Below, piece by piece: positions 1 through 55,727 of a DNA stretch of 55,727 nt (position 1 is its first letter; each line of letters begins with the position of its first letter). Location: assembly GCA_016342595.1 (NCBI GenBank), contig JAEINY010000008.1:1-55727 (forward strand), in the 5' to 3' direction. The stretch is from Marinilabiliaceae bacterium (GTDB lineage: Bacteria > Bacteroidota > Bacteroidia > Bacteroidales > Marinilabiliaceae). A model generated the notes under the pieces. That model worked only from the letters and a program-made list of their open reading frames with translations, had not been told where the DNA came from and did not search any database. The translations under genes were made by a program, and so were the position numbers.

Positions 1-390
1 GATGTGAATCCAAAGCTTCTGATTAAAGGGATTATTGAGAGTTACGTTGAATTATTCCTGGAGAAGCCCTATCTGCCTAATTTTATCATTAGTGAGTTAA
101 CCCGGAATCCTGAGCGCATCGAGGAATTAATGCGCGAGAGTGGGATAGCTCCGATGCAATTGGTAAAGTATGTGCAACATCAAATGAATCAGGGGGTCAT
201 TGTTCAAATGGATCCGCGCGAACTGTTTATCAATGTGATTGGTTTGTGTGTGTTTCCTTTCGCCGCCCGCCCGTTAATTTCGCGTATCATTTGGGACAAT
301 GATCAGGATAGCTATACTTATTTTCTGAAGAGTAGAAAGAAGTCCGTCTTTCAATTTATAGAACAAATCATCTTTAAAGATAAAATGTAA
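1..390 (+). CDS. TetR-family transcriptional regulator, C-terminal part (5' end outside window)
   Basis: The frame is already open at base 1, and the all-helical 128-residue sequence lacks the N-terminal helix-turn-helix, so the real start lies upstream. What is left looks like the ligand-binding and dimer domain of a TetR-type repressor. The stop overlaps the TolC gene start by one base (TAATG), so it is the first visible gene of the exporter operon. By analogy to CecR upstream of ybhGFSR in Enterobacteria it probably represses this operon and responds to an exported compound. The ligand cannot be told from the sequence. Confidence 0.75.
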   Translation, partial: DVNPKLLIKGIIESYVELFLEKPYLPNFIISELTRNPERIEELMRESGIAPMQLVKYVQHQMNQGVIVQMDPRELFINVIGLCVFPFAARPLISRIIWDNDQDSYTYFLKSRKKSVFQFIEQIIFKDKM

Positions 391-1655
391 TGGTTATGCG
401 TCAAATTGGTTTCATTTTGTTCGTCTGTCTGGCTGGCATTATGCCGGAAGGAAAAGCTCAATCCCTCTCACTGGATGATTGTTTACTGCTGAGTCGGGAG
501 AACTATCCCTTGCAATCCGAATTTAGTAATGTGAAGCAGCAAACGGAGTTGCGATTGAAGAATTTACATGCCCGGTATTATCCCACGATGGATTTAACCG
601 GACAATTCTCCTGGCAGAATGATGTTCCCCATTTCAATTCACCTACGGCGACCTTTAAAGTACCCAAAGCCCCGCAAGATCAATATAAAGCCTTTGTAGA
701 TGTAAAGCAGGTGATTTATGATGGAGGGATCACGAAAGCTGCGAATGCGGTGGAGTTAAGTCAGCAATCCATGCAACATCAAAATCTGGAAGTGGAATTA
801 TACCAGGTACGCGCGCAGGTGATCCAAACTTACTTTCTGGTGCTGGCCATTGATGAGCAGCTCAAGCAAGTCGATTATCGAATGGAAATCCTGAAGAAAC
901 GATTGTTTGAGATACAAAGTGGCGTGGATAATGGGATGGTGCTGCAATGTGAAGCGGATGCCTTTCGGGTCGAATTATTAAAGTTGGAACAGGATCGGTT
1001 TGCCATGGAGGAGGGGCGTCGATCAGCAAGGGAGATATTAGCTGAACTCACCGGAAAGGAAATACCATCGGATGTTTCATTTACCATGCCCACGAGTGAA
1101 ACGGCACCTCAAACGCTAAATCGACCGGAGTTAAGTCTGTTTGATGCGCAACGCTTACAACTGGAGTCTGCTCAGAAACTCACGACACAACAACGGATGC
1201 CTGTCATCGCTGGTTTTGGACAATTGGGTTATGGGAATCCAGGATATAATTTGCTAAAAGATGAGTTTGAACCATTTTATATGGTAGGCTTGCGCTTGAA
1301 TTGGAAAATTTGGGATTGGAAGGAAACCGCCCGGAAGAAAGATGTGTTGCAACTGCAAGCACAAAGTGTGAATGCGCGTGAAGCGATCTTTGAAAAGAAT
1401 ATCCGGCTCGTTTCTGGTGATGTGAAAGCCCGGATACGTCAATTGGAACGCATCATGGAGAAGGATGATGAGATCATAGCGCTTCGAAAAAGCATCACCC
1501 AATCGGCACAGTCGCGATTAACAAATGGGACTTATACGGCTGCCGATTACATTACTGATTTCAATGCAGAAAGCATGGCAATTCTGGCCAGGGAGATGCA
1601 TCACATCGAATTAAACAGAGCACGGCGGGAGATGCAGAATATATTGGGTTACTAG
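390..1655 (+). CDS. TolC-family outer membrane efflux protein
   Basis: This 421-residue protein has a signal peptide (about residues 1-23, ending in GKAQ) followed by two repeats of long amphipathic helices, the usual build of TolC/OprM outer membrane channels. It should form a trimeric channel for the ABC exporter encoded downstream. The start overlaps the stop of the TetR gene by one base; a second ATG two codons later would also work. An 82-nt gap separates it from the HlyD gene. Substrate unknown. Confidence 0.88.
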   Translation: MVMRQIGFILFVCLAGIMPEGKAQSLSLDDCLLLSRENYPLQSEFSNVKQQTELRLKNLHARYYPTMDLTGQFSWQNDVPHFNSPTATFKVPKAPQDQYKAFVDVKQVIYDGGITKAANAVELSQQSMQHQNLEVELYQVRAQVIQTYFLVLAIDEQLKQVDYRMEILKKRLFEIQSGVDNGMVLQCEADAFRVELLKLEQDRFAMEEGRRSAREILAELTGKEIPSDVSFTMPTSETAPQTLNRPELSLFDAQRLQLESAQKLTTQQRMPVIAGFGQLGYGNPGYNLLKDEFEPFYMVGLRLNWKIWDWKETARKKDVLQLQAQSVNAREAIFEKNIRLVSGDVKARIRQLERIMEKDDEIIALRKSITQSAQSRLTNGTYTAADYITDFNAESMAILAREMHHIELNRARREMQNILGY

Positions 1656-1737
1656 TTTATTCTGAGCGCTTAAATGAAATGGATTTTATTTAGGACAATA
1701 ATGATTTCAAAGATTAATGAAATAAAACGATACAATT

Positions 1738-2616
1738 ATGATACGCTATTATTTTATACTTCTGATCCTTTCCGTGTTGACCGCTTGTCAATCCGGAGAT
1801 GGTGAATCAGATGCCTATGGTAATTTTGAAGCCATTGAAACTTTCGTCAGCAGCGAAGTCACAGGGAAAGCTTTGCAGTTAAATGTGGAAGAGGGACAGG
1901 TTTTAAAAACTGGTACTTTAGTTTGCCTGGTAGATACCGTACCCATTGTGATCAAGCGCGATCAGTTGGAGGCCAGTCGCCTTGCAGCGATTAGTAAACT
2001 GGGGCAGGTGAGCGCTTCTCTGGAGGTGTTGAAGGCGCAAAATGAAGTGTTACAAAAAGATTATCAACGCATCACCAAAATGCTGAAAGATGGGGCGGCC
2101 ACGCAAAAGCAATTTGATGATGTGGAAGGTCAGCTCACCGTATTGGATCGGCAGGCAGATAGTCACCAGGCTCAAATGAATAGTATTCGGGCCGAAGTAA
2201 AAGTGGTGGAAGCACAACTGGCCGGTGTCTGGGATCAGTTAAGGCGCTGCCGTGTTCAAATGCCTGTGGATGGCACCATATTACAAAAATACAGTGAAGC
2301 CGGCGAGATGATAATGGCCGGGAAGCCCATTTTGAAAGTAGCTAATCTGGAAACCATCTATCTGGGGGCTTATGTCACGGGTAAGCAGCTGCCGGCAATT
2401 CAACTGAACCAAAAGGTACAGGTGATATTTGATAAAGATGAAGCAACGGATCAAAGTATGGAAGGAACGATTTCCTGGATTTCATCTTCCGCTGAGTTTA
2501 CGCCTAAAATTATCCAAACCAAAGAGGAGCGGGTCGATCAGGTGTATGCCATAAAAGTACTGGTGAAGAACGATGGCCGGTTAAAAATCGGAATGCCGGG
2601 AGAAATAAAGTTTTAG
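1738..2616 (+). CDS. HlyD/YbhG-like periplasmic adaptor, predicted lipoprotein
   Basis: This 292-residue membrane fusion protein starts with a lipoprotein signal whose lipobox is LTAC (Cys near residue 17), so it is probably lipid-anchored instead of held by a transmembrane helix. It has the first half of a biotinyl-lipoyl fold (about 40-65), a long coiled-coil hairpin (about 75-165), the second lipoyl half, and a beta-barrel domain (about 195-290). It should join the ABC-2 permease to TolC. Only 2 nt separate it from the first ATPase gene. Length and order match YbhG of the YbhGFSR exporter. Confidence 0.85.
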   Translation: MIRYYFILLILSVLTACQSGDGESDAYGNFEAIETFVSSEVTGKALQLNVEEGQVLKTGTLVCLVDTVPIVIKRDQLEASRLAAISKLGQVSASLEVLKAQNEVLQKDYQRITKMLKDGAATQKQFDDVEGQLTVLDRQADSHQAQMNSIRAEVKVVEAQLAGVWDQLRRCRVQMPVDGTILQKYSEAGEMIMAGKPILKVANLETIYLGAYVTGKQLPAIQLNQKVQVIFDKDEATDQSMEGTISWISSSAEFTPKIIQTKEERVDQVYAIKVLVKNDGRLKIGMPGEIKF

Positions 2617-2618
2617 CC

Positions 2619-3521
2619 ATGATTCGTATTAATAAGGTATCCAAATCATTTGATACGGTTCAGGCTGTTAATGAGGTTTCCATTGACGTGAACGATGGTG
2701 AGTTATTTGGTGTCATAGGGCCCGATGGAGCCGGGAAGACCACGCTTTTTCGTATGGTGAATTCACTGCTCATTCCGGATAAGGGCCAGATCGACCTTTG
2801 GGGACTTGATCCCGTTAAAGATTACCGCGAAGTGCGCAAGATCATTGGTTATATGCCCGGGAAATTCTCCCTCTATTATGACTTGTCCATCGAAGAAAAC
2901 CTGAAATTCTTTGCCACCGTATTTGGTACCACCATTGAAGAGAATTACCACCTGATAAAAGATATTTATCAGCAGATAGAACCGTTTAAGAAACGGCCGG
3001 CAGGCAAATTATCCGGCGGAATGAAACAAAAGTTGGCCTTGTCCTGTGCATTGATTCATAAACCGCGCTTATTGGTACTGGATGAACCTACTACGGGCGT
3101 GGATGCCGTGTCGCGGCGAGAGTTTTGGGAGATGTTGCAGCAATTGCGCGAAAAAGGCATTACCATTTTAGTATCCACCCCTTACATGGACGAAGCCGGG
3201 ATGTGTGACCGGGTTGCTTTGATGCAGAATGGACAGGTGCATGCCTGTGATATACCAACTGCCGTGACGCAGCAATTTGACGGGCAGTTGTTGGGCATTC
3301 GATCAAATGATATGTACCATTGTTTGTTGGATCTTCGGCAATGGGAGCACTGTCGCAATGTGTATCCTTTTGGTGAATACCTGCATTACCTCGATCAGCG
3401 ATCAACTTTTGAGCTTGATGAAGTGAACCGCTATTTAAAATCAAAAGGACACGACGGCATTGAATTGAAACCCGTTCATCCCGATATTGAAGATCGGTTT
3501 ATCCAATTAATGCATCAGTAA
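2619..3521 (+). CDS. ABC transporter ATP-binding protein (YbhF N-half type)
   Basis: This 300-residue protein has Walker A GPDGAGKT (34-41), the signature LSGGM (131-135), Walker B LLVLDE (151-156), and a C-terminal extension. The PDG variant of Walker A and the C-terminal tail resemble the first nucleotide-binding domain of E. coli YbhF, where two such domains are fused. Here the halves are separate genes. It should energise the two ABC-2 permeases encoded downstream, as a heterodimer with the ATPase that follows. The stop codon is part of a 22-bp palindrome. Confidence 0.88.
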   Translation: MIRINKVSKSFDTVQAVNEVSIDVNDGELFGVIGPDGAGKTTLFRMVNSLLIPDKGQIDLWGLDPVKDYREVRKIIGYMPGKFSLYYDLSIEENLKFFATVFGTTIEENYHLIKDIYQQIEPFKKRPAGKLSGGMKQKLALSCALIHKPRLLVLDEPTTGVDAVSRREFWEMLQQLREKGITILVSTPYMDEAGMCDRVALMQNGQVHACDIPTAVTQQFDGQLLGIRSNDMYHCLLDLRQWEHCRNVYPFGEYLHYLDQRSTFELDEVNRYLKSKGHDGIELKPVHPDIEDRFIQLMHQ

Positions 3522-3542
3522 CCACAAGCTTTAGCTTGTGGT
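3521..3542. repeat. Perfect palindrome in the spacer between the ATPase genes
   Basis: ACCACAAGCT and its exact complement AGCTTGTGGT are separated by 2 nt. The element starts on the last base of the upstream stop codon. There is no T-run behind it, so it is a poor terminator. It resembles the palindrome at 38880-38899 (same pattern, one base pair changed), so it is probably a dispersed REP-type element. It could act as an mRNA stabiliser or attenuator inside the operon. Confidence 0.7.
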
Positions 3543-3576
3543 GCTTCAAGGTACTACAGACTAAACTCAGCACCTA

Positions 3577-4314
3577 ATGAACAGAAAAGAACCCGTCATA
3601 ACCGTAAAAAACCTAGTTAAACGCTTCGGCACTTTCGTAGCCAATGATCACCTCAACTTCCAAGTGGAACGCGGTGAGATATTTGGTTTCCTGGGCGCCA
3701 ATGGAGCCGGAAAAACAACGGCGATGCGCATTCTGTGCGGACTGTCTGCGCCTACCGAAGGAGAAGTAAGTGTGGCAGGCTTTCCGGTGAAATCACAACC
3801 CGAAGAGGTGAAGAAACGCATTGGTTACATGAGTCAGAAATTCTCTCTGTTCGAAGATCTCACCATTTGGGAGAACATGCGCTTCTTTAGTGCCATATAC
3901 GGCATGTCAAATGGGGCCTTCAAAAAACGGGGAACCGAATTGTTAAAGAAACTGGACTTATATGAAGAACGGAATAGACTGGTTGCCTCTTTATCCCTGG
4001 GATGGAAGCAGAAACTCGCCTTCTCGGTGGCCATTATGCATCAGCCCTCCATTGTTTTTCTGGATGAACCCACCAGCGGTGTTGATCCCATCACACGTCG
4101 TCAGTTTTGGGAAATGATATACGAAGCTGCGGATAATGGCATCACCGTTTTTGTCACCACCCACTACATGGATGAAGCTGAATATTGTAATCGGGTTACC
4201 ATCATGGTTGATGGAAAGATTGAAGCCCTGGATACGCCCGGTCAATTGAAAAAACAGTTTCAGGTGGAGAGTATGAATGAGGTGTTTTTAGCATTAACAC
4301 GAAATAATGTATAA
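3577..4314 (+). CDS. ABC transporter ATP-binding protein (YbhF C-half type)
   Basis: This 245-residue nucleotide-binding subunit has Walker A GANGAGKT (40-47), Walker B IVFLDEP (159-165) and the switch His in the VTTH motif. The signature is LSLGW (139-143) instead of LSGGQ. The second domain of E. coli YbhF also deviates here (LPLGF), so this looks like a family trait and not decay. It pairs with the preceding ATPase, giving one canonical and one altered signature site. The spacer to the next gene is filled by an AT-rich 7-bp repeat array. Confidence 0.88.
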   Translation: MNRKEPVITVKNLVKRFGTFVANDHLNFQVERGEIFGFLGANGAGKTTAMRILCGLSAPTEGEVSVAGFPVKSQPEEVKKRIGYMSQKFSLFEDLTIWENMRFFSAIYGMSNGAFKKRGTELLKKLDLYEERNRLVASLSLGWKQKLAFSVAIMHQPSIVFLDEPTSGVDPITRRQFWEMIYEAADNGITVFVTTHYMDEAEYCNRVTIMVDGKIEALDTPGQLKKQFQVESMNEVFLALTRNNV

Positions 4315-4385
4315 TGATTAATTATGAATGTTTAATGAAGTGTTATCTGCATTAATCATTAACAATTAATCACTAATAATTAAAA
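4312..4385. repeat. Inverted pair of degenerate 7-bp arrays (NNTTAAT and ATTAANN)
   Basis: From 4351 to 4385 the sequence reads as five consecutive 7-bp units of consensus ATTAANN (4351, 4358, 4365, 4372, 4379). From 4316 to 4336 three units of the complementary form NNTTAAT occur. TGATTAATT (4315-4323) can pair with AATTAATCA (4364-4372), and TTAATGA (4332-4338) with TCATTAA (4356-4362), so the whole spacer can fold as an imperfect hairpin. It fills the gap between the second ATPase and first permease genes. Confidence 0.65.
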
Positions 4386-4387
4386 AG

Positions 4388-5497
4388 ATGAACCGTTTTT
4401 GGGCATTCGTTAAAAAAGAGTTTCTACATATCTTCCGGGATTATCGCACCATGATGATCCTCTTTGCCATGCCGGTGGTGCAGATTCTTATCTTCGGCTT
4501 TGTGATTACCTCCGAAATTCAGGATGCGTCCATTGCAGTATTGGATAAATCAAAGGATGAGGTCACGCAGCAATTGACCAATAAAATGATGGCATCGGGT
4601 TATTTTAAGGTGGAGCGGTATTTACAGAACGAATCACAATTGGAAGATGCTTTTAAGGTCGGTCGTGTTAAGATGGCGGTTGTGTTTGAACCGGATTTCG
4701 CCCATCGTTTTTATAAAGACGGGCTGGCCAGGGTGCAATTCGTGGCCGATGCTGCCGATGCCAATACCGCGCGTTTACTAACTGGCTATGCCGAAGGGAT
4801 TATCGCCACTTTTCAGCGCGAACAGAATGCCTTGAATGCCATTGACATGAAACGTATCATCCCTGAAGTACGCATGTATTACAATGAGAACCTGGATGGC
4901 GTGTTTATGTCGGTGCCGGGTATTATGGCCATGATCCTCATGTTGGTATCGGCCATGATGACCTCCATTTCCATTACGCGTGAAAAGGAATTCGGATCCA
5001 TGGAAGTGTTGTTAATCTCTCCTTTAAAGCCTTATCAAATCATACTTGGGAAAGTAGTTCCTTATGTATTGCTGGCACTCATTAATGCCGTCTCTATTCT
5101 CATTATGGGTTACTTTGTCTTTCAGGTACCCATCAAAGGAAGTTTGGTATTACTACTATTTGAGTCTTTGCTTTTCATTGTTTTGGCCTTATCGTTGGGG
5201 ATCTTCATCTCCACTGTGGCCAAAAATCAGATGGTGGCCATGTTTATGAGTATGTTTGGATTGATGCTGCCAACTATTCTCTTATCCGGATTTATATTTC
5301 CCATCGAAAACATGCCATTGCCGTTGCAACTGCTTAGTAATATCATGCCACCACGTTGGTTTATCATCATCATCAAAAGTGTCATGCTCAAAGGCGTGGG
5401 CTTGACTTATATCTGGAAAGAAACATTGATACTCATGGTATTTATTACTGTTTTCGTGAGCCTCAGTGTGAAGAAATTTAAAATCCGATTGGAGTGA
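4388..5497 (+). CDS. ABC-2 type permease (YbhS-like)
   Basis: This 369-residue inner membrane protein has one N-terminal transmembrane helix (about 22-42), a large periplasmic domain (about 45-170), and five C-terminal helices (about 175-365), as in the ABC-2/YbhS-YbhR permeases. The motif TREKEFGSMEVLLISPL (about residue 200) is typical of the cytoplasmic coupling helix. It should form a heterodimer with the next permease, of the same length. It probably exports drugs or other amphipathic compounds; YbhGFSR is linked to cefoperazone and chloramphenicol in E. coli, which cannot be assumed here. Confidence 0.88.
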   Translation: MNRFWAFVKKEFLHIFRDYRTMMILFAMPVVQILIFGFVITSEIQDASIAVLDKSKDEVTQQLTNKMMASGYFKVERYLQNESQLEDAFKVGRVKMAVVFEPDFAHRFYKDGLARVQFVADAADANTARLLTGYAEGIIATFQREQNALNAIDMKRIIPEVRMYYNENLDGVFMSVPGIMAMILMLVSAMMTSISITREKEFGSMEVLLISPLKPYQIILGKVVPYVLLALINAVSILIMGYFVFQVPIKGSLVLLLFESLLFIVLALSLGIFISTVAKNQMVAMFMSMFGLMLPTILLSGFIFPIENMPLPLQLLSNIMPPRWFIIIIKSVMLKGVGLTYIWKETLILMVFITVFVSLSVKKFKIRLE

Positions 5498-5502
5498 TAA
5501 AA

Positions 5503-5530
5503 GTGCTTAGTGCAGTGTGCCTGGTGCTTA
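5503..5530. repeat. Degenerate 7-bp tandem array, unit GTGCNNN (4 copies)
   Basis: Four consecutive 7-bp units start at 5503, 5510, 5517 and 5524, each opening with GTGC. The array begins 6 nt after the stop of the first permease gene and lies 12 nt before a second heptad array of different consensus. Confidence 0.6.
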
Positions 5531-5542
5531 GCTTGGGCAACT

Positions 5543-5612
5543 GCAACCTGAAACCCGCAACCTGAAACCTGTAACCTGAACCCTGCAACCTGTACCCTGA
5601 TCCCTGTCACCT
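5543..5612. repeat. Degenerate 7-bp tandem array, unit GNAACCT (10 copies)
   Basis: Ten consecutive 7-bp units run without a gap from 5543 to 5612. Position 1 is always G, the last T or C, and the second base is variable. The reverse strand gives an open frame with repetitive V/Q/G/F residues, which is a by-product of the repeat and should not be annotated as a gene. The array ends 15 nt before the start of the second permease gene. Confidence 0.8.
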
Positions 5613-5627
5613 TGTAACTTTAAAACC

Positions 5628-6737
5628 ATGCGCATCTTATTCTACCTCTTACAAAAAGAGTTCCTTCAGATTTTCCGCAATAAAACCATGCTGCCACTTA
5701 TTTTTATATTACCGGTGGTGCAATTAATTGTGTTGGTGAATGCAGCTACCATGGATATGAAAAACATTCGGGTGACGGTGGTCGATCATGATTTGTCGGC
5801 CATGTCTCAGCAGTTGATCCAAAAGCTGGAGGCTTCTCCTTTTTTTGAAGTGCAGGACATGCTGCTATCCAAAGAAGCCGCCAAGACGCAGCTTCATAAA
5901 AATCAAACGGATGTATTACTGATCATTCCACCGGATTGCGAGCGTCGTCTGGAGCGAGAGCTCGTCACCCAGGTGCAGGTCATTGCCGATGCCATTGACG
6001 CTACGCAGGCTCAATTGGCCTATGCCTATTTGGGAAATGTGGTTAATGATCTGTCCGTACATCTGCAAATGGAACGCCAGGAATGGAACGCGATCAAGCA
6101 AGTAAGCGTGACGTCTTCATTTTGGTATAATCCGGAACTGAATTACAAATACTACATGTTGCCGGGTATCCTGGTGATTCTTGTAACCATCATCGGGCTC
6201 TTTTTATCGGCGATGAACTTGGTAAGAGAAAAGGAGATTGGTACAGCGGAGCAGATTAATGTCACACCTGTACGCAAGTACCAGTTTATTATTGGCAAGT
6301 TGGTCCCCTTTTGGGTGATCGGATTAATCGAATTAGCACTCGGCCTACTGGTGGGTCGTTTATTATATGGTGTTCCCTTCGTGGGCAACCTGTTTGTATT
6401 ATTCTGTTTTGCGTCCATCTATCTGATTGCTATTTTAGGATTGGGTTTGTTGCTGTCCACCCGTTCGGCCACCCAGCAGCAAGTCATGCTCATGAGTTAT
6501 TTCTTTCTGCTGATCTTTGTATTGATGAGTGGCGTGTTTACTGCTGTAGAAAACATGCCGCAGTGGGCACAGGAAGTCAATCGGCTCAATCCGCTTTATT
6601 ATTTCATGAATGTGATGCGCATGGTTTTGTTAAAAGGAGCCGGATTCGCTGATTTAGCACCTGAGTTTATGGCCATGTCTGTTTACGCTTGTATTTCGGT
6701 ACCTCTGGCAGTAATTAGTTATCGGAAGACCAGTTGA
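5628..6737 (+). CDS. ABC-2 type permease (YbhR-like)
   Basis: This second 369-residue ABC-2 permease has one N-terminal helix, a periplasmic domain (about 45-165), and five C-terminal helices. The motif LVREKEIGTAEQINVTPV (about residue 200) matches the coupling region of its partner. It is the last gene of the exporter operon (TolC, adaptor, two ATPases, two permeases). The 130-nt spacer before it is mostly 7-bp repeats, so its expression may be uncoupled from its partner. No clear terminator follows. Confidence 0.88.
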   Translation: MRILFYLLQKEFLQIFRNKTMLPLIFILPVVQLIVLVNAATMDMKNIRVTVVDHDLSAMSQQLIQKLEASPFFEVQDMLLSKEAAKTQLHKNQTDVLLIIPPDCERRLERELVTQVQVIADAIDATQAQLAYAYLGNVVNDLSVHLQMERQEWNAIKQVSVTSSFWYNPELNYKYYMLPGILVILVTIIGLFLSAMNLVREKEIGTAEQINVTPVRKYQFIIGKLVPFWVIGLIELALGLLVGRLLYGVPFVGNLFVLFCFASIYLIAILGLGLLLSTRSATQQQVMLMSYFFLLIFVLMSGVFTAVENMPQWAQEVNRLNPLYYFMNVMRMVLLKGAGFADLAPEFMAMSVYACISVPLAVISYRKTS

Positions 6738-7013
6738 TGAGGTTAGAGGTGAATGGAGCCCTTGATTAGGAATGGAAAGTAGCAGGAGATAATGTAAAAG
6801 GTTCTGATTAGAATACTATTAGGCCGTAGAAATTAGGAAAAGTATTGGTGGAATTTATAAATGCAACAGGAGATAATATAAAAATGTTGGATGCGGGAAT
6901 TGAAGATACGTTTTTGAGTAGAAAAATGGCAGGAGAAGGTATGAAAGTGAAGGATAACGCTTGATTTTTTGATGAAGAGATGGTAATTTGCAGTTAACCA
7001 AATACCGACACCT
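6738..7013. other. 276-bp intergenic region with an imperfect direct repeat
   Basis: No ORF of note. The string AGGAGATAATGTAAAA near 6784 recurs as AGGAGATAATATAAAA near 6868, with related flanks. It may be a remnant of a duplicated segment. The promoter of the XRE gene at 7014 must lie here but no clear TAnnTTTG box was identified. Confidence 0.4.
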
Positions 7014-7367
7014 ATGTTACGTTATAATTTCGAACGGATCTTAAAGGCCAAGGGGATTGAGCGCCCCTATACTTATCTGATGAAAAACGGCTTTACTGAT
7101 CGTATAGCTACACGTGTTAATCAAAATAATGTCAAGCGTGTTGATCTAAGTACCGTCGAGCGTTTGTGCCTGCTCTTTAAATGCACGCCCAATGATTTGA
7201 TGGAGTGGATTCCGGAAACAACTTATCAGGAAGACAGCAGTCAACCTCTTAATGGACTGCGTCGAACGGATCAAGTGATAGACATTATTAAAGCTTTAAA
7301 TGATGCGCCCTTGGATAAGTTATCCGATATTGAAGCTTTCATCAGCGAAACCATCAAAAAGAAGTAG
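7014..7367 (+). CDS. XRE-family helix-turn-helix regulator
   Basis: This 117-residue cytoplasmic protein has a Cro/C1-type helix-turn-helix over about residues 1-67: the stretch around VDLSTVERLCLLFKC matches the usual 'first-find-cut-off' helix of short XRE proteins, followed by the typical PNDLMEW end. The C-terminal 45 residues form a short helical tail. The stop is one base ahead of a GTG that opens a small lipoprotein-like ORF, so the two may be co-transcribed. Targets unknown; autoregulation is common in such proteins. Confidence 0.8.
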   Translation: MLRYNFERILKAKGIERPYTYLMKNGFTDRIATRVNQNNVKRVDLSTVERLCLLFKCTPNDLMEWIPETTYQEDSSQPLNGLRRTDQVIDIIKALNDAPLDKLSDIEAFISETIKKK

Positions 7368-7368
7368 T

Positions 7369-7470
7369 GTGGACTATCGATGGACGGGCATTGTAATCAT
7401 CCTTTTAGTAGTAACGGCTTGTCAGCCCTTTGGTTATCAGTTATTGTCAGATGAAATTTATGATTGTTAA
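7369..7470 (+). CDS. Possible 33-residue lipoprotein-like small ORF
   Basis: A GTG-initiated frame begins one base after the stop of the XRE gene. It encodes a positively charged start (DYR), a hydrophobic run of 9-10 residues, and a lipobox VTAC followed by QPF, then stops after 33 codons. That is the pattern of a bacterial lipoprotein signal with a very short mature part (about 15 residues). It may be a real tiny lipoprotein coupled to the regulator, or the truncated 5' end of a lost lipoprotein gene. It could also be chance. Confidence 0.4.
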   Translation: MDYRWTGIVIILLVVTACQPFGYQLLSDEIYDC

Positions 7471-7745
7471 AAGGATAAAGTTCGGGAATGGACAGATGTA
7501 TTTCATATTTATTTCTTAATATTGCCTTGGGGTAAAATAGTCTGAATGCCCTTAAGTGTGTGCTGTCCAGAAAGTCTAAGAGCGTTTGTTTCACTTACAG
7601 TTTGTTTTGTGGTAATTAGAAAATAGTTGGGATAGATTATGTGCCAAATCTATTTGTTTAGACGAAAAGTACCGCAATAGCGATTAAGGCAAAAAATAAT
7701 ATGGATTCTTTCGGTTTAATAATTGAGAGAAAAAAGATATAGCAA
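7471..7745. other. AT-rich spacer upstream of the glycosyltransferase gene
   Basis: The 275-bp spacer is AT-rich. I see no convincing ORF on either strand: the 65-codon reverse frame here has no family-like features. No palindrome or clear terminator was noticed. A change in base composition compared with the operon to the left hints at a junction. Confidence 0.35.
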
Positions 7746-8885
7746 TTGAAAACTAATATTCTTCTTTTTATAGATTGGTTCCTTCCTGGCACAAAAGCGG
7801 GTGGACCTGTTCGAAGTATGGCTAATTTAACCGGTCATTTATCGGATGAATACGTCTTTTGGGTAGTCACCCGAAATACAGAGTATTGTGAGACCGTTCC
7901 TTATCCTAATATTGAAAGTAATAAATGGATAGAAAGAGAGTCTTACCTGAATGTGTTTTACGCCTCTTCGGATAAACAAAACAAGGAAACGTTTCAATCT
8001 ATTATTAGAGATCCAAAGTTTGATAAAGTTTATATAAATGGGATCTACTCCTATAAATTTTCCATTTTACCATTAAAGATAGCCCGGAAGGAAAAGAAAA
8101 AAATCATTGTGGCTCCAAGGGGTATGCTTAATCCTCAGGCGTTTAGTGTGAAGCCGTTAAAGAAACATGTTTTCGTAGTTCTATCTAAGATATTGGGGTT
8201 TTATAAAAGGGTTACTTTTCATGCGACCAATGATGATGAGAAAAGACATATCAAAGATAAGATATCAAAGCGTGCTAAAATAATTGTAGCCCCTAATCTT
8301 CCGCGTAAAATCATTACAAAAAGTCACACTCCACTTGCGAAGACAACAGGGACTGTTAGGTTGGTTAATATTGCTCGCGTGGCTCCGGAAAAAGGGACTT
8401 TACACATGTTCGAATATCTGTCGAAGGTTACATCCGGGAATATAATTCTGGATGTTTATGGACCAATATATAATCAGGCTTATTGGAAACTATGTGAGGA
8501 GAAGATTAGTCAACTGCCATCGGGTATTACGGTGAATTATAAAGGTGCGTTGGAAGGCGAAAAGGTCTTGGAGACTTTGCAACAGTACCATTTTTTCTTT
8601 ATGCCATCAGAAGGTGAAAATTTTGGGCATTCAATATTAGAAGCATTAACGGTAGGATGCCCGGTGATAATATCTAATAAGACTCCATGGGTAAATCTGG
8701 AATCGCAGCATATAGGTTGGGATATTCCTCTGACGAAGACTGCTAAATTTGCCGCTGTCCTTGATAGGGTTGTTGCGATGAATGAAGATGAATATTTCCA
8801 ATGGTCCGATAAAGCTTTTAGTTTTGCTAAATCGTATTGTAACGATGAGGGATTAAAAGGGCAGAGTGTCCGCTTGTTTAAGTAA
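7746..8885 (+). CDS. Glycosyltransferase family 4 (GT-B), exopolysaccharide type
   Basis: This 379-residue protein has the GT-B organisation of GT4 enzymes: N-terminal acceptor domain with the GGPVRSMANL loop (about 20-30), the middle segment KIIVAPRGMLNPQA, and a C-terminal donor domain. The motif EGENFGHSILEAL (about residues 284-296) is the retaining GT4 EX7E site. The start is TTG, forced because an in-frame TAG lies only two codons upstream. Codon use is AT-richer than the operon to the left. It stands alone next to a WcaF-like gene on the other strand, so it may be a stray surface-polysaccharide gene. Sugar unknown. Confidence 0.85.
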   Translation: MKTNILLFIDWFLPGTKAGGPVRSMANLTGHLSDEYVFWVVTRNTEYCETVPYPNIESNKWIERESYLNVFYASSDKQNKETFQSIIRDPKFDKVYINGIYSYKFSILPLKIARKEKKKIIVAPRGMLNPQAFSVKPLKKHVFVVLSKILGFYKRVTFHATNDDEKRHIKDKISKRAKIIVAPNLPRKIITKSHTPLAKTTGTVRLVNIARVAPEKGTLHMFEYLSKVTSGNIILDVYGPIYNQAYWKLCEEKISQLPSGITVNYKGALEGEKVLETLQQYHFFFMPSEGENFGHSILEALTVGCPVIISNKTPWVNLESQHIGWDIPLTKTAKFAAVLDRVVAMNEDEYFQWSDKAFSFAKSYCNDEGLKGQSVRLFK

Positions 8886-8954
8886 TAGATTGTATCAGAG
8901 AAGTTTTTTTGAGGGGCAGATGAACTGAAGGAGTTAGCTGGTTTTTAACCTCAG

Positions 8955-9512
8955 CTATCGTGTTTTAATCACCCGCTCTTTCACCTTCACAGCTGGGTTG
9001 CCCCGATATATACTGTAGGCTTCTAAATCTGATGAAGTAACACTCTGAACGGCTAAAACAGAATGACTTTTACAGGTCACACCCCCTGTCACTGTGCTCT
9101 GAGCGCCTAACCATACACCATCTTCCAAAATGATGGGGGCGATCATTAGGTCGAAAGTGGGATTCTGGTAGTTGTGATTGCCGATCAGCAATAATGCCTC
9201 CTGCGACAAACAGCAATGAGCACCAATATCTACGCGATCCAGGTTATCAATCCAAACGCCTTCTCCAATCCAGCTGTAATCACCAATGGATAGCTTCCAG
9301 GGATATTTAATGTTTACCCGTGGTTTAATTACGACGCCTTTACCCACTTTTGCGCCAAACAAACGCAGGAGGAATTTTTTTAATCCCGATAAAGGGTTTA
9401 ATGGGCAGATAAAAAAGAGTGCATTAACAAAAAACCAGATGGTACGTTTTAGTATACCGGCACCTTCGTCGAACCAGTCATTGTTATAGCGTGAGAGATC
9501 GGTGGTGTTCAT
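8955..9512 (-). CDS. WcaF-type acyl/acetyltransferase (left-handed beta-helix)
   Basis: This 185-residue protein belongs to the hexapeptide-repeat acyltransferases. The region from about residue 60 to 175 shows isoleucine/valine-rich hexads (VGKGVVIKPRVNIKYPW, IGDYSWIGEGVWI, DGVWLGAQSTVTGGVT), and the catalytic His is in GNHNYQNP. The N-terminal hydrophobic stretch WFFVNALFFICPLNP resembles WcaF of colanic acid loci. It should acetylate a sugar during exopolysaccharide assembly. It converges with the glycosyltransferase gene; a small TAGCTG/CAGCTA hairpin sits over the shared 3' end (8935-8957). Confidence 0.82.
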   Translation of the reverse strand: MNTTDLSRYNNDWFDEGAGILKRTIWFFVNALFFICPLNPLSGLKKFLLRLFGAKVGKGVVIKPRVNIKYPWKLSIGDYSWIGEGVWIDNLDRVDIGAHCCLSQEALLLIGNHNYQNPTFDLMIAPIILEDGVWLGAQSTVTGGVTCKSHSVLAVQSVTSSDLEAYSIYRGNPAVKVKERVIKTR

Positions 9513-9662
9513 ATTTCAATTTCGTTATTGACATCGAAAATAACACCTTTCAGCTTAGCTGCAAAAAGTAAAGGTGAGTTTCATGATTTAAGGACCAGGA
9601 TTTCAAGTGGCAAATTTCAAGAGCGCTATGTCTAAGTATTTCGATCTGTTTCTTTAACATGC

Positions 9663-12602
9663 TTAACTCCCCCTCGGATCCGCCACAATAGGCAACTTGG
9701 CCATCTTCTCCACTTCAATGCTGGGGAATCCGAACTCTTCCACAATTTTACCCAGGATGAGGTACATCCCGTAGCCTTTAAAGGGATAAGCTTTTAAGCT
9801 GGACGGAAAGTGGGTGGTATCGAAAAACTCCCCTTTGTGATCAAAGAAAGTGGCAAAGTGCATGGTTTCTCTACGTACGGTACGAACGTATTTGATCGTG
9901 ACCAGTTGCCCCACCATACGTACCTTTTTACCAATGTGCTGGCTAAGTTCATTGGCGGTGATAGCGCCTCTGAAAGGTGTTTGTAGCAGGTCGAATTGGG
10001 AGCAGGAAACCGGGAAGCCCAGCAGTTCTATCTCATCATAAGCATCTTCAGCGATTGTTTGTGTGAGTTGGGGAAGTTCAAACTTTTTTTGCTGTGGAGC
10101 AAACAGTACTTTGGTTTGGGGGGTATCTTCTTTCTTGCCTAATAACATGTGTACCTCCCATAATAATTCCGCCTTGGTTTTGTTTAAAAAACGGAAGGCT
10201 CCAATACGAATGAGCAGTATCATCTGTTCGCGACCGGCTCCGGTGCGTTGAATGAAATCCTCCAATCCGGTGAATAAACCTCTGAAACGCCGCTCTTCCG
10301 CAATTTGTTGGGCCAGATGTTTTTCCAGGCTTTGAATGTGAATGAAGCCTAAATAAATATCTGCTTTACTGATGGCAGTTAAAAACTCGCTGTGATTCAC
10401 ACAGGGCGGATGAATGGTGGCGCCCCAGCGTTTGGCCTCATTCACATAGACGGAGGTGTGATAGAAACCACCAAAGTTATTGATGACGGCAACCATGAAT
10501 TCACGTGGAAAATGAGCTTTCAGGTAGAGGCTCTGAAAACTCTCCACAGCGTAGGAGGCGGAGTGGGCTTTGGAGAAAGAGTAACCGGCGAAGGATTCAA
10601 TCTGTCGCCACACTTCTTTGGTCAAGGCATCCGGATAACCTTTTGCTTTGCAGTTCTCAAAAAACTTGTCTACAATGCGTTGAAATTCTTTTTTCGACCG
10701 GTACTTACCACTCATGGCCCGTCGCAGCACATCGGCATCAGCCAGATCAAGCCCTGCAAAATGATGACATACTTTTAATACATCTTCCTGATAGACCATT
10801 ACACCATAGGTCTCTTCCAGTTGTTCTTTCATCACCGGGTGTAGGTACTTAAATCCTTTGGGGTTATGAAACCGGTTGATGTATTCGCGCATCATGCCCG
10901 AACGGGCCACGCCAGGTCGTATGATGGAGCTGGCTGCCACCAGACTGATGTAATTATCACACTGTAATTTTTTTAGTAAGCCACGCATGGCCGGACTTTC
11001 TATGTAGAAGCAACCGTTGGTTTCGCCCTGCTTCAGGAACTCTTTTACGGTAGGATCCTGTTTAAAGGTTTCGACCTGGTGTACATCTATGTTAATGCCT
11101 CGATTGGCAGCTACGATCTCTACGCACTCCTTAATGTGTCCAATGCCGCGTTGTGACAGGATATCTAACTTCTCAAAGCCGAGGTCTTCTGCCACATACA
11201 TGTCCCATTGGGTGGTTGGGAAGCCTTTGGGTGGCATATCTAAAGCCGTATAGTAGGCAAGCGGCTTCTCTGAAATAAGAATTCCCCCGGCATGAATGGT
11301 GCGCAGATTGGGGAAATTATTCATCCTGCTACCAATGGTGAATATCTTCCTGGCCACTGAGTCGTGGTGCTCACCTTCGGGATGTTCCACCAACTGATCA
11401 ATCTCCTCTTTTGGCAATCCGTAAACCTTACCCAATTCGCGAATGATGGATTTACCCTGAAACGTTGACATGGCTCCTAATAATGCAGTCTGTTCCCTGC
11501 CGTAACGTTTGAAAATATAGTCCTGTATCTCGTCCCGCTCTTTCCAGGAGTAATCAATGTCAAAATCGGGTGGGGATGACCGGCGCGGATTGAGGAATCG
11601 TTCAAAGTATAAATCCAGTTCGATGGGATCCACATCGGTTATCTTGAGACAATAAGCCACCACACTATTGGCTCCGCTACCTCGTCCCACGTGATAAAAA
11701 CCGCGCGAGAGGGAATAACGAATGATGTCCCAGGTGATGAGGAAATAAGCTGCAAACCCTAGCGAGTTAATGATGTTAAGTTCTTTTTCTACGCGCTCTT
11801 GTGCCTTCCGGTTATTCTTGCCATAGCGGTATGCCAGTCCGTCCATGGCCAGTTTTTCGAGTAGTAAGCGGTCATCCTCACGCGATGAGGTGAAGGTTTG
11901 TTTGTTTTTGATCCCGCGGAAATCAGCTGTAAAAGAGCAGTTATTTATTAATTGTTTAGTCGTTTCAAGGATCGTTGGATAGTCCTTGTAAGCCTGTTTC
12001 AGGCGTTGCGGGGGCACTAGCCATTCGGTCTCAGTCGCTAAATCATCCGGCTGAAGCTGGCTTAATAAGATATTTTTATCGATGGCGCGCAGGTGGCGGT
12101 GCAACTCATAACCGGCCCGGTTTTTAAAAGTTACCGGTTGCCATACAAGGAGTTTATCCTGATGCTGGCGATAAGGCGAAGCGACCAGACGGGTCAATTC
12201 TTGCGGGCGAATTCCGGTGAATTCATGAGCTGCCAATTGATCTGGTGTGCGTTTACTAAATGGGTATATGATAAAGCAATGTTCGAATGGAGGGGCTAAT
12301 TCAGGGAGCTGTTTTTTAGTTAAAGTATGTTCTGAAAGAAACTGGTTCAACTCACGAAAACCTTCGTTGTTCTTGGCAATGCCTGTGAATAGGAGGGTGT
12401 TTTTATGTCTGAATTCGATCCCAACAAGGGGGGTGATCTTGTGTTCCTGGCAAGCTTTTACAAAATCGAAAATGGAAGTGGAGTTATTGATGTCTGTAAT
12501 AACCAGGGTGTCTATATGATGTGAGGCTGCTTGTTGCGCCAGCTCTTCAGGTGAGAGGGTGCCATAACGCAGACTGAAATAAGTGTGACAGTTGAGGTAC
12601 AT
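9663..12602 (-). CDS. dnaE2: Error-prone DNA polymerase III alpha subunit (DnaE2-like)
   Basis: This 979-residue C-family polymerase is shorter than replicative DnaE (about 1160). The N-terminal PHP domain (about 1-230) is degraded: the opening metal motif has only one His of the usual pair. The polymerase aspartates are visible in PDFDID (D346, D348) and EKLDIL (D480), so nucleotidyl transfer should be intact. A C-terminal OB-fold (about 880-950) follows. It is probably a translesion polymerase that works with the Y-family polymerase upstream. Its promoter carries the same paired dyads as dinB, so it is probably repressed by the LexA-like protein at 15319. Confidence 0.85.
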   Translation of the reverse strand: MYLNCHTYFSLRYGTLSPEELAQQAASHHIDTLVITDINNSTSIFDFVKACQEHKITPLVGIEFRHKNTLLFTGIAKNNEGFRELNQFLSEHTLTKKQLPELAPPFEHCFIIYPFSKRTPDQLAAHEFTGIRPQELTRLVASPYRQHQDKLLVWQPVTFKNRAGYELHRHLRAIDKNILLSQLQPDDLATETEWLVPPQRLKQAYKDYPTILETTKQLINNCSFTADFRGIKNKQTFTSSREDDRLLLEKLAMDGLAYRYGKNNRKAQERVEKELNIINSLGFAAYFLITWDIIRYSLSRGFYHVGRGSGANSVVAYCLKITDVDPIELDLYFERFLNPRRSSPPDFDIDYSWKERDEIQDYIFKRYGREQTALLGAMSTFQGKSIIRELGKVYGLPKEEIDQLVEHPEGEHHDSVARKIFTIGSRMNNFPNLRTIHAGGILISEKPLAYYTALDMPPKGFPTTQWDMYVAEDLGFEKLDILSQRGIGHIKECVEIVAANRGINIDVHQVETFKQDPTVKEFLKQGETNGCFYIESPAMRGLLKKLQCDNYISLVAASSIIRPGVARSGMMREYINRFHNPKGFKYLHPVMKEQLEETYGVMVYQEDVLKVCHHFAGLDLADADVLRRAMSGKYRSKKEFQRIVDKFFENCKAKGYPDALTKEVWRQIESFAGYSFSKAHSASYAVESFQSLYLKAHFPREFMVAVINNFGGFYHTSVYVNEAKRWGATIHPPCVNHSEFLTAISKADIYLGFIHIQSLEKHLAQQIAEERRFRGLFTGLEDFIQRTGAGREQMILLIRIGAFRFLNKTKAELLWEVHMLLGKKEDTPQTKVLFAPQQKKFELPQLTQTIAEDAYDEIELLGFPVSCSQFDLLQTPFRGAITANELSQHIGKKVRMVGQLVTIKYVRTVRRETMHFATFFDHKGEFFDTTHFPSSLKAYPFKGYGMYLILGKIVEEFGFPSIEVEKMAKLPIVADPRGS

Positions 12603-12607
12603 TTTAT

Positions 12608-12650
12608 TGATTGCATTTTAATCAAAAGTAACGACTAAAATATAATCAAA
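12608..12650 (-). promoter_or_regulatory. dnaE2 promoter with two 6-5-6 operator dyads
   Basis: Two dyads of the same build lie just ahead of the dnaE2 ATG. The proximal one is TGATTG-N5-TAATCA (12608-12624). The distal one is CGACTA-N5-TAATCA (12632-12648). On the coding strand the box TACTTTTG (12623-12630) fits the TAnnTTTG -7 element, and TTTG at 12647-12650 lies 16 nt further up. The dyads overlap both boxes, as expected for a repressor site. The 20-bp block 12631-12650 matches 15206-15225 at 19 of 20 positions. Confidence 0.65.
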
Positions 12651-12731
12651 TAAGAAAAAGGAGGCAAGAAGATATGGTTTAAAAGTTGTTAAGTCTTTAT
12701 GTTTTTTTGATGAGCAGATAATCTGAAATAT

Positions 12732-13907
12732 TTACAACCGTATCCCCATTAACAGCACATCATCAATTTGATCATTAAAGCCTTTCCATTTTAAAAAGAA
12801 ATCATTAAAAATTGAGCGTTGTTCAGGCATGGGGTGGTGATGGTGATCCATGATCATTTGACGAAACCCTTTTTGCATTAGCTTTTTATCGCTCGTGCCT
12901 CCAAATTGAGAGGCAAAACCATCGGAATACATATAAATACAATCGCCTTTTTGATAAGGGAATGCATGGTTTTTGAACGAACGGTCAATTTCACCATAGG
13001 AAACCGGCATGTGATCGGCTGGAAAAATGGTGAGTTCTTCGTCGCGGATGTGTAAGATGGAATTAAAAGCACCGGCATATTCAATCTGCTGATGGGCTAC
13101 ATCAATGGTGACAATACTGATGTCCATGCCATCTTTGACCTCGCTTTTCTCATCTTGCTGAAGCGACTCAATCACAATGCGGCGGAGTTCGTTAAGAATG
13201 GTAGCCGGGCGTGTTTCACCGTTTTTACCAACAATCTCATGTAGATAAGCTACACCAAACATGCTCATAATGGCTCCGGGAACGCCATGACCCGTACAGT
13301 CGGCAGCAATAATGACCAATTTGGCATCTACCTGACCCACCCAATAGAAATCACCACTTACAATATCTCTTGGTTTTAATATAACGAAATGCTCGGGCAT
13401 TACACGATTCATAAATTCCTGTTTGGGCAAACTGGCATTCTGAATTTTCTTCGCGTATTCAATGCTGTCGGTGAGCTTTTTATTAATGGCTTCTATTTTA
13501 CGTATGAGGCGCTGATTCTGATCCCGGGCCATTTTTATTGTCAGCTGGGTTTTGACCCGTGCCTGTAATTCTACAATGTTAAACGGTTTGGTAATGTAAT
13601 CAATGGCACCACTTTCAAATCCTTTCAGTATATTTTCGGGATCGTTTTGACCCGTGATGAAAATAATGGGAATATTACGGGTGAGCTCATTAGTTTTTAA
13701 AAAACGACACACCTCGTAACCATCCATGCCGGGCATGATAACGTCTAAAAGAATAAGATCCGGTTTTTCCCGTGAAAAAGCAATTTCCAGAGCCTCTTCT
13801 CCGTTTGTCGCTGTGGTTAGTCTGTAACGGGATAGTGAGTCGGTCAGTATCTCAATATTTACCGGTGAATCATCAACCAGTAGTATGGTAGGTGTTAAAT
13901 CTGTCAT
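12732..13907 (-). CDS. Response regulator with PP2C/SpoIIE phosphatase output
   Basis: This 391-residue protein has a receiver domain (about 5-120) with the acidic pair in LVDDSP (D12, D13), phospho-acceptor D55 in LILLDVIMPG, and Lys in ITKPF. A short coiled coil follows (about 130-160), and then a SpoIIE/PP2C-type phosphatase domain (about 175-390) with GDFYWVG, ADCTGHGVPGA and YSDGF metal-binding motifs. Such RsbU-like proteins dephosphorylate anti-sigma-antagonists in partner-switch systems. No anti-sigma or antagonist gene is nearby. It lies between dinB and dnaE2 on the same strand; its own start lacks the shared operators. Confidence 0.88.
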   Translation of the reverse strand: MTDLTPTILLVDDSPVNIEILTDSLSRYRLTTATNGEEALEIAFSREKPDLILLDVIMPGMDGYEVCRFLKTNELTRNIPIIFITGQNDPENILKGFESGAIDYITKPFNIVELQARVKTQLTIKMARDQNQRLIRKIEAINKKLTDSIEYAKKIQNASLPKQEFMNRVMPEHFVILKPRDIVSGDFYWVGQVDAKLVIIAADCTGHGVPGAIMSMFGVAYLHEIVGKNGETRPATILNELRRIVIESLQQDEKSEVKDGMDISIVTIDVAHQQIEYAGAFNSILHIRDEELTIFPADHMPVSYGEIDRSFKNHAFPYQKGDCIYMYSDGFASQFGGTSDKKLMQKGFRQMIMDHHHHPMPEQRSIFNDFFLKWKGFNDQIDDVLLMGIRL

Positions 13908-13987
13908 TAGTTGATATTGTGCTGATGCAAGGTTAAGACTAATTTACGAAAAAAACAGTGGAAAGTTTATTTTGTTTGGGATTTTCG

Positions 13988-15139
13988 TTATTTCATACCT
14001 GCTGCACGTCCCAATGAGTGCGCCCCAAAGCGGTTACGGATGCGATCCATTGTCAGATACAGGTTAATTTGTTCGGGTGTATCTTCAAATAAATTAAGTT
14101 GTTGCACGCCGGTGACCAGATGACTTAGGCGTATGCCCACTAATCGCACCAGCATGCGCCGTGTGTAAAGGCGTTTAAAAAGTTCTTTGGCTGTATTAAT
14201 AAGTACATGATCGAATGATGTGTAAGCAATGCGTTTTTGTATGGTGTGCGTGTCAAAGTTCGAGTAGCGGATTTTTACGGTAATACAAGCCGTTAGTTTT
14301 TGTTGCTGACGCAGTTCAAAAGCCAGCTTTTCGGCCATGCGTACAATAAGTTCATTCAGGTATTTTACATCAATGGTGTCCTGATCAAAAGTACGTTCGG
14401 TACTGATGGATTTTTGTTCGGAATAACGGATGACCGGCGTGGTATCAATGCCATTAGCTTTTTTCCAGATGTCAATGCCATTTTTGCCCAATACTTTTTG
14501 AATCATTTCCGGTGGGATGTGACTCAGTGTTTCAATTTTTACAATGCCCATCGATCGTAACAGATGAAAAGTACGTGGTCCTACCATGGGGATTTTTCGG
14601 ATGGAAAGAGGGTTGAGGAAGGGTTTTACATCCCTTGCTTTGACTTCTATTTCGCCATCTGGCTTGGCTTCTCCGGTGGCTATTTTGGATACCGTTTTAT
14701 TCACCGATAAGCCAAATGAAATGGGTAATCCGGTTTCTTTGATGATGTACTGACGTAGCTCGTGAGTCCATTGCAGGCAGCCAAAGAATCGGTCCATGCC
14801 GGTCAGATCCAGGTAGTGCTCGTCAATGGATGCCTTCTCATAGGCGGGGGCACGTTCGGCAATAATATCGGTTACCGTGCGTGAAAAGTTGGTGTATTGC
14901 TCCATATCACCCCGTATATAAAAAGCCTGGGGACAGAGTTGGCGGGCCATTTTCATAGGCATGGCCGAATGTACGCCAAATTGGCGGGCCTCATAACTGC
15001 AACCGGCTACCACACCTCGGTCCGACATGCCGCCGATCACTACCGGTTTCTCCTTGAGTTTACTGTTGAAAAGGCGTTCGACCGATACAAAAAATGTATC
15101 CAGGTCCAAATGGGCAATGTGTCTGTTTTCTTCTGACAT
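13988..15139 (-). CDS. dinB: Y-family DNA polymerase IV (DinB)
   Basis: This 383-residue translesion polymerase has the catalytic motif HLDLDTFF (D12; steric gate F17) and SIDEHYLDLT (D106, E107). The thumb and little finger domains follow. A consensus beta-clamp binding motif QLNLF is at 347-351. It should replicate past damage at low fidelity. It is divergent from the LexA-like repressor at 15319 and shares the operator arrangement of dnaE2. Length is close to DinB (about 350) and shorter than UmuC (about 420). Confidence 0.92.
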   Translation of the reverse strand: MSEENRHIAHLDLDTFFVSVERLFNSKLKEKPVVIGGMSDRGVVAGCSYEARQFGVHSAMPMKMARQLCPQAFYIRGDMEQYTNFSRTVTDIIAERAPAYEKASIDEHYLDLTGMDRFFGCLQWTHELRQYIIKETGLPISFGLSVNKTVSKIATGEAKPDGEIEVKARDVKPFLNPLSIRKIPMVGPRTFHLLRSMGIVKIETLSHIPPEMIQKVLGKNGIDIWKKANGIDTTPVIRYSEQKSISTERTFDQDTIDVKYLNELIVRMAEKLAFELRQQQKLTACITVKIRYSNFDTHTIQKRIAYTSFDHVLINTAKELFKRLYTRRMLVRLVGIRLSHLVTGVQQLNLFEDTPEQINLYLTMDRIRNRFGAHSLGRAAGMK

Positions 15140-15183
15140 TTTTACTTTAAAAAGTTGCTTATTTTATCTGCTTGTGTTATTTT

Positions 15184-15225
15184 TGATTAATAAATAATCA
15201 TCATCACGACTATAATATAATCAAA
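15184..15225 (-). promoter_or_regulatory. dinB / repressor divergent region with two operator dyads
   Basis: TGATTA-N5-TAATCA (15184-15200) is a perfect 6-5-6 dyad. CGACTA-N5-TAATCA (15207-15223) follows with its centre 23 bp away, compared with 24 bp in front of dnaE2. The block 15206-15225 is nearly identical to 12631-12650. Further TTTTGAT strings at about 15258 and 15281 lie closer to the repressor gene and may be weak half-sites. A -7 box for dinB is not clear. Confidence 0.65.
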
Positions 15226-15318
15226 AAATAGCCATTTGAAAAGAGAAATAGAGTTGTTTTTGATGAAAAAATGAGGCGTTTTTTGATAATCATTGACTTA
15301 TAAAAGATAGAGCCAATC

Positions 15319-16125
15319 ATGTATTTTGCCAACAATATTAAGTATCTGCGAAAACGGCGTAAGCGCACTCAGGATGATGTGGCGCATGCCTTGAATATGA
15401 AACGTTCGACTCTCAGTGGGTACGAGAATCGGGTGGCTCAACCCAATCCTTCTGTTTTGGTAGCTTTCAGTAATTATTTTAATGTGGCCATTGATACCTT
15501 AATAAAGGTCGACTTGCACAGTTTGTCTGAAAGTCAGCTGTCGCAGCTCGAAGGCGGCTTCGATGTGTTTCTCAAAGGCAGTGGTTTGCGAGTTTTGGTA
15601 TCCACGGTGGATGCCGATAATCATGAAAATATTGAACTAGTGGAGGAGAAGGCCAAAGCGGGTTATGCCACTGGTTTTTCTGATCCGGAATACATCAACG
15701 AATTACCGGTCTTTCAACTGCCGTTTCTGTCGCCCGAAAAAAAATATCGGACGTTTCAGATTTCAGGCGATTCCATGTTGCCTATCCCGGAAGGTGCTCT
15801 GGTAACCGGTGAATATGTACAGGACTGGACATCACTTAAAACAGGAACCCCTTGTTTGGTGATTACCATGGATGATGGCGTGGTGTTTAAGATACTGGAG
15901 AATCAATTGGAGAAGGATCGGACCTTAGTGTTGCATTCACTGAACACCATTTATAAACCTTATGCCGTATCTCCCGATACTATCCGTGAGGTATGGAAGT
16001 TTGTGCATTACATCAGTTCGAAGATGCCGATGGATGGTGTTGATTTGCAAAATTTGGCACTGGGATTGGCTTCGCTGCACCGTGATGTGAAGCATATCAA
16101 AGATCAATTGGAAAGTAATGATTAA
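15319..16125 (+). CDS. LexA-like repressor: XRE helix-turn-helix plus S24 autoprotease
   Basis: This 268-residue protein has an N-terminal XRE-type helix-turn-helix (about 6-62) and a C-terminal S24/LexA-type domain (about 140-230). The Ser/Lys dyad is S152 (in SGDSM) and K191 (in VVFKIL). A putative Ala-Gly cleavage bond lies at A114-G115 (KAGYATGF), 37 residues before the Ser; the corresponding distance in E. coli LexA is 35. It is therefore likely to be inactivated by RecA-stimulated self-cleavage. It is divergent from dinB and probably binds the 6-5-6 dyads. Classical LexA has a winged helix, so this is an analogue and not an orthologue. Confidence 0.85.
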   Translation: MYFANNIKYLRKRRKRTQDDVAHALNMKRSTLSGYENRVAQPNPSVLVAFSNYFNVAIDTLIKVDLHSLSESQLSQLEGGFDVFLKGSGLRVLVSTVDADNHENIELVEEKAKAGYATGFSDPEYINELPVFQLPFLSPEKKYRTFQISGDSMLPIPEGALVTGEYVQDWTSLKTGTPCLVITMDDGVVFKILENQLEKDRTLVLHSLNTIYKPYAVSPDTIREVWKFVHYISSKMPMDGVDLQNLALGLASLHRDVKHIKDQLESND

Positions 16126-16208
16126 TAGAATTAAGGAAATAAAGTACTATTAAAATATAAAAATTGTAAAAAAAGCGTAACACGAGGATAACGGTAGCCC
16201 TTCTTGTT

Positions 16209-16216
16209 TACTTTTG
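16209..16216 (+). promoter_or_regulatory. Candidate -7 box of the nhaD promoter
   Basis: TACTTTTG matches the Bacteroidota TAnnTTTG element 45 nt before the nhaD start. No good -33 TTTG was seen at the usual distance. Confidence 0.4.
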
Positions 16217-16261
16217 GCCCGTCAAAAATTAGTCATACTAAATTTCTAATCACAAAAACTT

Positions 16262-17647
16262 ATGATGTTTTTTTACGGGATGACCTTGGTATTTATACTG
16301 GGGTACGGGCTTATTGCATTCGAGCATGTCAACAAAATAGATAAAGCGGCTGTCGCGTTATTGACGGGAGGCCTGATGTGGTTGCTGTTGGTTATAGGAG
16401 CCCCGGATATTTATCAATTGGGTTTCAGTCAGGAACTAAATGCACTAACAGCAGGTCACGCTGGTGGTACTCACTCTATTGTCGATTTGATTACGCGGCA
16501 CGCATTCACAGAACACTTGGGTGAGATTGCTTCCATTGTTTTCTTCTTGATGGCAGCCATGACAATCGTTGAAGTGGTAGACCGCTATCAGGGGTTTCGC
16601 ATTATTACTGATCGTATTAAAACGACCAGTCGTATTCGCTTACTTTGGATCATCAGTATACTTGCGTTCTTAATATCTGCAGTATTGGATAATCTCACAA
16701 CCACCATTGTGATGATTACGTTACTCCAGAAACTCTTAGCGAAACAAGATAATCGATGGTTATTTTCCGGGATGGTAGTGATTGCTGCTAATGCAGGTGG
16801 AGCGTTTTCTCCCATGGGTGATGTGACGACGATTATGCTTTGGATTGGTGGACAAGTAACGGCTGCCAGTGTGGTTAAAACATTGTTTCTTCCGAGTTTG
16901 GTCGCCATGGTTGTTCCGCTGACAGTGCTTTCTTTTATTTTACCTGGTCGAACAGCTCGACCAGCTTTGTCGGATGATGAAGTGGAAGAGTTTGTACCTT
17001 ATAAACATCGGGTTATTATTTTATGTTTGGGATTATTTGCCCTAATTACAGTGCCGGTATTGAAGGCGTTTACCCATTTGCCACCTTCCGTTGGAATGTT
17101 GTTAGGACTTGGGATAATATGGGTGTATACCGATCGTTTTCTAAAACGTAAGCAAAATCTGGATAGACGTAAGCTTAGTGTTACGCGCATTCTGAAACAA
17201 GTGGATACCGCTACGGTTTTGTTCTTCCTGGGCATTTTATTGAGTGTGGCCGCTTTTCAAACAGCAGGGCAGCTTAATGTTTTAGCCGGTTGGCTAAGTA
17301 CTACCATAGGTAATGTTTATGGGATCAATCTAATCATCGGTTTTCTCTCTTCCATTGTGGATAATGTGCCGTTGGTAGCAGCTTCCATGGGGATGTATGG
17401 TATTGAACCTGCTAGTGCGACTGGATTTTTAGCTGATTTTGTGGTGGATGGTAACTTCTGGACTTTTCTGGCTTATTGTGCCGGAACAGGAGGTAGTGTC
17501 TTAATCATTGGATCTGCAGCAGGTGTTGCTGCCATGGGATTAGAAGGAATTCCCTTTTTCTGGTACATGAAACGCATTGGCTGGCTGGCCCTTTTAGGAT
17601 ATTTATCTGGAGCAGCTTGTTTTATGGTGATGCAATTATTATTCTGA
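16262..17647 (+). CDS. nhaD: Na+/H+ antiporter, NhaD family
   Basis: This 461-residue polytopic inner membrane protein of the ion transporter superfamily has about 12 predicted helices. The segments LDNLTTTIVMITLL, NAGGAFSPMGDVTTIMLW and SSIVDNVPLVAASMGMYG are typical NhaD signatures with the conserved Asp residues in the membrane. NhaD exchanges internal Na+ or Li+ for external H+ and is known from alkaliphilic and halophilic bacteria. The gene has its own promoter box and its own terminator, so it is transcribed alone. The alternative start one codon later makes no difference. Confidence 0.88.
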   Translation: MMFFYGMTLVFILGYGLIAFEHVNKIDKAAVALLTGGLMWLLLVIGAPDIYQLGFSQELNALTAGHAGGTHSIVDLITRHAFTEHLGEIASIVFFLMAAMTIVEVVDRYQGFRIITDRIKTTSRIRLLWIISILAFLISAVLDNLTTTIVMITLLQKLLAKQDNRWLFSGMVVIAANAGGAFSPMGDVTTIMLWIGGQVTAASVVKTLFLPSLVAMVVPLTVLSFILPGRTARPALSDDEVEEFVPYKHRVIILCLGLFALITVPVLKAFTHLPPSVGMLLGLGIIWVYTDRFLKRKQNLDRRKLSVTRILKQVDTATVLFFLGILLSVAAFQTAGQLNVLAGWLSTTIGNVYGINLIIGFLSSIVDNVPLVAASMGMYGIEPASATGFLADFVVDGNFWTFLAYCAGTGGSVLIIGSAAGVAAMGLEGIPFFWYMKRIGWLALLGYLSGAACFMVMQLLF

Positions 17648-17672
17648 TCAGAATATTTATCGTATTTTTAAG

Positions 17673-17706
17673 AGGTGAAACTTACTATTAGGTTTCACCT
17701 TTTTTT
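17673..17706 (+). terminator. Rho-independent terminator of nhaD
   Basis: AGGTGAAAC (17673-17681) and GTTTCACCT (17692-17700) form a perfect 9-bp stem with a 10-nt loop, followed by a run of seven T. It lies 26 nt after the nhaD stop. It overlaps the GTG that would give the longest version of the next ORF, which argues against that start. Confidence 0.85.
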
Positions 17707-17716
17707 ATTGATAATT

Positions 17717-18415
17717 ATGATCTTAACCGGAACTATTGTAAATGTATTAGCTGTTGCAGCAGGCAGTACCATTGGCTTATTAGTCGGCTCGCGATTGCCG
17801 GAACGCATGGTGAAAAGTGTATTTCAGGCCATTGGACTGTTTACAATCTTCCTGGGTATTTATATGGCCCTCAAGGGGCAGCAATTCTTAGTCATCATAT
17901 TCAGTCTGATAGTAGGTATTATTGTTGGGGAGTTCATCTCGCTTGAAGATCGGGTAGAACACTTGTCGCATGCCATCCGCCGAGTGTTTAAGCTGGGTAA
18001 TCCCAAGTTCTCAGAAGGATTGATAACCTCCTTTCTGTTATTTTGCATGGGCTCAATGACTGTATTGGGAGCCATTGAAGAGGGTGTAGGCAATGGATCA
18101 GATATTTTGCTCACCAAATCGTTAATGGATGGATTTTCTTCCATCGCATTAGCATCAGCATTTGGTTTTGGAGTGACATTTTCTGTGATTCCATTACTTT
18201 TGTATCAGGGAGGCATTACATTGCTGGCTTGGTGGCTAGGTGATTTTATGGCTGAGGCGATCATTGTTGAAGTGACAGCTGTTGGTGGAATATTGTTGAT
18301 AGGGTTAGGGATTAATGTTTTGGAGATTAAGCGTATTCGGGTAATGAATATGTTACCTGCATTGCTGTTTGCCATTCTGTTTGCCTGGATGGTCATTCGA
18401 TTTCTTCCCGGTTAA
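17717..18415 (+). CDS. DUF554 family membrane protein
   Basis: This 232-residue protein has about seven transmembrane helices and begins MILTGTIVNVLAVAAGSTIG, the usual start of the DUF554 (YdfK/YqgA) family. The frame is open further upstream to a GTG at 17675, but that codon is inside the nhaD terminator stem; the ATG at 17717 is therefore the start. The function of the family is not established; it is often suggested to be a transporter. It lies between nhaD and the AmgK-RapZ fusion gene. Confidence 0.82.
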   Translation: MILTGTIVNVLAVAAGSTIGLLVGSRLPERMVKSVFQAIGLFTIFLGIYMALKGQQFLVIIFSLIVGIIVGEFISLEDRVEHLSHAIRRVFKLGNPKFSEGLITSFLLFCMGSMTVLGAIEEGVGNGSDILLTKSLMDGFSSIALASAFGFGVTFSVIPLLLYQGGITLLAWWLGDFMAEAIIVEVTAVGGILLIGLGINVLEIKRIRVMNMLPALLFAILFAWMVIRFLPG

Positions 18416-18435
18416 ATTATTAAAAACAAAGTACA

Positions 18436-19872
18436 TTGGAAAATAATACAAAGACGTTACTAATACAGATGTTTGAAAAATGGGCCGGCGAACAAGCGCG
18501 CTCGTTTGTTATGTTACCACCTTCCGGTTCTTACCGGGAGTATTACCGCATTACCGGACGTACCCAAACAGCTATTGGTGCATACAATACAGATGAGAAA
18601 GAGAATGAAGCTTTTTTAGAGTTCTCCGATCATTTTATTGATAAAGGATTGCGAGTGCCTGAAATCTATGATCGCGATAATGCCAACCGGATTTATTTGC
18701 AGCAAGATCTGGGGGATGTTACACTCTATGGTTTTATGCAAGGAATACGCAAAGGGCCTGACTTTCCGGAAGAGTTAAAGTGTTTTTATCGTAAAACGCT
18801 GGATCAGCTTATTCGTTTCCAGGTGGATGGAGGAGAAGGGATGGATTATCAAAAATGTTATCCGCGTCAGGCATTTGATCGTCAGTCTATGCTATGGGAT
18901 TTACATTATTTCAAATATTACTTCTTGAAGCTGGCCCGTGTGCCTTTCGATGAGCAAGCGCTCGAAGATGATTATCACCGTTTAATCGATTATTTACTTG
19001 AAGTGGATCAGGATTATTTTCTTTACCGTGATTTTCAGTCGCGTAACGTCATGGTGGTGGAAGAAGAGCCTTGGTTTATCGATTATCAGGGTGGACGAAA
19101 AGGTGCTTTACAATATGACTTAGCCTCTCTTTTATATGATGCCAAGGCTGATATTCCTGAAGATACTCGCAAGGAACTGTTGGATTATTACGTAGCTAAA
19201 TTGGCTGACTTCAAAACAGTGGATCAAAAACAGTTTGTCAATCACTTTTACGGATATGTGCTGATTCGCATCATGCAGGCCATGGGTGCTTATGGTTTTC
19301 GCGGATTCTATGAAAAAAAAGAACACTTCCTGAAAAGTATTCCTTATGCCATCGATAACCTGAACTACCTGTTGACACATAGTAAGTTTGATGTGGATCT
19401 ACCCACTCTGTTTGCTGCCTTAACCAATATAGTAGAGTCAGAGGAGTTGAAGAACATTGGACAATCCAATTCAATGCTTACGGTTTCGATTACAAGTTTT
19501 TCTTATAAGCGGGGTATTCCTGTTGATATTTCTGGTAATGGTGGTGGATTTGCATTTGATTGCCGGGCTATCCATAATCCGGGTCGTTATCCCGAGTATT
19601 CTGATAAGACAGGGAAGGATGAAGAAGTCATAGCTTTTTTCGGAAAGGAGCCCGAAATGGCGCGATATTTGCAAAGCGTATTCGCTTTAGTGGATCAATC
19701 TGTGGAAAAATATATGTCGCGAGGGTTTAAACATTTAATGGTTAATTTCGGTTGTACTGGTGGACAGCATCGCTCGGTTTATTGTGCCGAACAGTTGTCA
19801 GCTCACTTGTTGGATACCTACAAAGTACAGGTGGAGCTGAAGCATGTAGAGCAAGAGATGAAGAAGCGATAA
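18436..19872 (+). CDS. AmgK-like amino-sugar kinase fused to RapZ C-terminal domain
   Basis: This is a two-part protein of 478 residues. The first (about 1-335) is an aminoglycoside-phosphotransferase-fold kinase with RDFQSRN (catalytic D199) and FIDYQG (metal D216), followed by QYDLASLLYDAK, as in AmgK, the anomeric N-acetylmuramate/N-acetylglucosamine kinase of cell wall recycling. The second (about 345-478) is the RapZ C-terminal domain, including SITSFSYKRGIPVD and GCTGGQHRSV (439-448). It lacks the N-terminal P-loop kinase domain of RapZ. The start is TTG; an ATG 11 codons in is possible. A MurU-like gene at 25591 provides the next step, which supports the pathway call. Confidence 0.85.
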   Translation: MENNTKTLLIQMFEKWAGEQARSFVMLPPSGSYREYYRITGRTQTAIGAYNTDEKENEAFLEFSDHFIDKGLRVPEIYDRDNANRIYLQQDLGDVTLYGFMQGIRKGPDFPEELKCFYRKTLDQLIRFQVDGGEGMDYQKCYPRQAFDRQSMLWDLHYFKYYFLKLARVPFDEQALEDDYHRLIDYLLEVDQDYFLYRDFQSRNVMVVEEEPWFIDYQGGRKGALQYDLASLLYDAKADIPEDTRKELLDYYVAKLADFKTVDQKQFVNHFYGYVLIRIMQAMGAYGFRGFYEKKEHFLKSIPYAIDNLNYLLTHSKFDVDLPTLFAALTNIVESEELKNIGQSNSMLTVSITSFSYKRGIPVDISGNGGGFAFDCRAIHNPGRYPEYSDKTGKDEEVIAFFGKEPEMARYLQSVFALVDQSVEKYMSRGFKHLMVNFGCTGGQHRSVYCAEQLSAHLLDTYKVQVELKHVEQEMKKR

Positions 19873-19887
19873 TAAAAGCTTAGTGCA

Positions 19888-20064
19888 ATGGGAAAAACAA
19901 AGTGTCAGGAACGAAAAGATAAAAAGCCGAAAGTGAAAGAGATACATAATTTTGTTTGTAAAAGATGTGGCAATGGGGCAAAGAAGGAGAGTCGGCTTTG
20001 CAAGCCTAAGAAAGTGAACCGGGTAAAGCCGGAGATAGTAATTTTTAACGATATGAAGACCTAA
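19888..20064 (+). CDS. Small basic Cys-rich protein (58 aa), possible zinc knuckle
   Basis: A 58-codon ORF fits snugly between the kinase-RapZ gene and mrpA (stop 5 nt before the mrpA ATG). It is very lysine-rich and has four cysteines: C6, C24, C27 and C38; the VCKRCG motif is a typical metal-binding knuckle. This could be a small nucleic-acid-binding or zinc-ribbon-like protein. The tight spacing suggests it is the first gene of the mrp transcript. I do not recognise the family. Confidence 0.65.
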   Translation: MGKTKCQERKDKKPKVKEIHNFVCKRCGNGAKKESRLCKPKKVNRVKPEIVIFNDMKT

Positions 20065-20069
20065 CGGAG

Positions 20070-22415
20070 ATGGAGTTGTTGCAGTATTTGCCTTATTTGT
20101 TATTGGTATTGATTGGCGGTGGAGTAGCTGCCCCTGTTCTTACAAAACGACTGAAACATTGGGTAGGTGTCGTTTTAGCATTTATCCCCCTTCTATTTTT
20201 TATTCTGTTCGTCCGAACGAATATCATTCTTCCCGAAACGGAATCTTTTGTTGTAAAAGTCCCATGGGGTTTAATACCCGGTGGTGATTTTTCATTCCGG
20301 GTAGATGGTTTAAGCCTTATTTTTGGATTGCTTGTGAGTGGTATTGGTGTGCTGGTGTTACTCTATTCAGCAGGTTATATGAAAAAAAGTGAGCATAAAG
20401 GCCGCTTTTTTCTCTTGCTCTCATTGTTTATGGCAGCCATGCTAGGCCTCGTTCTCTCCGAAAATTTAATAGGCTTGTTTGTGTTTTGGGAGTTGACCAG
20501 TGTGATCTCATTCCTACTCATAGGATTTGATAATCATCTGGCAAAAGCACGCAAAGCAGCACTTCAAGCCTTTTTACTAACTGCTTTAGGCGGATTATCT
20601 TTATTATTTGCCATTATTTTAATTGGCAATGTAGCCGGTACTTATAATATATCTGAGCTTTTGGATAAAGGAGCCCTATTGACCGCTCACAAGTATTACC
20701 CATTGATTTTCATTTTGATGGTTGTAGGTGTGTTTACCAAATCAGCTCAGTTTCCATTGCACTTTTGGTTACCAGGTGCGATGAATGCGCCTACACCTGT
20801 TAGTGCCTATTTGCACTCGGCCACCATGGTGAATGCCGGTGTTTTTTTATTATTACGGTTTAACCCGTTTTTGGGTAATACCATGCTTTGGAAATCTGTA
20901 TTGCCGCTGTTTGGTGCCATCACCATGTTTGTAGGGGCTGTATTGAGCTTTGGTGAAAAAGACATGAAGCGAATTCTTGCCTTTACGACCATCAGTGCAT
21001 TAGGTACCATGGTGCTATTGGCCGGAATTGATACAGATGCTTCCATGGAAGCCGCACTTGTATTTTTCGTGGTACATGGCTTATATAAGGGGGCGTTGTT
21101 CATGATTACCGGATTAATTGATAAAGCAACCGGCACACGGGATATTCGAAAACTGGGTCACCTTTGGAAAAAACTGGGGTGGGTCAGTTGGGCCACTCTC
21201 ATTGCTTTGTTATCGATGGCCGGGTTACCCCCAATGCTTGGTTTTATTGGTAAGGAACTCATTTATACTGCTAATATGCAAGCCCCTTACTTCCCGGTGA
21301 TCATCATGGTATTGGGAGTGGCTTCTAACGCCATGATGGTGGGGGTCTCATTTTATCTGTTTTATAATCTTTTTTGGTCTAAACGTAAACTGGCAGCGCC
21401 TTGTGAAGTGAATCATACTTACTCACGTTCGGCACTTCTCTCCTTTGGTCCTGTATTTCTTTCGGCATTCAGTTTAGCACTTGGTTTAGCACCTGATCGT
21501 ATGGCCAATTATCTGACCAACGCTATCTATTTTATCCGGGCAAAACACATGGAATTGCATCTGACTTTGTGGCACGGTTTTAATATGGTGTTAATGCTGA
21601 GCATGGTTACTGTGTCGTTAGGTATTTTGTTGTACATTTATCGTGATAAGGTATCTGCTAGGATTGCTATTTTCAGTCACTGGTTAAATACCAATTATTA
21701 CTTTCCTGATCTGTTTGATGAAGGAATTTTCCGATATGTACGTTTTGCCTCGAAAAATACGGATCGTATTCAACATGGATACCATCGTTTCTATTTGATT
21801 ACCTTTTTTTTGGTAACTACTTTGTTTATTTCAGCTGGTTTGTTTTACATGACCGGAACCAATATCAACCTGGATTTCTCGAATGTAAAATGGTACATTG
21901 TTTTACTTCTTATGGTGATGGCCTTTGGAGCCTTTTATGCGGTGGCTTCTAAATCTTATTTATCAGCTATTCTGGCTTTAGGTGTGGTTGGTTTTGGAAT
22001 TGGATTACTCTATATGTTTTATGGAGCTGTTGATTTGGCGATTACCCAATTTTTAGTTGAAACACTGATTATGGTGATCTTTGTTTTGGTTATCTATCAT
22101 CTTCCTGGTTATACCGAAATTTCGAGTAGACGAACCCGTTTTCGTGATGCCATTATTGCCGCACTTGTTGGTCTTTTTGTCACGTTTATTGTATTGATGG
22201 CACGATTTGTTAATTTGAACGAGCCTATTTCTGATTATCTTATTCTTAATAGCCTTGACCTGGCAAAAGGTCGCAATGTGGTTAATGTTATTCTGGTGGA
22301 TTTTAGAGCCCTGGACACATTGGGTGAAATTACCGTGTTGGCACTGGCAGCCGGAGGTGTTGTGGCACTCTTGCGCTCAAATCGTTCTAACAAGGAAAAT
22401 GTAAAATCTAAATAA
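20070..22415 (+). CDS. mrpA: Mrp Na+/H+ antiporter subunit A
   Basis: This 781-residue protein contains the NuoL/MrpA-type proton-pumping domain (about 60-480) with the conserved FWELTSVISFLLIGF and KSAQFPLHFWLPGAM motifs. A C-terminal extension (about 590-780) with the VDLAITQFLVETLIMVIFVLV segment is the MrpB-like part found in full-length MrpA. Together with MrpD it forms the membrane core that exchanges internal Na+ for H+. The mrpB ATG follows 1 nt after its stop. It opens a complete seven-gene mrpABCDEFG operon. Confidence 0.93.
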   Translation: MELLQYLPYLLLVLIGGGVAAPVLTKRLKHWVGVVLAFIPLLFFILFVRTNIILPETESFVVKVPWGLIPGGDFSFRVDGLSLIFGLLVSGIGVLVLLYSAGYMKKSEHKGRFFLLLSLFMAAMLGLVLSENLIGLFVFWELTSVISFLLIGFDNHLAKARKAALQAFLLTALGGLSLLFAIILIGNVAGTYNISELLDKGALLTAHKYYPLIFILMVVGVFTKSAQFPLHFWLPGAMNAPTPVSAYLHSATMVNAGVFLLLRFNPFLGNTMLWKSVLPLFGAITMFVGAVLSFGEKDMKRILAFTTISALGTMVLLAGIDTDASMEAALVFFVVHGLYKGALFMITGLIDKATGTRDIRKLGHLWKKLGWVSWATLIALLSMAGLPPMLGFIGKELIYTANMQAPYFPVIIMVLGVASNAMMVGVSFYLFYNLFWSKRKLAAPCEVNHTYSRSALLSFGPVFLSAFSLALGLAPDRMANYLTNAIYFIRAKHMELHLTLWHGFNMVLMLSMVTVSLGILLYIYRDKVSARIAIFSHWLNTNYYFPDLFDEGIFRYVRFASKNTDRIQHGYHRFYLITFFLVTTLFISAGLFYMTGTNINLDFSNVKWYIVLLLMVMAFGAFYAVASKSYLSAILALGVVGFGIGLLYMFYGAVDLAITQFLVETLIMVIFVLVIYHLPGYTEISSRRTRFRDAIIAALVGLFVTFIVLMARFVNLNEPISDYLILNSLDLAKGRNVVNVILVDFRALDTLGEITVLALAAGGVVALLRSNRSNKENVKSK

Positions 22416-22416
22416 G

Positions 22417-22827
22417 ATGAAGAATGTATTGCTTGAGCAAACGGTGACTTTTGTGAAATATCTACTTCTGGTGTTGGCTGTATACCTGTTATGGCGTGGA
22501 CATAATGAACCGGGTGGCGGTTTTATTGCAGGGATAATGGCCTCTATCGGGCATGTGTTTTATGCCATTGTATACGGTTCCAAAGTAACCCGTAGAAAAA
22601 TGATTGCATCACCTTATACTTTTATTGGTACAGGTTTATTAACCAGTGTATGTAGTGCAATTATACCGATGTTTCAGAATAAAGCACCTTTAACTGGATT
22701 GTGGATGGAAATAGGAGGAGTCGCAATGGGGACACCTTTGTTATTCGATATAGGGGTTTTTATGGTTGTTTTTGGAATGATTACAGCAATTATTTTAACG
22801 ATTATGGAGGTGTTGGAATGGAATTAG
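22417..22827 (+). CDS. mrpB: Mrp Na+/H+ antiporter subunit B
   Basis: This 136-residue protein has four transmembrane helices and the MnhB motif RGHNEPGGGFIAG (about 28-40). It starts 1 nt after mrpA and overlaps mrpC by 10 nt, so it is translationally coupled. It is a stalk subunit of the Mrp complex. Confidence 0.93.
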   Translation: MKNVLLEQTVTFVKYLLLVLAVYLLWRGHNEPGGGFIAGIMASIGHVFYAIVYGSKVTRRKMIASPYTFIGTGLLTSVCSAIIPMFQNKAPLTGLWMEIGGVAMGTPLLFDIGVFMVVFGMITAIILTIMEVLEWN

Positions 22828-23165
22828 TCATAGCTGTTTTTATTGGAATTCTTTATGCCTGTGGTGTCTATTTAATCATTAGGCGTAGTTTAGTAAAGTT
22901 GATTCTTGGTGTTTTTATTTTAGGAAATGCGACTAACCTGATTATTTTTCTGGCCGGAGGACTGGAACGCAGTGGAATCGGTTTTATTAAGGATTCCCCG
23001 ATGGAAACAGTGCAGATGTCTGATCCATTGCCTCAGGCTTTGATACTTACTGCCATCGTTATTAGTTTAGGAATCGCTGCCTATGTATTGGCACTGATGT
23101 ACAAGTTTTTTAAAGTAACAGGTACGCATGATTTGGATCAACTAAAAAATACGGAGCAAAAATGA
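22818..23165 (+). CDS. mrpC: Mrp Na+/H+ antiporter subunit C
   Basis: This 115-residue NuoK-like subunit has three transmembrane helices and the typical LVKLILGVFILGNATNLIIF segment. The frame is open further upstream inside mrpB, but the ATG at 22818 (overlapping the mrpB stop by 10 nt) gives the usual MrpC length and start. It overlaps mrpD by 4 nt (ATGA). Confidence 0.92.
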   Translation: MELVIAVFIGILYACGVYLIIRRSLVKLILGVFILGNATNLIIFLAGGLERSGIGFIKDSPMETVQMSDPLPQALILTAIVISLGIAAYVLALMYKFFKVTGTHDLDQLKNTEQK

Positions 23166-24640
23166 TATTATTTGGTTTTATTATATTTCCCCTTATTTAT
23201 ATTTTAATAAATTTTTTACCCGTTTTCCACCGGTTAAAGCAAGGATTTGCTGTCGTCTTTGCCCTGATAAATATTTTGTTATCTGTGGCTTTGTTAGCTG
23301 AAGTAAATGATGCAGGTATGGTTAAACTGGAAATGGGCTCCTGGCAGGCACCTTATGGTATCGTATTGGTCGCTGACAGGTTCAGCGCTTTTATGATTGC
23401 AATTTCAGCATTGGTAATTTTAGCTACTGTCCTGTATTCTTATCACTCCATTGATGAAGAGCGCAAACAGACCGGTTATTTTCAATTTTTATTTGGTATT
23501 GTGATGGGCGTGAATGGCAGCTTTATCGCCGGTGACCTGTTTAATTTGTATGTTTGGTTTGAGGTGATGTTGATGTCTTCTTTTATTTTAATGAGTCATG
23601 GAGGAGAACGAAAACAACTGGAAGGTTCGATTAAATATTTAATACTGAATCTGGTCTCTTCTTTCTTTTTCGTGGCAGGTATTGGGTTGTTATATGGAAA
23701 AATTGGCACCTTGAACCTGGCTGATATCTCCTATAAGATCTTCTCTCATTCTGATCCCTGGAGTTCTATAACGTCACCACTGGCCTTGATTATGGTTGGT
23801 TTCGCCATTAAAGGTGCCTTATTTCCTTTTTTCTTTTGGTTACCGGCTTCTTATCACACACCTCCTCCTGCGGTAAGTGCTTTGTTTGCCGGCTTACTTA
23901 CCAAAGTAGGTATATATTCTATTATTCGGTTTTATACCTTGGTCTTGTATACCAATCATGAGTTTTGGAATCTGACTGTATTATCCATTGGGGTACTATC
24001 CATGGTGATCGGTGTATTTACGGCAACGTCACAATACGATTTCAGGAAAATATTATCCTTCCATATTATTTCACAAGTGGGTTATGTAATAATCGGACTG
24101 GCTTTCTTTACCATTAACAGTTTGGCAGCCGCCATTTTTTTTCTGGGGCATAATATGATGGCCAAAACCAATACTTATCTGGTGGCAGGTTGGGTGGAGA
24201 AGCGAACAGGTACCCTCGATTTAAAAGCCTTGGGTGATTTGTTCCGCGAAAATAAGATCTGGAGTATTCTCTTTTTTATTTCGGCTTTTTCCTTAGCAGG
24301 TATTCCCCCTCTCAGCGGTTTTGTTGGTAAGTATGCCATTATTAAATCCGGTATTGATTCCGGACACATGGTTGTAGCTTTGGTGGCTCTGTTTGTAGGG
24401 ATCTTTACCCTCTTTTCCATGTTAAAAATATGGATGGAGGTGTTTTGGAAACAAAGGCCGGAAACTGTGGAGTCTTCACCAAAACAAGGCCCCGAAAAGT
24501 TAATGGTGGCAGGATCGGCTTTATTGGCATTAGGGACAGTTGGTATGGGATTGGCGGGGATTCCTGTGATGGATTATTGTAATGCAGCAGCGGCTGATCT
24601 GATGGATCCTTCACGATACGTTGAGTTTGTTTTGAATTAA
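23162..24640 (+). CDS. mrpD: Mrp Na+/H+ antiporter subunit D
   Basis: This 492-residue NuoN/NuoM-like proton-translocating subunit has 14 or so helices. The segments FEVMLMSSFILM and GALFPFFFWLPASYHTPPPA carry the conserved Glu and Lys positions of MrpD. It starts inside the mrpC stop (ATGA). A 48-nt gap to mrpE is the loosest junction of the operon. Confidence 0.93.
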   Translation: MILFGFIIFPLIYILINFLPVFHRLKQGFAVVFALINILLSVALLAEVNDAGMVKLEMGSWQAPYGIVLVADRFSAFMIAISALVILATVLYSYHSIDEERKQTGYFQFLFGIVMGVNGSFIAGDLFNLYVWFEVMLMSSFILMSHGGERKQLEGSIKYLILNLVSSFFFVAGIGLLYGKIGTLNLADISYKIFSHSDPWSSITSPLALIMVGFAIKGALFPFFFWLPASYHTPPPAVSALFAGLLTKVGIYSIIRFYTLVLYTNHEFWNLTVLSIGVLSMVIGVFTATSQYDFRKILSFHIISQVGYVIIGLAFFTINSLAAAIFFLGHNMMAKTNTYLVAGWVEKRTGTLDLKALGDLFRENKIWSILFFISAFSLAGIPPLSGFVGKYAIIKSGIDSGHMVVALVALFVGIFTLFSMLKIWMEVFWKQRPETVESSPKQGPEKLMVAGSALLALGTVGMGLAGIPVMDYCNAAAADLMDPSRYVEFVLN

Positions 24641-24688
24641 GGGCATTGGAGGGCCTTAGTCAAATTATCATTTAATCAATTGAATAGT

Positions 24689-25009
24689 ATGCTAAAACTG
24701 TATTATTTCTTTTATCTGATCATTTTTTATTTGAAGGAGATTATAGTAACGGGAATTTTCACCTCTAAAATCATTCTCAATAAAAAGGGTCAAACTCAAG
24801 ACGGCGAAATAACTTATGAATTAAAGTTGTTGAATCAGCATCGTATTATCTTTCTTTTTAATTTAATAAGTATGACACCCGGGACATTAAGTATTGATCT
24901 TTATGACGATAATAAAAAAATAGATGTTCATTTGTTGAATATTGCCGATAAGGATAAGGTAATGGTCTCTATTGAGCGTTTGGAAAAATTGATTAAAAGA
25001 GGACTGTAG
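24689..25009 (+). CDS. mrpE: Mrp Na+/H+ antiporter subunit E, short form
   Basis: This 106-residue subunit (109 if a TTG at 24680 is used) is placed where MrpE always sits, between mrpD and mrpF. It keeps a short hydrophobic N-terminus and the MrpE-type cytoplasmic tail with SMTPGTLSIDLYDD. Usual MrpE is about 160 residues with two or more N-terminal helices; here that part is reduced to one hairpin. It ends 3 nt before mrpF. Family call rests on context and on the tail motif. Confidence 0.8.
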   Translation: MLKLYYFFYLIIFYLKEIIVTGIFTSKIILNKKGQTQDGEITYELKLLNQHRIIFLFNLISMTPGTLSIDLYDDNKKIDVHLLNIADKDKVMVSIERLEKLIKRGL

Positions 25010-25012
25010 CTT

Positions 25013-25294
25013 ATGGAAACAACTACTATTTTAAGTTATTCGATTTATATTAGTCTGAGCATCCTTACGATTAGTCTTATTTTTCCGTTTATTCGGCTTT
25101 TTAAAGGACCTTCTGTACCAGACCGTGTACTGGCTCTTGATCAGATTTCGCTGATTATAGTAGCTATCATGCTGGTAGATATTATTCTTTCTACAGAACT
25201 TGTTTTTGTGGATATTGTGTTGGTTATTTCCTTTATTCTCACCCTGGGAGCTATGATTATTAGTAAGTTTCTGTTTAAACACGAGAAAAAATGA
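25013..25294 (+). CDS. mrpF: Mrp Na+/H+ antiporter subunit F
   Basis: This 93-residue protein has three transmembrane helices and the MrpF motif RLFKGPSVPDRVLALDQIS. It overlaps mrpG by 4 nt (ATGA), which indicates coupled translation. Confidence 0.92.
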   Translation: METTTILSYSIYISLSILTISLIFPFIRLFKGPSVPDRVLALDQISLIIVAIMLVDIILSTELVFVDIVLVISFILTLGAMIISKFLFKHEKK

Positions 25295-25587
25295 TCGAAT
25301 TGTTAATTGCTTTTCTATTATTAACTGGTTCCTTGGTTGCTTTTGTTGGCGCAATGGGGATCTTACGATTTCGGAATCTGTTTTCCCGCATGCATGCCGT
25401 GACTAATGTGACTTCATTTTCAATTTTATTATTATTGGCAGCTTTAAATATATTTGCTTTGGACTGGATGGTCTTTATTAAGTCAATTATTATTTTCTTT
25501 GTATTGATTAATCTTTCACCAATGGCCAGTTTTATGCTGGCAAAGGTGTCTAAGCAGATTGAAAATAATAGAGCTAATCGAGAATAA
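25291..25587 (+). CDS. mrpG: Mrp Na+/H+ antiporter subunit G
   Basis: This 98-residue protein has three transmembrane helices and the MnhG motif LRFRNLFSRMHAVT (about 28-41). It is the last Mrp subunit and is followed after 3 nt by the MurU-like gene, so the antiporter and the cell wall recycling gene appear to share a transcript. Confidence 0.92.
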   Translation: MIELLIAFLLLTGSLVAFVGAMGILRFRNLFSRMHAVTNVTSFSILLLLAALNIFALDWMVFIKSIIIFFVLINLSPMASFMLAKVSKQIENNRANRE

Positions 25588-25590
25588 ATC

Positions 25591-26316
25591 ATGAACGCAA
25601 TGATATTTGCAGCCGGTTTAGGAACACGGCTGAAACCATTAACCAATTCCACACCCAAAGCACTGGTTCCTTTCAGGGGAAAAACATTGCTTTGGTTTGC
25701 CATCAAGAGTGTAGTCGATGCAGGCGCCACACGTGTCATCGTTAACGTGCATCACTTTGCTGATCAAATCATTAATTACATCCAAAGTGAACAATGGGGT
25801 GTTGAAGTGCTTATTTCTGATGAACGCGATGAATTGTTAGATACCGGAGGAGGGCTGGTTAAAGCTGCTCCTCTTTTTATTCCTGATCAACCCATCCTCA
25901 TCCGCAATGCTGACATTGTGACGTCAGTGGATTGTAAAAAAATTATGGCTGCGCATCTCACCATGAAGAATAATGTTACGCTGATGATTAAAAAACGTAG
26001 CACGTCCCGTTACTTGGTGTTTGACGAACAAATGAATCTATGTGCATGGAAAAATGTTAATACCGGTGAAAGGATCGTATTGAAAGAGAGTACAGATGGT
26101 GAAGATTATGGTTTTTCCGGTATTCATGTTTTGGATTATAAGATGTTGCAAGCCTTCGGGGCACAGCGCCCATTTTCCATCATTCAAGGTTATCTTGAAG
26201 CCAGTGCGACCACACAGATTAAAGGTTGGGTTATGGAACAGGCTGATGAGTGGTTTGATGTGGGAACGGTTGAAAAGCTAAAGCAAGCCGAAGAATACTA
26301 TTCTAAAACTAAATAA
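25591..26316 (+). CDS. murU: Sugar-phosphate nucleotidyltransferase, MurU-like
   Basis: This 241-residue protein has the nucleotidyltransferase signature FAAGLGTRLKPLTNSTPKAL (about 6-25) and the later Asp-rich metal site (about RNADIV). The length (about 240) and the lack of a C-terminal beta-helix match MurU, which makes UDP-MurNAc from MurNAc-1-phosphate. The AmgK-like kinase at 18436 would supply that substrate. A mannose-1-phosphate or glucose-1-phosphate transferase remains possible. It starts 3 nt after mrpG and ends 14 nt before nhaA. Confidence 0.78.
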   Translation: MNAMIFAAGLGTRLKPLTNSTPKALVPFRGKTLLWFAIKSVVDAGATRVIVNVHHFADQIINYIQSEQWGVEVLISDERDELLDTGGGLVKAAPLFIPDQPILIRNADIVTSVDCKKIMAAHLTMKNNVTLMIKKRSTSRYLVFDEQMNLCAWKNVNTGERIVLKESTDGEDYGFSGIHVLDYKMLQAFGAQRPFSIIQGYLEASATTQIKGWVMEQADEWFDVGTVEKLKQAEEYYSKTK

Positions 26317-26330
26317 CAAGTGTTGATTAT

Positions 26331-27701
26331 ATGATGAAACATAATAAGAAAAGAAAGAATGCCGGATCTGGTGATCCTTTTGAACAATTTTTAAAATTTA
26401 TCTCCAGTGGTAGTGTTTTATTAATGCTCGCCACAGCTATTGCTGTTATTTGGGCCAATGTGAATCATGATACCTACGAACATACCTGGCATACCTTCTT
26501 TAACATCGACACCAAACTATTTAGAATTAAGATGGGCTTGCTACATTGGATCAATGATGGATTAATGGCTATCTTTTTCTTTGTGGTAGGTTTGGAGATA
26601 AAACGTGAGTTTATTGCTGGTGAGCTGCAGTCGTTTAAACAAGCGTCATTACCCATTTTTGCCGCTGTTGGTGGCATGGTAGTACCCATACTGGTTTTTT
26701 TGACTTTTGGTTTGCATGATGAAGCCGCCGATGGTTGGGGGATTCCCATGGCAACAGACATTGCCTTTTCCTTAGGGGTGCTGGCCGTTTTAGGGAAACG
26801 TGTTCCAATAAGCTTAAAGGTATTTTTAACCGCATTGGCTATTGTGGATGATTTAGGTGCGGTTTTGGTTATCGCTTTGTTTTATGGAGGTGAGTTAAAC
26901 TGGACCTTTATTGGCATTGCATTCATATTGTTAGGAATATTAGCATTGGCTAATTATAAGAATGTGCAAGATCTTAAACTCTATATATTTATTGGATTTA
27001 TCATTTGGTACCTGTTTCTCATGTCAGGAGTGAAAGGGCCAGGTTCCGGTTTGCATGCCACAATCGCTGGTGTGTTGATTGCTTTAACTATTCCGGCTCG
27101 GCCCAAAGTACATTTGAACGACTTTATGAAGCGTATAAAGAACGGATTAAAGCGTTTCGATTCAGTACCGGAAAGTGATAACAAATTAGTGCTGACCGCC
27201 GAGCAGTTAGCTGCTATCAATGAAATAGAGTATTCGGTACAAAAAGTACAGAGTCCCTTGCAATACATCGAGCATCAGTTTCATGGTTTTGTAAACCTGT
27301 TTATTTTACCGGTCTTTGCCTTAGCTAATGCTGGTGTCACATTGATTGCCGTAACTACTCAAGGACAAATATTCAGTACGGTTTCGGCTGCTATTGCAGT
27401 GAGTTTAGTTTTTGGTAAGGTAATTGGGATTACTTTTTTCTCTTGGTTAGCGGTTCGACTCAAGATTGCTGTCAAACCCCATAAAACCTCTTGGTTAACC
27501 TTTGTTGGCCTGGCTCTTTTGGGTGGTATTGGATTTACCATGTCCATCTTTATTGCCGGATTAGCCTATACGGGTGAAATATTGAACCAGGCTAAGATCG
27601 GTATTTTTGTTGGTTCCATTGTGGCAGGGGTAGCCGGTTTCTATTTGTTGAAATACTCCCTCAGAAGAGACGAAGAACGAAGCAGTATCATGATTAAGTA
27701 A
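26331..27701 (+). CDS. nhaA: Na+/H+ antiporter NhaA
   Basis: This 456-residue antiporter has 12 predicted helices. The Asp pair D173-D174 in ALAIVDDLGAVLVIALFY corresponds to D163/D164 of E. coli NhaA. The MATDIAFSLGVLAVLGKR segment is also family-typical. NhaA exports Na+ for two H+ and is most active at alkaline pH. A longer loop (about 255-300) is typical of NhaA from this phylum. It closes the mrp-murU-nhaA run and is followed by a strong terminator. Confidence 0.93.
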   Translation: MMKHNKKRKNAGSGDPFEQFLKFISSGSVLLMLATAIAVIWANVNHDTYEHTWHTFFNIDTKLFRIKMGLLHWINDGLMAIFFFVVGLEIKREFIAGELQSFKQASLPIFAAVGGMVVPILVFLTFGLHDEAADGWGIPMATDIAFSLGVLAVLGKRVPISLKVFLTALAIVDDLGAVLVIALFYGGELNWTFIGIAFILLGILALANYKNVQDLKLYIFIGFIIWYLFLMSGVKGPGSGLHATIAGVLIALTIPARPKVHLNDFMKRIKNGLKRFDSVPESDNKLVLTAEQLAAINEIEYSVQKVQSPLQYIEHQFHGFVNLFILPVFALANAGVTLIAVTTQGQIFSTVSAAIAVSLVFGKVIGITFFSWLAVRLKIAVKPHKTSWLTFVGLALLGGIGFTMSIFIAGLAYTGEILNQAKIGIFVGSIVAGVAGFYLLKYSLRRDEERSSIMIK

Positions 27702-27723
27702 TTGTTAATAAAATTATATGAAG

Positions 27724-27752
27724 AGCCGACTGAACCATCAGTTGGCTTTTTT
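27724..27752 (+). terminator. Rho-independent terminator after nhaA
   Basis: AGCCGACTGA (27724-27733) pairs with TCAGTTGGCT (27738-27747) with one G-T pair, a 4-nt loop, and a T-run. It lies 23 nt after the nhaA stop. Confidence 0.85.
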
Positions 27753-27801
27753 ATAAAGAAATTTTCACCTATCAACAGCTTTCCCGGATAAACTTTTTTC
27801 G

Positions 27802-30555
27802 TTATTCTTTCTCTTTTTTCCTTTTCTCAAGCGGTAAACTAAAAAAGAACGAACTCCCTTTGTTTGGTTCTGATTCCACCCAAATACGCCCCTGATGTTT
27901 TTCGATAAATTCTTTGCAAATCAATAATCCCAATCCGGTTCCTGTTTCCGATTCAGTGCCTGTGGTGGAGGTTTTAACATCCGTCGAAAAAAGTTTTTCC
28001 TGGCTTTCTTTGCAGATGCCAACACCGTTATCCCTGATTTCAACAACCAGATTGTTTAAATGAACATGTGAGTTGAGTTCAATGGTACCGTTTCGGTGGG
28101 AAAACTTCACTGCATTGGCCACCAGGTTACGAATAACTGTAGATATCATTGTTGCTTCTGCTTCAATAGCGTCACTGATATCAATGTTGTTTTCAATAAG
28201 TAGTCCTTTGGCATCAATACTTTCCTGAAGAAGGTGAAGCTCATGTTTGACTTTGTCAATGATTTTGAATGTGGATAATTCCAGTTGACTTCCCTTTAAT
28301 TGACTTTGAACCCAGGTTAAGAGGCCATCCAGGAAGTTATTTAAGTTCTGTGCCGAATAATTAATTGTTTTTATTAGCCGTTTGGTTTCTTCTACTTCAA
28401 AGGAATTGTAGGCATTGATCAAGAGATAGGTAAAACCTAATATGGTATGTAACGGTGTTTTCAAGTCATGCGCCACAATAGAAAAAAAGAGGTTTTTGGT
28501 GCGGTTTATCTCCTCCAATGCTTGTTGACGTTCAGCTTGCGCTACTTCGGCTTTCTTGCGATCTGTAATATTAAGCATCACACCAATAATACCGGCAGCT
28601 TCACCTTCCAGATTCTTATATACGGCCTTATTAAAAAAGAAGTATTGCTGTCCCTTTTCAGCATCTTGTACAAACGACTCATATACTTGCACGCCTCCTT
28701 GTTTTAACAACGCGTCATCCATTTGTTTATACTTCTCTGCAATTTTAGGGGGTGACACATCGTAGACAGTTAAGCCCTGGATGTCCTCTTCTTGCCGGCC
28801 AATTAGATTGGCAAAGCGCTTATTGCCGAATTGATAGATACCTGCGGCATCTTTAAAAAACACCGGATTAGGGATGCTTTTAATAAGTGATTTTAGAAAG
28901 CGGCTTTGTTCATTCCATTTAAGTTCAGATTGTTTCAGGGCTGTGATGTCGTATCCTACGTTAATTGTCCAATTTTCATCGGTTTTAAAGGAGGCCCAAT
29001 ATTGGTAGCGTGTTTTGTTGTTAGAGCCTTTCACCACTTGTAAGCGAAAGGTTCCATCCGCTTTATTCACTAAATCTTTTACTTGTTTAGCTTCTTCTGA
29101 ATTGTAAAAGAGCGACAATGGATCGGGGTGTTTACTGATGGCTTTTTGAGAAATACCGAAAATACGCTCACATTCTTTATTCCATAAGACTAACTTGTTG
29201 TTTTCATCTAAGCCGCTGATCATGACCGGGGCATGCTCATAGATAGTTTGAAAATGGTTTTGGCTGATTTTATATTGTTTCTCGGTGTATTGTTTTTCCT
29301 GAATGATCTTGTTGATGTATTGGGCCATTTGGCAAAACTCAGCAAAGAGGTATTGTTTGTCTGGTAATTCGGTGTCGTTATGAATCGCCTGGCCAATGTT
29401 CCTCAGAAGTGACCTTACCTGTAACTTAATAATCCGGTTGAGATTGTATATATAGAATTGAAGGGCTACAAAAGCGATGATCAATAGAATGAAAGCCATC
29501 CATAAAATGTAGATTAATTTCGTTTTTAACTCACTGCGTTGGGTATTCAGAATTTTTTCCACATAGGATCGGTCGGTATGGCCACCAATCATCCAGTCCC
29601 AGTCCTTATAGTGTTGAACAAAGGTGATGTTTTTAGAGTATGTACTGCGGTTAGGTTGAAACCATTTATAGGTGACGTACCCTCCCTTGTCTTGTAAAGC
29701 CGCCTTTTTTTCTGCATCAAAGATGTTGATGCCATCCGGATCGATGATATCATTAATGTAATCACCTGGTTTGTATTGATCAGAGTGGATGAGTAGCGCT
29801 TTACCATCCATTTGATTCACGAAGATGTAGTGCTTATGGGCCCGGCCATATCGGATCTTACTAATCGTATTCAATATTTCTTTCTGCACTTCTTTTTGTA
29901 GTGTTGAATTATTATTGCCCAGACTAATCAATATTTTCAGGGCATTGATACGTTTTACATAGAAGAGTGATTTAACCGGCATACCATCACTATCCTGACG
30001 AAAGGGATGGTTGCCTGTGTAAAAGCCTTCTCCCTTGGTGAAAAGTGTTTGTATTTGCTGGCTGGTAATCGAATCAACAGGTTCAATGTTTTGTTGATTG
30101 ATCGTAATTTGAGTTGTGCCATCAAAAGTGGTCCAGGAGCCATTGCTTTGGGGATAGGTAATAATGCCACCTTGTTTGAAAAAGCCAATTGAAACCAGTG
30201 CTTCTTCAATCATGACTCTAATTTCATCGGGTGTGTGATGAGCCGACTGTTTAATCAATATGGTGGTCGCTAATTCCCAGGCCTGACTGGTTTCCAGTAT
30301 TAGATTCTTCTTATAATTATCGTACCATTCCTGCCTGTGCTCTTCAATCATTCGAAGGGTGCGTTGTACTTCGTTTTTAATCAGTTCTTTTTGTTCTGAA
30401 TGGAAGAAATCACTTTCTGTTTGAATGATGTTGTTATAAGATATGAAGACTACCCAAAGCGTGGTGGTGACCAATAAAATGATCACCAGCAAAGTGCTGA
30501 AGAAAACATGTTTGCGAATCAAACTGGATATAGTCTGCTTTTTATTAATCGACAT
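27802..30555 (-). CDS. Membrane sensor histidine kinase (Cache, PAS, PAS, HisKA, HATPase)
   Basis: This 917-residue kinase has a first transmembrane helix (about 18-40), an extracellular double-Cache-like sensor (about 45-340) with the conserved HYIFVNQMDGKALLIHSDQYKPG region, and a second helix (about 345-370). Two PAS domains follow (about 435-550 and 555-665). The phospho-acceptor is H696 (VAHDLKTPLH); a HATPase domain with NLVANAVKFS, DNGVGI and GTGLGL ends the protein. It probably senses a small extracellular molecule. No response regulator gene is adjacent. Confidence 0.88.
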   Translation of the reverse strand: MSINKKQTISSLIRKHVFFSTLLVIILLVTTTLWVVFISYNNIIQTESDFFHSEQKELIKNEVQRTLRMIEEHRQEWYDNYKKNLILETSQAWELATTILIKQSAHHTPDEIRVMIEEALVSIGFFKQGGIITYPQSNGSWTTFDGTTQITINQQNIEPVDSITSQQIQTLFTKGEGFYTGNHPFRQDSDGMPVKSLFYVKRINALKILISLGNNNSTLQKEVQKEILNTISKIRYGRAHKHYIFVNQMDGKALLIHSDQYKPGDYINDIIDPDGINIFDAEKKAALQDKGGYVTYKWFQPNRSTYSKNITFVQHYKDWDWMIGGHTDRSYVEKILNTQRSELKTKLIYILWMAFILLIIAFVALQFYIYNLNRIIKLQVRSLLRNIGQAIHNDTELPDKQYLFAEFCQMAQYINKIIQEKQYTEKQYKISQNHFQTIYEHAPVMISGLDENNKLVLWNKECERIFGISQKAISKHPDPLSLFYNSEEAKQVKDLVNKADGTFRLQVVKGSNNKTRYQYWASFKTDENWTINVGYDITALKQSELKWNEQSRFLKSLIKSIPNPVFFKDAAGIYQFGNKRFANLIGRQEEDIQGLTVYDVSPPKIAEKYKQMDDALLKQGGVQVYESFVQDAEKGQQYFFFNKAVYKNLEGEAAGIIGVMLNITDRKKAEVAQAERQQALEEINRTKNLFFSIVAHDLKTPLHTILGFTYLLINAYNSFEVEETKRLIKTINYSAQNLNNFLDGLLTWVQSQLKGSQLELSTFKIIDKVKHELHLLQESIDAKGLLIENNIDISDAIEAEATMISTVIRNLVANAVKFSHRNGTIELNSHVHLNNLVVEIRDNGVGICKESQEKLFSTDVKTSTTGTESETGTGLGLLICKEFIEKHQGRIWVESEPNKGSSFFFSLPLEKRKKEKE

Positions 30556-30858
30556 TGATTCTATATTTGATCCCGATTACTCCTTTACCGAAAAACTACT
30601 TCTTTTTAAACCCTTTATCCACAATGGTTGTTTACGCGGTAGCACCTCTTTTTGAATTTCTGGTTTGTTTATCGCTCTGAAAATTGATGTATTCAGTATG
30701 CTTTGAAGTGCCATTATATTGTCTAACGTTTCTCACACAAGTTGCCTTGTCAATAGCAAATTAACGATTTTTAATGTATGTTTCTTCATTATTGAAGGCA
30801 TTTGTCTAAAGTTATTACCTTTAGATGAAATATTTCTTACCATCTTAACCTTTTTTTT
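30556..30858. other. 303-bp divergent intergenic region
   Basis: The AT-rich region must hold the promoters of the sensor kinase (left) and the coiled-coil protein (right). A TTTG (30801) and a near-consensus TACCTTTA (30816) are present but the spacing is too short to be convincing. No ORF or repeat was seen. Confidence 0.4.
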
Positions 30859-31599
30859 ATGCTTTGGATTCTTCTTTTCAATTTGATTTTTGGTTCTTCC
30901 GGTAACTTATTTTTAATACCTAAATTCGAAAAGTTTACCAAAAAGCTTGTACAGGATAAGGAACGTGTGGATCAGATTCTAGATCAGCGCAAGCAGACCA
31001 AAAAGCGAAAAAAGAAAGAACTTAAAACGCATAATGCTTTCATTAAGACCTTTCAAAAACAACTCCTGCAACAGCAAAGCACTGCTGAAGAATTGAATGA
31101 GATTGTGGGTCAAAGGATGGATATCTATAGAGGCGAGAAAGAGTATGAGCTGAGTGAACATTTACAAATGAAACAATTGATTCATGAAAGTGAATGGAAT
31201 AATATAGTGGATGCCGTAAATGGCGATTTCAAGAAAATGCTCAAGCTGCAGCAGAAAGAGGAGAAGAAGCTAGCCAAACGATTTGATCGATTAGTAAAAA
31301 GTTGTAGTCGCATTGATTCACCGGATAATAAGCAGGAAGTCATCGCCTTTATGAAAAACATGAAGGGCATCTATCTGAACAATCGAAAACAATTTTATCA
31401 ACATCTGTTGCCGGAAAATAAAAAGCTGTTGCGATATACCATCAGTTCCTCTGAGTTGGAAACTGAATTGGAGCGTATTCACCAGCTTCAGGTTAAACAA
31501 TTTAAACTTTGTATCGAAATGCAGCAATTTCTGGCTGCCAGAACCACAGCTACGGAATGGGGGCGCATTAAAGGTAAATTGAAAAGGGTACTGATATAG
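30859..31599 (+). CDS. Unknown protein with N-terminal hydrophobic segment and coiled coils
   Basis: This 246-residue protein starts with a short hydrophobic stretch (MLWILLFNLIFGSSGNLFL) that could be a signal or membrane anchor. The rest is helical, very rich in Lys, Glu and Gln, with heptad-like coiled-coil runs (about 25-85 and 90-145). No enzyme motif was seen. It faces the methyltransferase gene with only 7 bp between their ends. Function unknown. Confidence 0.7.
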   Translation: MLWILLFNLIFGSSGNLFLIPKFEKFTKKLVQDKERVDQILDQRKQTKKRKKKELKTHNAFIKTFQKQLLQQQSTAEELNEIVGQRMDIYRGEKEYELSEHLQMKQLIHESEWNNIVDAVNGDFKKMLKLQQKEEKKLAKRFDRLVKSCSRIDSPDNKQEVIAFMKNMKGIYLNNRKQFYQHLLPENKKLLRYTISSSELETELERIHQLQVKQFKLCIEMQQFLAARTTATEWGRIKGKLKRVLI

Positions 31600-31606
31600 A
31601 TTCGAA

Positions 31607-32176
31607 TTATTTTTTCTTCCCAATCAACAATAACGAATCATCCGCCTCAAATTCGGCATAGCTTTCTATTGATAGAATCTCAAAATTATTATCAAACAAT
31701 TTCTTTAGACGCTTCTCATTTTGATAATTTACGAATAGGCCTTTGAAAATTTCCGTGCCTTCTCCTTTCCAGAACGAATGGCAAATGATACCATCCGGAC
31801 CGAGAATTTGTGATTGCCTTTTTATCGAAGCTTGTAGTTCTTCATCCCGTAAGTGAATCATGACTTTATTGGAAAAAATTCCCTCAAATGTGTGATCTGT
31901 TTCCAGCGTAATGGCATCCAATTCAAAGAATTCTCCATGGGGATTGTTAGCCCTAAGGTGCTTCAGGAACTCAGATGAATTGTCCGACCCAGTCACTTGA
32001 TATATCTCATTTAAAAGTCGCCAATCAGTGCCTGGCCCCGAGCCCAGTTCCAATAAGCCTGACCGGGCGGGTAATACCTTGCGCAGTTTTTCGATTAGTT
32101 TTTTACCATTCACATCCTTGGCCAGCTGAATGTATTCCTCAACCGATGCTTTCGTTTTGTAATAATCTCCCTTCAT
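31607..32176 (-). CDS. SAM-dependent methyltransferase (class I)
   Basis: This 189-residue protein has the Rossmann-fold methyltransferase motif I LLELGSGPGTDWRLL (about 40-54), followed by motif II (VTGSDNSSEFL) and the acidic-rich region at GIFSNKVMIHL. It is a small class I methyltransferase of the Methyltransf_11/25 type. The substrate cannot be told. Its only neighbour on this strand is a small membrane protein separated by a repeat cluster. Confidence 0.82.
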   Translation of the reverse strand: MKGDYYKTKASVEEYIQLAKDVNGKKLIEKLRKVLPARSGLLELGSGPGTDWRLLNEIYQVTGSDNSSEFLKHLRANNPHGEFFELDAITLETDHTFEGIFSNKVMIHLRDEELQASIKRQSQILGPDGIICHSFWKGEGTEIFKGLFVNYQNEKRLKKLFDNNFEILSIESYAEFEADDSLLLIGKKK

Positions 32177-32300
32177 GGTGTTGTTTTAAGCATACAACAA
32201 ATATGTATAAGCGTTGTTGCTCTTTTGCAGAACTGGAGGTTTTTTGCGTTCTTTTACATGCTTATTACCCAATGGAATGGATATATTCTATTTTTTAAGT

Positions 32301-32462
32301 TCTATCACAATTAGTGGTTGGTAATATTGCAAAATATAACATTCAACCCTTTTTAGGGTTGTGATAGATTGTATTAGTATCCCCTGGGTTTCACCCAGGG
32401 TTATTAACGTTAAACCACTTCGTGGTTGCAACAAACTGTAATCAAGAACTCCGGAGGAGTTC
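32301..32462. repeat. Cluster of five palindromes with 3- or 4-nt loops (REP-like)
   Basis: Within 162 bp there are: TCTATCACAA (32301) pairing with TTGTGATAGA (32359), enclosing AACCCT/AGGGTT with a 4-nt loop (32345-32360); CCCTGGGT/ACCCAGGG (32382-32400); AACCAC/GTGGTT (32413-32427); and GAACTCC/GGAGTTC (32446-32462). The last three each have a 3-nt loop. The region sits in a 390-bp gap between methyltransferase and membrane protein genes. It is a compact array of different REP-like hairpins. Confidence 0.75.
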
Positions 32463-32566
32463 AACCCTTAATTATGATAGAGCCTATTATTTATATGAGC
32501 ACGGTTATTTTTGTTCCAATTGTCTGATTTTACCCTTAAGCCAATGTACTGAATAATAATCGCGCT

Positions 32567-32830
32567 TTAAAGTTCATAGAATAAACGCACAGAAAGCCAA
32601 AAGAGCATAGCTGCTATCCCTATGAAGAAGATGACTTTCCCGTGTTTTTGATCTCTTGTACTATAGGCATACACTTTTTGCCCATCTGGTAAAGTTTTCT
32701 TAAAGGACCACAAATACCAGCCAATGTTTAATTCGTAATTTTTGCTTTGCAAGATAGTAAAATAGATTAACAATATAATTGAGAGCTTCCGATAGTCACT
32801 TAAGATCTTTGTCAAGGATGGTTCTATCAA
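32567..32830 (-). CDS. Hypothetical small membrane protein (87 aa)
   Basis: This 87-residue frame has two hydrophobic segments (about 15-27 and 65-86) with a polar middle part (LPDGQKVYAYSTRDQKHGK) and looks protein-like. It may have both ends in the membrane. No family recognised. It stands alone between the palindrome cluster and a divergent gene. Confidence 0.45.
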   Translation of the reverse strand: MIEPSLTKILSDYRKLSIILLIYFTILQSKNYELNIGWYLWSFKKTLPDGQKVYAYSTRDQKHGKVIFFIGIAAMLFWLSVRLFYEL

Positions 32831-33107
32831 GATTCATGATTTTTTTTTCGACATCACTTGACTCATATCAAATTTTTTACGTAACTTTTTTATACAAAAG
32901 GGAATTGTTGTAAGTGTTTAGTTATTGATGAAGGCTGGTAGGTGTCTTCATGGATCTGGTGGCCGGTTTTGCCAGTACTGGATCATAAATTCTTTTCAGG
33001 GAATCGAATGGGTGTGGAAAGATTTGTTTTCAAGTGTGCTTCTTTATTTTATGTGCGTCCAACTTCTTTATCTGGTAATTCTAATTATTAATTTAAAAGT
33101 TACAGCT

Positions 33108-33776
33108 ATGTCTAATAGAAGCGAAACTGGCAGAGCCAGCAGATTGAGTGCTTTTGATGATCTCATCAATTTTTTGGTGGATTTACAGGCAACTTATAAT
33201 CCCCCGGTGGATAATTTGAAGATAGATCATCTCAAGCAGGTACATGAGCGTGCTTCACAAGCGCATCAGGTGGTCAGCGTATCCGATGCGGCTTACCGTG
33301 TGGCTCTTAATAAGCGGAATGAAACGGTTAAACCGCTTAATAATATCGTTCGCAGTGTGGTTAATCTGGTCATGGCTTTGGGTTTGGCTAATGGGCAAAC
33401 ACCAAAGGTCAAATCATTGGCCAAAGCGATCACCGGGAATGTGAAACTATCGCAGCAAAGCATTGAATCCCGGATGGATCACTTTAATCAGTTTATTGTT
33501 TTGATTGGTAGCCTGGATGGTTATACGCCTGACCGTGAACTGATGGAGATTGCTTCCCTCCAATCTTTGCATCAGGTGATGAAAGAAACGAACAAGGAGC
33601 TGGCAAAGAAAGAGAGTATGCTGACTTCGGCTCGTATGCAGCGCGATGTCACTTTTAAGGGAGAAGATGGATTACTTCAGAATACGCGACGGGTAAAACT
33701 CTATCTGAGGAGTTTGTTTGGTGATCGTTCAGATTCCTACAGGCAGGTGATTCGAATTACACAAGTGATCAAGTAA
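33108..33776 (+). CDS. Conserved-looking helical protein of unknown function
   Basis: This 222-residue cytoplasmic protein is almost wholly helical: about 30-220 forms amphipathic helices with NKRNETVKPLNNIVRSVVNL in the middle. The frame stays open upstream to 32925, but that part has poor protein character; the ATG at 33108 follows the AT-rich leader normal for this phylum. I do not recognise a family. It has its own terminator. Confidence 0.65.
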   Translation: MSNRSETGRASRLSAFDDLINFLVDLQATYNPPVDNLKIDHLKQVHERASQAHQVVSVSDAAYRVALNKRNETVKPLNNIVRSVVNLVMALGLANGQTPKVKSLAKAITGNVKLSQQSIESRMDHFNQFIVLIGSLDGYTPDRELMEIASLQSLHQVMKETNKELAKKESMLTSARMQRDVTFKGEDGLLQNTRRVKLYLRSLFGDRSDSYRQVIRITQVIK

Positions 33777-33782
33777 AGATTT

Positions 33783-33806
33783 AGGGGCCTATGGGTCCCT
33801 TTTTTA
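33783..33806 (+). terminator. Rho-independent terminator
   Basis: AGGGGCC (33783-33789) pairs with GGTCCCT (33794-33800, one G-T pair) across a 4-nt loop, followed by six T. It lies 7 nt after the stop at 33776. Confidence 0.75.
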
Positions 33807-34260
33807 TTTCTCTTTTATTAGCATAATGTTTTATGAAGAATGGCTGACGGCGAGTGTCAATTGACCTTTAGTTAAGGTTATTTCTGGATTGTATAGCCAA
33901 TTTATTCACTCTGATAGCTTTCCGAAGCAACAGGAATGATGGAACAACACTTCTGATAGCTTTCCATCAGGTTTTATTACTTCTCTGGTTAATATTTTAA
34001 GGCTCCTCTGCATTCATGGTCATGGATTATGGATTAGGGAGGCGCTCCCAGCGTACAAATTAATGGATTGTTTCATATTGTAGGTGTTTGAAGCATTCAG
34101 GTTAATGGATCATGGACCTGAATAGCTCTCCAGTAGATATAGATTAGTGTTTGGTCCGTTTTTACAGATGAATTGAATCGCATTAGTATTGATAGTGGCT
34201 ATGAACTTGAGGGTACTCTTGCTTTGGCATGATTAAATCAGAAAAACCATCGCGTTTAAC
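33807..34260. other. 454-bp gene-free region with a 14-bp direct repeat
   Basis: No convincing ORF. TCTGATAGCTTTCC occurs at 33910-33923 and 33952-33965, and a weaker relative AATAGCTCTCC at 34121. TTAATGGAT also occurs twice (about 34061 and 34102). This could be a decayed segment or a set of binding sites; no promoter with a TAnnTTTG box was recognised. Confidence 0.4.
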
Positions 34261-36966
34261 TTAGTTACAGGTTTTTATTGGCAGTCTAAAACTAATGGTC
34301 GTTCCTTTTCCCAATTCACTTTCGGCCCAGATGGTTCCGCCGTGGATCTTTACATATTCCTTTACGATTTGTAAGCCTAAACCGGAACCTTGCTCACCCG
34401 CTGTACCTTTAACCGATTCAAGGTTATCCAGAGTGAATAAATTCGCCGCCTTCTCCAAAGGCATTCCCGTTCCGCTATCACTGACTCCAACTTCGAGGTC
34501 TTCTTTTTCTATGGTGCAATGGCAGTGTATTGTTCCTCCTTTTTGAGAAAATTTAATGGCATTACTGATCAAATTTCTGAAAATGGTTTCCATCATGTTT
34601 TGATCTGCAATTAAGCACACCTCTTTAGGACAATTAATAATAAGTTGGATGTCTTTCTGAGACAGGATGGTTTCGCTGTATTCGTAGATGCTATTTAAGA
34701 GTGTTAATAGTTTTATATTCACAGGCACAAAAGCTTCTTTATTCATGGTGGCTTTTCCCCATGTGATCAGTTTGGTTAAGAGCTCATAAGCTTTTGTGGT
34801 ATTCTTTATCAGGCATTGGATGAGTTGATCTCGGTGTTCCTCATCGATGGCACCTTCTTGTAAAAGGTCAACAATGGAGACATTGTTACCCAATGAGCCG
34901 CGTAAATCATGTGCCAACACCGAAAAGAAGCGGTTTTTGTCTTCGTTCGCTTTTTTGAGTTCGGCAGCTGACTTTTTTAGTGCTGTTTCGAAAGAGGTGT
35001 CACGTATATACATATAGATAAAGGTCTCATCTTCCATTTGAATGGGTGAAAAGCTGATCTCGGTCGGGAAATTTTGCTCGGAAGCATCTTGATGCATCCA
35101 ATGGATGGAGTGCGCATGCTGCAGGGCTTTTTGAATGATTCCGTCGATAACAGTTATGTCATCAGAGCGATAGCCGCTGGGCTGGTATTCGGGCGATAAT
35201 ACCCATGGTTTGCGATGAAGCAGGTCGGTTTTCGTTTGATATTTAAATAAGTCAATAGCTGCCTGATTACAATCGGTAATTATTCCTGCTTCATTCAATA
35301 AAAAAACAGCTGTATTACTGCTAAAAAACAATTTTTTAAACCGTTTTTCACTCTCTTCAATTTTTTCTTTGGCTAGTAAGAGTTTTTGTTCGGCTTCTTT
35401 TTGTTTTGATATATCCGTTATGACGGTTATTATCCCGTCCTCTTCATTTTTACCATTGTAAAAGGCGGCATTCACTATAACATTAATAATGCTGCCATCT
35501 TTGATCTTACAACGGGTCTCGAAGGATACATAATTAGTTCCCTTCAAAGTTTTATATGTTTTCCCTGCTAATTCATATTCTTCTTTGGTGGGGTAAATAA
35601 AAGATGTATCAATGCCGATAAACTCATCGTAATGGTAACCCGTAAGTGTACAGATATATTGGTTGGCAAAAATGGTTTTTCTGTGCTTAATAAGCGCGAT
35701 CCCAACCTGAGCCGAGTTGAAGATGGTTTTGAGATGTTGTTGCTGATCTTTTAATGATGATTCGGCGTTTTTTAGCGGGGTTATATTCCGGTAAATCACA
35801 TATAGCAATTCCTCTTCTTTAATGACCATTTTAGACAGTGAGATCAGAAACCAAATCGGGTGTTTCTCCGCATCGGTGTGGAGCCATTCAAATTCACAAT
35901 AGCCTTTTTCTTGAGCACAATTAATGAACTCTTTCGCTTTTCGCCTGGAAGGGATACCGTCAGATTGGTATTTGGGGGATAGGTGCCAGGGGCTCAACTT
36001 GAGTAGCTTTCTTTTGGATCCAATTTTAAGAACATCCAACAAAGCCTGATTGCAATCAATGAAGCGATTCTTTTTCATGATGGCAATGGGTTCTTTTGAT
36101 TTTTCGAAGAGGGTCCGATATTGAGCTTCACTATCTTTTAAGGCTTGTTCCACTCGTTTCCGTTCCTCAATATTTCGGGAGATACCCACTGCTTCAATTT
36201 CACCTTTTGTATTATACCGGTAGGTGGCCGATGCTTCAATCCATATCACATCCCCATTCTTACAAGGTTGTTGAAATTGATACATGTAATGCTTGTTACT
36301 ATCTCTGGTTATTTCAAACTCCTGTATGTGTGATGCGATGAGTTGTCGGACTTTTTGAGCCGAATCAGGGGTCAGGGTCTGGTCAAAACTCATTTGCATG
36401 GCTTCTTCTGCCGTGTAACCCCTCAGGTTATAGACGGAAGAGCTAATAAAGGAAAATCTTTGTTGTGAGACGTTGTAGATCCAGATGACATCGGAGGTCG
36501 ATTGAACAATCAAACGGTATTTTTCTTCTTGCTCTCGTAAGGATATCTCGGCGTCTTTTTGTCGTGTCACATTTACGTGAGCGCCCAGCATACGAATGGG
36601 TTTCCCAGCTTCGTTGCGGATGGCCATACCACGACATTGAATCCAAACGGTGCTTCCGTTTTTATGGGTATAACGAACCACTTGGTCGTAGGGATGATGG
36701 GGATCCTGAAGGTGTTTATTGAAATTATCGATTGCTACTTTTAAATCATCCGGATTAATAATGTTTTGCCATGTACTGGCTTTATGGGGTTGTTGGGCCG
36801 GATTATACCCCAAGGTGGTCCAGAAACGTTCATTCATCCATTCATTTTCCGGATTTTCCAAATCCCAATACCATAATCCATCCAAGGTTGAATCTTGAAG
36901 AAAAGTAAATATCGACTCATCCTCTTTGAATAAGCGATACAATTCCGTTTTTAAATAGTTGTCCAT
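34261..36966 (-). CDS. Cytoplasmic multi-PAS sensor histidine kinase
   Basis: This 901-residue kinase lacks transmembrane helices. Five PAS-like domains (about 25-135, 145-270, 280-400, 410-525, 550-670) precede the phosphorylation site H686 (LAHDLRGSLG) and a HATPase domain with NLISNAIKFS, DSGTGM and GSGLGL (about 785-895). The first two PAS carry the PAC-type RYTHKNG and QPCKNGDVIW tails. The input is intracellular and unknown. No regulator gene lies beside it. Confidence 0.88.
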   Translation of the reverse strand: MDNYLKTELYRLFKEDESIFTFLQDSTLDGLWYWDLENPENEWMNERFWTTLGYNPAQQPHKASTWQNIINPDDLKVAIDNFNKHLQDPHHPYDQVVRYTHKNGSTVWIQCRGMAIRNEAGKPIRMLGAHVNVTRQKDAEISLREQEEKYRLIVQSTSDVIWIYNVSQQRFSFISSSVYNLRGYTAEEAMQMSFDQTLTPDSAQKVRQLIASHIQEFEITRDSNKHYMYQFQQPCKNGDVIWIEASATYRYNTKGEIEAVGISRNIEERKRVEQALKDSEAQYRTLFEKSKEPIAIMKKNRFIDCNQALLDVLKIGSKRKLLKLSPWHLSPKYQSDGIPSRRKAKEFINCAQEKGYCEFEWLHTDAEKHPIWFLISLSKMVIKEEELLYVIYRNITPLKNAESSLKDQQQHLKTIFNSAQVGIALIKHRKTIFANQYICTLTGYHYDEFIGIDTSFIYPTKEEYELAGKTYKTLKGTNYVSFETRCKIKDGSIINVIVNAAFYNGKNEEDGIITVITDISKQKEAEQKLLLAKEKIEESEKRFKKLFFSSNTAVFLLNEAGIITDCNQAAIDLFKYQTKTDLLHRKPWVLSPEYQPSGYRSDDITVIDGIIQKALQHAHSIHWMHQDASEQNFPTEISFSPIQMEDETFIYMYIRDTSFETALKKSAAELKKANEDKNRFFSVLAHDLRGSLGNNVSIVDLLQEGAIDEEHRDQLIQCLIKNTTKAYELLTKLITWGKATMNKEAFVPVNIKLLTLLNSIYEYSETILSQKDIQLIINCPKEVCLIADQNMMETIFRNLISNAIKFSQKGGTIHCHCTIEKEDLEVGVSDSGTGMPLEKAANLFTLDNLESVKGTAGEQGSGLGLQIVKEYVKIHGGTIWAESELGKGTTISFRLPIKTCN

Positions 36967-37284
36967 AGCGACAATTTCTATTGAGGCTTTTTATGGGTGC
37001 TATCGAAGGATGAAAAAGTGTTTTGGCAATTCTAATATGGCAATAGTTAAATTTAATCAATTACCAGTAAAAGTCAAGTGTTCTTGTACAGGTAGTTAAG
37101 GATTATCTTTTATTCATTTAAATAACGGTGTGTGAAAATTGAATGTTTTCAGGAAGAAACCATATACCGTGAGAGGATTCATACGGTGGCAAGGAATTTT
37201 ATTGTTTTTTATAGCAAAGTATCTATTTTTATCTGTGCTAATCGAAATCACCATTAACTATTACATAGATATATCTTCATCATC
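36967..37284. other. 318-bp divergent intergenic region
   Basis: AT-rich region between the PAS kinase and a membrane protein gene. I see no ORF, clear promoter box or repeat. Confidence 0.4.
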
Positions 37285-37950
37285 ATGTTTGACAAGCTAA
37301 TGGAAAAGATCGAAAATCTGTTCTTAGATGAACCAGCCGTAAATATATTTTCATTCGGTGATCCCGTAGCTGAAAAGGTTGAGTGGACACCATTGAAGAA
37401 TAGCGGTAGTAGCTTCCGGACACAACAAGTTAAAGCCTATGGTTACAACAGAATAGAAATCGTGCCAACCATAGAAGTCAAGCTCTTGGGTTTGCTATAT
37501 ATAGTGGCTGATTTAGCATTTGTTTTCTGGTTACTCTATTCAAAACATCCCGACTTTCAGTTCATGGATGATTATAAGTCAGGGATTTTTACCCTGGTTT
37601 TTATCGCTTCTGCCATTATGGGGATTGTTTTATATGTGAAGTTTTTCAAAAGACAAAATTTCGATAAGCAATCCGGTTATTATTGGGTAGGGAAGAAGGG
37701 GCCAAGACAAACCTATGACTTCAAAGAGGATGAACGATTTATTGAGTTGCGAACGATTCATGCCATACAATTAGTTAAACATTTGGTGAAATCAGATGGG
37801 AGTACTTTTTATAGTTACGAGTTGAATTTGGTACTTAACAATCTTAAACGTGTTAACGTGATGAATCATGGAAAACTTAATAAGCTACGCGAAGATGCTG
37901 AAGCTTTGTCGAAGTTTCTGAACGTACCGGTTTGGGATGCGATTCAATAG
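37285..37950 (+). CDS. Hypothetical protein with two transmembrane helices
   Basis: This 221-residue protein has a soluble N-terminal segment (about 1-65), a helix pair (about 67-84 and 100-120), and a C-terminal part (about 130-221) with YYWVGKKGPRQTYDFKEDERFIEL and YSYELNLVLNNLKRVNVM that may be a PH-like beta fold. No family recognised. A four-unit 7-bp repeat begins 2 nt after its stop. Confidence 0.65.
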   Translation: MFDKLMEKIENLFLDEPAVNIFSFGDPVAEKVEWTPLKNSGSSFRTQQVKAYGYNRIEIVPTIEVKLLGLLYIVADLAFVFWLLYSKHPDFQFMDDYKSGIFTLVFIASAIMGIVLYVKFFKRQNFDKQSGYYWVGKKGPRQTYDFKEDERFIELRTIHAIQLVKHLVKSDGSTFYSYELNLVLNNLKRVNVMNHGKLNKLREDAEALSKFLNVPVWDAIQ

Positions 37951-37951
37951 A

Positions 37952-37979
37952 ATTAATAATGGTTAGTGGATAATGATTA
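37952..37979. repeat. Degenerate 7-bp tandem array, unit ATGRWTA (4 copies)
   Basis: Four consecutive 7-bp units start at 37952, 37959, 37966 and 37973. The second base is always T, the sixth T and the last A. It begins 2 nt after the preceding stop. Confidence 0.5.
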
Positions 37980-38097
37980 ATTTTGAAATAAAAGAGGAAA
38001 TCAAATGATTGGTGTTTTATGCAATCGTATTATTTTCGCTGACTATTTAGCAGATCACCTATAGAACCCGGTATCCTTCCGGTTTGTTACAGAGTAT

Positions 38098-38520
38098 ATG
38101 AATAAAGAAGAACTACATAAACACCTTCAGGCCCGGGATATCAAACCCACTGCCATGCGTCAGTTGGTGTTACAGGTGATGAGCGAACAGCAAGCGGCAA
38201 TCAGTTTACCGGATTTGGAAGTCTTGTTCGAACGGGCAGATAAAGTGACCTTGTACCGAACGCTCAAAACTTTTGAGGAAAATAAATTGATCCATCGCAT
38301 TGATGATGGAACTGGGACCACTAAATATGCTCTTTGTCGGGATACTTGTGATTGCGAACCGGATGATTTGCATGTGCACTTTCTTTGTGTGAAGTGTGAG
38401 CAAACCTTTTGCCTGAATGACATTTCAGTACCATCGATTAATTTACCCGCTCGCTTTTCACTGGAAAGTGTGAACATGGTGGTAAAGGGGGTTTGTGCCA
38501 ACTGTCGGCGCGATTATTAA
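38098..38520 (+). CDS. Fur-family transcriptional regulator (Zur/Fur type)
   Basis: This 140-residue protein has a winged helix (about 5-78) with LYRTLKTFEENKLIH, then a C-terminal metal and dimer domain. The structural zinc site is C97-x-x-C100 and C133-x-x-C136; HVH at 92-94 is a likely regulatory metal ligand. It may be Zur-like because the next gene is a zinc-type CDF exporter, but Fur or PerR is not excluded. Both genes have an AACCCGGT box upstream. Confidence 0.82.
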   Translation: MNKEELHKHLQARDIKPTAMRQLVLQVMSEQQAAISLPDLEVLFERADKVTLYRTLKTFEENKLIHRIDDGTGTTKYALCRDTCDCEPDDLHVHFLCVKCEQTFCLNDISVPSINLPARFSLESVNMVVKGVCANCRRDY

Positions 38521-38638
38521 TATTCAGCGGGAGACTATAGCAAGTCTTTCTTCGTCACCAGCTGAATAGCTAGTGCTTCAAATTCTAAATTCAAGTAATT
38601 ATTTTACTTTGCTTCCAATCAAATAAATTTTTTCTTTA

Positions 38639-38736
38639 AACCGCGAATTACGCTAATTAAACGAATTATTAAAATTTCTGGTAATTAACGTTTTCCGGCG
38701 GAAAACGAATTCGTGTAATTCGTTAAATTCGCGGTT
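38639..38736. repeat. 98-bp inverted-repeat element with internal hairpin
   Basis: AACCGCGAATT (38639-38649) is complemented by AATTCGCGGTT (38726-38736). Inside lies a second perfect hairpin CGTTTTCC/GGAAAACG with a 3-nt loop (38689-38707). The arms carry short AATTA/TAATT repeats. It resembles a small non-coding mobile or REP-type element; no transposase is nearby. Confidence 0.65.
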
Positions 38737-38879
38737 CCATTAAAAAAAACTGCGAAGCAGTTGATATATTGTAATTAGATGTTTCATATATCAGTAGGTT
38801 GCTCCATTAATAAATACTTAAACTTGCAATTTGTAGCACTAGTTCAACAAAAGTCCTGTTTTGCCGCATTGTTTAAGTT

Positions 38880-38899
38880 CCACAGGCTGAAGCCTGTGG
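38880..38899. repeat. Palindrome of the same type as at 3521
   Basis: CCACAGGCT and AGCCTGTGG separated by 2 nt. The stem differs from the 3521 palindrome by one compensated pair (A-T to G-C), which keeps base pairing. Confidence 0.65.
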
Positions 38900-38986
38900 T
38901 TGTTGGATGCCGGCTTTCAGACTGAAGGATCGTTACAATGAAGCTTGGGGTACTACTCCTGTCTGTGTTGTCCAGGATTTTCACTT

Positions 38987-39063
38987 CTACTTTTATCTTT
39001 TTACTTTACCCCTTTCCCTTTTTCCTTTCTACTTTTACCTTCTCACTTATAACTTTTCCCTTG
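38987..39063. repeat. Degenerate 7-bp tandem array, unit TNMCTTT (11 copies)
   Basis: Eleven consecutive 7-bp units run from 38987 to 39063 on the plus strand. The fourth base of every unit is C and the sixth is T. The array is almost pure pyrimidine and lies about 80 nt upstream of the CDF gene, just ahead of its promoter. Confidence 0.75.
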
Positions 39064-39079
39064 TATCATCCTCTTTCCC

Positions 39080-39116
39080 TTTGCAACCCGGTTGCATCCC
39101 GTTTGACTTAGCTTTG
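39080..39116 (+). promoter_or_regulatory. CDF promoter with palindrome TGCAAC-N3-GTTGCA
   Basis: TAGCTTTG (39109-39116) fits the -7 element; a TTTG at 39080 lies upstream, slightly far. TGCAAC-N3-GTTGCA (39082-39096) is a perfect 6-3-6 palindrome between them and could be a metalloregulator operator. Part of it (AACCCGGT) is found again before the Fur-family gene (38065-38072). Confidence 0.4.
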
Positions 39117-39139
39117 CATGTATAAAAAAGGAACTCAAT

Positions 39140-40015
39140 ATGGGACATCATCACACATCACATTATGGCAAACTATTTGCCATCGGAATCGGCCTCAACA
39201 TTACTTATGTGGTTGTTGAAGTTTTTTATGGTTTCATCATTAATTCATCAGCCTTATTAGCTGATGCCGGACATAATGCCAGCGATGTGCTGAGCTTAAT
39301 ATTTGCCTGGTTGGCCATCTGGCTGGCTGCGAAATCACCCAAAGGTCGATTCACTTATGGATTTAAGAAAGCCACCATCTTAACCTCGTTATTAAATGCG
39401 CTCTTATTGTTTGCAGCTGTCTTCATCATTGCCTGGGAAGCCATTGAGAAGTTACAAAACCCCGTGCCGGTGCCTGGTCAACAAGTGATGGTCGTAGCTG
39501 GCATCGGCGTGCTTATTAATACCTTGACGGCACTCCTATTTATGAAAGGACGAAAGGGAGATTTAAATATCAAAGGCGCTTTTCTGCACATGGCTGCTGA
39601 TGCGGCCGTTTCCTTGGGTGTTGTGTTGTCAGGTTTCTTTATAATAAGAACTGGATGGCAATGGATTGATCCGATGATGAGCTTCCTGATTATCGGAGTT
39701 ATTGTTTGGAGCACCTGGAAACTGTTTATTGAATCGGTGAATCTTTCATTGGATGCCGCACCGGCGGATGTGAACGTTAATGAGGTGGAATCTTTTTTCT
39801 TGCAATACCCAGGTATTGATGGGGTACATGATCTGCATATTTGGGCATTAAGCACCATAGAGAATGCACTGACTGTTCATCTGGAATTGTCTGAATCAGG
39901 AAGTGATCAATTGGTGAGTCAATTAAAAATGGCCTTAGCTAATCGGTTTGGACTCCGGTATGTGACCCTTCAGGTGGAAGATCGAAACATGGCATTGAAC
40001 TGTGTGACGTGCTAA
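39140..40015 (+). CDS. Cation diffusion facilitator (zinc/cadmium/cobalt exporter)
   Basis: This 291-residue CDF protein has six transmembrane helices. The transport site consists of D42/H45-x-x-x-D49 in TM2 and H150-x-x-x-D154 in TM5, the pattern of zinc-type CDF. The N-terminus has MGHHHTSH, and a C-terminal cytoplasmic domain (about 208-285) resembles the ZitB/CzcD fold. It should export Zn2+ against protons. It follows a Fur-family gene, so it is plausibly metal-regulated. Confidence 0.9.
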   Translation: MGHHHTSHYGKLFAIGIGLNITYVVVEVFYGFIINSSALLADAGHNASDVLSLIFAWLAIWLAAKSPKGRFTYGFKKATILTSLLNALLLFAAVFIIAWEAIEKLQNPVPVPGQQVMVVAGIGVLINTLTALLFMKGRKGDLNIKGAFLHMAADAAVSLGVVLSGFFIIRTGWQWIDPMMSFLIIGVIVWSTWKLFIESVNLSLDAAPADVNVNEVESFFLQYPGIDGVHDLHIWALSTIENALTVHLELSESGSDQLVSQLKMALANRFGLRYVTLQVEDRNMALNCVTC

Positions 40016-40057
40016 AATAAAACGAGGTTGTCGAAAGTTTCAAATTGGGTGAATGGC

Positions 40058-40336
40058 CACAAAGACACTAAGTCACAAAGGAATCACAAAGAAATGATCT
40101 TTTATAATCAAAGTCTTGGTGTTCCTTTGTGTATTCATCAGGGAAATTGCATTTAACTTTTTATTTATTAACCACCCCGCCTTCGGCACCCCTCCTAAAT
40201 AAAATCAGGAGGGGAAAAGCGTGACCGAGAGAAGTTTCTCCTACTTTTTTCAAGGAGGAGTACCGCGAAGGATGAGTGGGGAGGTGGTTATTTGTTTAAA
40301 AGCAATTTCCTTTGTGTATTCGTGCCTTCGTGGCAA
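40058..40336. repeat. Nested composite repeat: CACAAAG-type arms around an AACCACC element
   Basis: An outer CACAAAG-rich part (40058-40094) is partly answered by CTTTGTG strings at 40126 and 40311. Inside, GGAAATTGC (40142-40150) pairs with GCAATTTCC (40302-40310), and AACCACC (40170-40176) with GGTGGTT (40283-40289). The core contains the hairpin CCCCTCCT/AGGAGGGG (40189-40214). This looks like one palindromic element inserted in another. Confidence 0.65.
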
Positions 40337-40385
40337 TTATCCTTTTTACAGGTAACTTCCCTTTCTGTTTATGCGGAATTAATAT

Positions 40386-40429
40386 TTACTTCTGTCTTTT
40401 TTCCTTTAGTCTTTAATCTTTTTCCTTCC
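40386..40429. repeat. Short degenerate 7-bp pyrimidine array, unit CTTTNNN (about 6 copies)
   Basis: CTT occurs at 40389, 40396, 40404, 40411, 40418 and 40425, i.e. steps of 7, 8, 7, 7 and 7. It lies just past the 3' end of the TolC gene at 40435. Confidence 0.45.
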
Positions 40430-40434
40430 AATAT

Positions 40435-41748
40435 TTAATTGGTCTCATACTCTCCAATCATGCCGCCGGTAATCCGCACCAGGTCGGTATGGGTCTCAAT
40501 TAAATTAAACACCGCATTGAGTTTCGAAAGTGCCGTTTGTAAATAAGTCCGTTGCACATCCCTAAAGTTAAAGGAATTAATCACGCCATTCCGATACTTC
40601 TCAGTAGATATGTCGAGGTTCAATTGTGCGGCTGCCAGGTTCTCTTCGGCTACATATACCAATTCTTTACGTACTCCGAATAAATCATGCAAGTTGATGA
40701 GCTGACTGTTCAGTTGGTGTTTCATATCGGCCAGTTGAATGTCGCCGGTTGCTTGCTGAATACGTGCAATAGCAATGTTTCGGTTCACCCGGTTTCCACT
40801 GCTGATGTTATAACTCAGCGATAAGCCGGAATAAAGCCCCAATCGGGAACTACTGGATGAAGCCGGGTTATTCAGGAAATCCGGATATGCATCATATTGA
40901 CCCCGGGAGTTTAAAGAAAGCGAAGGATAGCGTTCACTTTGTTCCAGTGCAATGTTACGTTCCAGCAGTTGCAGGTTCAGATATTGATTTTGCAATGTCT
41001 GGTTACTTGCTTCCATCTTACTTACTAAGCCAGCCAGTTCATACTCATTGATAACCGGTTCCAGGGAGTCTGATAATGTGAAATTGTTTTGATTGGGTAG
41101 GGCCAGCAGGTATCCCAATAAGCGATGTGCCGAACGAACCACCATTTCCTGGTTCAGGTAGAGTGATTTGTCCGTTAGCCAGGCGGTTTTTGCTTGCAGT
41201 GATTCATAAGTGCTGCCGGCACCCATGTCCACCCGGTTTTGGATGTAGTTATACCGATCTTCCGAGAGTTTCATCACCTCCCGGAATAAGGCTAAACGCT
41301 CCTGTTGCAATTGCACATCGTAATATGCTAAAATAATCGCCTGTATGGTGTTTTCAATGATCACAGCGGCATTTCCTTCGGAGAGTTGACTCAGATAATC
41401 CAGCTTATCTTTCCGAATGCGAATGGCAAAACCATCAAATAATACCCAGTTGAGCTGTACGGAAGGTGTTAATCTTCCTGATCGATCACTGTTTTCAGTC
41501 AGATCCATAAAATCTGAATTGGCATTTACATTCAAAGTCAATGATGGATAAGCACCGGCATTGCCCCATGTATTTTGGCGATGGGCAATCTCCACATCGT
41601 TACTTTCAATCTGAATTTTATAGTTGTTTTCTAATCCCAGGGCGATGGCATCTTGCAGTGATAACGATTCTTGCGCTTCAGTTTCCCCCGTAATAACAAT
41701 TAGCAATAACAGAAATAGGATAGATGTCTTGAAATAGTTGATTCTCAT
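40435..41748 (-). CDS. TolC-family outer membrane efflux protein
   Basis: This 437-residue protein has a signal peptide (about 1-26) and the two-repeat helical hairpin structure of TolC. It is the third gene of an RND efflux operon in the order adaptor, pump, channel. Only 3 nt separate it from the pump gene. It should form the outer membrane exit for the complex. Confidence 0.9.
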   Translation of the reverse strand: MRINYFKTSILFLLLLIVITGETEAQESLSLQDAIALGLENNYKIQIESNDVEIAHRQNTWGNAGAYPSLTLNVNANSDFMDLTENSDRSGRLTPSVQLNWVLFDGFAIRIRKDKLDYLSQLSEGNAAVIIENTIQAIILAYYDVQLQQERLALFREVMKLSEDRYNYIQNRVDMGAGSTYESLQAKTAWLTDKSLYLNQEMVVRSAHRLLGYLLALPNQNNFTLSDSLEPVINEYELAGLVSKMEASNQTLQNQYLNLQLLERNIALEQSERYPSLSLNSRGQYDAYPDFLNNPASSSSSRLGLYSGLSLSYNISSGNRVNRNIAIARIQQATGDIQLADMKHQLNSQLINLHDLFGVRKELVYVAEENLAAAQLNLDISTEKYRNGVINSFNFRDVQRTYLQTALSKLNAVFNLIETHTDLVRITGGMIGEYETN

Positions 41749-41751
41749 TGC

Positions 41752-44700
41752 TTATTCGATTACACGTTTCTGGTTGATGATTACTTTTTCCACTTCTTCG
41801 CGGGTTGGTTTCTGCCCGGTCCATAACCAACGCACTCCCACACGGATATCGTTTAAGAAAAGGATAGTTGTCGGGAAGATGGTGAGAATAAACCCGGTTC
41901 CGAAGAACACGCCGTAGGCTAATGCCACTGCCATCGGGATCAGGTATTGTGCCTGACGGCTCTGCTCCAGTATGATGGGGAATAAACCAATGGTTGTGGT
42001 TAAGGTGGTGAGCACGATGGGACGAAAACGTGCGATACCGGCTTGATAGGCTGCTTTTTCCACTTTTATACCTTCCGACAATAAGCTATTATACTTTTGC
42101 AGGAAGACCACTGCATCGTTCACGATCACTCCGGAGAGCGCCACCATTCCCCAAACGCTTAACATGGAAACGGGCAGGCCATGAATCCAGTGTCCCCAGG
42201 CGGCACCCATGTATCCTAAGGGAATCATCATTAATATGATTAATCCTTGTCCGGCCGATTTGAAATGGATCATGATTACTAACATAATCAGCAGGAAAGC
42301 GGGAATAAAGTATTTCATCATGGAATCCTGTGACTCCTTGGCTGATTTTTGTTGCCCCTGGAACACGTAACGGATATCCGGGTAGTGCGTTTTAATCTTG
42401 GGAATAATAGTGGCTTCGATGTATTGCAAGAGTGGAGGAACCGGGGCATAAGGATCGACCAGATCGGCTTCAATTTTTATCTCTCGTTGACCATTGAAGC
42501 GATGAATGGCTACTGGTCCTCGAACCAATTCGTAATCGGCTATTTCGTGGAGTGGATATTCGCCATTGGCTGTTTTGATTTTCATTTGTTCCAATTGGCC
42601 AATTTGTCGACGATCGGAGGACGGGTACCGTACCCATACCCGCATCTCATCTTTCCCAAGCTGCAGACGTTGCGCTTGTGTCCCGAAAAAACCATTACGT
42701 ACCTGGCTGAGGATGGTGAAGTAATCCAATCCCAGGAAGTAAGCTTCCGGTTTCAGTTTCAATCGTACTTCTTGTGCGCCCACCGCATTGTTATCTACAA
42801 TCTCCGTTAATTCGCTCATGTTTGACATCTCTTCGATCAACAGATCGCGTGCCGGTTCCAGCTCCTTCAGGTTTCGACTCAATAAACTGATGGCGATGGG
42901 GGATCCCCAACGGTTTCGTCCGGCTACCGACAGTTTATCTGCTCCGGGTACTTTGCCAATCTTTTTCCGTACCATCGAATTAATCTCGAATGAAGAAATG
43001 GGGCTGCCTTCCATATTTCGCAGGTTCACGGCAATGTGACCGGCATGACTCCCTGACTCCTGCCCATCGAATGCAGAGCCGACAATTAAATAGGTGTAAG
43101 CAATAAAGTCATTGGTGTCGTTGTAAGTCTGCATCAATTCTTCATTCACTTCCCAGATGGACTTCTCAAAACCTTGCAAGGTCTCGAAGGTTTGTTTTTC
43201 ACCTTCGCCTGGTGTAAAGGCCACGTTGACGTTAAAGCTATCAGGAGGAATATTGGGAAAGAAGGTAGAAGCAATTAAGCCGCCTTTAAATAAACCAGCC
43301 GTAACCAGGATAAAGAAGACCGGCATTACAATGGCGACGTACCGCCATTTCATGATAAAGGCTAAAATGCGTCCATAGAGTTTTTCCCTTAGAAAGAATA
43401 CCATATTCTCCAACCGGTTGCGTACGCGATTCCCAAAGTTGTCATGGGTATGATTCCGTTTTAATACATGTGGCGTGCCTACATGAGCGGGCAGTACAAA
43501 AAAGGCTTCAAATAAGCTAAAGAACAGACTTGCGGTTACCACAAAGGCCATTTCAAAAAGGAATTCCATGCGTCCTTCAATGAATAGCAGAGGCGAGAAA
43601 GCCAGTATGGTGGTGATCACTGAAGTCATAACGGCGGGTAACACTTCCATGGTTCCATCCACCGCTGCTTTCATCGGTGTTTTTCCTTTTTCGAAATGGG
43701 AAAAGATGTTTTCGGCAATCACAATACCATCATCCACCAAAATACCAACCACCAGGATCATTCCGAATAATGAAATCATATTAATGGTGATGCCATAGAA
43801 ATTGGCCAGGACAAACATGGCCAGGAAGGAAGCGGGGATACCCCAGGCTACCCATAATGATAAACGGAAACTTAAGAAAAGGGCCAGGATGATAATTACC
43901 AGAGCCAATCCCATCATTCCGTTTTTATACAAGAGGTTCAAACGGGAGTAGAGCATGCCCAGGAAGTCAAATGTGACATCGATCCGGGCATTGCTATGTG
44001 ATTCATTGAACTGCTCGGCATAGGCTTGCACAAAACCGGATATTTTCTCCAGATCTTCTGTCACTAACTTATCAACGGAAATACTAATGGCATCATGACC
44101 GTTTAGTAAAGCCATGCTGGGTACATCGGCGAATTGTTTTTTGACGGTTCCCAGATCCCGGATACGTATCAGACTACCGGTGTTTTTTGCACGTACTATA
44201 ATGTTTCCGATTTCATTGGGATCGACCGTCCGGTTGCGTGCCCGGACAATGATCATCTGTTCGTCACTTTTAATCTGTCCACCGGAGATGTCACGGTTGG
44301 TTTGTGAAATGGCCCGGCTGATATCCGATAATTTCAAGCCATATCGCAGCAGGTTATCCTCGGATACTTCTATGGATATTTCAGTACTTGGGAATCCACT
44401 GATATTGATTTGACTGATCATGCCGGAAGCCAGGAAATCATCCTCCACACGATAAGCTAATTGTTTTAAGGTCATCAGGTCGGCACTGCCGGAAAGACCC
44501 AATCGGATGGCTGGTGTGGTTGAACGCCGTTTAAAGACAATGGGGCGTTCTGCATCAATGGGTAGACTGGTAATACCATCTACCGCATTTTTAATCTCCT
44601 GGAGAGTTTCATCAATGTCATATTTCCCGGTTGTTTCAATGTTCACCCGGCAAAAATTCTCAGAGGAGGTGGAGTTGATCTCTTTAATACCAACAATACT

Positions 44701-44919
44701 TCGAATGGCCTCTTCGATACGTACCGTGATTCCTTCTTCCATCTCTTTTGGGGAAGCACCAGGGTAGGCTACGGATACAAAAATCATCCGCGATTTACTC
44801 TCCGGGAAAAACGATTTCTTCAAGGACATAAACCCGACAGCTCCTGCTACCAACAATACAACCACCATTAAATTGGCGTAGAAGGGATATTTGACAAAGG
44901 TTTCTACTAATTTGCGCAT
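41752..44919 (-). CDS. RND efflux pump, AcrB-type inner membrane subunit
   Basis: This 1055-residue transporter has 12 helices and two large periplasmic loops. The acidic pair in TM4 (D396-D397 in GILVDDGIVIAENI) is the proton relay of the family. The opening MRKLVETFVKYPFYANLMVV and the periplasmic motif VAYPGASPKEMEEGI are typical. The helix region GVIVNDAVVFL is its second repeat. It probably exports hydrophobic compounds with the adaptor and channel of the same operon. Confidence 0.93.
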   Translation of the reverse strand: MRKLVETFVKYPFYANLMVVVLLVAGAVGFMSLKKSFFPESKSRMIFVSVAYPGASPKEMEEGITVRIEEAIRSIVGIKEINSTSSENFCRVNIETTGKYDIDETLQEIKNAVDGITSLPIDAERPIVFKRRSTTPAIRLGLSGSADLMTLKQLAYRVEDDFLASGMISQINISGFPSTEISIEVSEDNLLRYGLKLSDISRAISQTNRDISGGQIKSDEQMIIVRARNRTVDPNEIGNIIVRAKNTGSLIRIRDLGTVKKQFADVPSMALLNGHDAISISVDKLVTEDLEKISGFVQAYAEQFNESHSNARIDVTFDFLGMLYSRLNLLYKNGMMGLALVIIILALFLSFRLSLWVAWGIPASFLAMFVLANFYGITINMISLFGMILVVGILVDDGIVIAENIFSHFEKGKTPMKAAVDGTMEVLPAVMTSVITTILAFSPLLFIEGRMEFLFEMAFVVTASLFFSLFEAFFVLPAHVGTPHVLKRNHTHDNFGNRVRNRLENMVFFLREKLYGRILAFIMKWRYVAIVMPVFFILVTAGLFKGGLIASTFFPNIPPDSFNVNVAFTPGEGEKQTFETLQGFEKSIWEVNEELMQTYNDTNDFIAYTYLIVGSAFDGQESGSHAGHIAVNLRNMEGSPISSFEINSMVRKKIGKVPGADKLSVAGRNRWGSPIAISLLSRNLKELEPARDLLIEEMSNMSELTEIVDNNAVGAQEVRLKLKPEAYFLGLDYFTILSQVRNGFFGTQAQRLQLGKDEMRVWVRYPSSDRRQIGQLEQMKIKTANGEYPLHEIADYELVRGPVAIHRFNGQREIKIEADLVDPYAPVPPLLQYIEATIIPKIKTHYPDIRYVFQGQQKSAKESQDSMMKYFIPAFLLIMLVIMIHFKSAGQGLIILMMIPLGYMGAAWGHWIHGLPVSMLSVWGMVALSGVIVNDAVVFLQKYNSLLSEGIKVEKAAYQAGIARFRPIVLTTLTTTIGLFPIILEQSRQAQYLIPMAVALAYGVFFGTGFILTIFPTTILFLNDIRVGVRWLWTGQKPTREEVEKVIINQKRVIE

Positions 44920-44931
44920 GTAATAGTGATT

Positions 44932-46053
44932 TTAGCGGATAATTTCAAAATTGGAATTATTGGTAATGTTGATCACGGGTTCAATAACCAGTTCTTCGCC
45001 TTCATTTAATCCCTTGAAGTACAGCGTTTCTTTATTGACTTTCACGATCTGTATAACGCGTTTATGGAGTTTATTGTCTTTAAATACGTATACTTCATTA
45101 CTATTGTAAACAGCATTGCGTGGCATTTCCATCACGTCTTGCATTGAACGACCGGTTATGGTTCCGGTTAAGAATTGGCCATCATAGAGATGGCTGTTAG
45201 CGTGTGCTGTAATGGATACATACACTTTTACCGATTGTGTGGCCGGATCAATGATGCGACCTACTCTGGAGATGGTACCTTTCCACTGATTGGTGCCTGA
45301 ATCATCAGAAACAAGTGCAGGCATGCCGGTAGCTAATAAATGAACATTTCTGGCTTCGACAGGTAATTCCAATTCGTACAAATCATTGCGTGTGTAGGTT
45401 CCCAGGCGTGTTCCGGGATTCAATACGCCTTCAACTTCAACCGAAACATCTTTTAAGGTGCCATCAAACGGTGCAATAATGGAGTGTTTTATTAGACGTG
45501 CTTCATCGCTTTTAATGGCATAGTAATCATTTAGGATATTGCGGGACGCCATGTAGATTTTTTCTTTGGATGATTCAGTAACCGGAAGTTCCGGTAAGTT
45601 ATTTTGAATGTTTATGGATTCAAAGAAAGCCATCCATCGCGGGTAAGTTTCTGGAAAATCAATTTTTAAATCAGGAAGTATATTCGCAACAGCTTGCAGA
45701 AACTTACTTTTCTTCGCTTTTAATTGATAGGTAAATTCATCATTCGCTACCCGAACCAATATTTCGCCTCTCCGGTAGGATTGGCCTTCCTTAAAGAGGT
45801 GATCGCCTTTTGATAGCCGACCACCGACTTCGGAGCTGATGATGACTTCGTTGAAAGCTTTGATTCGACCGCTGGATTCAATGAGTCCGGGCAGGTTTTG
45901 ATAATTCACAGGAACGGCTTTCACGAAACGTTTGACTTGCGGAGGCGTCATCTTTTTGGGATCCTTTTTTAAGCCCCCCAGGTATACGAACGAGGCGGCT
46001 CCGGCTAGTATTATCAGTAAAATAACAGCAATGATAGTAATCTTGCGCTGCAT
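44932..46053 (-). CDS. RND periplasmic adaptor (membrane fusion protein)
   Basis: This 373-residue adaptor has an N-terminal anchor helix (about 5-28), a lipoyl half (about 70-110), a short coiled coil, a second half, a beta-barrel (about 220-300) and a membrane-proximal domain. It ends 12 nt before the pump gene and is the first gene of the operon. The coiled coil is interrupted by a segment rich in Pro (about 130-160). Confidence 0.9.
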   Translation of the reverse strand: MQRKITIIAVILLIILAGAASFVYLGGLKKDPKKMTPPQVKRFVKAVPVNYQNLPGLIESSGRIKAFNEVIISSEVGGRLSKGDHLFKEGQSYRRGEILVRVANDEFTYQLKAKKSKFLQAVANILPDLKIDFPETYPRWMAFFESINIQNNLPELPVTESSKEKIYMASRNILNDYYAIKSDEARLIKHSIIAPFDGTLKDVSVEVEGVLNPGTRLGTYTRNDLYELELPVEARNVHLLATGMPALVSDDSGTNQWKGTISRVGRIIDPATQSVKVYVSITAHANSHLYDGQFLTGTITGRSMQDVMEMPRNAVYNSNEVYVFKDNKLHKRVIQIVKVNKETLYFKGLNEGEELVIEPVINITNNSNFEIIR

Positions 46054-46193
46054 AATAAAATCGGTTTAGAAAGTGAGTAATTATAGGTTAGTCGACAAAA
46101 ATAATCTTTTCCTGCATGGGAATAGATATTCATGTAAAATTTGTTTCTTTAACACCTTTGATTTCTATTTGTTCAATCAACTCAATCGATAGT

Positions 46194-47102
46194 ATGACAG
46201 TCTTGTTTCAGAATCACATAGGTGAACTGGCAGCTCTTATTACCGCTGTCTGTTGGACTTTTACTTCTTTGGCATTTGAATCAGCAGGTAAGAAGGTGGG
46301 ATCCATGTCTGTCAATCTGATTCGTTTAATCATGGCGATTTTTTTATTAGGTGGTTTGTCCTGGTTGCGTTTTGGGTATTTTTTTCCAGAAGGAGCGGAT
46401 ACGTATCAGTGGTTTTGGTTATCAATAAGTGGATTGATTGGATTTGTGATTGGAGATTTATTGTTGTTTCAAGCGTTTGTGGTGGTGGGGGCCCGCATAT
46501 CCATGTTAGTGATGTCGTTGGCACCTCCGCTGGCAGCTTTATTTGGATGGATTATTCTGGGTGAACAATTAACTCTGTTTCATACGATCGGGATGATTGT
46601 CACCATTGCCGGCATTGCTTTGGTAATCTTGGGCCGACCGATAAACGGCAGCCCTGTTAGCGTAAAATATCCTGTAAAAGGGATATTGTTGGCTTTTGGT
46701 GGTGCCGCTGGTCAAGGCTTAGGTTTGGTGTTGAGTAAATTGGGTATGGGTGATTATGATCCATTTTCTGCCACCATGATACGCGTCCTGGCAGGAGTTA
46801 TGGGATTTAGCGTTTTATTCATCTTCACCGGACACTGGCCCAAAGTCATCAAGGCAGTTACTCATGGTGCTGCCATGGCACGTATCTCCATTGGTGCTGT
46901 TTTCGGGCCCTTTCTGGGAGTTAGCTTTTCGCTATTGGCGATTAAATATACGACTACAGCTGTAGCTTCAACCATTATGGCTATAGTACCGGTATTAATC
47001 ATCCCACCGGCCATTCTTCTGTTTAAAGAAAAAGTGACAGTTAAAGAGGTTGTTGGTTCTCTGGTAGCTGTGGTTGGCGTGATTATTTTGTTTTTGGGGT
47101 AA
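46194..47102 (+). CDS. EamA/DMT-family transporter
   Basis: This 303-residue protein has ten helices in two EamA repeats (about 10-140 and 155-300), with typical PPLAALFGWIILGE and VPVLIIPPAILLFKEKVT ends. The frame stays open upstream to 46116, but the first 26 residues are poor in protein character, so the ATG at 46194 is preferred. DMT transporters export metabolites such as amino acids; the substrate is not visible. It converges with a second EamA gene. Confidence 0.88.
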   Translation: MTVLFQNHIGELAALITAVCWTFTSLAFESAGKKVGSMSVNLIRLIMAIFLLGGLSWLRFGYFFPEGADTYQWFWLSISGLIGFVIGDLLLFQAFVVVGARISMLVMSLAPPLAALFGWIILGEQLTLFHTIGMIVTIAGIALVILGRPINGSPVSVKYPVKGILLAFGGAAGQGLGLVLSKLGMGDYDPFSATMIRVLAGVMGFSVLFIFTGHWPKVIKAVTHGAAMARISIGAVFGPFLGVSFSLLAIKYTTTAVASTIMAIVPVLIIPPAILLFKEKVTVKEVVGSLVAVVGVIILFLG

Positions 47103-47147
47103 AATTCATCTGAAATAGATAGAAATATTAAAGACTTAATCGAAATA

Positions 47148-48047
47148 TCAATAGGAGCCTGCTACTAATAAAGCAATCCCGAATAAAATACCAGCCAGAT
47201 AAATGGCTTTATGTTTGATGTTGTTTTCACGGAAAAGAAACGCTCCCAAACCAAAGGCAATCAAAACACTTCCTCTTCTTAATGCGGAGATAATTGAGAT
47301 TAATGAATCCGGATTGTTTAACGCATAGAAGTAAGCAAAGTCTGCAATGACCAGGAATAATCCCACTAAAGGGATGCTCCATCGAAATGTAAAAGGAGTT
47401 AGTTTCTTGCGTTTGGGCCACCATAAAATACCTACTACAGGAATCATAATGATGGCTTGGTAAATAGAAAACCAACTTTGTACGGCCATTCGATCAATGT
47501 TGCGGATGAGGTATTTATCAAATAATCCACTGGCAGTGCCTGCTAAGGTCCCTAATATGGCAAACCATAACCATTTATTGGTTTTGAATGAAAGACCTTC
47601 TAACTTCCCGGTAGTTGAGAACAGGAAGAAAAATAGAAGAGTTACGATAATTCCCAGCCATTGTAAAGAGGATAGCTGTTCATTGAATAGGATGATGGCA
47701 CCGACTAAGGTCCACAATGGACCGGTAGCACGGATGGGAGCTACAATGGTAATGGGGAGATGTTTTAAAGCAAAAAAGGAGAAGATCCAGGAAGTAAGGA
47801 CAATAATCGCTTTGCCGCTTATTAATAAATGCGAGTAGGTATTTATAGAAGGAATATGAACCAAATGTCCCTGTGTAATAATGTCAAAACGAGACAATAT
47901 TAGGATTGGGATAAAAAATAGTGCGGATGTTAAAGTGCTAAATAGCAAAACAGGTAGTACAGCATTGTTGTTTACTGAGTACTTTTTAAATATGTCGTAG
48001 AAACCTAAAAACAGTGCTGATACCAGCGCATAGAAAAACCACATCAT
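47148..48047 (-). CDS. EamA/DMT-family transporter
   Basis: This 299-residue transporter has ten helices in two EamA repeats and carries VAPIRATGPLWTLVGAIILFNE near the end of the first. It is only distantly similar to the convergent EamA protein, so a recent duplication is unlikely. Substrate unknown. Its start lies about 120 bp from the divergent amidohydrolase gene. Confidence 0.88.
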   Translation of the reverse strand: MMWFFYALVSALFLGFYDIFKKYSVNNNAVLPVLLFSTLTSALFFIPILILSRFDIITQGHLVHIPSINTYSHLLISGKAIIVLTSWIFSFFALKHLPITIVAPIRATGPLWTLVGAIILFNEQLSSLQWLGIIVTLLFFFLFSTTGKLEGLSFKTNKWLWFAILGTLAGTASGLFDKYLIRNIDRMAVQSWFSIYQAIIMIPVVGILWWPKRKKLTPFTFRWSIPLVGLFLVIADFAYFYALNNPDSLISIISALRRGSVLIAFGLGAFLFRENNIKHKAIYLAGILFGIALLVAGSY

Positions 48048-48167
48048 TTGCGAAAAATTTGGGCAAAGCTAATAAAATCATTAAGAGTGCGATAATAAAA
48101 GGTTTCTTGAAGTCCTTTCTTGCAATCCATTAGGCTTTTAACTAAATTGAAAACAAAATAGGGATAG

Positions 48168-49499
48168 ATGGATTATGTACTCCTCAAAAATGGGTTGGTT
48201 GTAGGCGAACAATGCATTGAGAAAAGTGATATTTTAATTGGTAATAATAGGATTATTGCCGTTGAGAAAGATCTTTCACGACCTGAACCTGAGACGCCTA
48301 TTATTGATGCGGGCGGTAAATATGTTTTTTCCGGGGCTGTTGATACGAATGTTGCTTTTACGGCTATTGGTGAGCAGGCGATTGATAAACAACGCAAGCT
48401 TAATCAGGCTGAAGTTATGAGTGGAACTACTGCTATGTTAGAGACCCTGGAGCCTTCTTACTCTACCTTTGCACAAGATGAGCTTACTCATCGTAAAAAT
48501 GAAAAACTCAATTTAATACCGGATTTTGGTTATCATTTATCATTTCATGGATGGAAGGAATTTGATGCCAGAGAAATTGATTATTGCTATTCTCATGAAG
48601 GGATCACTTCATTTTTTATAAAATGGCCTTTCCAGCAGGAATTTGAGAAAGATAGTTTTAATCAAATGCTGGATATGATCAAGAAATTTGATTTGTTATT
48701 AGTTGTTGAAATGCAACGCCCAGTTGCCCCCGGTAGTGGTTACATGGGTATGAATCATATGTTTGAAGAAGCTATTGTTCAACATTTGCACCAACTGAGG
48801 AACATTCTGAATATTATTGCCAAAGCTGATTGTAAAACCCTATTTCTAAATATTTGTTTCGCTGAGGAGTTGGAATTAATTCAACAATTTTCTAACCATC
48901 AACGAATTTTTGCCGAGTTAATGTTGCCTTGTCATTTAGGTGATTCATCCCGGTTTGAAGTGGATGAGCATACCGTTTTTTCCGGTTTTCCACTTATCGG
49001 CAAGTTGAATTTGATTTCTGCCGATAATTTTTGGGAAATTCTTAAAAAGGAGCAGTTTATCATTTCTCGTCCTTCGTTTAATTTTGCCGGGGAAGGTGTG
49101 TTGAAAGATAGTCAGGTACATAACCGGCCGGATGAATTCTTTTTATTAAAGAATTTCTTGTCGATGGTGTATACTTCGGGTGTTATTACCGGTAAATTGT
49201 CATTTGCTGACTTTGTAGGTATCATTTCGACCCGACCGGCTCGATTAATGGGGCTTTATCCACAGAAAGGAGTGATACGACCAGGAGCCGATGCTGATTT
49301 GGTGATATGGGATCCGGACTTTGAACGTAATTTGTATTGTAATTTCCCGCAAATGATAAGCACTTCAGAAGAAAGCCTTAAATTGAAGGGCAGAGCAGAG
49401 TTTGTTTTTGTTAAAGGGCAAATGGCGTATAATGGGGAAAACTTTTTCATCGAAAATATCCGGGGTCGATTTCTATACCGTAGCCCTTGTCAGGATTAA
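48168..49499 (+). CDS. Amidohydrolase-fold protein (dihydroorotase/hydantoinase-like), probably inactive
   Basis: This 443-residue protein has the whole dihydroorotase/dihydropyrimidinase layout: N-terminal beta-sandwich strand, barrel, and C-terminal closing sequence RPGADADLVIWDP. The metal ligands are lost: the usual HxH after strand 1 is replaced by DTNVAF (59-64), the carboxylated Lys by F150 in GITSFF, and the later His and Asp sites are also missing (LFLNICF, IISRPSF). It is likely a non-catalytic relative, comparable to eukaryotic CRMPs. It precedes the Wzc-type gene by 106 bp but has a separate promoter behind it. Confidence 0.8.
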   Translation: MDYVLLKNGLVVGEQCIEKSDILIGNNRIIAVEKDLSRPEPETPIIDAGGKYVFSGAVDTNVAFTAIGEQAIDKQRKLNQAEVMSGTTAMLETLEPSYSTFAQDELTHRKNEKLNLIPDFGYHLSFHGWKEFDAREIDYCYSHEGITSFFIKWPFQQEFEKDSFNQMLDMIKKFDLLLVVEMQRPVAPGSGYMGMNHMFEEAIVQHLHQLRNILNIIAKADCKTLFLNICFAEELELIQQFSNHQRIFAELMLPCHLGDSSRFEVDEHTVFSGFPLIGKLNLISADNFWEILKKEQFIISRPSFNFAGEGVLKDSQVHNRPDEFFLLKNFLSMVYTSGVITGKLSFADFVGIISTRPARLMGLYPQKGVIRPGADADLVIWDPDFERNLYCNFPQMISTSEESLKLKGRAEFVFVKGQMAYNGENFFIENIRGRFLYRSPCQD

Positions 49500-49578
49500 T
49501 TAATCTATGGTTCTTTTATGTTGTTGTTTCGTATCGCCTTCAGAAATGAAATAAAGTCAATAGAAAGGTAAAATTGTC

Positions 49579-49586
49579 TATCTTTG
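49579..49586 (+). promoter_or_regulatory. Candidate -7 box of the Wzc-like gene
   Basis: TATCTTTG matches TAnnTTTG exactly and lies 19 nt before the ATG. A -33 TTTG at the normal distance is not obvious. Confidence 0.5.
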
Positions 49587-49605
49587 GCGGCGAAACTCTT
49601 ATTCT

Positions 49606-52002
49606 ATGACGGAATCGAATCAACATAAATCCATTAGAAATATTGAACATGCATCTGCAAAAACGGGTACAGATGGATTATTTGACCTGAATCGAATCAT
49701 TCACTTACTTCAGAGGAATTGGTATCTTTTTCTAATTTCATTTCCACTGTGTTTTGGATCAGTTTATTTCTACCATCGATACACAATTCCTGTGTATAAG
49801 GCCTCTGCGACAATTTTGTTAAAAAGTGCGGATCAGACTTCGTTGCAACGTTCTGATTTGATAGAAGGATTTGGTTTGTCACCAGAGGTGAAAAGTATAG
49901 AAAATCAAACGTTTATTATTAGGTCCAAAAAACTGATAAAAAAGGCGATTGATCGATTAGATTTTGACGTGGCTTATTTTAAGCACGGACGGATTAAAGA
50001 TACGGAACTCTATCGTTCTTCACCTTTTCATGTTGAATTTGATTCATTACATCCCCAATTAATTAACGTACCTTTTTATATTACATGTGTTCAACCAGGG
50101 ATTTTTCGAATAGAATGCATAAGTGAAGGAGGTGCTTTGCACCATTTTGTGGATCAAAAAAATGTGGGGTACTTAAGGGGGATCAATTTATCTCAGGAAG
50201 TAAAACCCAATGAATTGATTCAAGGTGATGGATATTCTTTTCGTATTAAATCGGATCGGTTAAATAGTTCTTCCGCAGGTGAAAAGTTTTATTTTATTTT
50301 TAAGTCGCATAGTCAACTTACTGGTGAATTTCGGGGAAAACTTGGTGTAAACTCATACAGTGAAGGATCCTCCATATTATTTATATCGGCAGTAGGTACT
50401 AGTGCCGTGAAGATAAAAACGTTTTTGGATGTCTTGTGTGAAGTTATTCTCGAGTATAATCTCGACCGTAAAAATGATATGGCAACGCGTTCGCTTGATT
50501 TTATTCAATCTCAATTGGTAACGGTTTCTGATACCTTAGAAAAAGTCCAGAATCAACTATTGGCTTATCGGAAAGCTAATCGTTTTATGGGACCAACTGA
50601 TTTTTCCGAAAAGTTAGCATCCCAATATTTTGAAGGAGAAAAGGACCTCAAATTGTTAGAAATTCAGGAGGAATATTATAAGTTTCTAAAGTCAAACATG
50701 AACTCGGCTGTAGACCTTGAACAATACATGCTACCTGCAGTCGATGATGAAAGTGCGGGTTTAATTAATCAATTGGTGATGCAGTTAATTGCATTAAATG
50801 AGGAACAGGAGATCGTTGATAAAGACGCTGAATCAAAGAATCCCTATGTAGGAACCCTGGAACGCAAAATTGATGTTACTTCAGATAATCTGGGTAGGGC
50901 TATTAATCAGGTTTTGAAAAGTATAGAGTTAGAAAAGAAAGAAGTGCAGTCTGCATTGGAAGGCTTATTGCAGGATATGGATAAACTACCCGATCTGGAA
51001 AAACACTATCTTAAGATAGATCGAACATACAAACTCAATGATGCCATTTATACTTTTTTATTACAAAAGTACTCCGAGACTCAAATAGCAAAGGCTAGTA
51101 ATGTACCGGATAATGAAATAATAGACAATGCCTCCATTTCAGCAATTGTTTCGCCAAACAAGAAGAGTAATTATAGCAGAGCTTTGTTATTAGCATTATT
51201 AATTCCTGCCGGGTTGATTGTCTTGAGGGAATTCTTGAATCGGAAAGTGAGGGGAAGGGATGATTTGGATTACTTAATTCCAGATGTACCATTGATGGGA
51301 TTAGTTGTTCATAACAAAAGTAATGAAAGGGATGTGATTCATTCTCATCCACATACAGTGATTAGTGAGTCGTTTCGGTCTATTCGTACGAAGTTGCGTT
51401 TTATGGCAGGGGGAAGTAATAATAAAGTTATAACTCTTACCAGTACCAATACCGGGGAAGGTAAGACGTTTTGTGCCCAAAATCTGGCCGCTGTTTTTAG
51501 TATTTCAGGAAAAAAGACCGTCCTTTTGGGATTTGATATGCGAAAACCACGACTTTCGGATATCTATGATTTAAATCATAATGCAGGTTTGTCGAATTAC
51601 CTGGTTGGGCAGGTTCAAATAGAGGATATTATCTACTCGGGAGGTTATGATGATTTATATGTTATACCGGCTGGTGCAATACCTCCTAATCCAAGTGAAT
51701 TGATAACAGGTGATCGTACCGCCGAATTGTTCAAATATTTACGTGCAAACTTTGATGTTGTAGTAGTTGATTCACCACCCATTGGTTTGGTAGCAGATGC
51801 ACGCTTGTTAATGCAATATGCAGATACTCATTTGTTTGTTGTTCGTTCGCATTATACATTAAAAGACCATATGGTGCATACGATTCAAAATTTAAGGACT
51901 GAAGGCGTACAATCTTTAGGGGTGGTCTTGAATGATATTTCTATCAAAGATAAAGGGTATGGCTACTATTCTTCTGAGTACTATGGCGGGAATTCGAATT
52001 AG
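49606..52002 (+). CDS. Wzc-type polysaccharide co-polymerase/tyrosine autokinase
   Basis: This 798-residue protein has a Wzz domain (about 25-110) with a first transmembrane helix, a periplasmic coiled-coil part (about 285-500), a second helix (about 523-540), and a C-terminal BY-kinase domain. Walker A is TGEGKT (616-621), Walker A' has D644 (DMRKP), and Walker B ends at D722. The C-terminal tail has clustered tyrosines (GYGYYSSEYYGG), the autophosphorylation sites. It controls exopolysaccharide chain export. No Wza, flippase or polymerase gene is within the window. Confidence 0.92.
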   Translation: MTESNQHKSIRNIEHASAKTGTDGLFDLNRIIHLLQRNWYLFLISFPLCFGSVYFYHRYTIPVYKASATILLKSADQTSLQRSDLIEGFGLSPEVKSIENQTFIIRSKKLIKKAIDRLDFDVAYFKHGRIKDTELYRSSPFHVEFDSLHPQLINVPFYITCVQPGIFRIECISEGGALHHFVDQKNVGYLRGINLSQEVKPNELIQGDGYSFRIKSDRLNSSSAGEKFYFIFKSHSQLTGEFRGKLGVNSYSEGSSILFISAVGTSAVKIKTFLDVLCEVILEYNLDRKNDMATRSLDFIQSQLVTVSDTLEKVQNQLLAYRKANRFMGPTDFSEKLASQYFEGEKDLKLLEIQEEYYKFLKSNMNSAVDLEQYMLPAVDDESAGLINQLVMQLIALNEEQEIVDKDAESKNPYVGTLERKIDVTSDNLGRAINQVLKSIELEKKEVQSALEGLLQDMDKLPDLEKHYLKIDRTYKLNDAIYTFLLQKYSETQIAKASNVPDNEIIDNASISAIVSPNKKSNYSRALLLALLIPAGLIVLREFLNRKVRGRDDLDYLIPDVPLMGLVVHNKSNERDVIHSHPHTVISESFRSIRTKLRFMAGGSNNKVITLTSTNTGEGKTFCAQNLAAVFSISGKKTVLLGFDMRKPRLSDIYDLNHNAGLSNYLVGQVQIEDIIYSGGYDDLYVIPAGAIPPNPSELITGDRTAELFKYLRANFDVVVVDSPPIGLVADARLLMQYADTHLFVVRSHYTLKDHMVHTIQNLRTEGVQSLGVVLNDISIKDKGYGYYSSEYYGGNSN

Positions 52003-52033
52003 AGCAAATCATGAACTGAACGCTTGAACAACA

Positions 52034-53173
52034 TCATTTTTTTGCTTGATGGGTAATGTAATTAAGCAATCGAAATAGGGTCGTGAAAAAGTGTTTTATC
52101 AGTGACCATCCCTTTAATCGATAATTTTTAGTAAGTCGCTTTATGATAATGCGTAATTTTAATTTTAGAGTGGGGGCATTGGTAATTTGTTCAATAATTA
52201 TCTGATAGCTCTCTCGGGTATCTTGTTGTTGACCTTCTCTAAAGCCCTTAATAACCTGATTTAAGATTTTAGCTGAAGGAAGAAATTCTTCGAAAAGAGG
52301 CCAGTTGGCAAGTGGGGTTCCTGTGATGCATGAGTATAATGTTCCTGTAAAAGTTAGAGGCTCCTCTAACTTTAGATCAATGGCTTTCTTCTTAATTGCC
52401 TCTGAAGGCAGTGTCGTCAAATCTTTATTCAACATCTGTAGGTCATAAAACCAACACAATCTTATCCCCCCTCTTTTATAGTTGTAATAAATGTGTGTTG
52501 CAATGTAAAAGGCATGGTGAATTATAGAAGGTCCCGGAAGGGATAAAGGATCTTTTTTCCATTGTTTTGTTTCGGTCCAGACGACCTTATTCAACGCTGA
52601 AAACTTGGCATGGACGGGGAATAGGCGTGTGTGGATTTCGATTAGTGTGGAGTTAAATGTTAAAGGAGGTAAATGGTGATCCGTTTCATTCATAGATTGC
52701 CAGTTACCGGAAGCTCCGTTTTGTTGTAGTAATTGAAAGGCTTTACGCGCTTTATCTGCCGGAACGATAACATCTACATCACTCATGGGACGGAGTGCGG
52801 AGTCTGGATATCTGGTAAATGCCAGTACACTACCTTTGAGAAATAGAACCGGGATGTCAGCTTCCTTAAAAAAGGATTGAATGAGTCGAATAACTTGCTC
52901 GATCTGTGTGTTTTCGACCAGGGTTCGCAGATAAGCCGTTTTGAAAGCTGAATTCAAGGATTCAGGTAGAATCTTCCTGGAAGTATAGTAAGTTAATGGG
53001 CCGAAGCCATTACTAATGGCAAATTGCTCCAATTGCTGAAGGTTTATTGACTCGTCAATTGGTGAACAAGTATTATTAAACAGCCTGTATATTATCCATT
53101 TTTCTTCAGGTCTCAAGTGATTGAGGAAGAAATTTTGCAGATCTGATATTTTATATATTATTTGTTTGCTCAA
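52034..53173 (-). CDS. Nucleotidyltransferase-fold protein of polysaccharide loci
   Basis: This 379-residue protein has the motif FLKGSVLAFTRYPDSALRPMSDVDVIV (about 113-139) with the GS and DVD signature of the nucleotidyltransferase superfamily (NTP_transf_5 type). A helical C-terminal domain with many basic residues follows. Proteins of this kind are common in exopolysaccharide or nonribosomal gene clusters; their reaction is unknown. It overlaps the GT2 gene by 4 nt, so the two are coupled. Confidence 0.82.
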   Translation of the reverse strand: MSKQIIYKISDLQNFFLNHLRPEEKWIIYRLFNNTCSPIDESINLQQLEQFAISNGFGPLTYYTSRKILPESLNSAFKTAYLRTLVENTQIEQVIRLIQSFFKEADIPVLFLKGSVLAFTRYPDSALRPMSDVDVIVPADKARKAFQLLQQNGASGNWQSMNETDHHLPPLTFNSTLIEIHTRLFPVHAKFSALNKVVWTETKQWKKDPLSLPGPSIIHHAFYIATHIYYNYKRGGIRLCWFYDLQMLNKDLTTLPSEAIKKKAIDLKLEEPLTFTGTLYSCITGTPLANWPLFEEFLPSAKILNQVIKGFREGQQQDTRESYQIIIEQITNAPTLKLKLRIIIKRLTKNYRLKGWSLIKHFFTTLFRLLNYITHQAKK

Positions 53174-53925
53174 GCCTGTGAATAAAAAAACTGGTTTACT
53201 TTACTTAGATTTTTAATGACCAATGAATAGATACCTCCAACTTTATTGCGTTTGAGGGCTAAAAAGTCTTCTTTTGATTTCAGGATGATATTTCCAATAG
53301 ATCGATTACTGGCTCCTCCAATTTTCATTTTGATGAGAACCTCATTAATGTGCATACTTTTCGTTTGCGGGTGAGAAAAGAGTTTTAGCATCAGGTCATA
53401 ATCAGCCGAAATTTGATAGTTGACATTAAATAAACCGATTGTTTTATAGTGGTTTCGGGTAATGTATACGGTTGGATGCGGGGGCATCCATCCACGTTTT
53501 AAAAGCTTTGGCTGAAAAGGTTGACTGATCCATTGTCGGATAACCTTGTGTGGCGGGTGTTGCTGGACATATTGTAAATTTCCATAGATCGCATTAATTT
53601 CTTTTTCTTCCGCGGTTTCAATGATTTTTTCAATGGTTTGATCACTGGCAAAGATATCATCCGCATGGAGGAAACCGATCCAATCACCAGTAGCCATTTG
53701 GAGTCCTTTATTTAATGCATCATAAATCCCGTTGTCTGCTTCGCTAATCCAGTGATCAATTTGATTCGAATTATCTTTAATGATCTGCACTGTTCCGTCA
53801 TCAGAGCTTCCGTCAATAATAATGTATTCAATGTGTTCTCGTGCTGTTTGGTTGGAAATACTCTCTATTGTATCCCTCAGGGTTGAAGCGCAATTATATG
53901 TGGCTGTAATTATTGAAATTTTCAC
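53170..53925 (-). CDS. Glycosyltransferase family 2 (WcaE-like)
   Basis: This 251-residue enzyme has the GT-A start SIITATYNCASTLRDTIESI, the nucleotide-binding DGSSDDGT (about 39-46) and the metal-binding HADD motif (about 88-91). The catalytic region ADYDLMLKL (about 176) follows. It transfers a sugar in exopolysaccharide synthesis. It is directly coupled to the nucleotidyltransferase gene. Confidence 0.9.
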   Translation of the reverse strand: MKISIITATYNCASTLRDTIESISNQTAREHIEYIIIDGSSDDGTVQIIKDNSNQIDHWISEADNGIYDALNKGLQMATGDWIGFLHADDIFASDQTIEKIIETAEEKEINAIYGNLQYVQQHPPHKVIRQWISQPFQPKLLKRGWMPPHPTVYITRNHYKTIGLFNVNYQISADYDLMLKLFSHPQTKSMHINEVLIKMKIGGASNRSIGNIILKSKEDFLALKRNKVGGIYSLVIKNLSKVNQFFYSQA

Positions 53926-54016
53926 ATTTATCTGATTTAATCACCTGTCGTTTCTACATGCATTTAGCGTCTGCCTAACAACGTTTTTTGTCAGGCTCAG
54001 AATAGAATGCGAGCTT

Positions 54017-54547
54017 TTAGTCATCGTAGAAGAATAGTTGAACATCTGTTTTTAAAGCTTTCATGGCTTTTTTAATATGATAAGTTGTTTCATTTCCGGC
54101 TGTTTCTAATAAATATCTCGCCAATTCCATGGAAGGAGAATTAGGAGCTACTTGACCAGATGAGGTATTGATCATTTTTATGACTTCATCTTTTGCCTGG
54201 CTTACCAAATCCCAGGTTTCTTGTGGCAAATAGACCTGCATGGCCAGATTGTGCTCAAATTCGTGGCGAATAGATTTTAATAGTTGGCTATGTAGCTGCA
54301 AGCTTGTTAAGCCTTGTTTTTGTTCCCGAATAATAAGTGCTTCCGGATTAATGCGCTCTAAAAGTAAGCTAAGGCGCTCATAGGCTTGCAGACGAATGGG
54401 GATGACCTCAGAGCGTGTTTTCTGAATAATTTCAAGTTGTTTCTTTTTAATATCATTTTTAAGAAACCAATGGATTAAAACTAATATTGGAATACCTATA
54501 GAAAGAAAGGGAATTAAATATATTGGAAGTTCGTTCCAGTTGATCAT
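54017..54547 (-). CDS. Membrane-anchored helical protein of unknown function
   Basis: This 176-residue protein has one N-terminal transmembrane helix (about 8-28) and a soluble helical domain (about 35-170) with RLQAYERLSLLLERINPEALI. I do not recognise a named family with certainty. It is divergent from the aminotransferase gene. Confidence 0.7.
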   Translation of the reverse strand: MINWNELPIYLIPFLSIGIPILVLIHWFLKNDIKKKQLEIIQKTRSEVIPIRLQAYERLSLLLERINPEALIIREQKQGLTSLQLHSQLLKSIRHEFEHNLAMQVYLPQETWDLVSQAKDEVIKMINTSSGQVAPNSPSMELARYLLETAGNETTYHIKKAMKALKTDVQLFFYDD

Positions 54548-54873
54548 GATGTTTTCCTATTTTATTGTTCTGAATAATTTTAAATCAATTCGTAATTTAT
54601 AATTGAGTTTGTCAGATGGCTAAAATTGTTAAATATGTTACCGTATCCGGGTGAAAAATTACAGGTTCACACAAAGGATTGCTTTAAAATTACGATATAA
54701 TAAATCTGTATAATTGTTTGCTTATAATTTTTCATTAATTTTGCGTCTTTAGCATTGCAAGATATAAAATGTTTTCATTTCGCTTGTGGCAAATCCATAC
54801 CAAATAATCCTTATGGGGTTTTGTGGTGGATATTTGTCTTAATGAAAATGTAACCTCAAAAACATCATTATTT
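54548..54873. other. 326-bp intergenic region with aminotransferase promoter
   Basis: TAATTTTG (54736-54743) matches the -7 element and a TTG lies about 19 nt upstream, giving a good promoter. The transcript would have a leader of about 120 nt. I see no riboswitch-like consensus in it. No ORF of note. Confidence 0.45.
54714..54743 (+). promoter_or_regulatory. Promoter of the aminotransferase gene
   Basis: TTG near 54714-54716, 19-nt spacer, and TAATTTTG at 54736-54743 fit the Bacteroidota housekeeping promoter. Confidence 0.55.
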
Positions 54874-55727
54874 ATGACCAATAAATACTTATCCGATCGG
54901 ATTAATGCTTTAGCTGAATCGCAGACTCTGGTGATGAATCAAAAGAGTAGAGAGCTCGCTAGTCAAGGAGTTGATGTAATTAATCTGACATTGGGAGAGC
55001 CTGATTTTAATACACCCGATCACATTAAAGAGGCGGCTATAGAAGCTATTCATAATAATATTACGAACTATCCTCCGGTTCCTGGCTTTCCACAGCTGCG
55101 CCAGGCTGTTGTTCATAAACTACAACGAGATAATAATCTTGAGTATTCAGAAAATCAAATTGTTATTTCCAATGGCGCCAAGCATAGTTTGGCTAATGTT
55201 TTACAATGTGTCGTAAATAAAGGCGATGAGGTTATCATACCATCGCCCTATTGGGTGAGTTATGCGGAATTGGTGAAATTAGCTGAAGGTACATCTGTTT
55301 TCATTGAAACGGGAGTAGAGCAAGATTTTAAAATATCTGCCAATCAGTTGGAAGCTGCAATTACACCTGAAACAAAAGTGGTATTGTTGAATTCTCCATC
55401 CAATCCTTCCGGAAGTGTATATACTTATGAGGAATTTGCTTCGCTGGTAGAAGTATTAAAGCGTTATCCTGATATTATTATTATCTCCGATGAGATATAC
55501 GAAACAATCATTTATGATGGATCGCATGTGAGTGTGGCTCAGTTTTCAGCTATTAAAGATAGAGTGGTATTAGTCAATGGCGTTTCAAAAGGGTATGCCA
55601 TGACAGGTTGGCGTTTGGGGTACATTGCCGCACCGGAATGGATTGCGAAAGCAACCACAAAGTTGCAGGGACAGTATACTTCGGGGGCTTGTTCAATTGC
55701 ACAGATGGCTGCGGTTGCCGCTATTCA
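54874..55727 (+). CDS. Class I aminotransferase (aspartate aminotransferase type), 3' end outside window
   Basis: The frame is open from ATG 54874 to the window end (284 codons). The start MTNKYLSDRINALAESQT, the early SLG-like NLTLGEPDF and GFPQLRQAV match PLP-dependent aspartate/aromatic aminotransferases. NSPSNPSG and SDEIYE are present, and the PLP lysine is K239 (VSKGYAMTGWRLGY). The lack of a stop is due only to the window edge. Confidence 0.92.
   Translation, partial: MTNKYLSDRINALAESQTLVMNQKSRELASQGVDVINLTLGEPDFNTPDHIKEAAIEAIHNNITNYPPVPGFPQLRQAVVHKLQRDNNLEYSENQIVISNGAKHSLANVLQCVVNKGDEVIIPSPYWVSYAELVKLAEGTSVFIETGVEQDFKISANQLEAAITPETKVVLLNSPSNPSGSVYTYEEFASLVEVLKRYPDIIIISDEIYETIIYDGSHVSVAQFSAIKDRVVLVNGVSKGYAMTGWRLGYIAAPEWIAKATTKLQGQYTSGACSIAQMAAVAAI

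What the first reader, a model, noticed from the sequence alone, without database searches (positions are those of the whole stretch)
12608..15225. Paired 6-5-6 operators shared by dnaE2 and dinB next to a LexA-like XRE-S24 repressor
Both promoters have two dyads of form NGAYTR-N5-TAATCA with centres 23-24 bp apart. The distal dyads share a 20-bp block at 19/20 positions, while the flanks differ. In front of dnaE2 the dyads overlap the -7 and -33 boxes. The repressor has the Ala-Gly bond and Ser/Lys dyad of LexA but an XRE DNA-binding domain. This suggests a private SOS circuit with a cooperative two-site operator, in a phylum where classical LexA is often missing.
Basis: partly seen in the sequence, partly recalled or inferred. 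Interest (0 to 1): 0.72.

Follow-up and report, generated by a model that had tools for sequence, protein, structure and literature searches.

The report
Paired-operator SOS switch in Bacteroidales
Next to two error-prone DNA polymerase genes lies a gene for a predicted phage-type, LexA-like repressor, and each polymerase gene has in front of it two matching DNA sites 23 or 24 bases apart, a layout that recurs at 23 bases in dozens of related bacteria; the repressor likely binds such pairs side by side and would release the polymerases after DNA damage.

Summary
Four 17-bp dyads (TGATTA-N5-TAATCA type) form two pairs: in front of dnaE2 (centres 24 bp apart) and between dinB and the XRE-S24 gene (23 bp). 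Not found in print is the architecture. In the 80 best named relatives all 51 strong pairs lie exactly 23 bp apart, none at another distance up to 80 bp; 29 loci lack one. In 59 of 62 pairs the repressor's own -7 box is fused to the first dyad. A profile built without the window found 27 of 27 sites (E up to 1.2e-3) at dinB, dnaE2, the repressor or one repair-type gene. dnaE2 has its own pair in 6 of 10 loci where it lies far from dinB, 0 of 36 where near. Outside the order, pairs with other half-sites peak at 23 and 33 bp. This suggests lambda-CI-like side-by-side binding; binding, cooperativity, cleavage and induction are untested.

The parts
15319..16125 (+). predicted non-canonical LexA-type repressor: CI-type HTH (about residues 1-66), linker with A114-G115, S24 domain with S152 and K191, C-terminal helix 241-266
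   Evidence: Pfam HTH_3 8.2e-13 and Peptidase_S24 9.9e-6; catalytic residues invariant in 30 of 30; model with LexA-like C-domain and P22 c2-like N-domain
13988..15139 (-). dinB (Y-family polymerase IV type)
   Evidence: PF00817 and PF11799; NF002677 over its cut-off
9663..12602 (-). dnaE2-like second C-family polymerase, 979 aa
   Evidence: Pfam DNA_pol3_alpha, finger, HHH_6, PHP; the genome has one other, larger DnaE; NCBIfam 'error-prone DNA polymerase' model matched below its cut-off
15184..15200 (.). O1 dyad of the dinB/repressor pair, 12 of 12
15207..15223 (.). O2 dyad of the dinB/repressor pair, 23 bp from O1; spacer mostly (C/T)AATA in relatives
15178..15185 (+). -7 type box TATTTTTG of the repressor's predicted promoter, sharing TG with O1
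   Evidence: TAnnTTTG at this place in 59 of 62 pairs; box consensus recalled
15155..15157 (+). TTG of the -33 type box of the repressor's predicted promoter
   Evidence: TTG at -32..-25 from O1 in 50 of those 59 pairs
12608..12624 (.). proximal dyad (O1-like) of the dnaE2 pair, 11 of 12
12632..12648 (.). distal dyad (O2-like) of the dnaE2 pair, 24 bp from the proximal one
12623..12630 (-). -7 type box TACTTTTG of dnaE2, sharing TG with the proximal dyad
   Evidence: sequence; box consensus recalled
12647..12650 (-). -33 type TTTG of dnaE2, overlapping the distal dyad
   Evidence: sequence
12732..13907 (-). response regulator-SpoIIE phosphatase gene that separates dinB from dnaE2 here and in G019
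   Evidence: same order in L174

Best explanation
The XRE-S24 protein at 15319-16122 is likely a Bacteroidales form of the non-canonical LexA repressors: it is predicted to bind each operator pair as two dimers lying side by side, so that dinB, dnaE2 and its own gene would stay off until RecA filaments trigger its self-cleavage at A114-G115. Shown here by sequence: the paired dyads, the 23-bp spacing of strong pairs in relatives, their fusion to the repressor's own -7 type box, their presence at dinB and at dnaE2 also in genomes where these genes lie apart, and the intact cleavage and catalytic residues. Inferred: binding by this protein, dimer-dimer contact, repression, cleavage and induction by DNA damage.
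For: Spacing: 51 strong pairs in 51 of 80 named loci, all at 23 bp, none at another distance up to 80 bp; five other dyads of the same shape gave no pair, a sixth sharing 10 of 12 letters gave 17, all at 23 bp. Target genes: 28 matches at E 1.2e-3 or better in 61 genomes, one the opposite-strand shadow of another; the other 27, in 23 genomes, all lie in front of dinB, dnaE2, the repressor or (one) a TIGR03916 repair-type radical SAM gene. Ten of them, in 9 genomes, are dinB promoters with no repressor in the stretch fetched, so adjacency is not the cause. The cut at 1.2e-3 was set after looking; the next distinct site (E 0.0028) is at dnaE2 and the first at another gene comes at E 0.0066. Displacement: dnaE2 has its own pair (19 or more of 24) in 6 of 10 callable loci 604 bp or more from dinB and in 0 of 36 within 450 bp (Fisher p 2e-5, not corrected for kinship). 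Selectivity: recA, the other dinB, the larger dnaE and the SRAP gene of this genome lack the pair. Autoregulation: -7 type box fused to O1 in 59 of 62. Outside the order: 6 of 30 genera at 23 bp and 4 at 33 bp, shuffles at most 2 at any distance in 200 runs. Protein.
Against: Nothing was measured for this protein. 29 of the 80 loci lack a strong 23-bp pair: 7 have a weaker one at 23 bp, 14 a weaker one at 24 bp by a loose score (many of them rumen MAGs), one is cut 26 bp before the gene, 7 show none. The window's own dnaE2 pair is 24 bp. By the strict criterion 20 of 30 genera outside the order show no pair at 23 or 33 bp. A -7 box in the dinB direction is not evident (5 of 62 on O1, 0 of 62 on O2), so how the pair blocks dinB is unclear. 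Of 11 loci with dnaE2 604 bp or more away, 4 show no strong pair and one is masked; four of the six with a pair (L086, L109, L131, L138) share a drifted 24-bp form and are not independent. Two other S24 proteins are encoded in the genome. 23 bp is 2.2 turns of DNA, so the dyads are only roughly on one face.
Confidence: 0.72

Rival explanations
1. The two dyads are bound independently; their spacing is fixed by the distance between -33 and -7 promoter boxes, not by contact between dimers.
For: In front of the window's dnaE2 both dyads share TTTG with the two boxes, 24 bp apart (sequence).
Against: At the repressor's own promoter, where 23 bp is kept in the strong pairs, only O1 touches a box; O2 lies downstream of the -7 box. 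In G019 the -7 type box of dnaE2 sits on the outer side of O2 instead (L174). Outside the order the spacing also occurs about one helical turn longer, 33 bp.
Confidence: 0.2
2. The dyads are bound by another regulator, for example one of the two other S24 proteins of the genome.
For: Two other S24 proteins exist (C452, C229).
Against: Neither locus carries such dyads (best single 9 of 12), while the repressor's own promoter does in 50 of 80 relatives. Several homologues outside the order carry other dyads in their own promoters.
Confidence: 0.06
3. The repressor and operators are real but respond to another signal than DNA damage, or the protein acts as activator.
For: No induction data for this clade were found; PMC8565304 itself leaves an activating role open.
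Against: Cleavage site and dyad invariant in 30 of 30; targets are error-prone polymerases and, once each, a TIGR03916 repair-type gene and an SRAP neighbour; mitomycin C induction was reported for relatives with other motifs.
Confidence: 0.12
4. Chance palindromes in AT-rich promoters.
For: Intergenic DNA here is AT-rich and single dyads do occur elsewhere (36 hits); at 9 of 12, pairs at many distances appear (at most 11 at one distance).
Confidence: 0.01

Closest known systems
Non-canonical LexA repressors of Bacteroidetes (Sanchez-Osuna et al. 2021, PMC8565304)
   Same: CI-type HTH plus S24 domain with Ala-Gly and Ser-Lys; palindrome with N5 spacer in the own promoter; dinB and dnaE among the targets; extra C-terminal helix; no LexA.
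   Different: Half-site GATTA-N5-TAATC instead of GGA-N5-TCC, CTAA-N5-TTAG or TTAC-N5-GTAA; found in Bacteroidales-type genomes, where both named groups were reported absent; predicted targets here are only dinB, dnaE2 and the repressor; a fixed tandem pair, not described in the parts of the main text read (supplementary Table S5 on multiple sites not seen).
Phage lambda CI at OR (and P22 c2, 434 repressor)
   Same: HTH fold (P22 c2, 434); 17-bp operators (lambda: passage of PMC4997575); gap of 6-7 bp, centre distance 23-24 bp (lambda figures recalled).
   Different: Two sites instead of three in each region; beside chromosomal polymerase genes; no close relative in the phage records and viral contigs searched.
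Canonical LexA (E. coli lexA promoter with two SOS boxes)
   Same: S24 domain; autoregulation; PlexA has two SOS boxes with an observed Hill coefficient of 1.5 (PMC5152588 passages).
   Different: No winged HTH found; here the pair is at the polymerase genes as well, and its spacing is kept at 23 bp in strong pairs across many relatives.
UmuDAb of Acinetobacter (PMC11332147, abstract) and FddR of Francisella (PMC13148647, abstract)
   Same: S24 regulators in place of LexA; UmuDAb modelled with two binding sites in one operator; FddR autoregulates and controls divergently transcribed genes.
   Different: Other DNA motifs and hosts; no fixed tandem of separate dyads described in the abstracts read.

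Membership tests
Non-canonical LexA family of Bacteroidetes | S24 domain with scissile Ala-Gly and Ser-Lys dyad | tested here: met
   PF00717 over cut-off; A114, G115, S152, K191 invariant in 30 of 30
Non-canonical LexA family of Bacteroidetes | N-terminal CI-type HTH (PF01381), no LexA winged HTH | tested here: met
Non-canonical LexA family of Bacteroidetes | palindrome with N5 spacer in its own promoter and at error-prone polymerase genes | tested here: met
Non-canonical LexA family of Bacteroidetes | same clade as the characterised proteins WP_075324850.1 / WP_025606010.1 | tested here: inconclusive
   those sequences were not on hand; some homologues found with this protein at E 1e-30 or better carry CTAA-N5-TTAG dyads in their own promoters; Bacteroidales rows fall apart from most of them in the tree, whose root is for drawing only
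[quoted passage not shown]
   operators are GATTA-N5-TAATC
Non-canonical LexA family of Bacteroidetes | binding to the dyads and induction by mitomycin C | not testable with these tools
   needs EMSA and RT-qPCR
Canonical LexA | winged HTH PF01726 | tested here: not met
Lambda CI-type cooperative operator | tandem 17-bp dyads with centres 23-24 bp apart | tested here: met
   lambda spacing recalled
Lambda CI-type cooperative operator | cooperative binding of two dimers | not testable with these tools
   needs footprint titration
Lambda CI-type cooperative operator | phage context or close phage relative | tested here: inconclusive
   phage collection: 5 records, none covering 80%; viral contigs: 29 pattern matches, no confirmed relative; phage genes around the window not searched for

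The most novel reading that the evidence does not exclude
The SOS repressors of Bacteroidetes kept a lambda-like tandem operator from a phage ancestor: the distance between the two dyads (23 bp, or 33 bp with one more helical turn) is conserved across orders of the class while the half-site sequence has been rewritten several times, so the geometry of dimer-dimer contact, not the DNA word, is the conserved feature of this SOS switch.
Probability: 0.48. Interest if true: 0.72.

Novelty: new variant of a known kind. Interest (0 to 1): 0.56.

Why it matters
It gives a candidate SOS regulator and operator to Bacteroidales-type bacteria, the order where the 2021 study found neither named group, and names its likely targets: the error-prone polymerases. 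The paired operator predicts a sharp switch and a testable spacing rule (works at 23 and 33 bp, fails at about 28). If the distance is kept while the half-site changes, the family is a natural series for how a repressor rewrites its DNA word and keeps its assembly, and it bears on the proposal that SOS repressors came from phage repressors.

Tried and rejected
Regulon beyond polymerases in this genome: the next listed model matches in own contigs (C120:10-36, E 0.027; C153:7369-7394, E 0.11) are partial and sit by ORFs that I did not identify; taken as chance. A perfect single dyad at C415:33747 lies in front of an unidentified ORF; not counted. The other single hits were not annotated. recA, SRAP, second dinB and the larger dnaE carry no pair.

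A dinB -7 box fused to either dyad: 5 of 62 and 0 of 62; left open. That the C-terminal helix makes the dimer-dimer contact: group C repressors lack it yet show 23-bp pairs at a looser score (L248-L250), so rejected as necessary. Phage origin by direct relatives: none close. Solved-structure search by sequence reached only HTH domains; the monomer model is of middling confidence, mean pLDDT 66.9, linker poor.

Controls that could have failed: other dyads (the one sharing 10 of 12 letters gave 17 pairs, all at 23 bp), shuffles, reversed pattern. At 9 of 12, pairs at many other distances appear, at most 11 at one distance against 59 at 23. In one search (350 bp, looser score) the best pair fell at 23 in 13 and at 33 in 9 of 69 regions, five of these regions being from the window's own order. 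In one search one of 65 homologues was dropped (gene at a contig edge), and a few start codons were set by rule and look wrong (L197, L213). Cut-offs were set after seeing the data.

Literature. PMC8565304: abstract, introduction, Results whole and Discussion part 1 of 2 read, plus passages (no word beginning 'cooperativ', one 'two or more motif instances'); supplements not seen. PMC11332147 and PMC13148647: abstracts and section lists only. PMC4997575, PMC5152588, PMC3919608: passages. All others: search listings.
Full report
What is there. On the minus strand lie dinB (13988-15139), a response regulator-SpoIIE gene (12732-13907) and a dnaE2-like gene (9663-12602); on the plus strand, divergent from dinB, an HTH_3 plus Peptidase_S24 protein (15319-16125). 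The assembly has one other DnaE (open frame of 1428 codons), one other Y-family polymerase and two other S24 proteins. It has a RecA and no match to the LexA winged-helix domain (the same search rings in 10 of 14 control genomes). The nearest named relatives of the repressor are one 'Bacteroidales bacterium' and three Marinilabiliaceae MAGs, 72-78% identical. NCBI now places Marinilabiliaceae in Marinilabiliales; many further hits are labelled Bacteroidales, others only Bacteroidia or Bacteroidetes.

The observation. All four dyads, the two spacings (24 and 23 bp) and the 19-of-20 block are as stated.

Conservation of the pair. In 80 named loci, the best of 556, 207 dyads reach 10 of 12. Every two of them within 80 bp of each other, 51 cases in 51 loci, are exactly 23 bp apart; 50 lie upstream of the repressor, one (L115) at dnaE2. 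Five other dyads of the same shape give none; a sixth, sharing 10 of 12 letters, gives 17, all at 23 bp. The other 29 loci have no such pair: 7 have a weaker one at 23 bp, 14 a weaker one at 24 bp by a loose score over the whole locus, one is cut off 26 bp before the gene, 7 show none. In 62 strong pairs (50 from these loci, 12) TAnnTTTG pointing to the repressor is fused to the first dyad in 59, with TTG 25-32 bp upstream in 50 of those; the mirrored and O2 positions give 5, 0 and 0. Part of this box (TG) belongs to the dyad and was used in selection; the TAnnTT part was not. The first dyad has a free spacer; the second a nearly fixed one, (C/T)AATA.

Targets. A sequence-only profile of 49 pairs from other organisms was run on 61 genomes. 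Of 28 matches at E 1.2e-3 or better, one is the shadow of another on the opposite strand. The 27 others, in 23 genomes, lie in front of dinB, dnaE2 or the repressor, or, in G014, of an rSAM_link_UDG gene (TIGR03916) followed by a DUF4130 gene. In G046 the repressor's divergent neighbour across the pair is an SRAP protein (PF02586, 7e-42; NCBIfam gave only a weak hit). Ten sites in 9 genomes are dinB promoters with no repressor in the stretch fetched. The cut-off was set after looking: the next distinct site (G010, E 0.0028) is at dnaE2, the first at another gene comes at E 0.0066. In 47 loci with both genes, dnaE2 has its own pair (19 of 24 or better) in 0 of 36 when it follows dinB within 450 bp, and in 6 of 10 callable loci (11, one masked) when 604 bp or more away (Fisher p 2e-5; four of the six share one drifted 24-bp form, so they are not independent). 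The window fits: dnaE2 is cut off from dinB by the response regulator gene and has its own pair. So do G019 with the same gene order, and G026, G009 and G058.

Beyond the order. Homologues at E 1e-30 or better occur in 54 of 296 genomes drawn across the phylum, the window's own included; all others are of the same class. In 64 of their 65 upstream regions (30 genera, 150 bp each) I asked, without naming a motif, at which distance two dyads with a common half-site recur. Six genera have them at 23 bp and four at 33 bp, no more than one at any other distance; 200 shuffles never gave more than 2 at any distance. Twenty genera show neither. The half-sites differ: TRCTAA in one family (holding the CTAA-N5-TTAG word of the 2021 paper), AACTAA, TGATAC, TGTTAC; one promoter (L241) holds TGTTACAAATTGTAACA, which contains the validated Elizabethkingia site TTAC-AAATT-GTAA. 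23 and 33 bp differ by about one turn of DNA.

How it most likely works. Two dimers sit side by side on each pair. O1 would cover the start of the repressor's own promoter and, at dnaE2, the -7 box; O2 would add binding energy through dimer-dimer contact. After damage, RecA would trigger cleavage at A114-G115; loss of dimers would empty both sites in a narrow range of repressor concentration, and the polymerases and the repressor would be made. The layout is shown above by sequence; binding, contact, cleavage and induction are inferred from the family, for which EMSA and mitomycin C data exist with other motifs (PMC8565304).

Known or new. The kind is known (PMC8565304). New here, as far as searches show: the Bacteroidales variant and its word, its small polymerase regulon, the fixed tandem spacing, its echo at 23 and 33 bp in other orders of the class, and the gain of a pair by displaced dnaE2. 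That paper says 'two or more motif instances' occur in several promoters and points to a supplementary table that I could not see, so the spacing may be visible there. After checking I narrowed 'phylum-wide' to 'class', since all homologues found were of one class, and lowered the novel reading from 0.50 to 0.48 for that.

Noticed in passing
window 12732-13907: A response regulator-SpoIIE phosphatase gene sits between dinB and dnaE2 on the same strand, here and in G019 (L174); in 36 of 47 named loci with both genes dnaE2 starts within 450 bp of dinB's end.
   Followed up: partly
L082, L086, L102, L109, L131, L138 (rumen and related MAGs): A group with weaker 24-bp pairs whose dyads have drifted (TGACGA / CGCCGTA half-sites), at dinB and at displaced dnaE2.
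   Followed up: partly
L248-L250, with L058, L059, L061 (group C repressors): Repressors of about 238 aa without the C-terminal helix, recognition helix RTTLAGYEK, some with TGTCGA/TGACGA dyads 23 bp apart.
   Followed up: partly
L220, L222, L226, L232, L233: Tandem dyads 33 bp apart with TGATAC/TGTTAC-like half-sites in front of homologues outside the order.
   Followed up: partly
A2 columns around residues 26-42, with the promoters of the same genes: The recognition-helix word (RSTLSGYEN, RPTLNNYEN, RTTLAGYEK, RSLVGAYEE, RVRYSKYEN, RGRYVKYE) seems to change together with the half-site; a possible recognition code.
   Followed up: no
G000:C184:4234-4674: A second Y-family polymerase in the same genome without the paired operator.
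   Followed up: partly
window 16262-17647: The gene after the repressor reads like an NhaD-type sodium/proton antiporter (read by eye, not searched).
   Followed up: no
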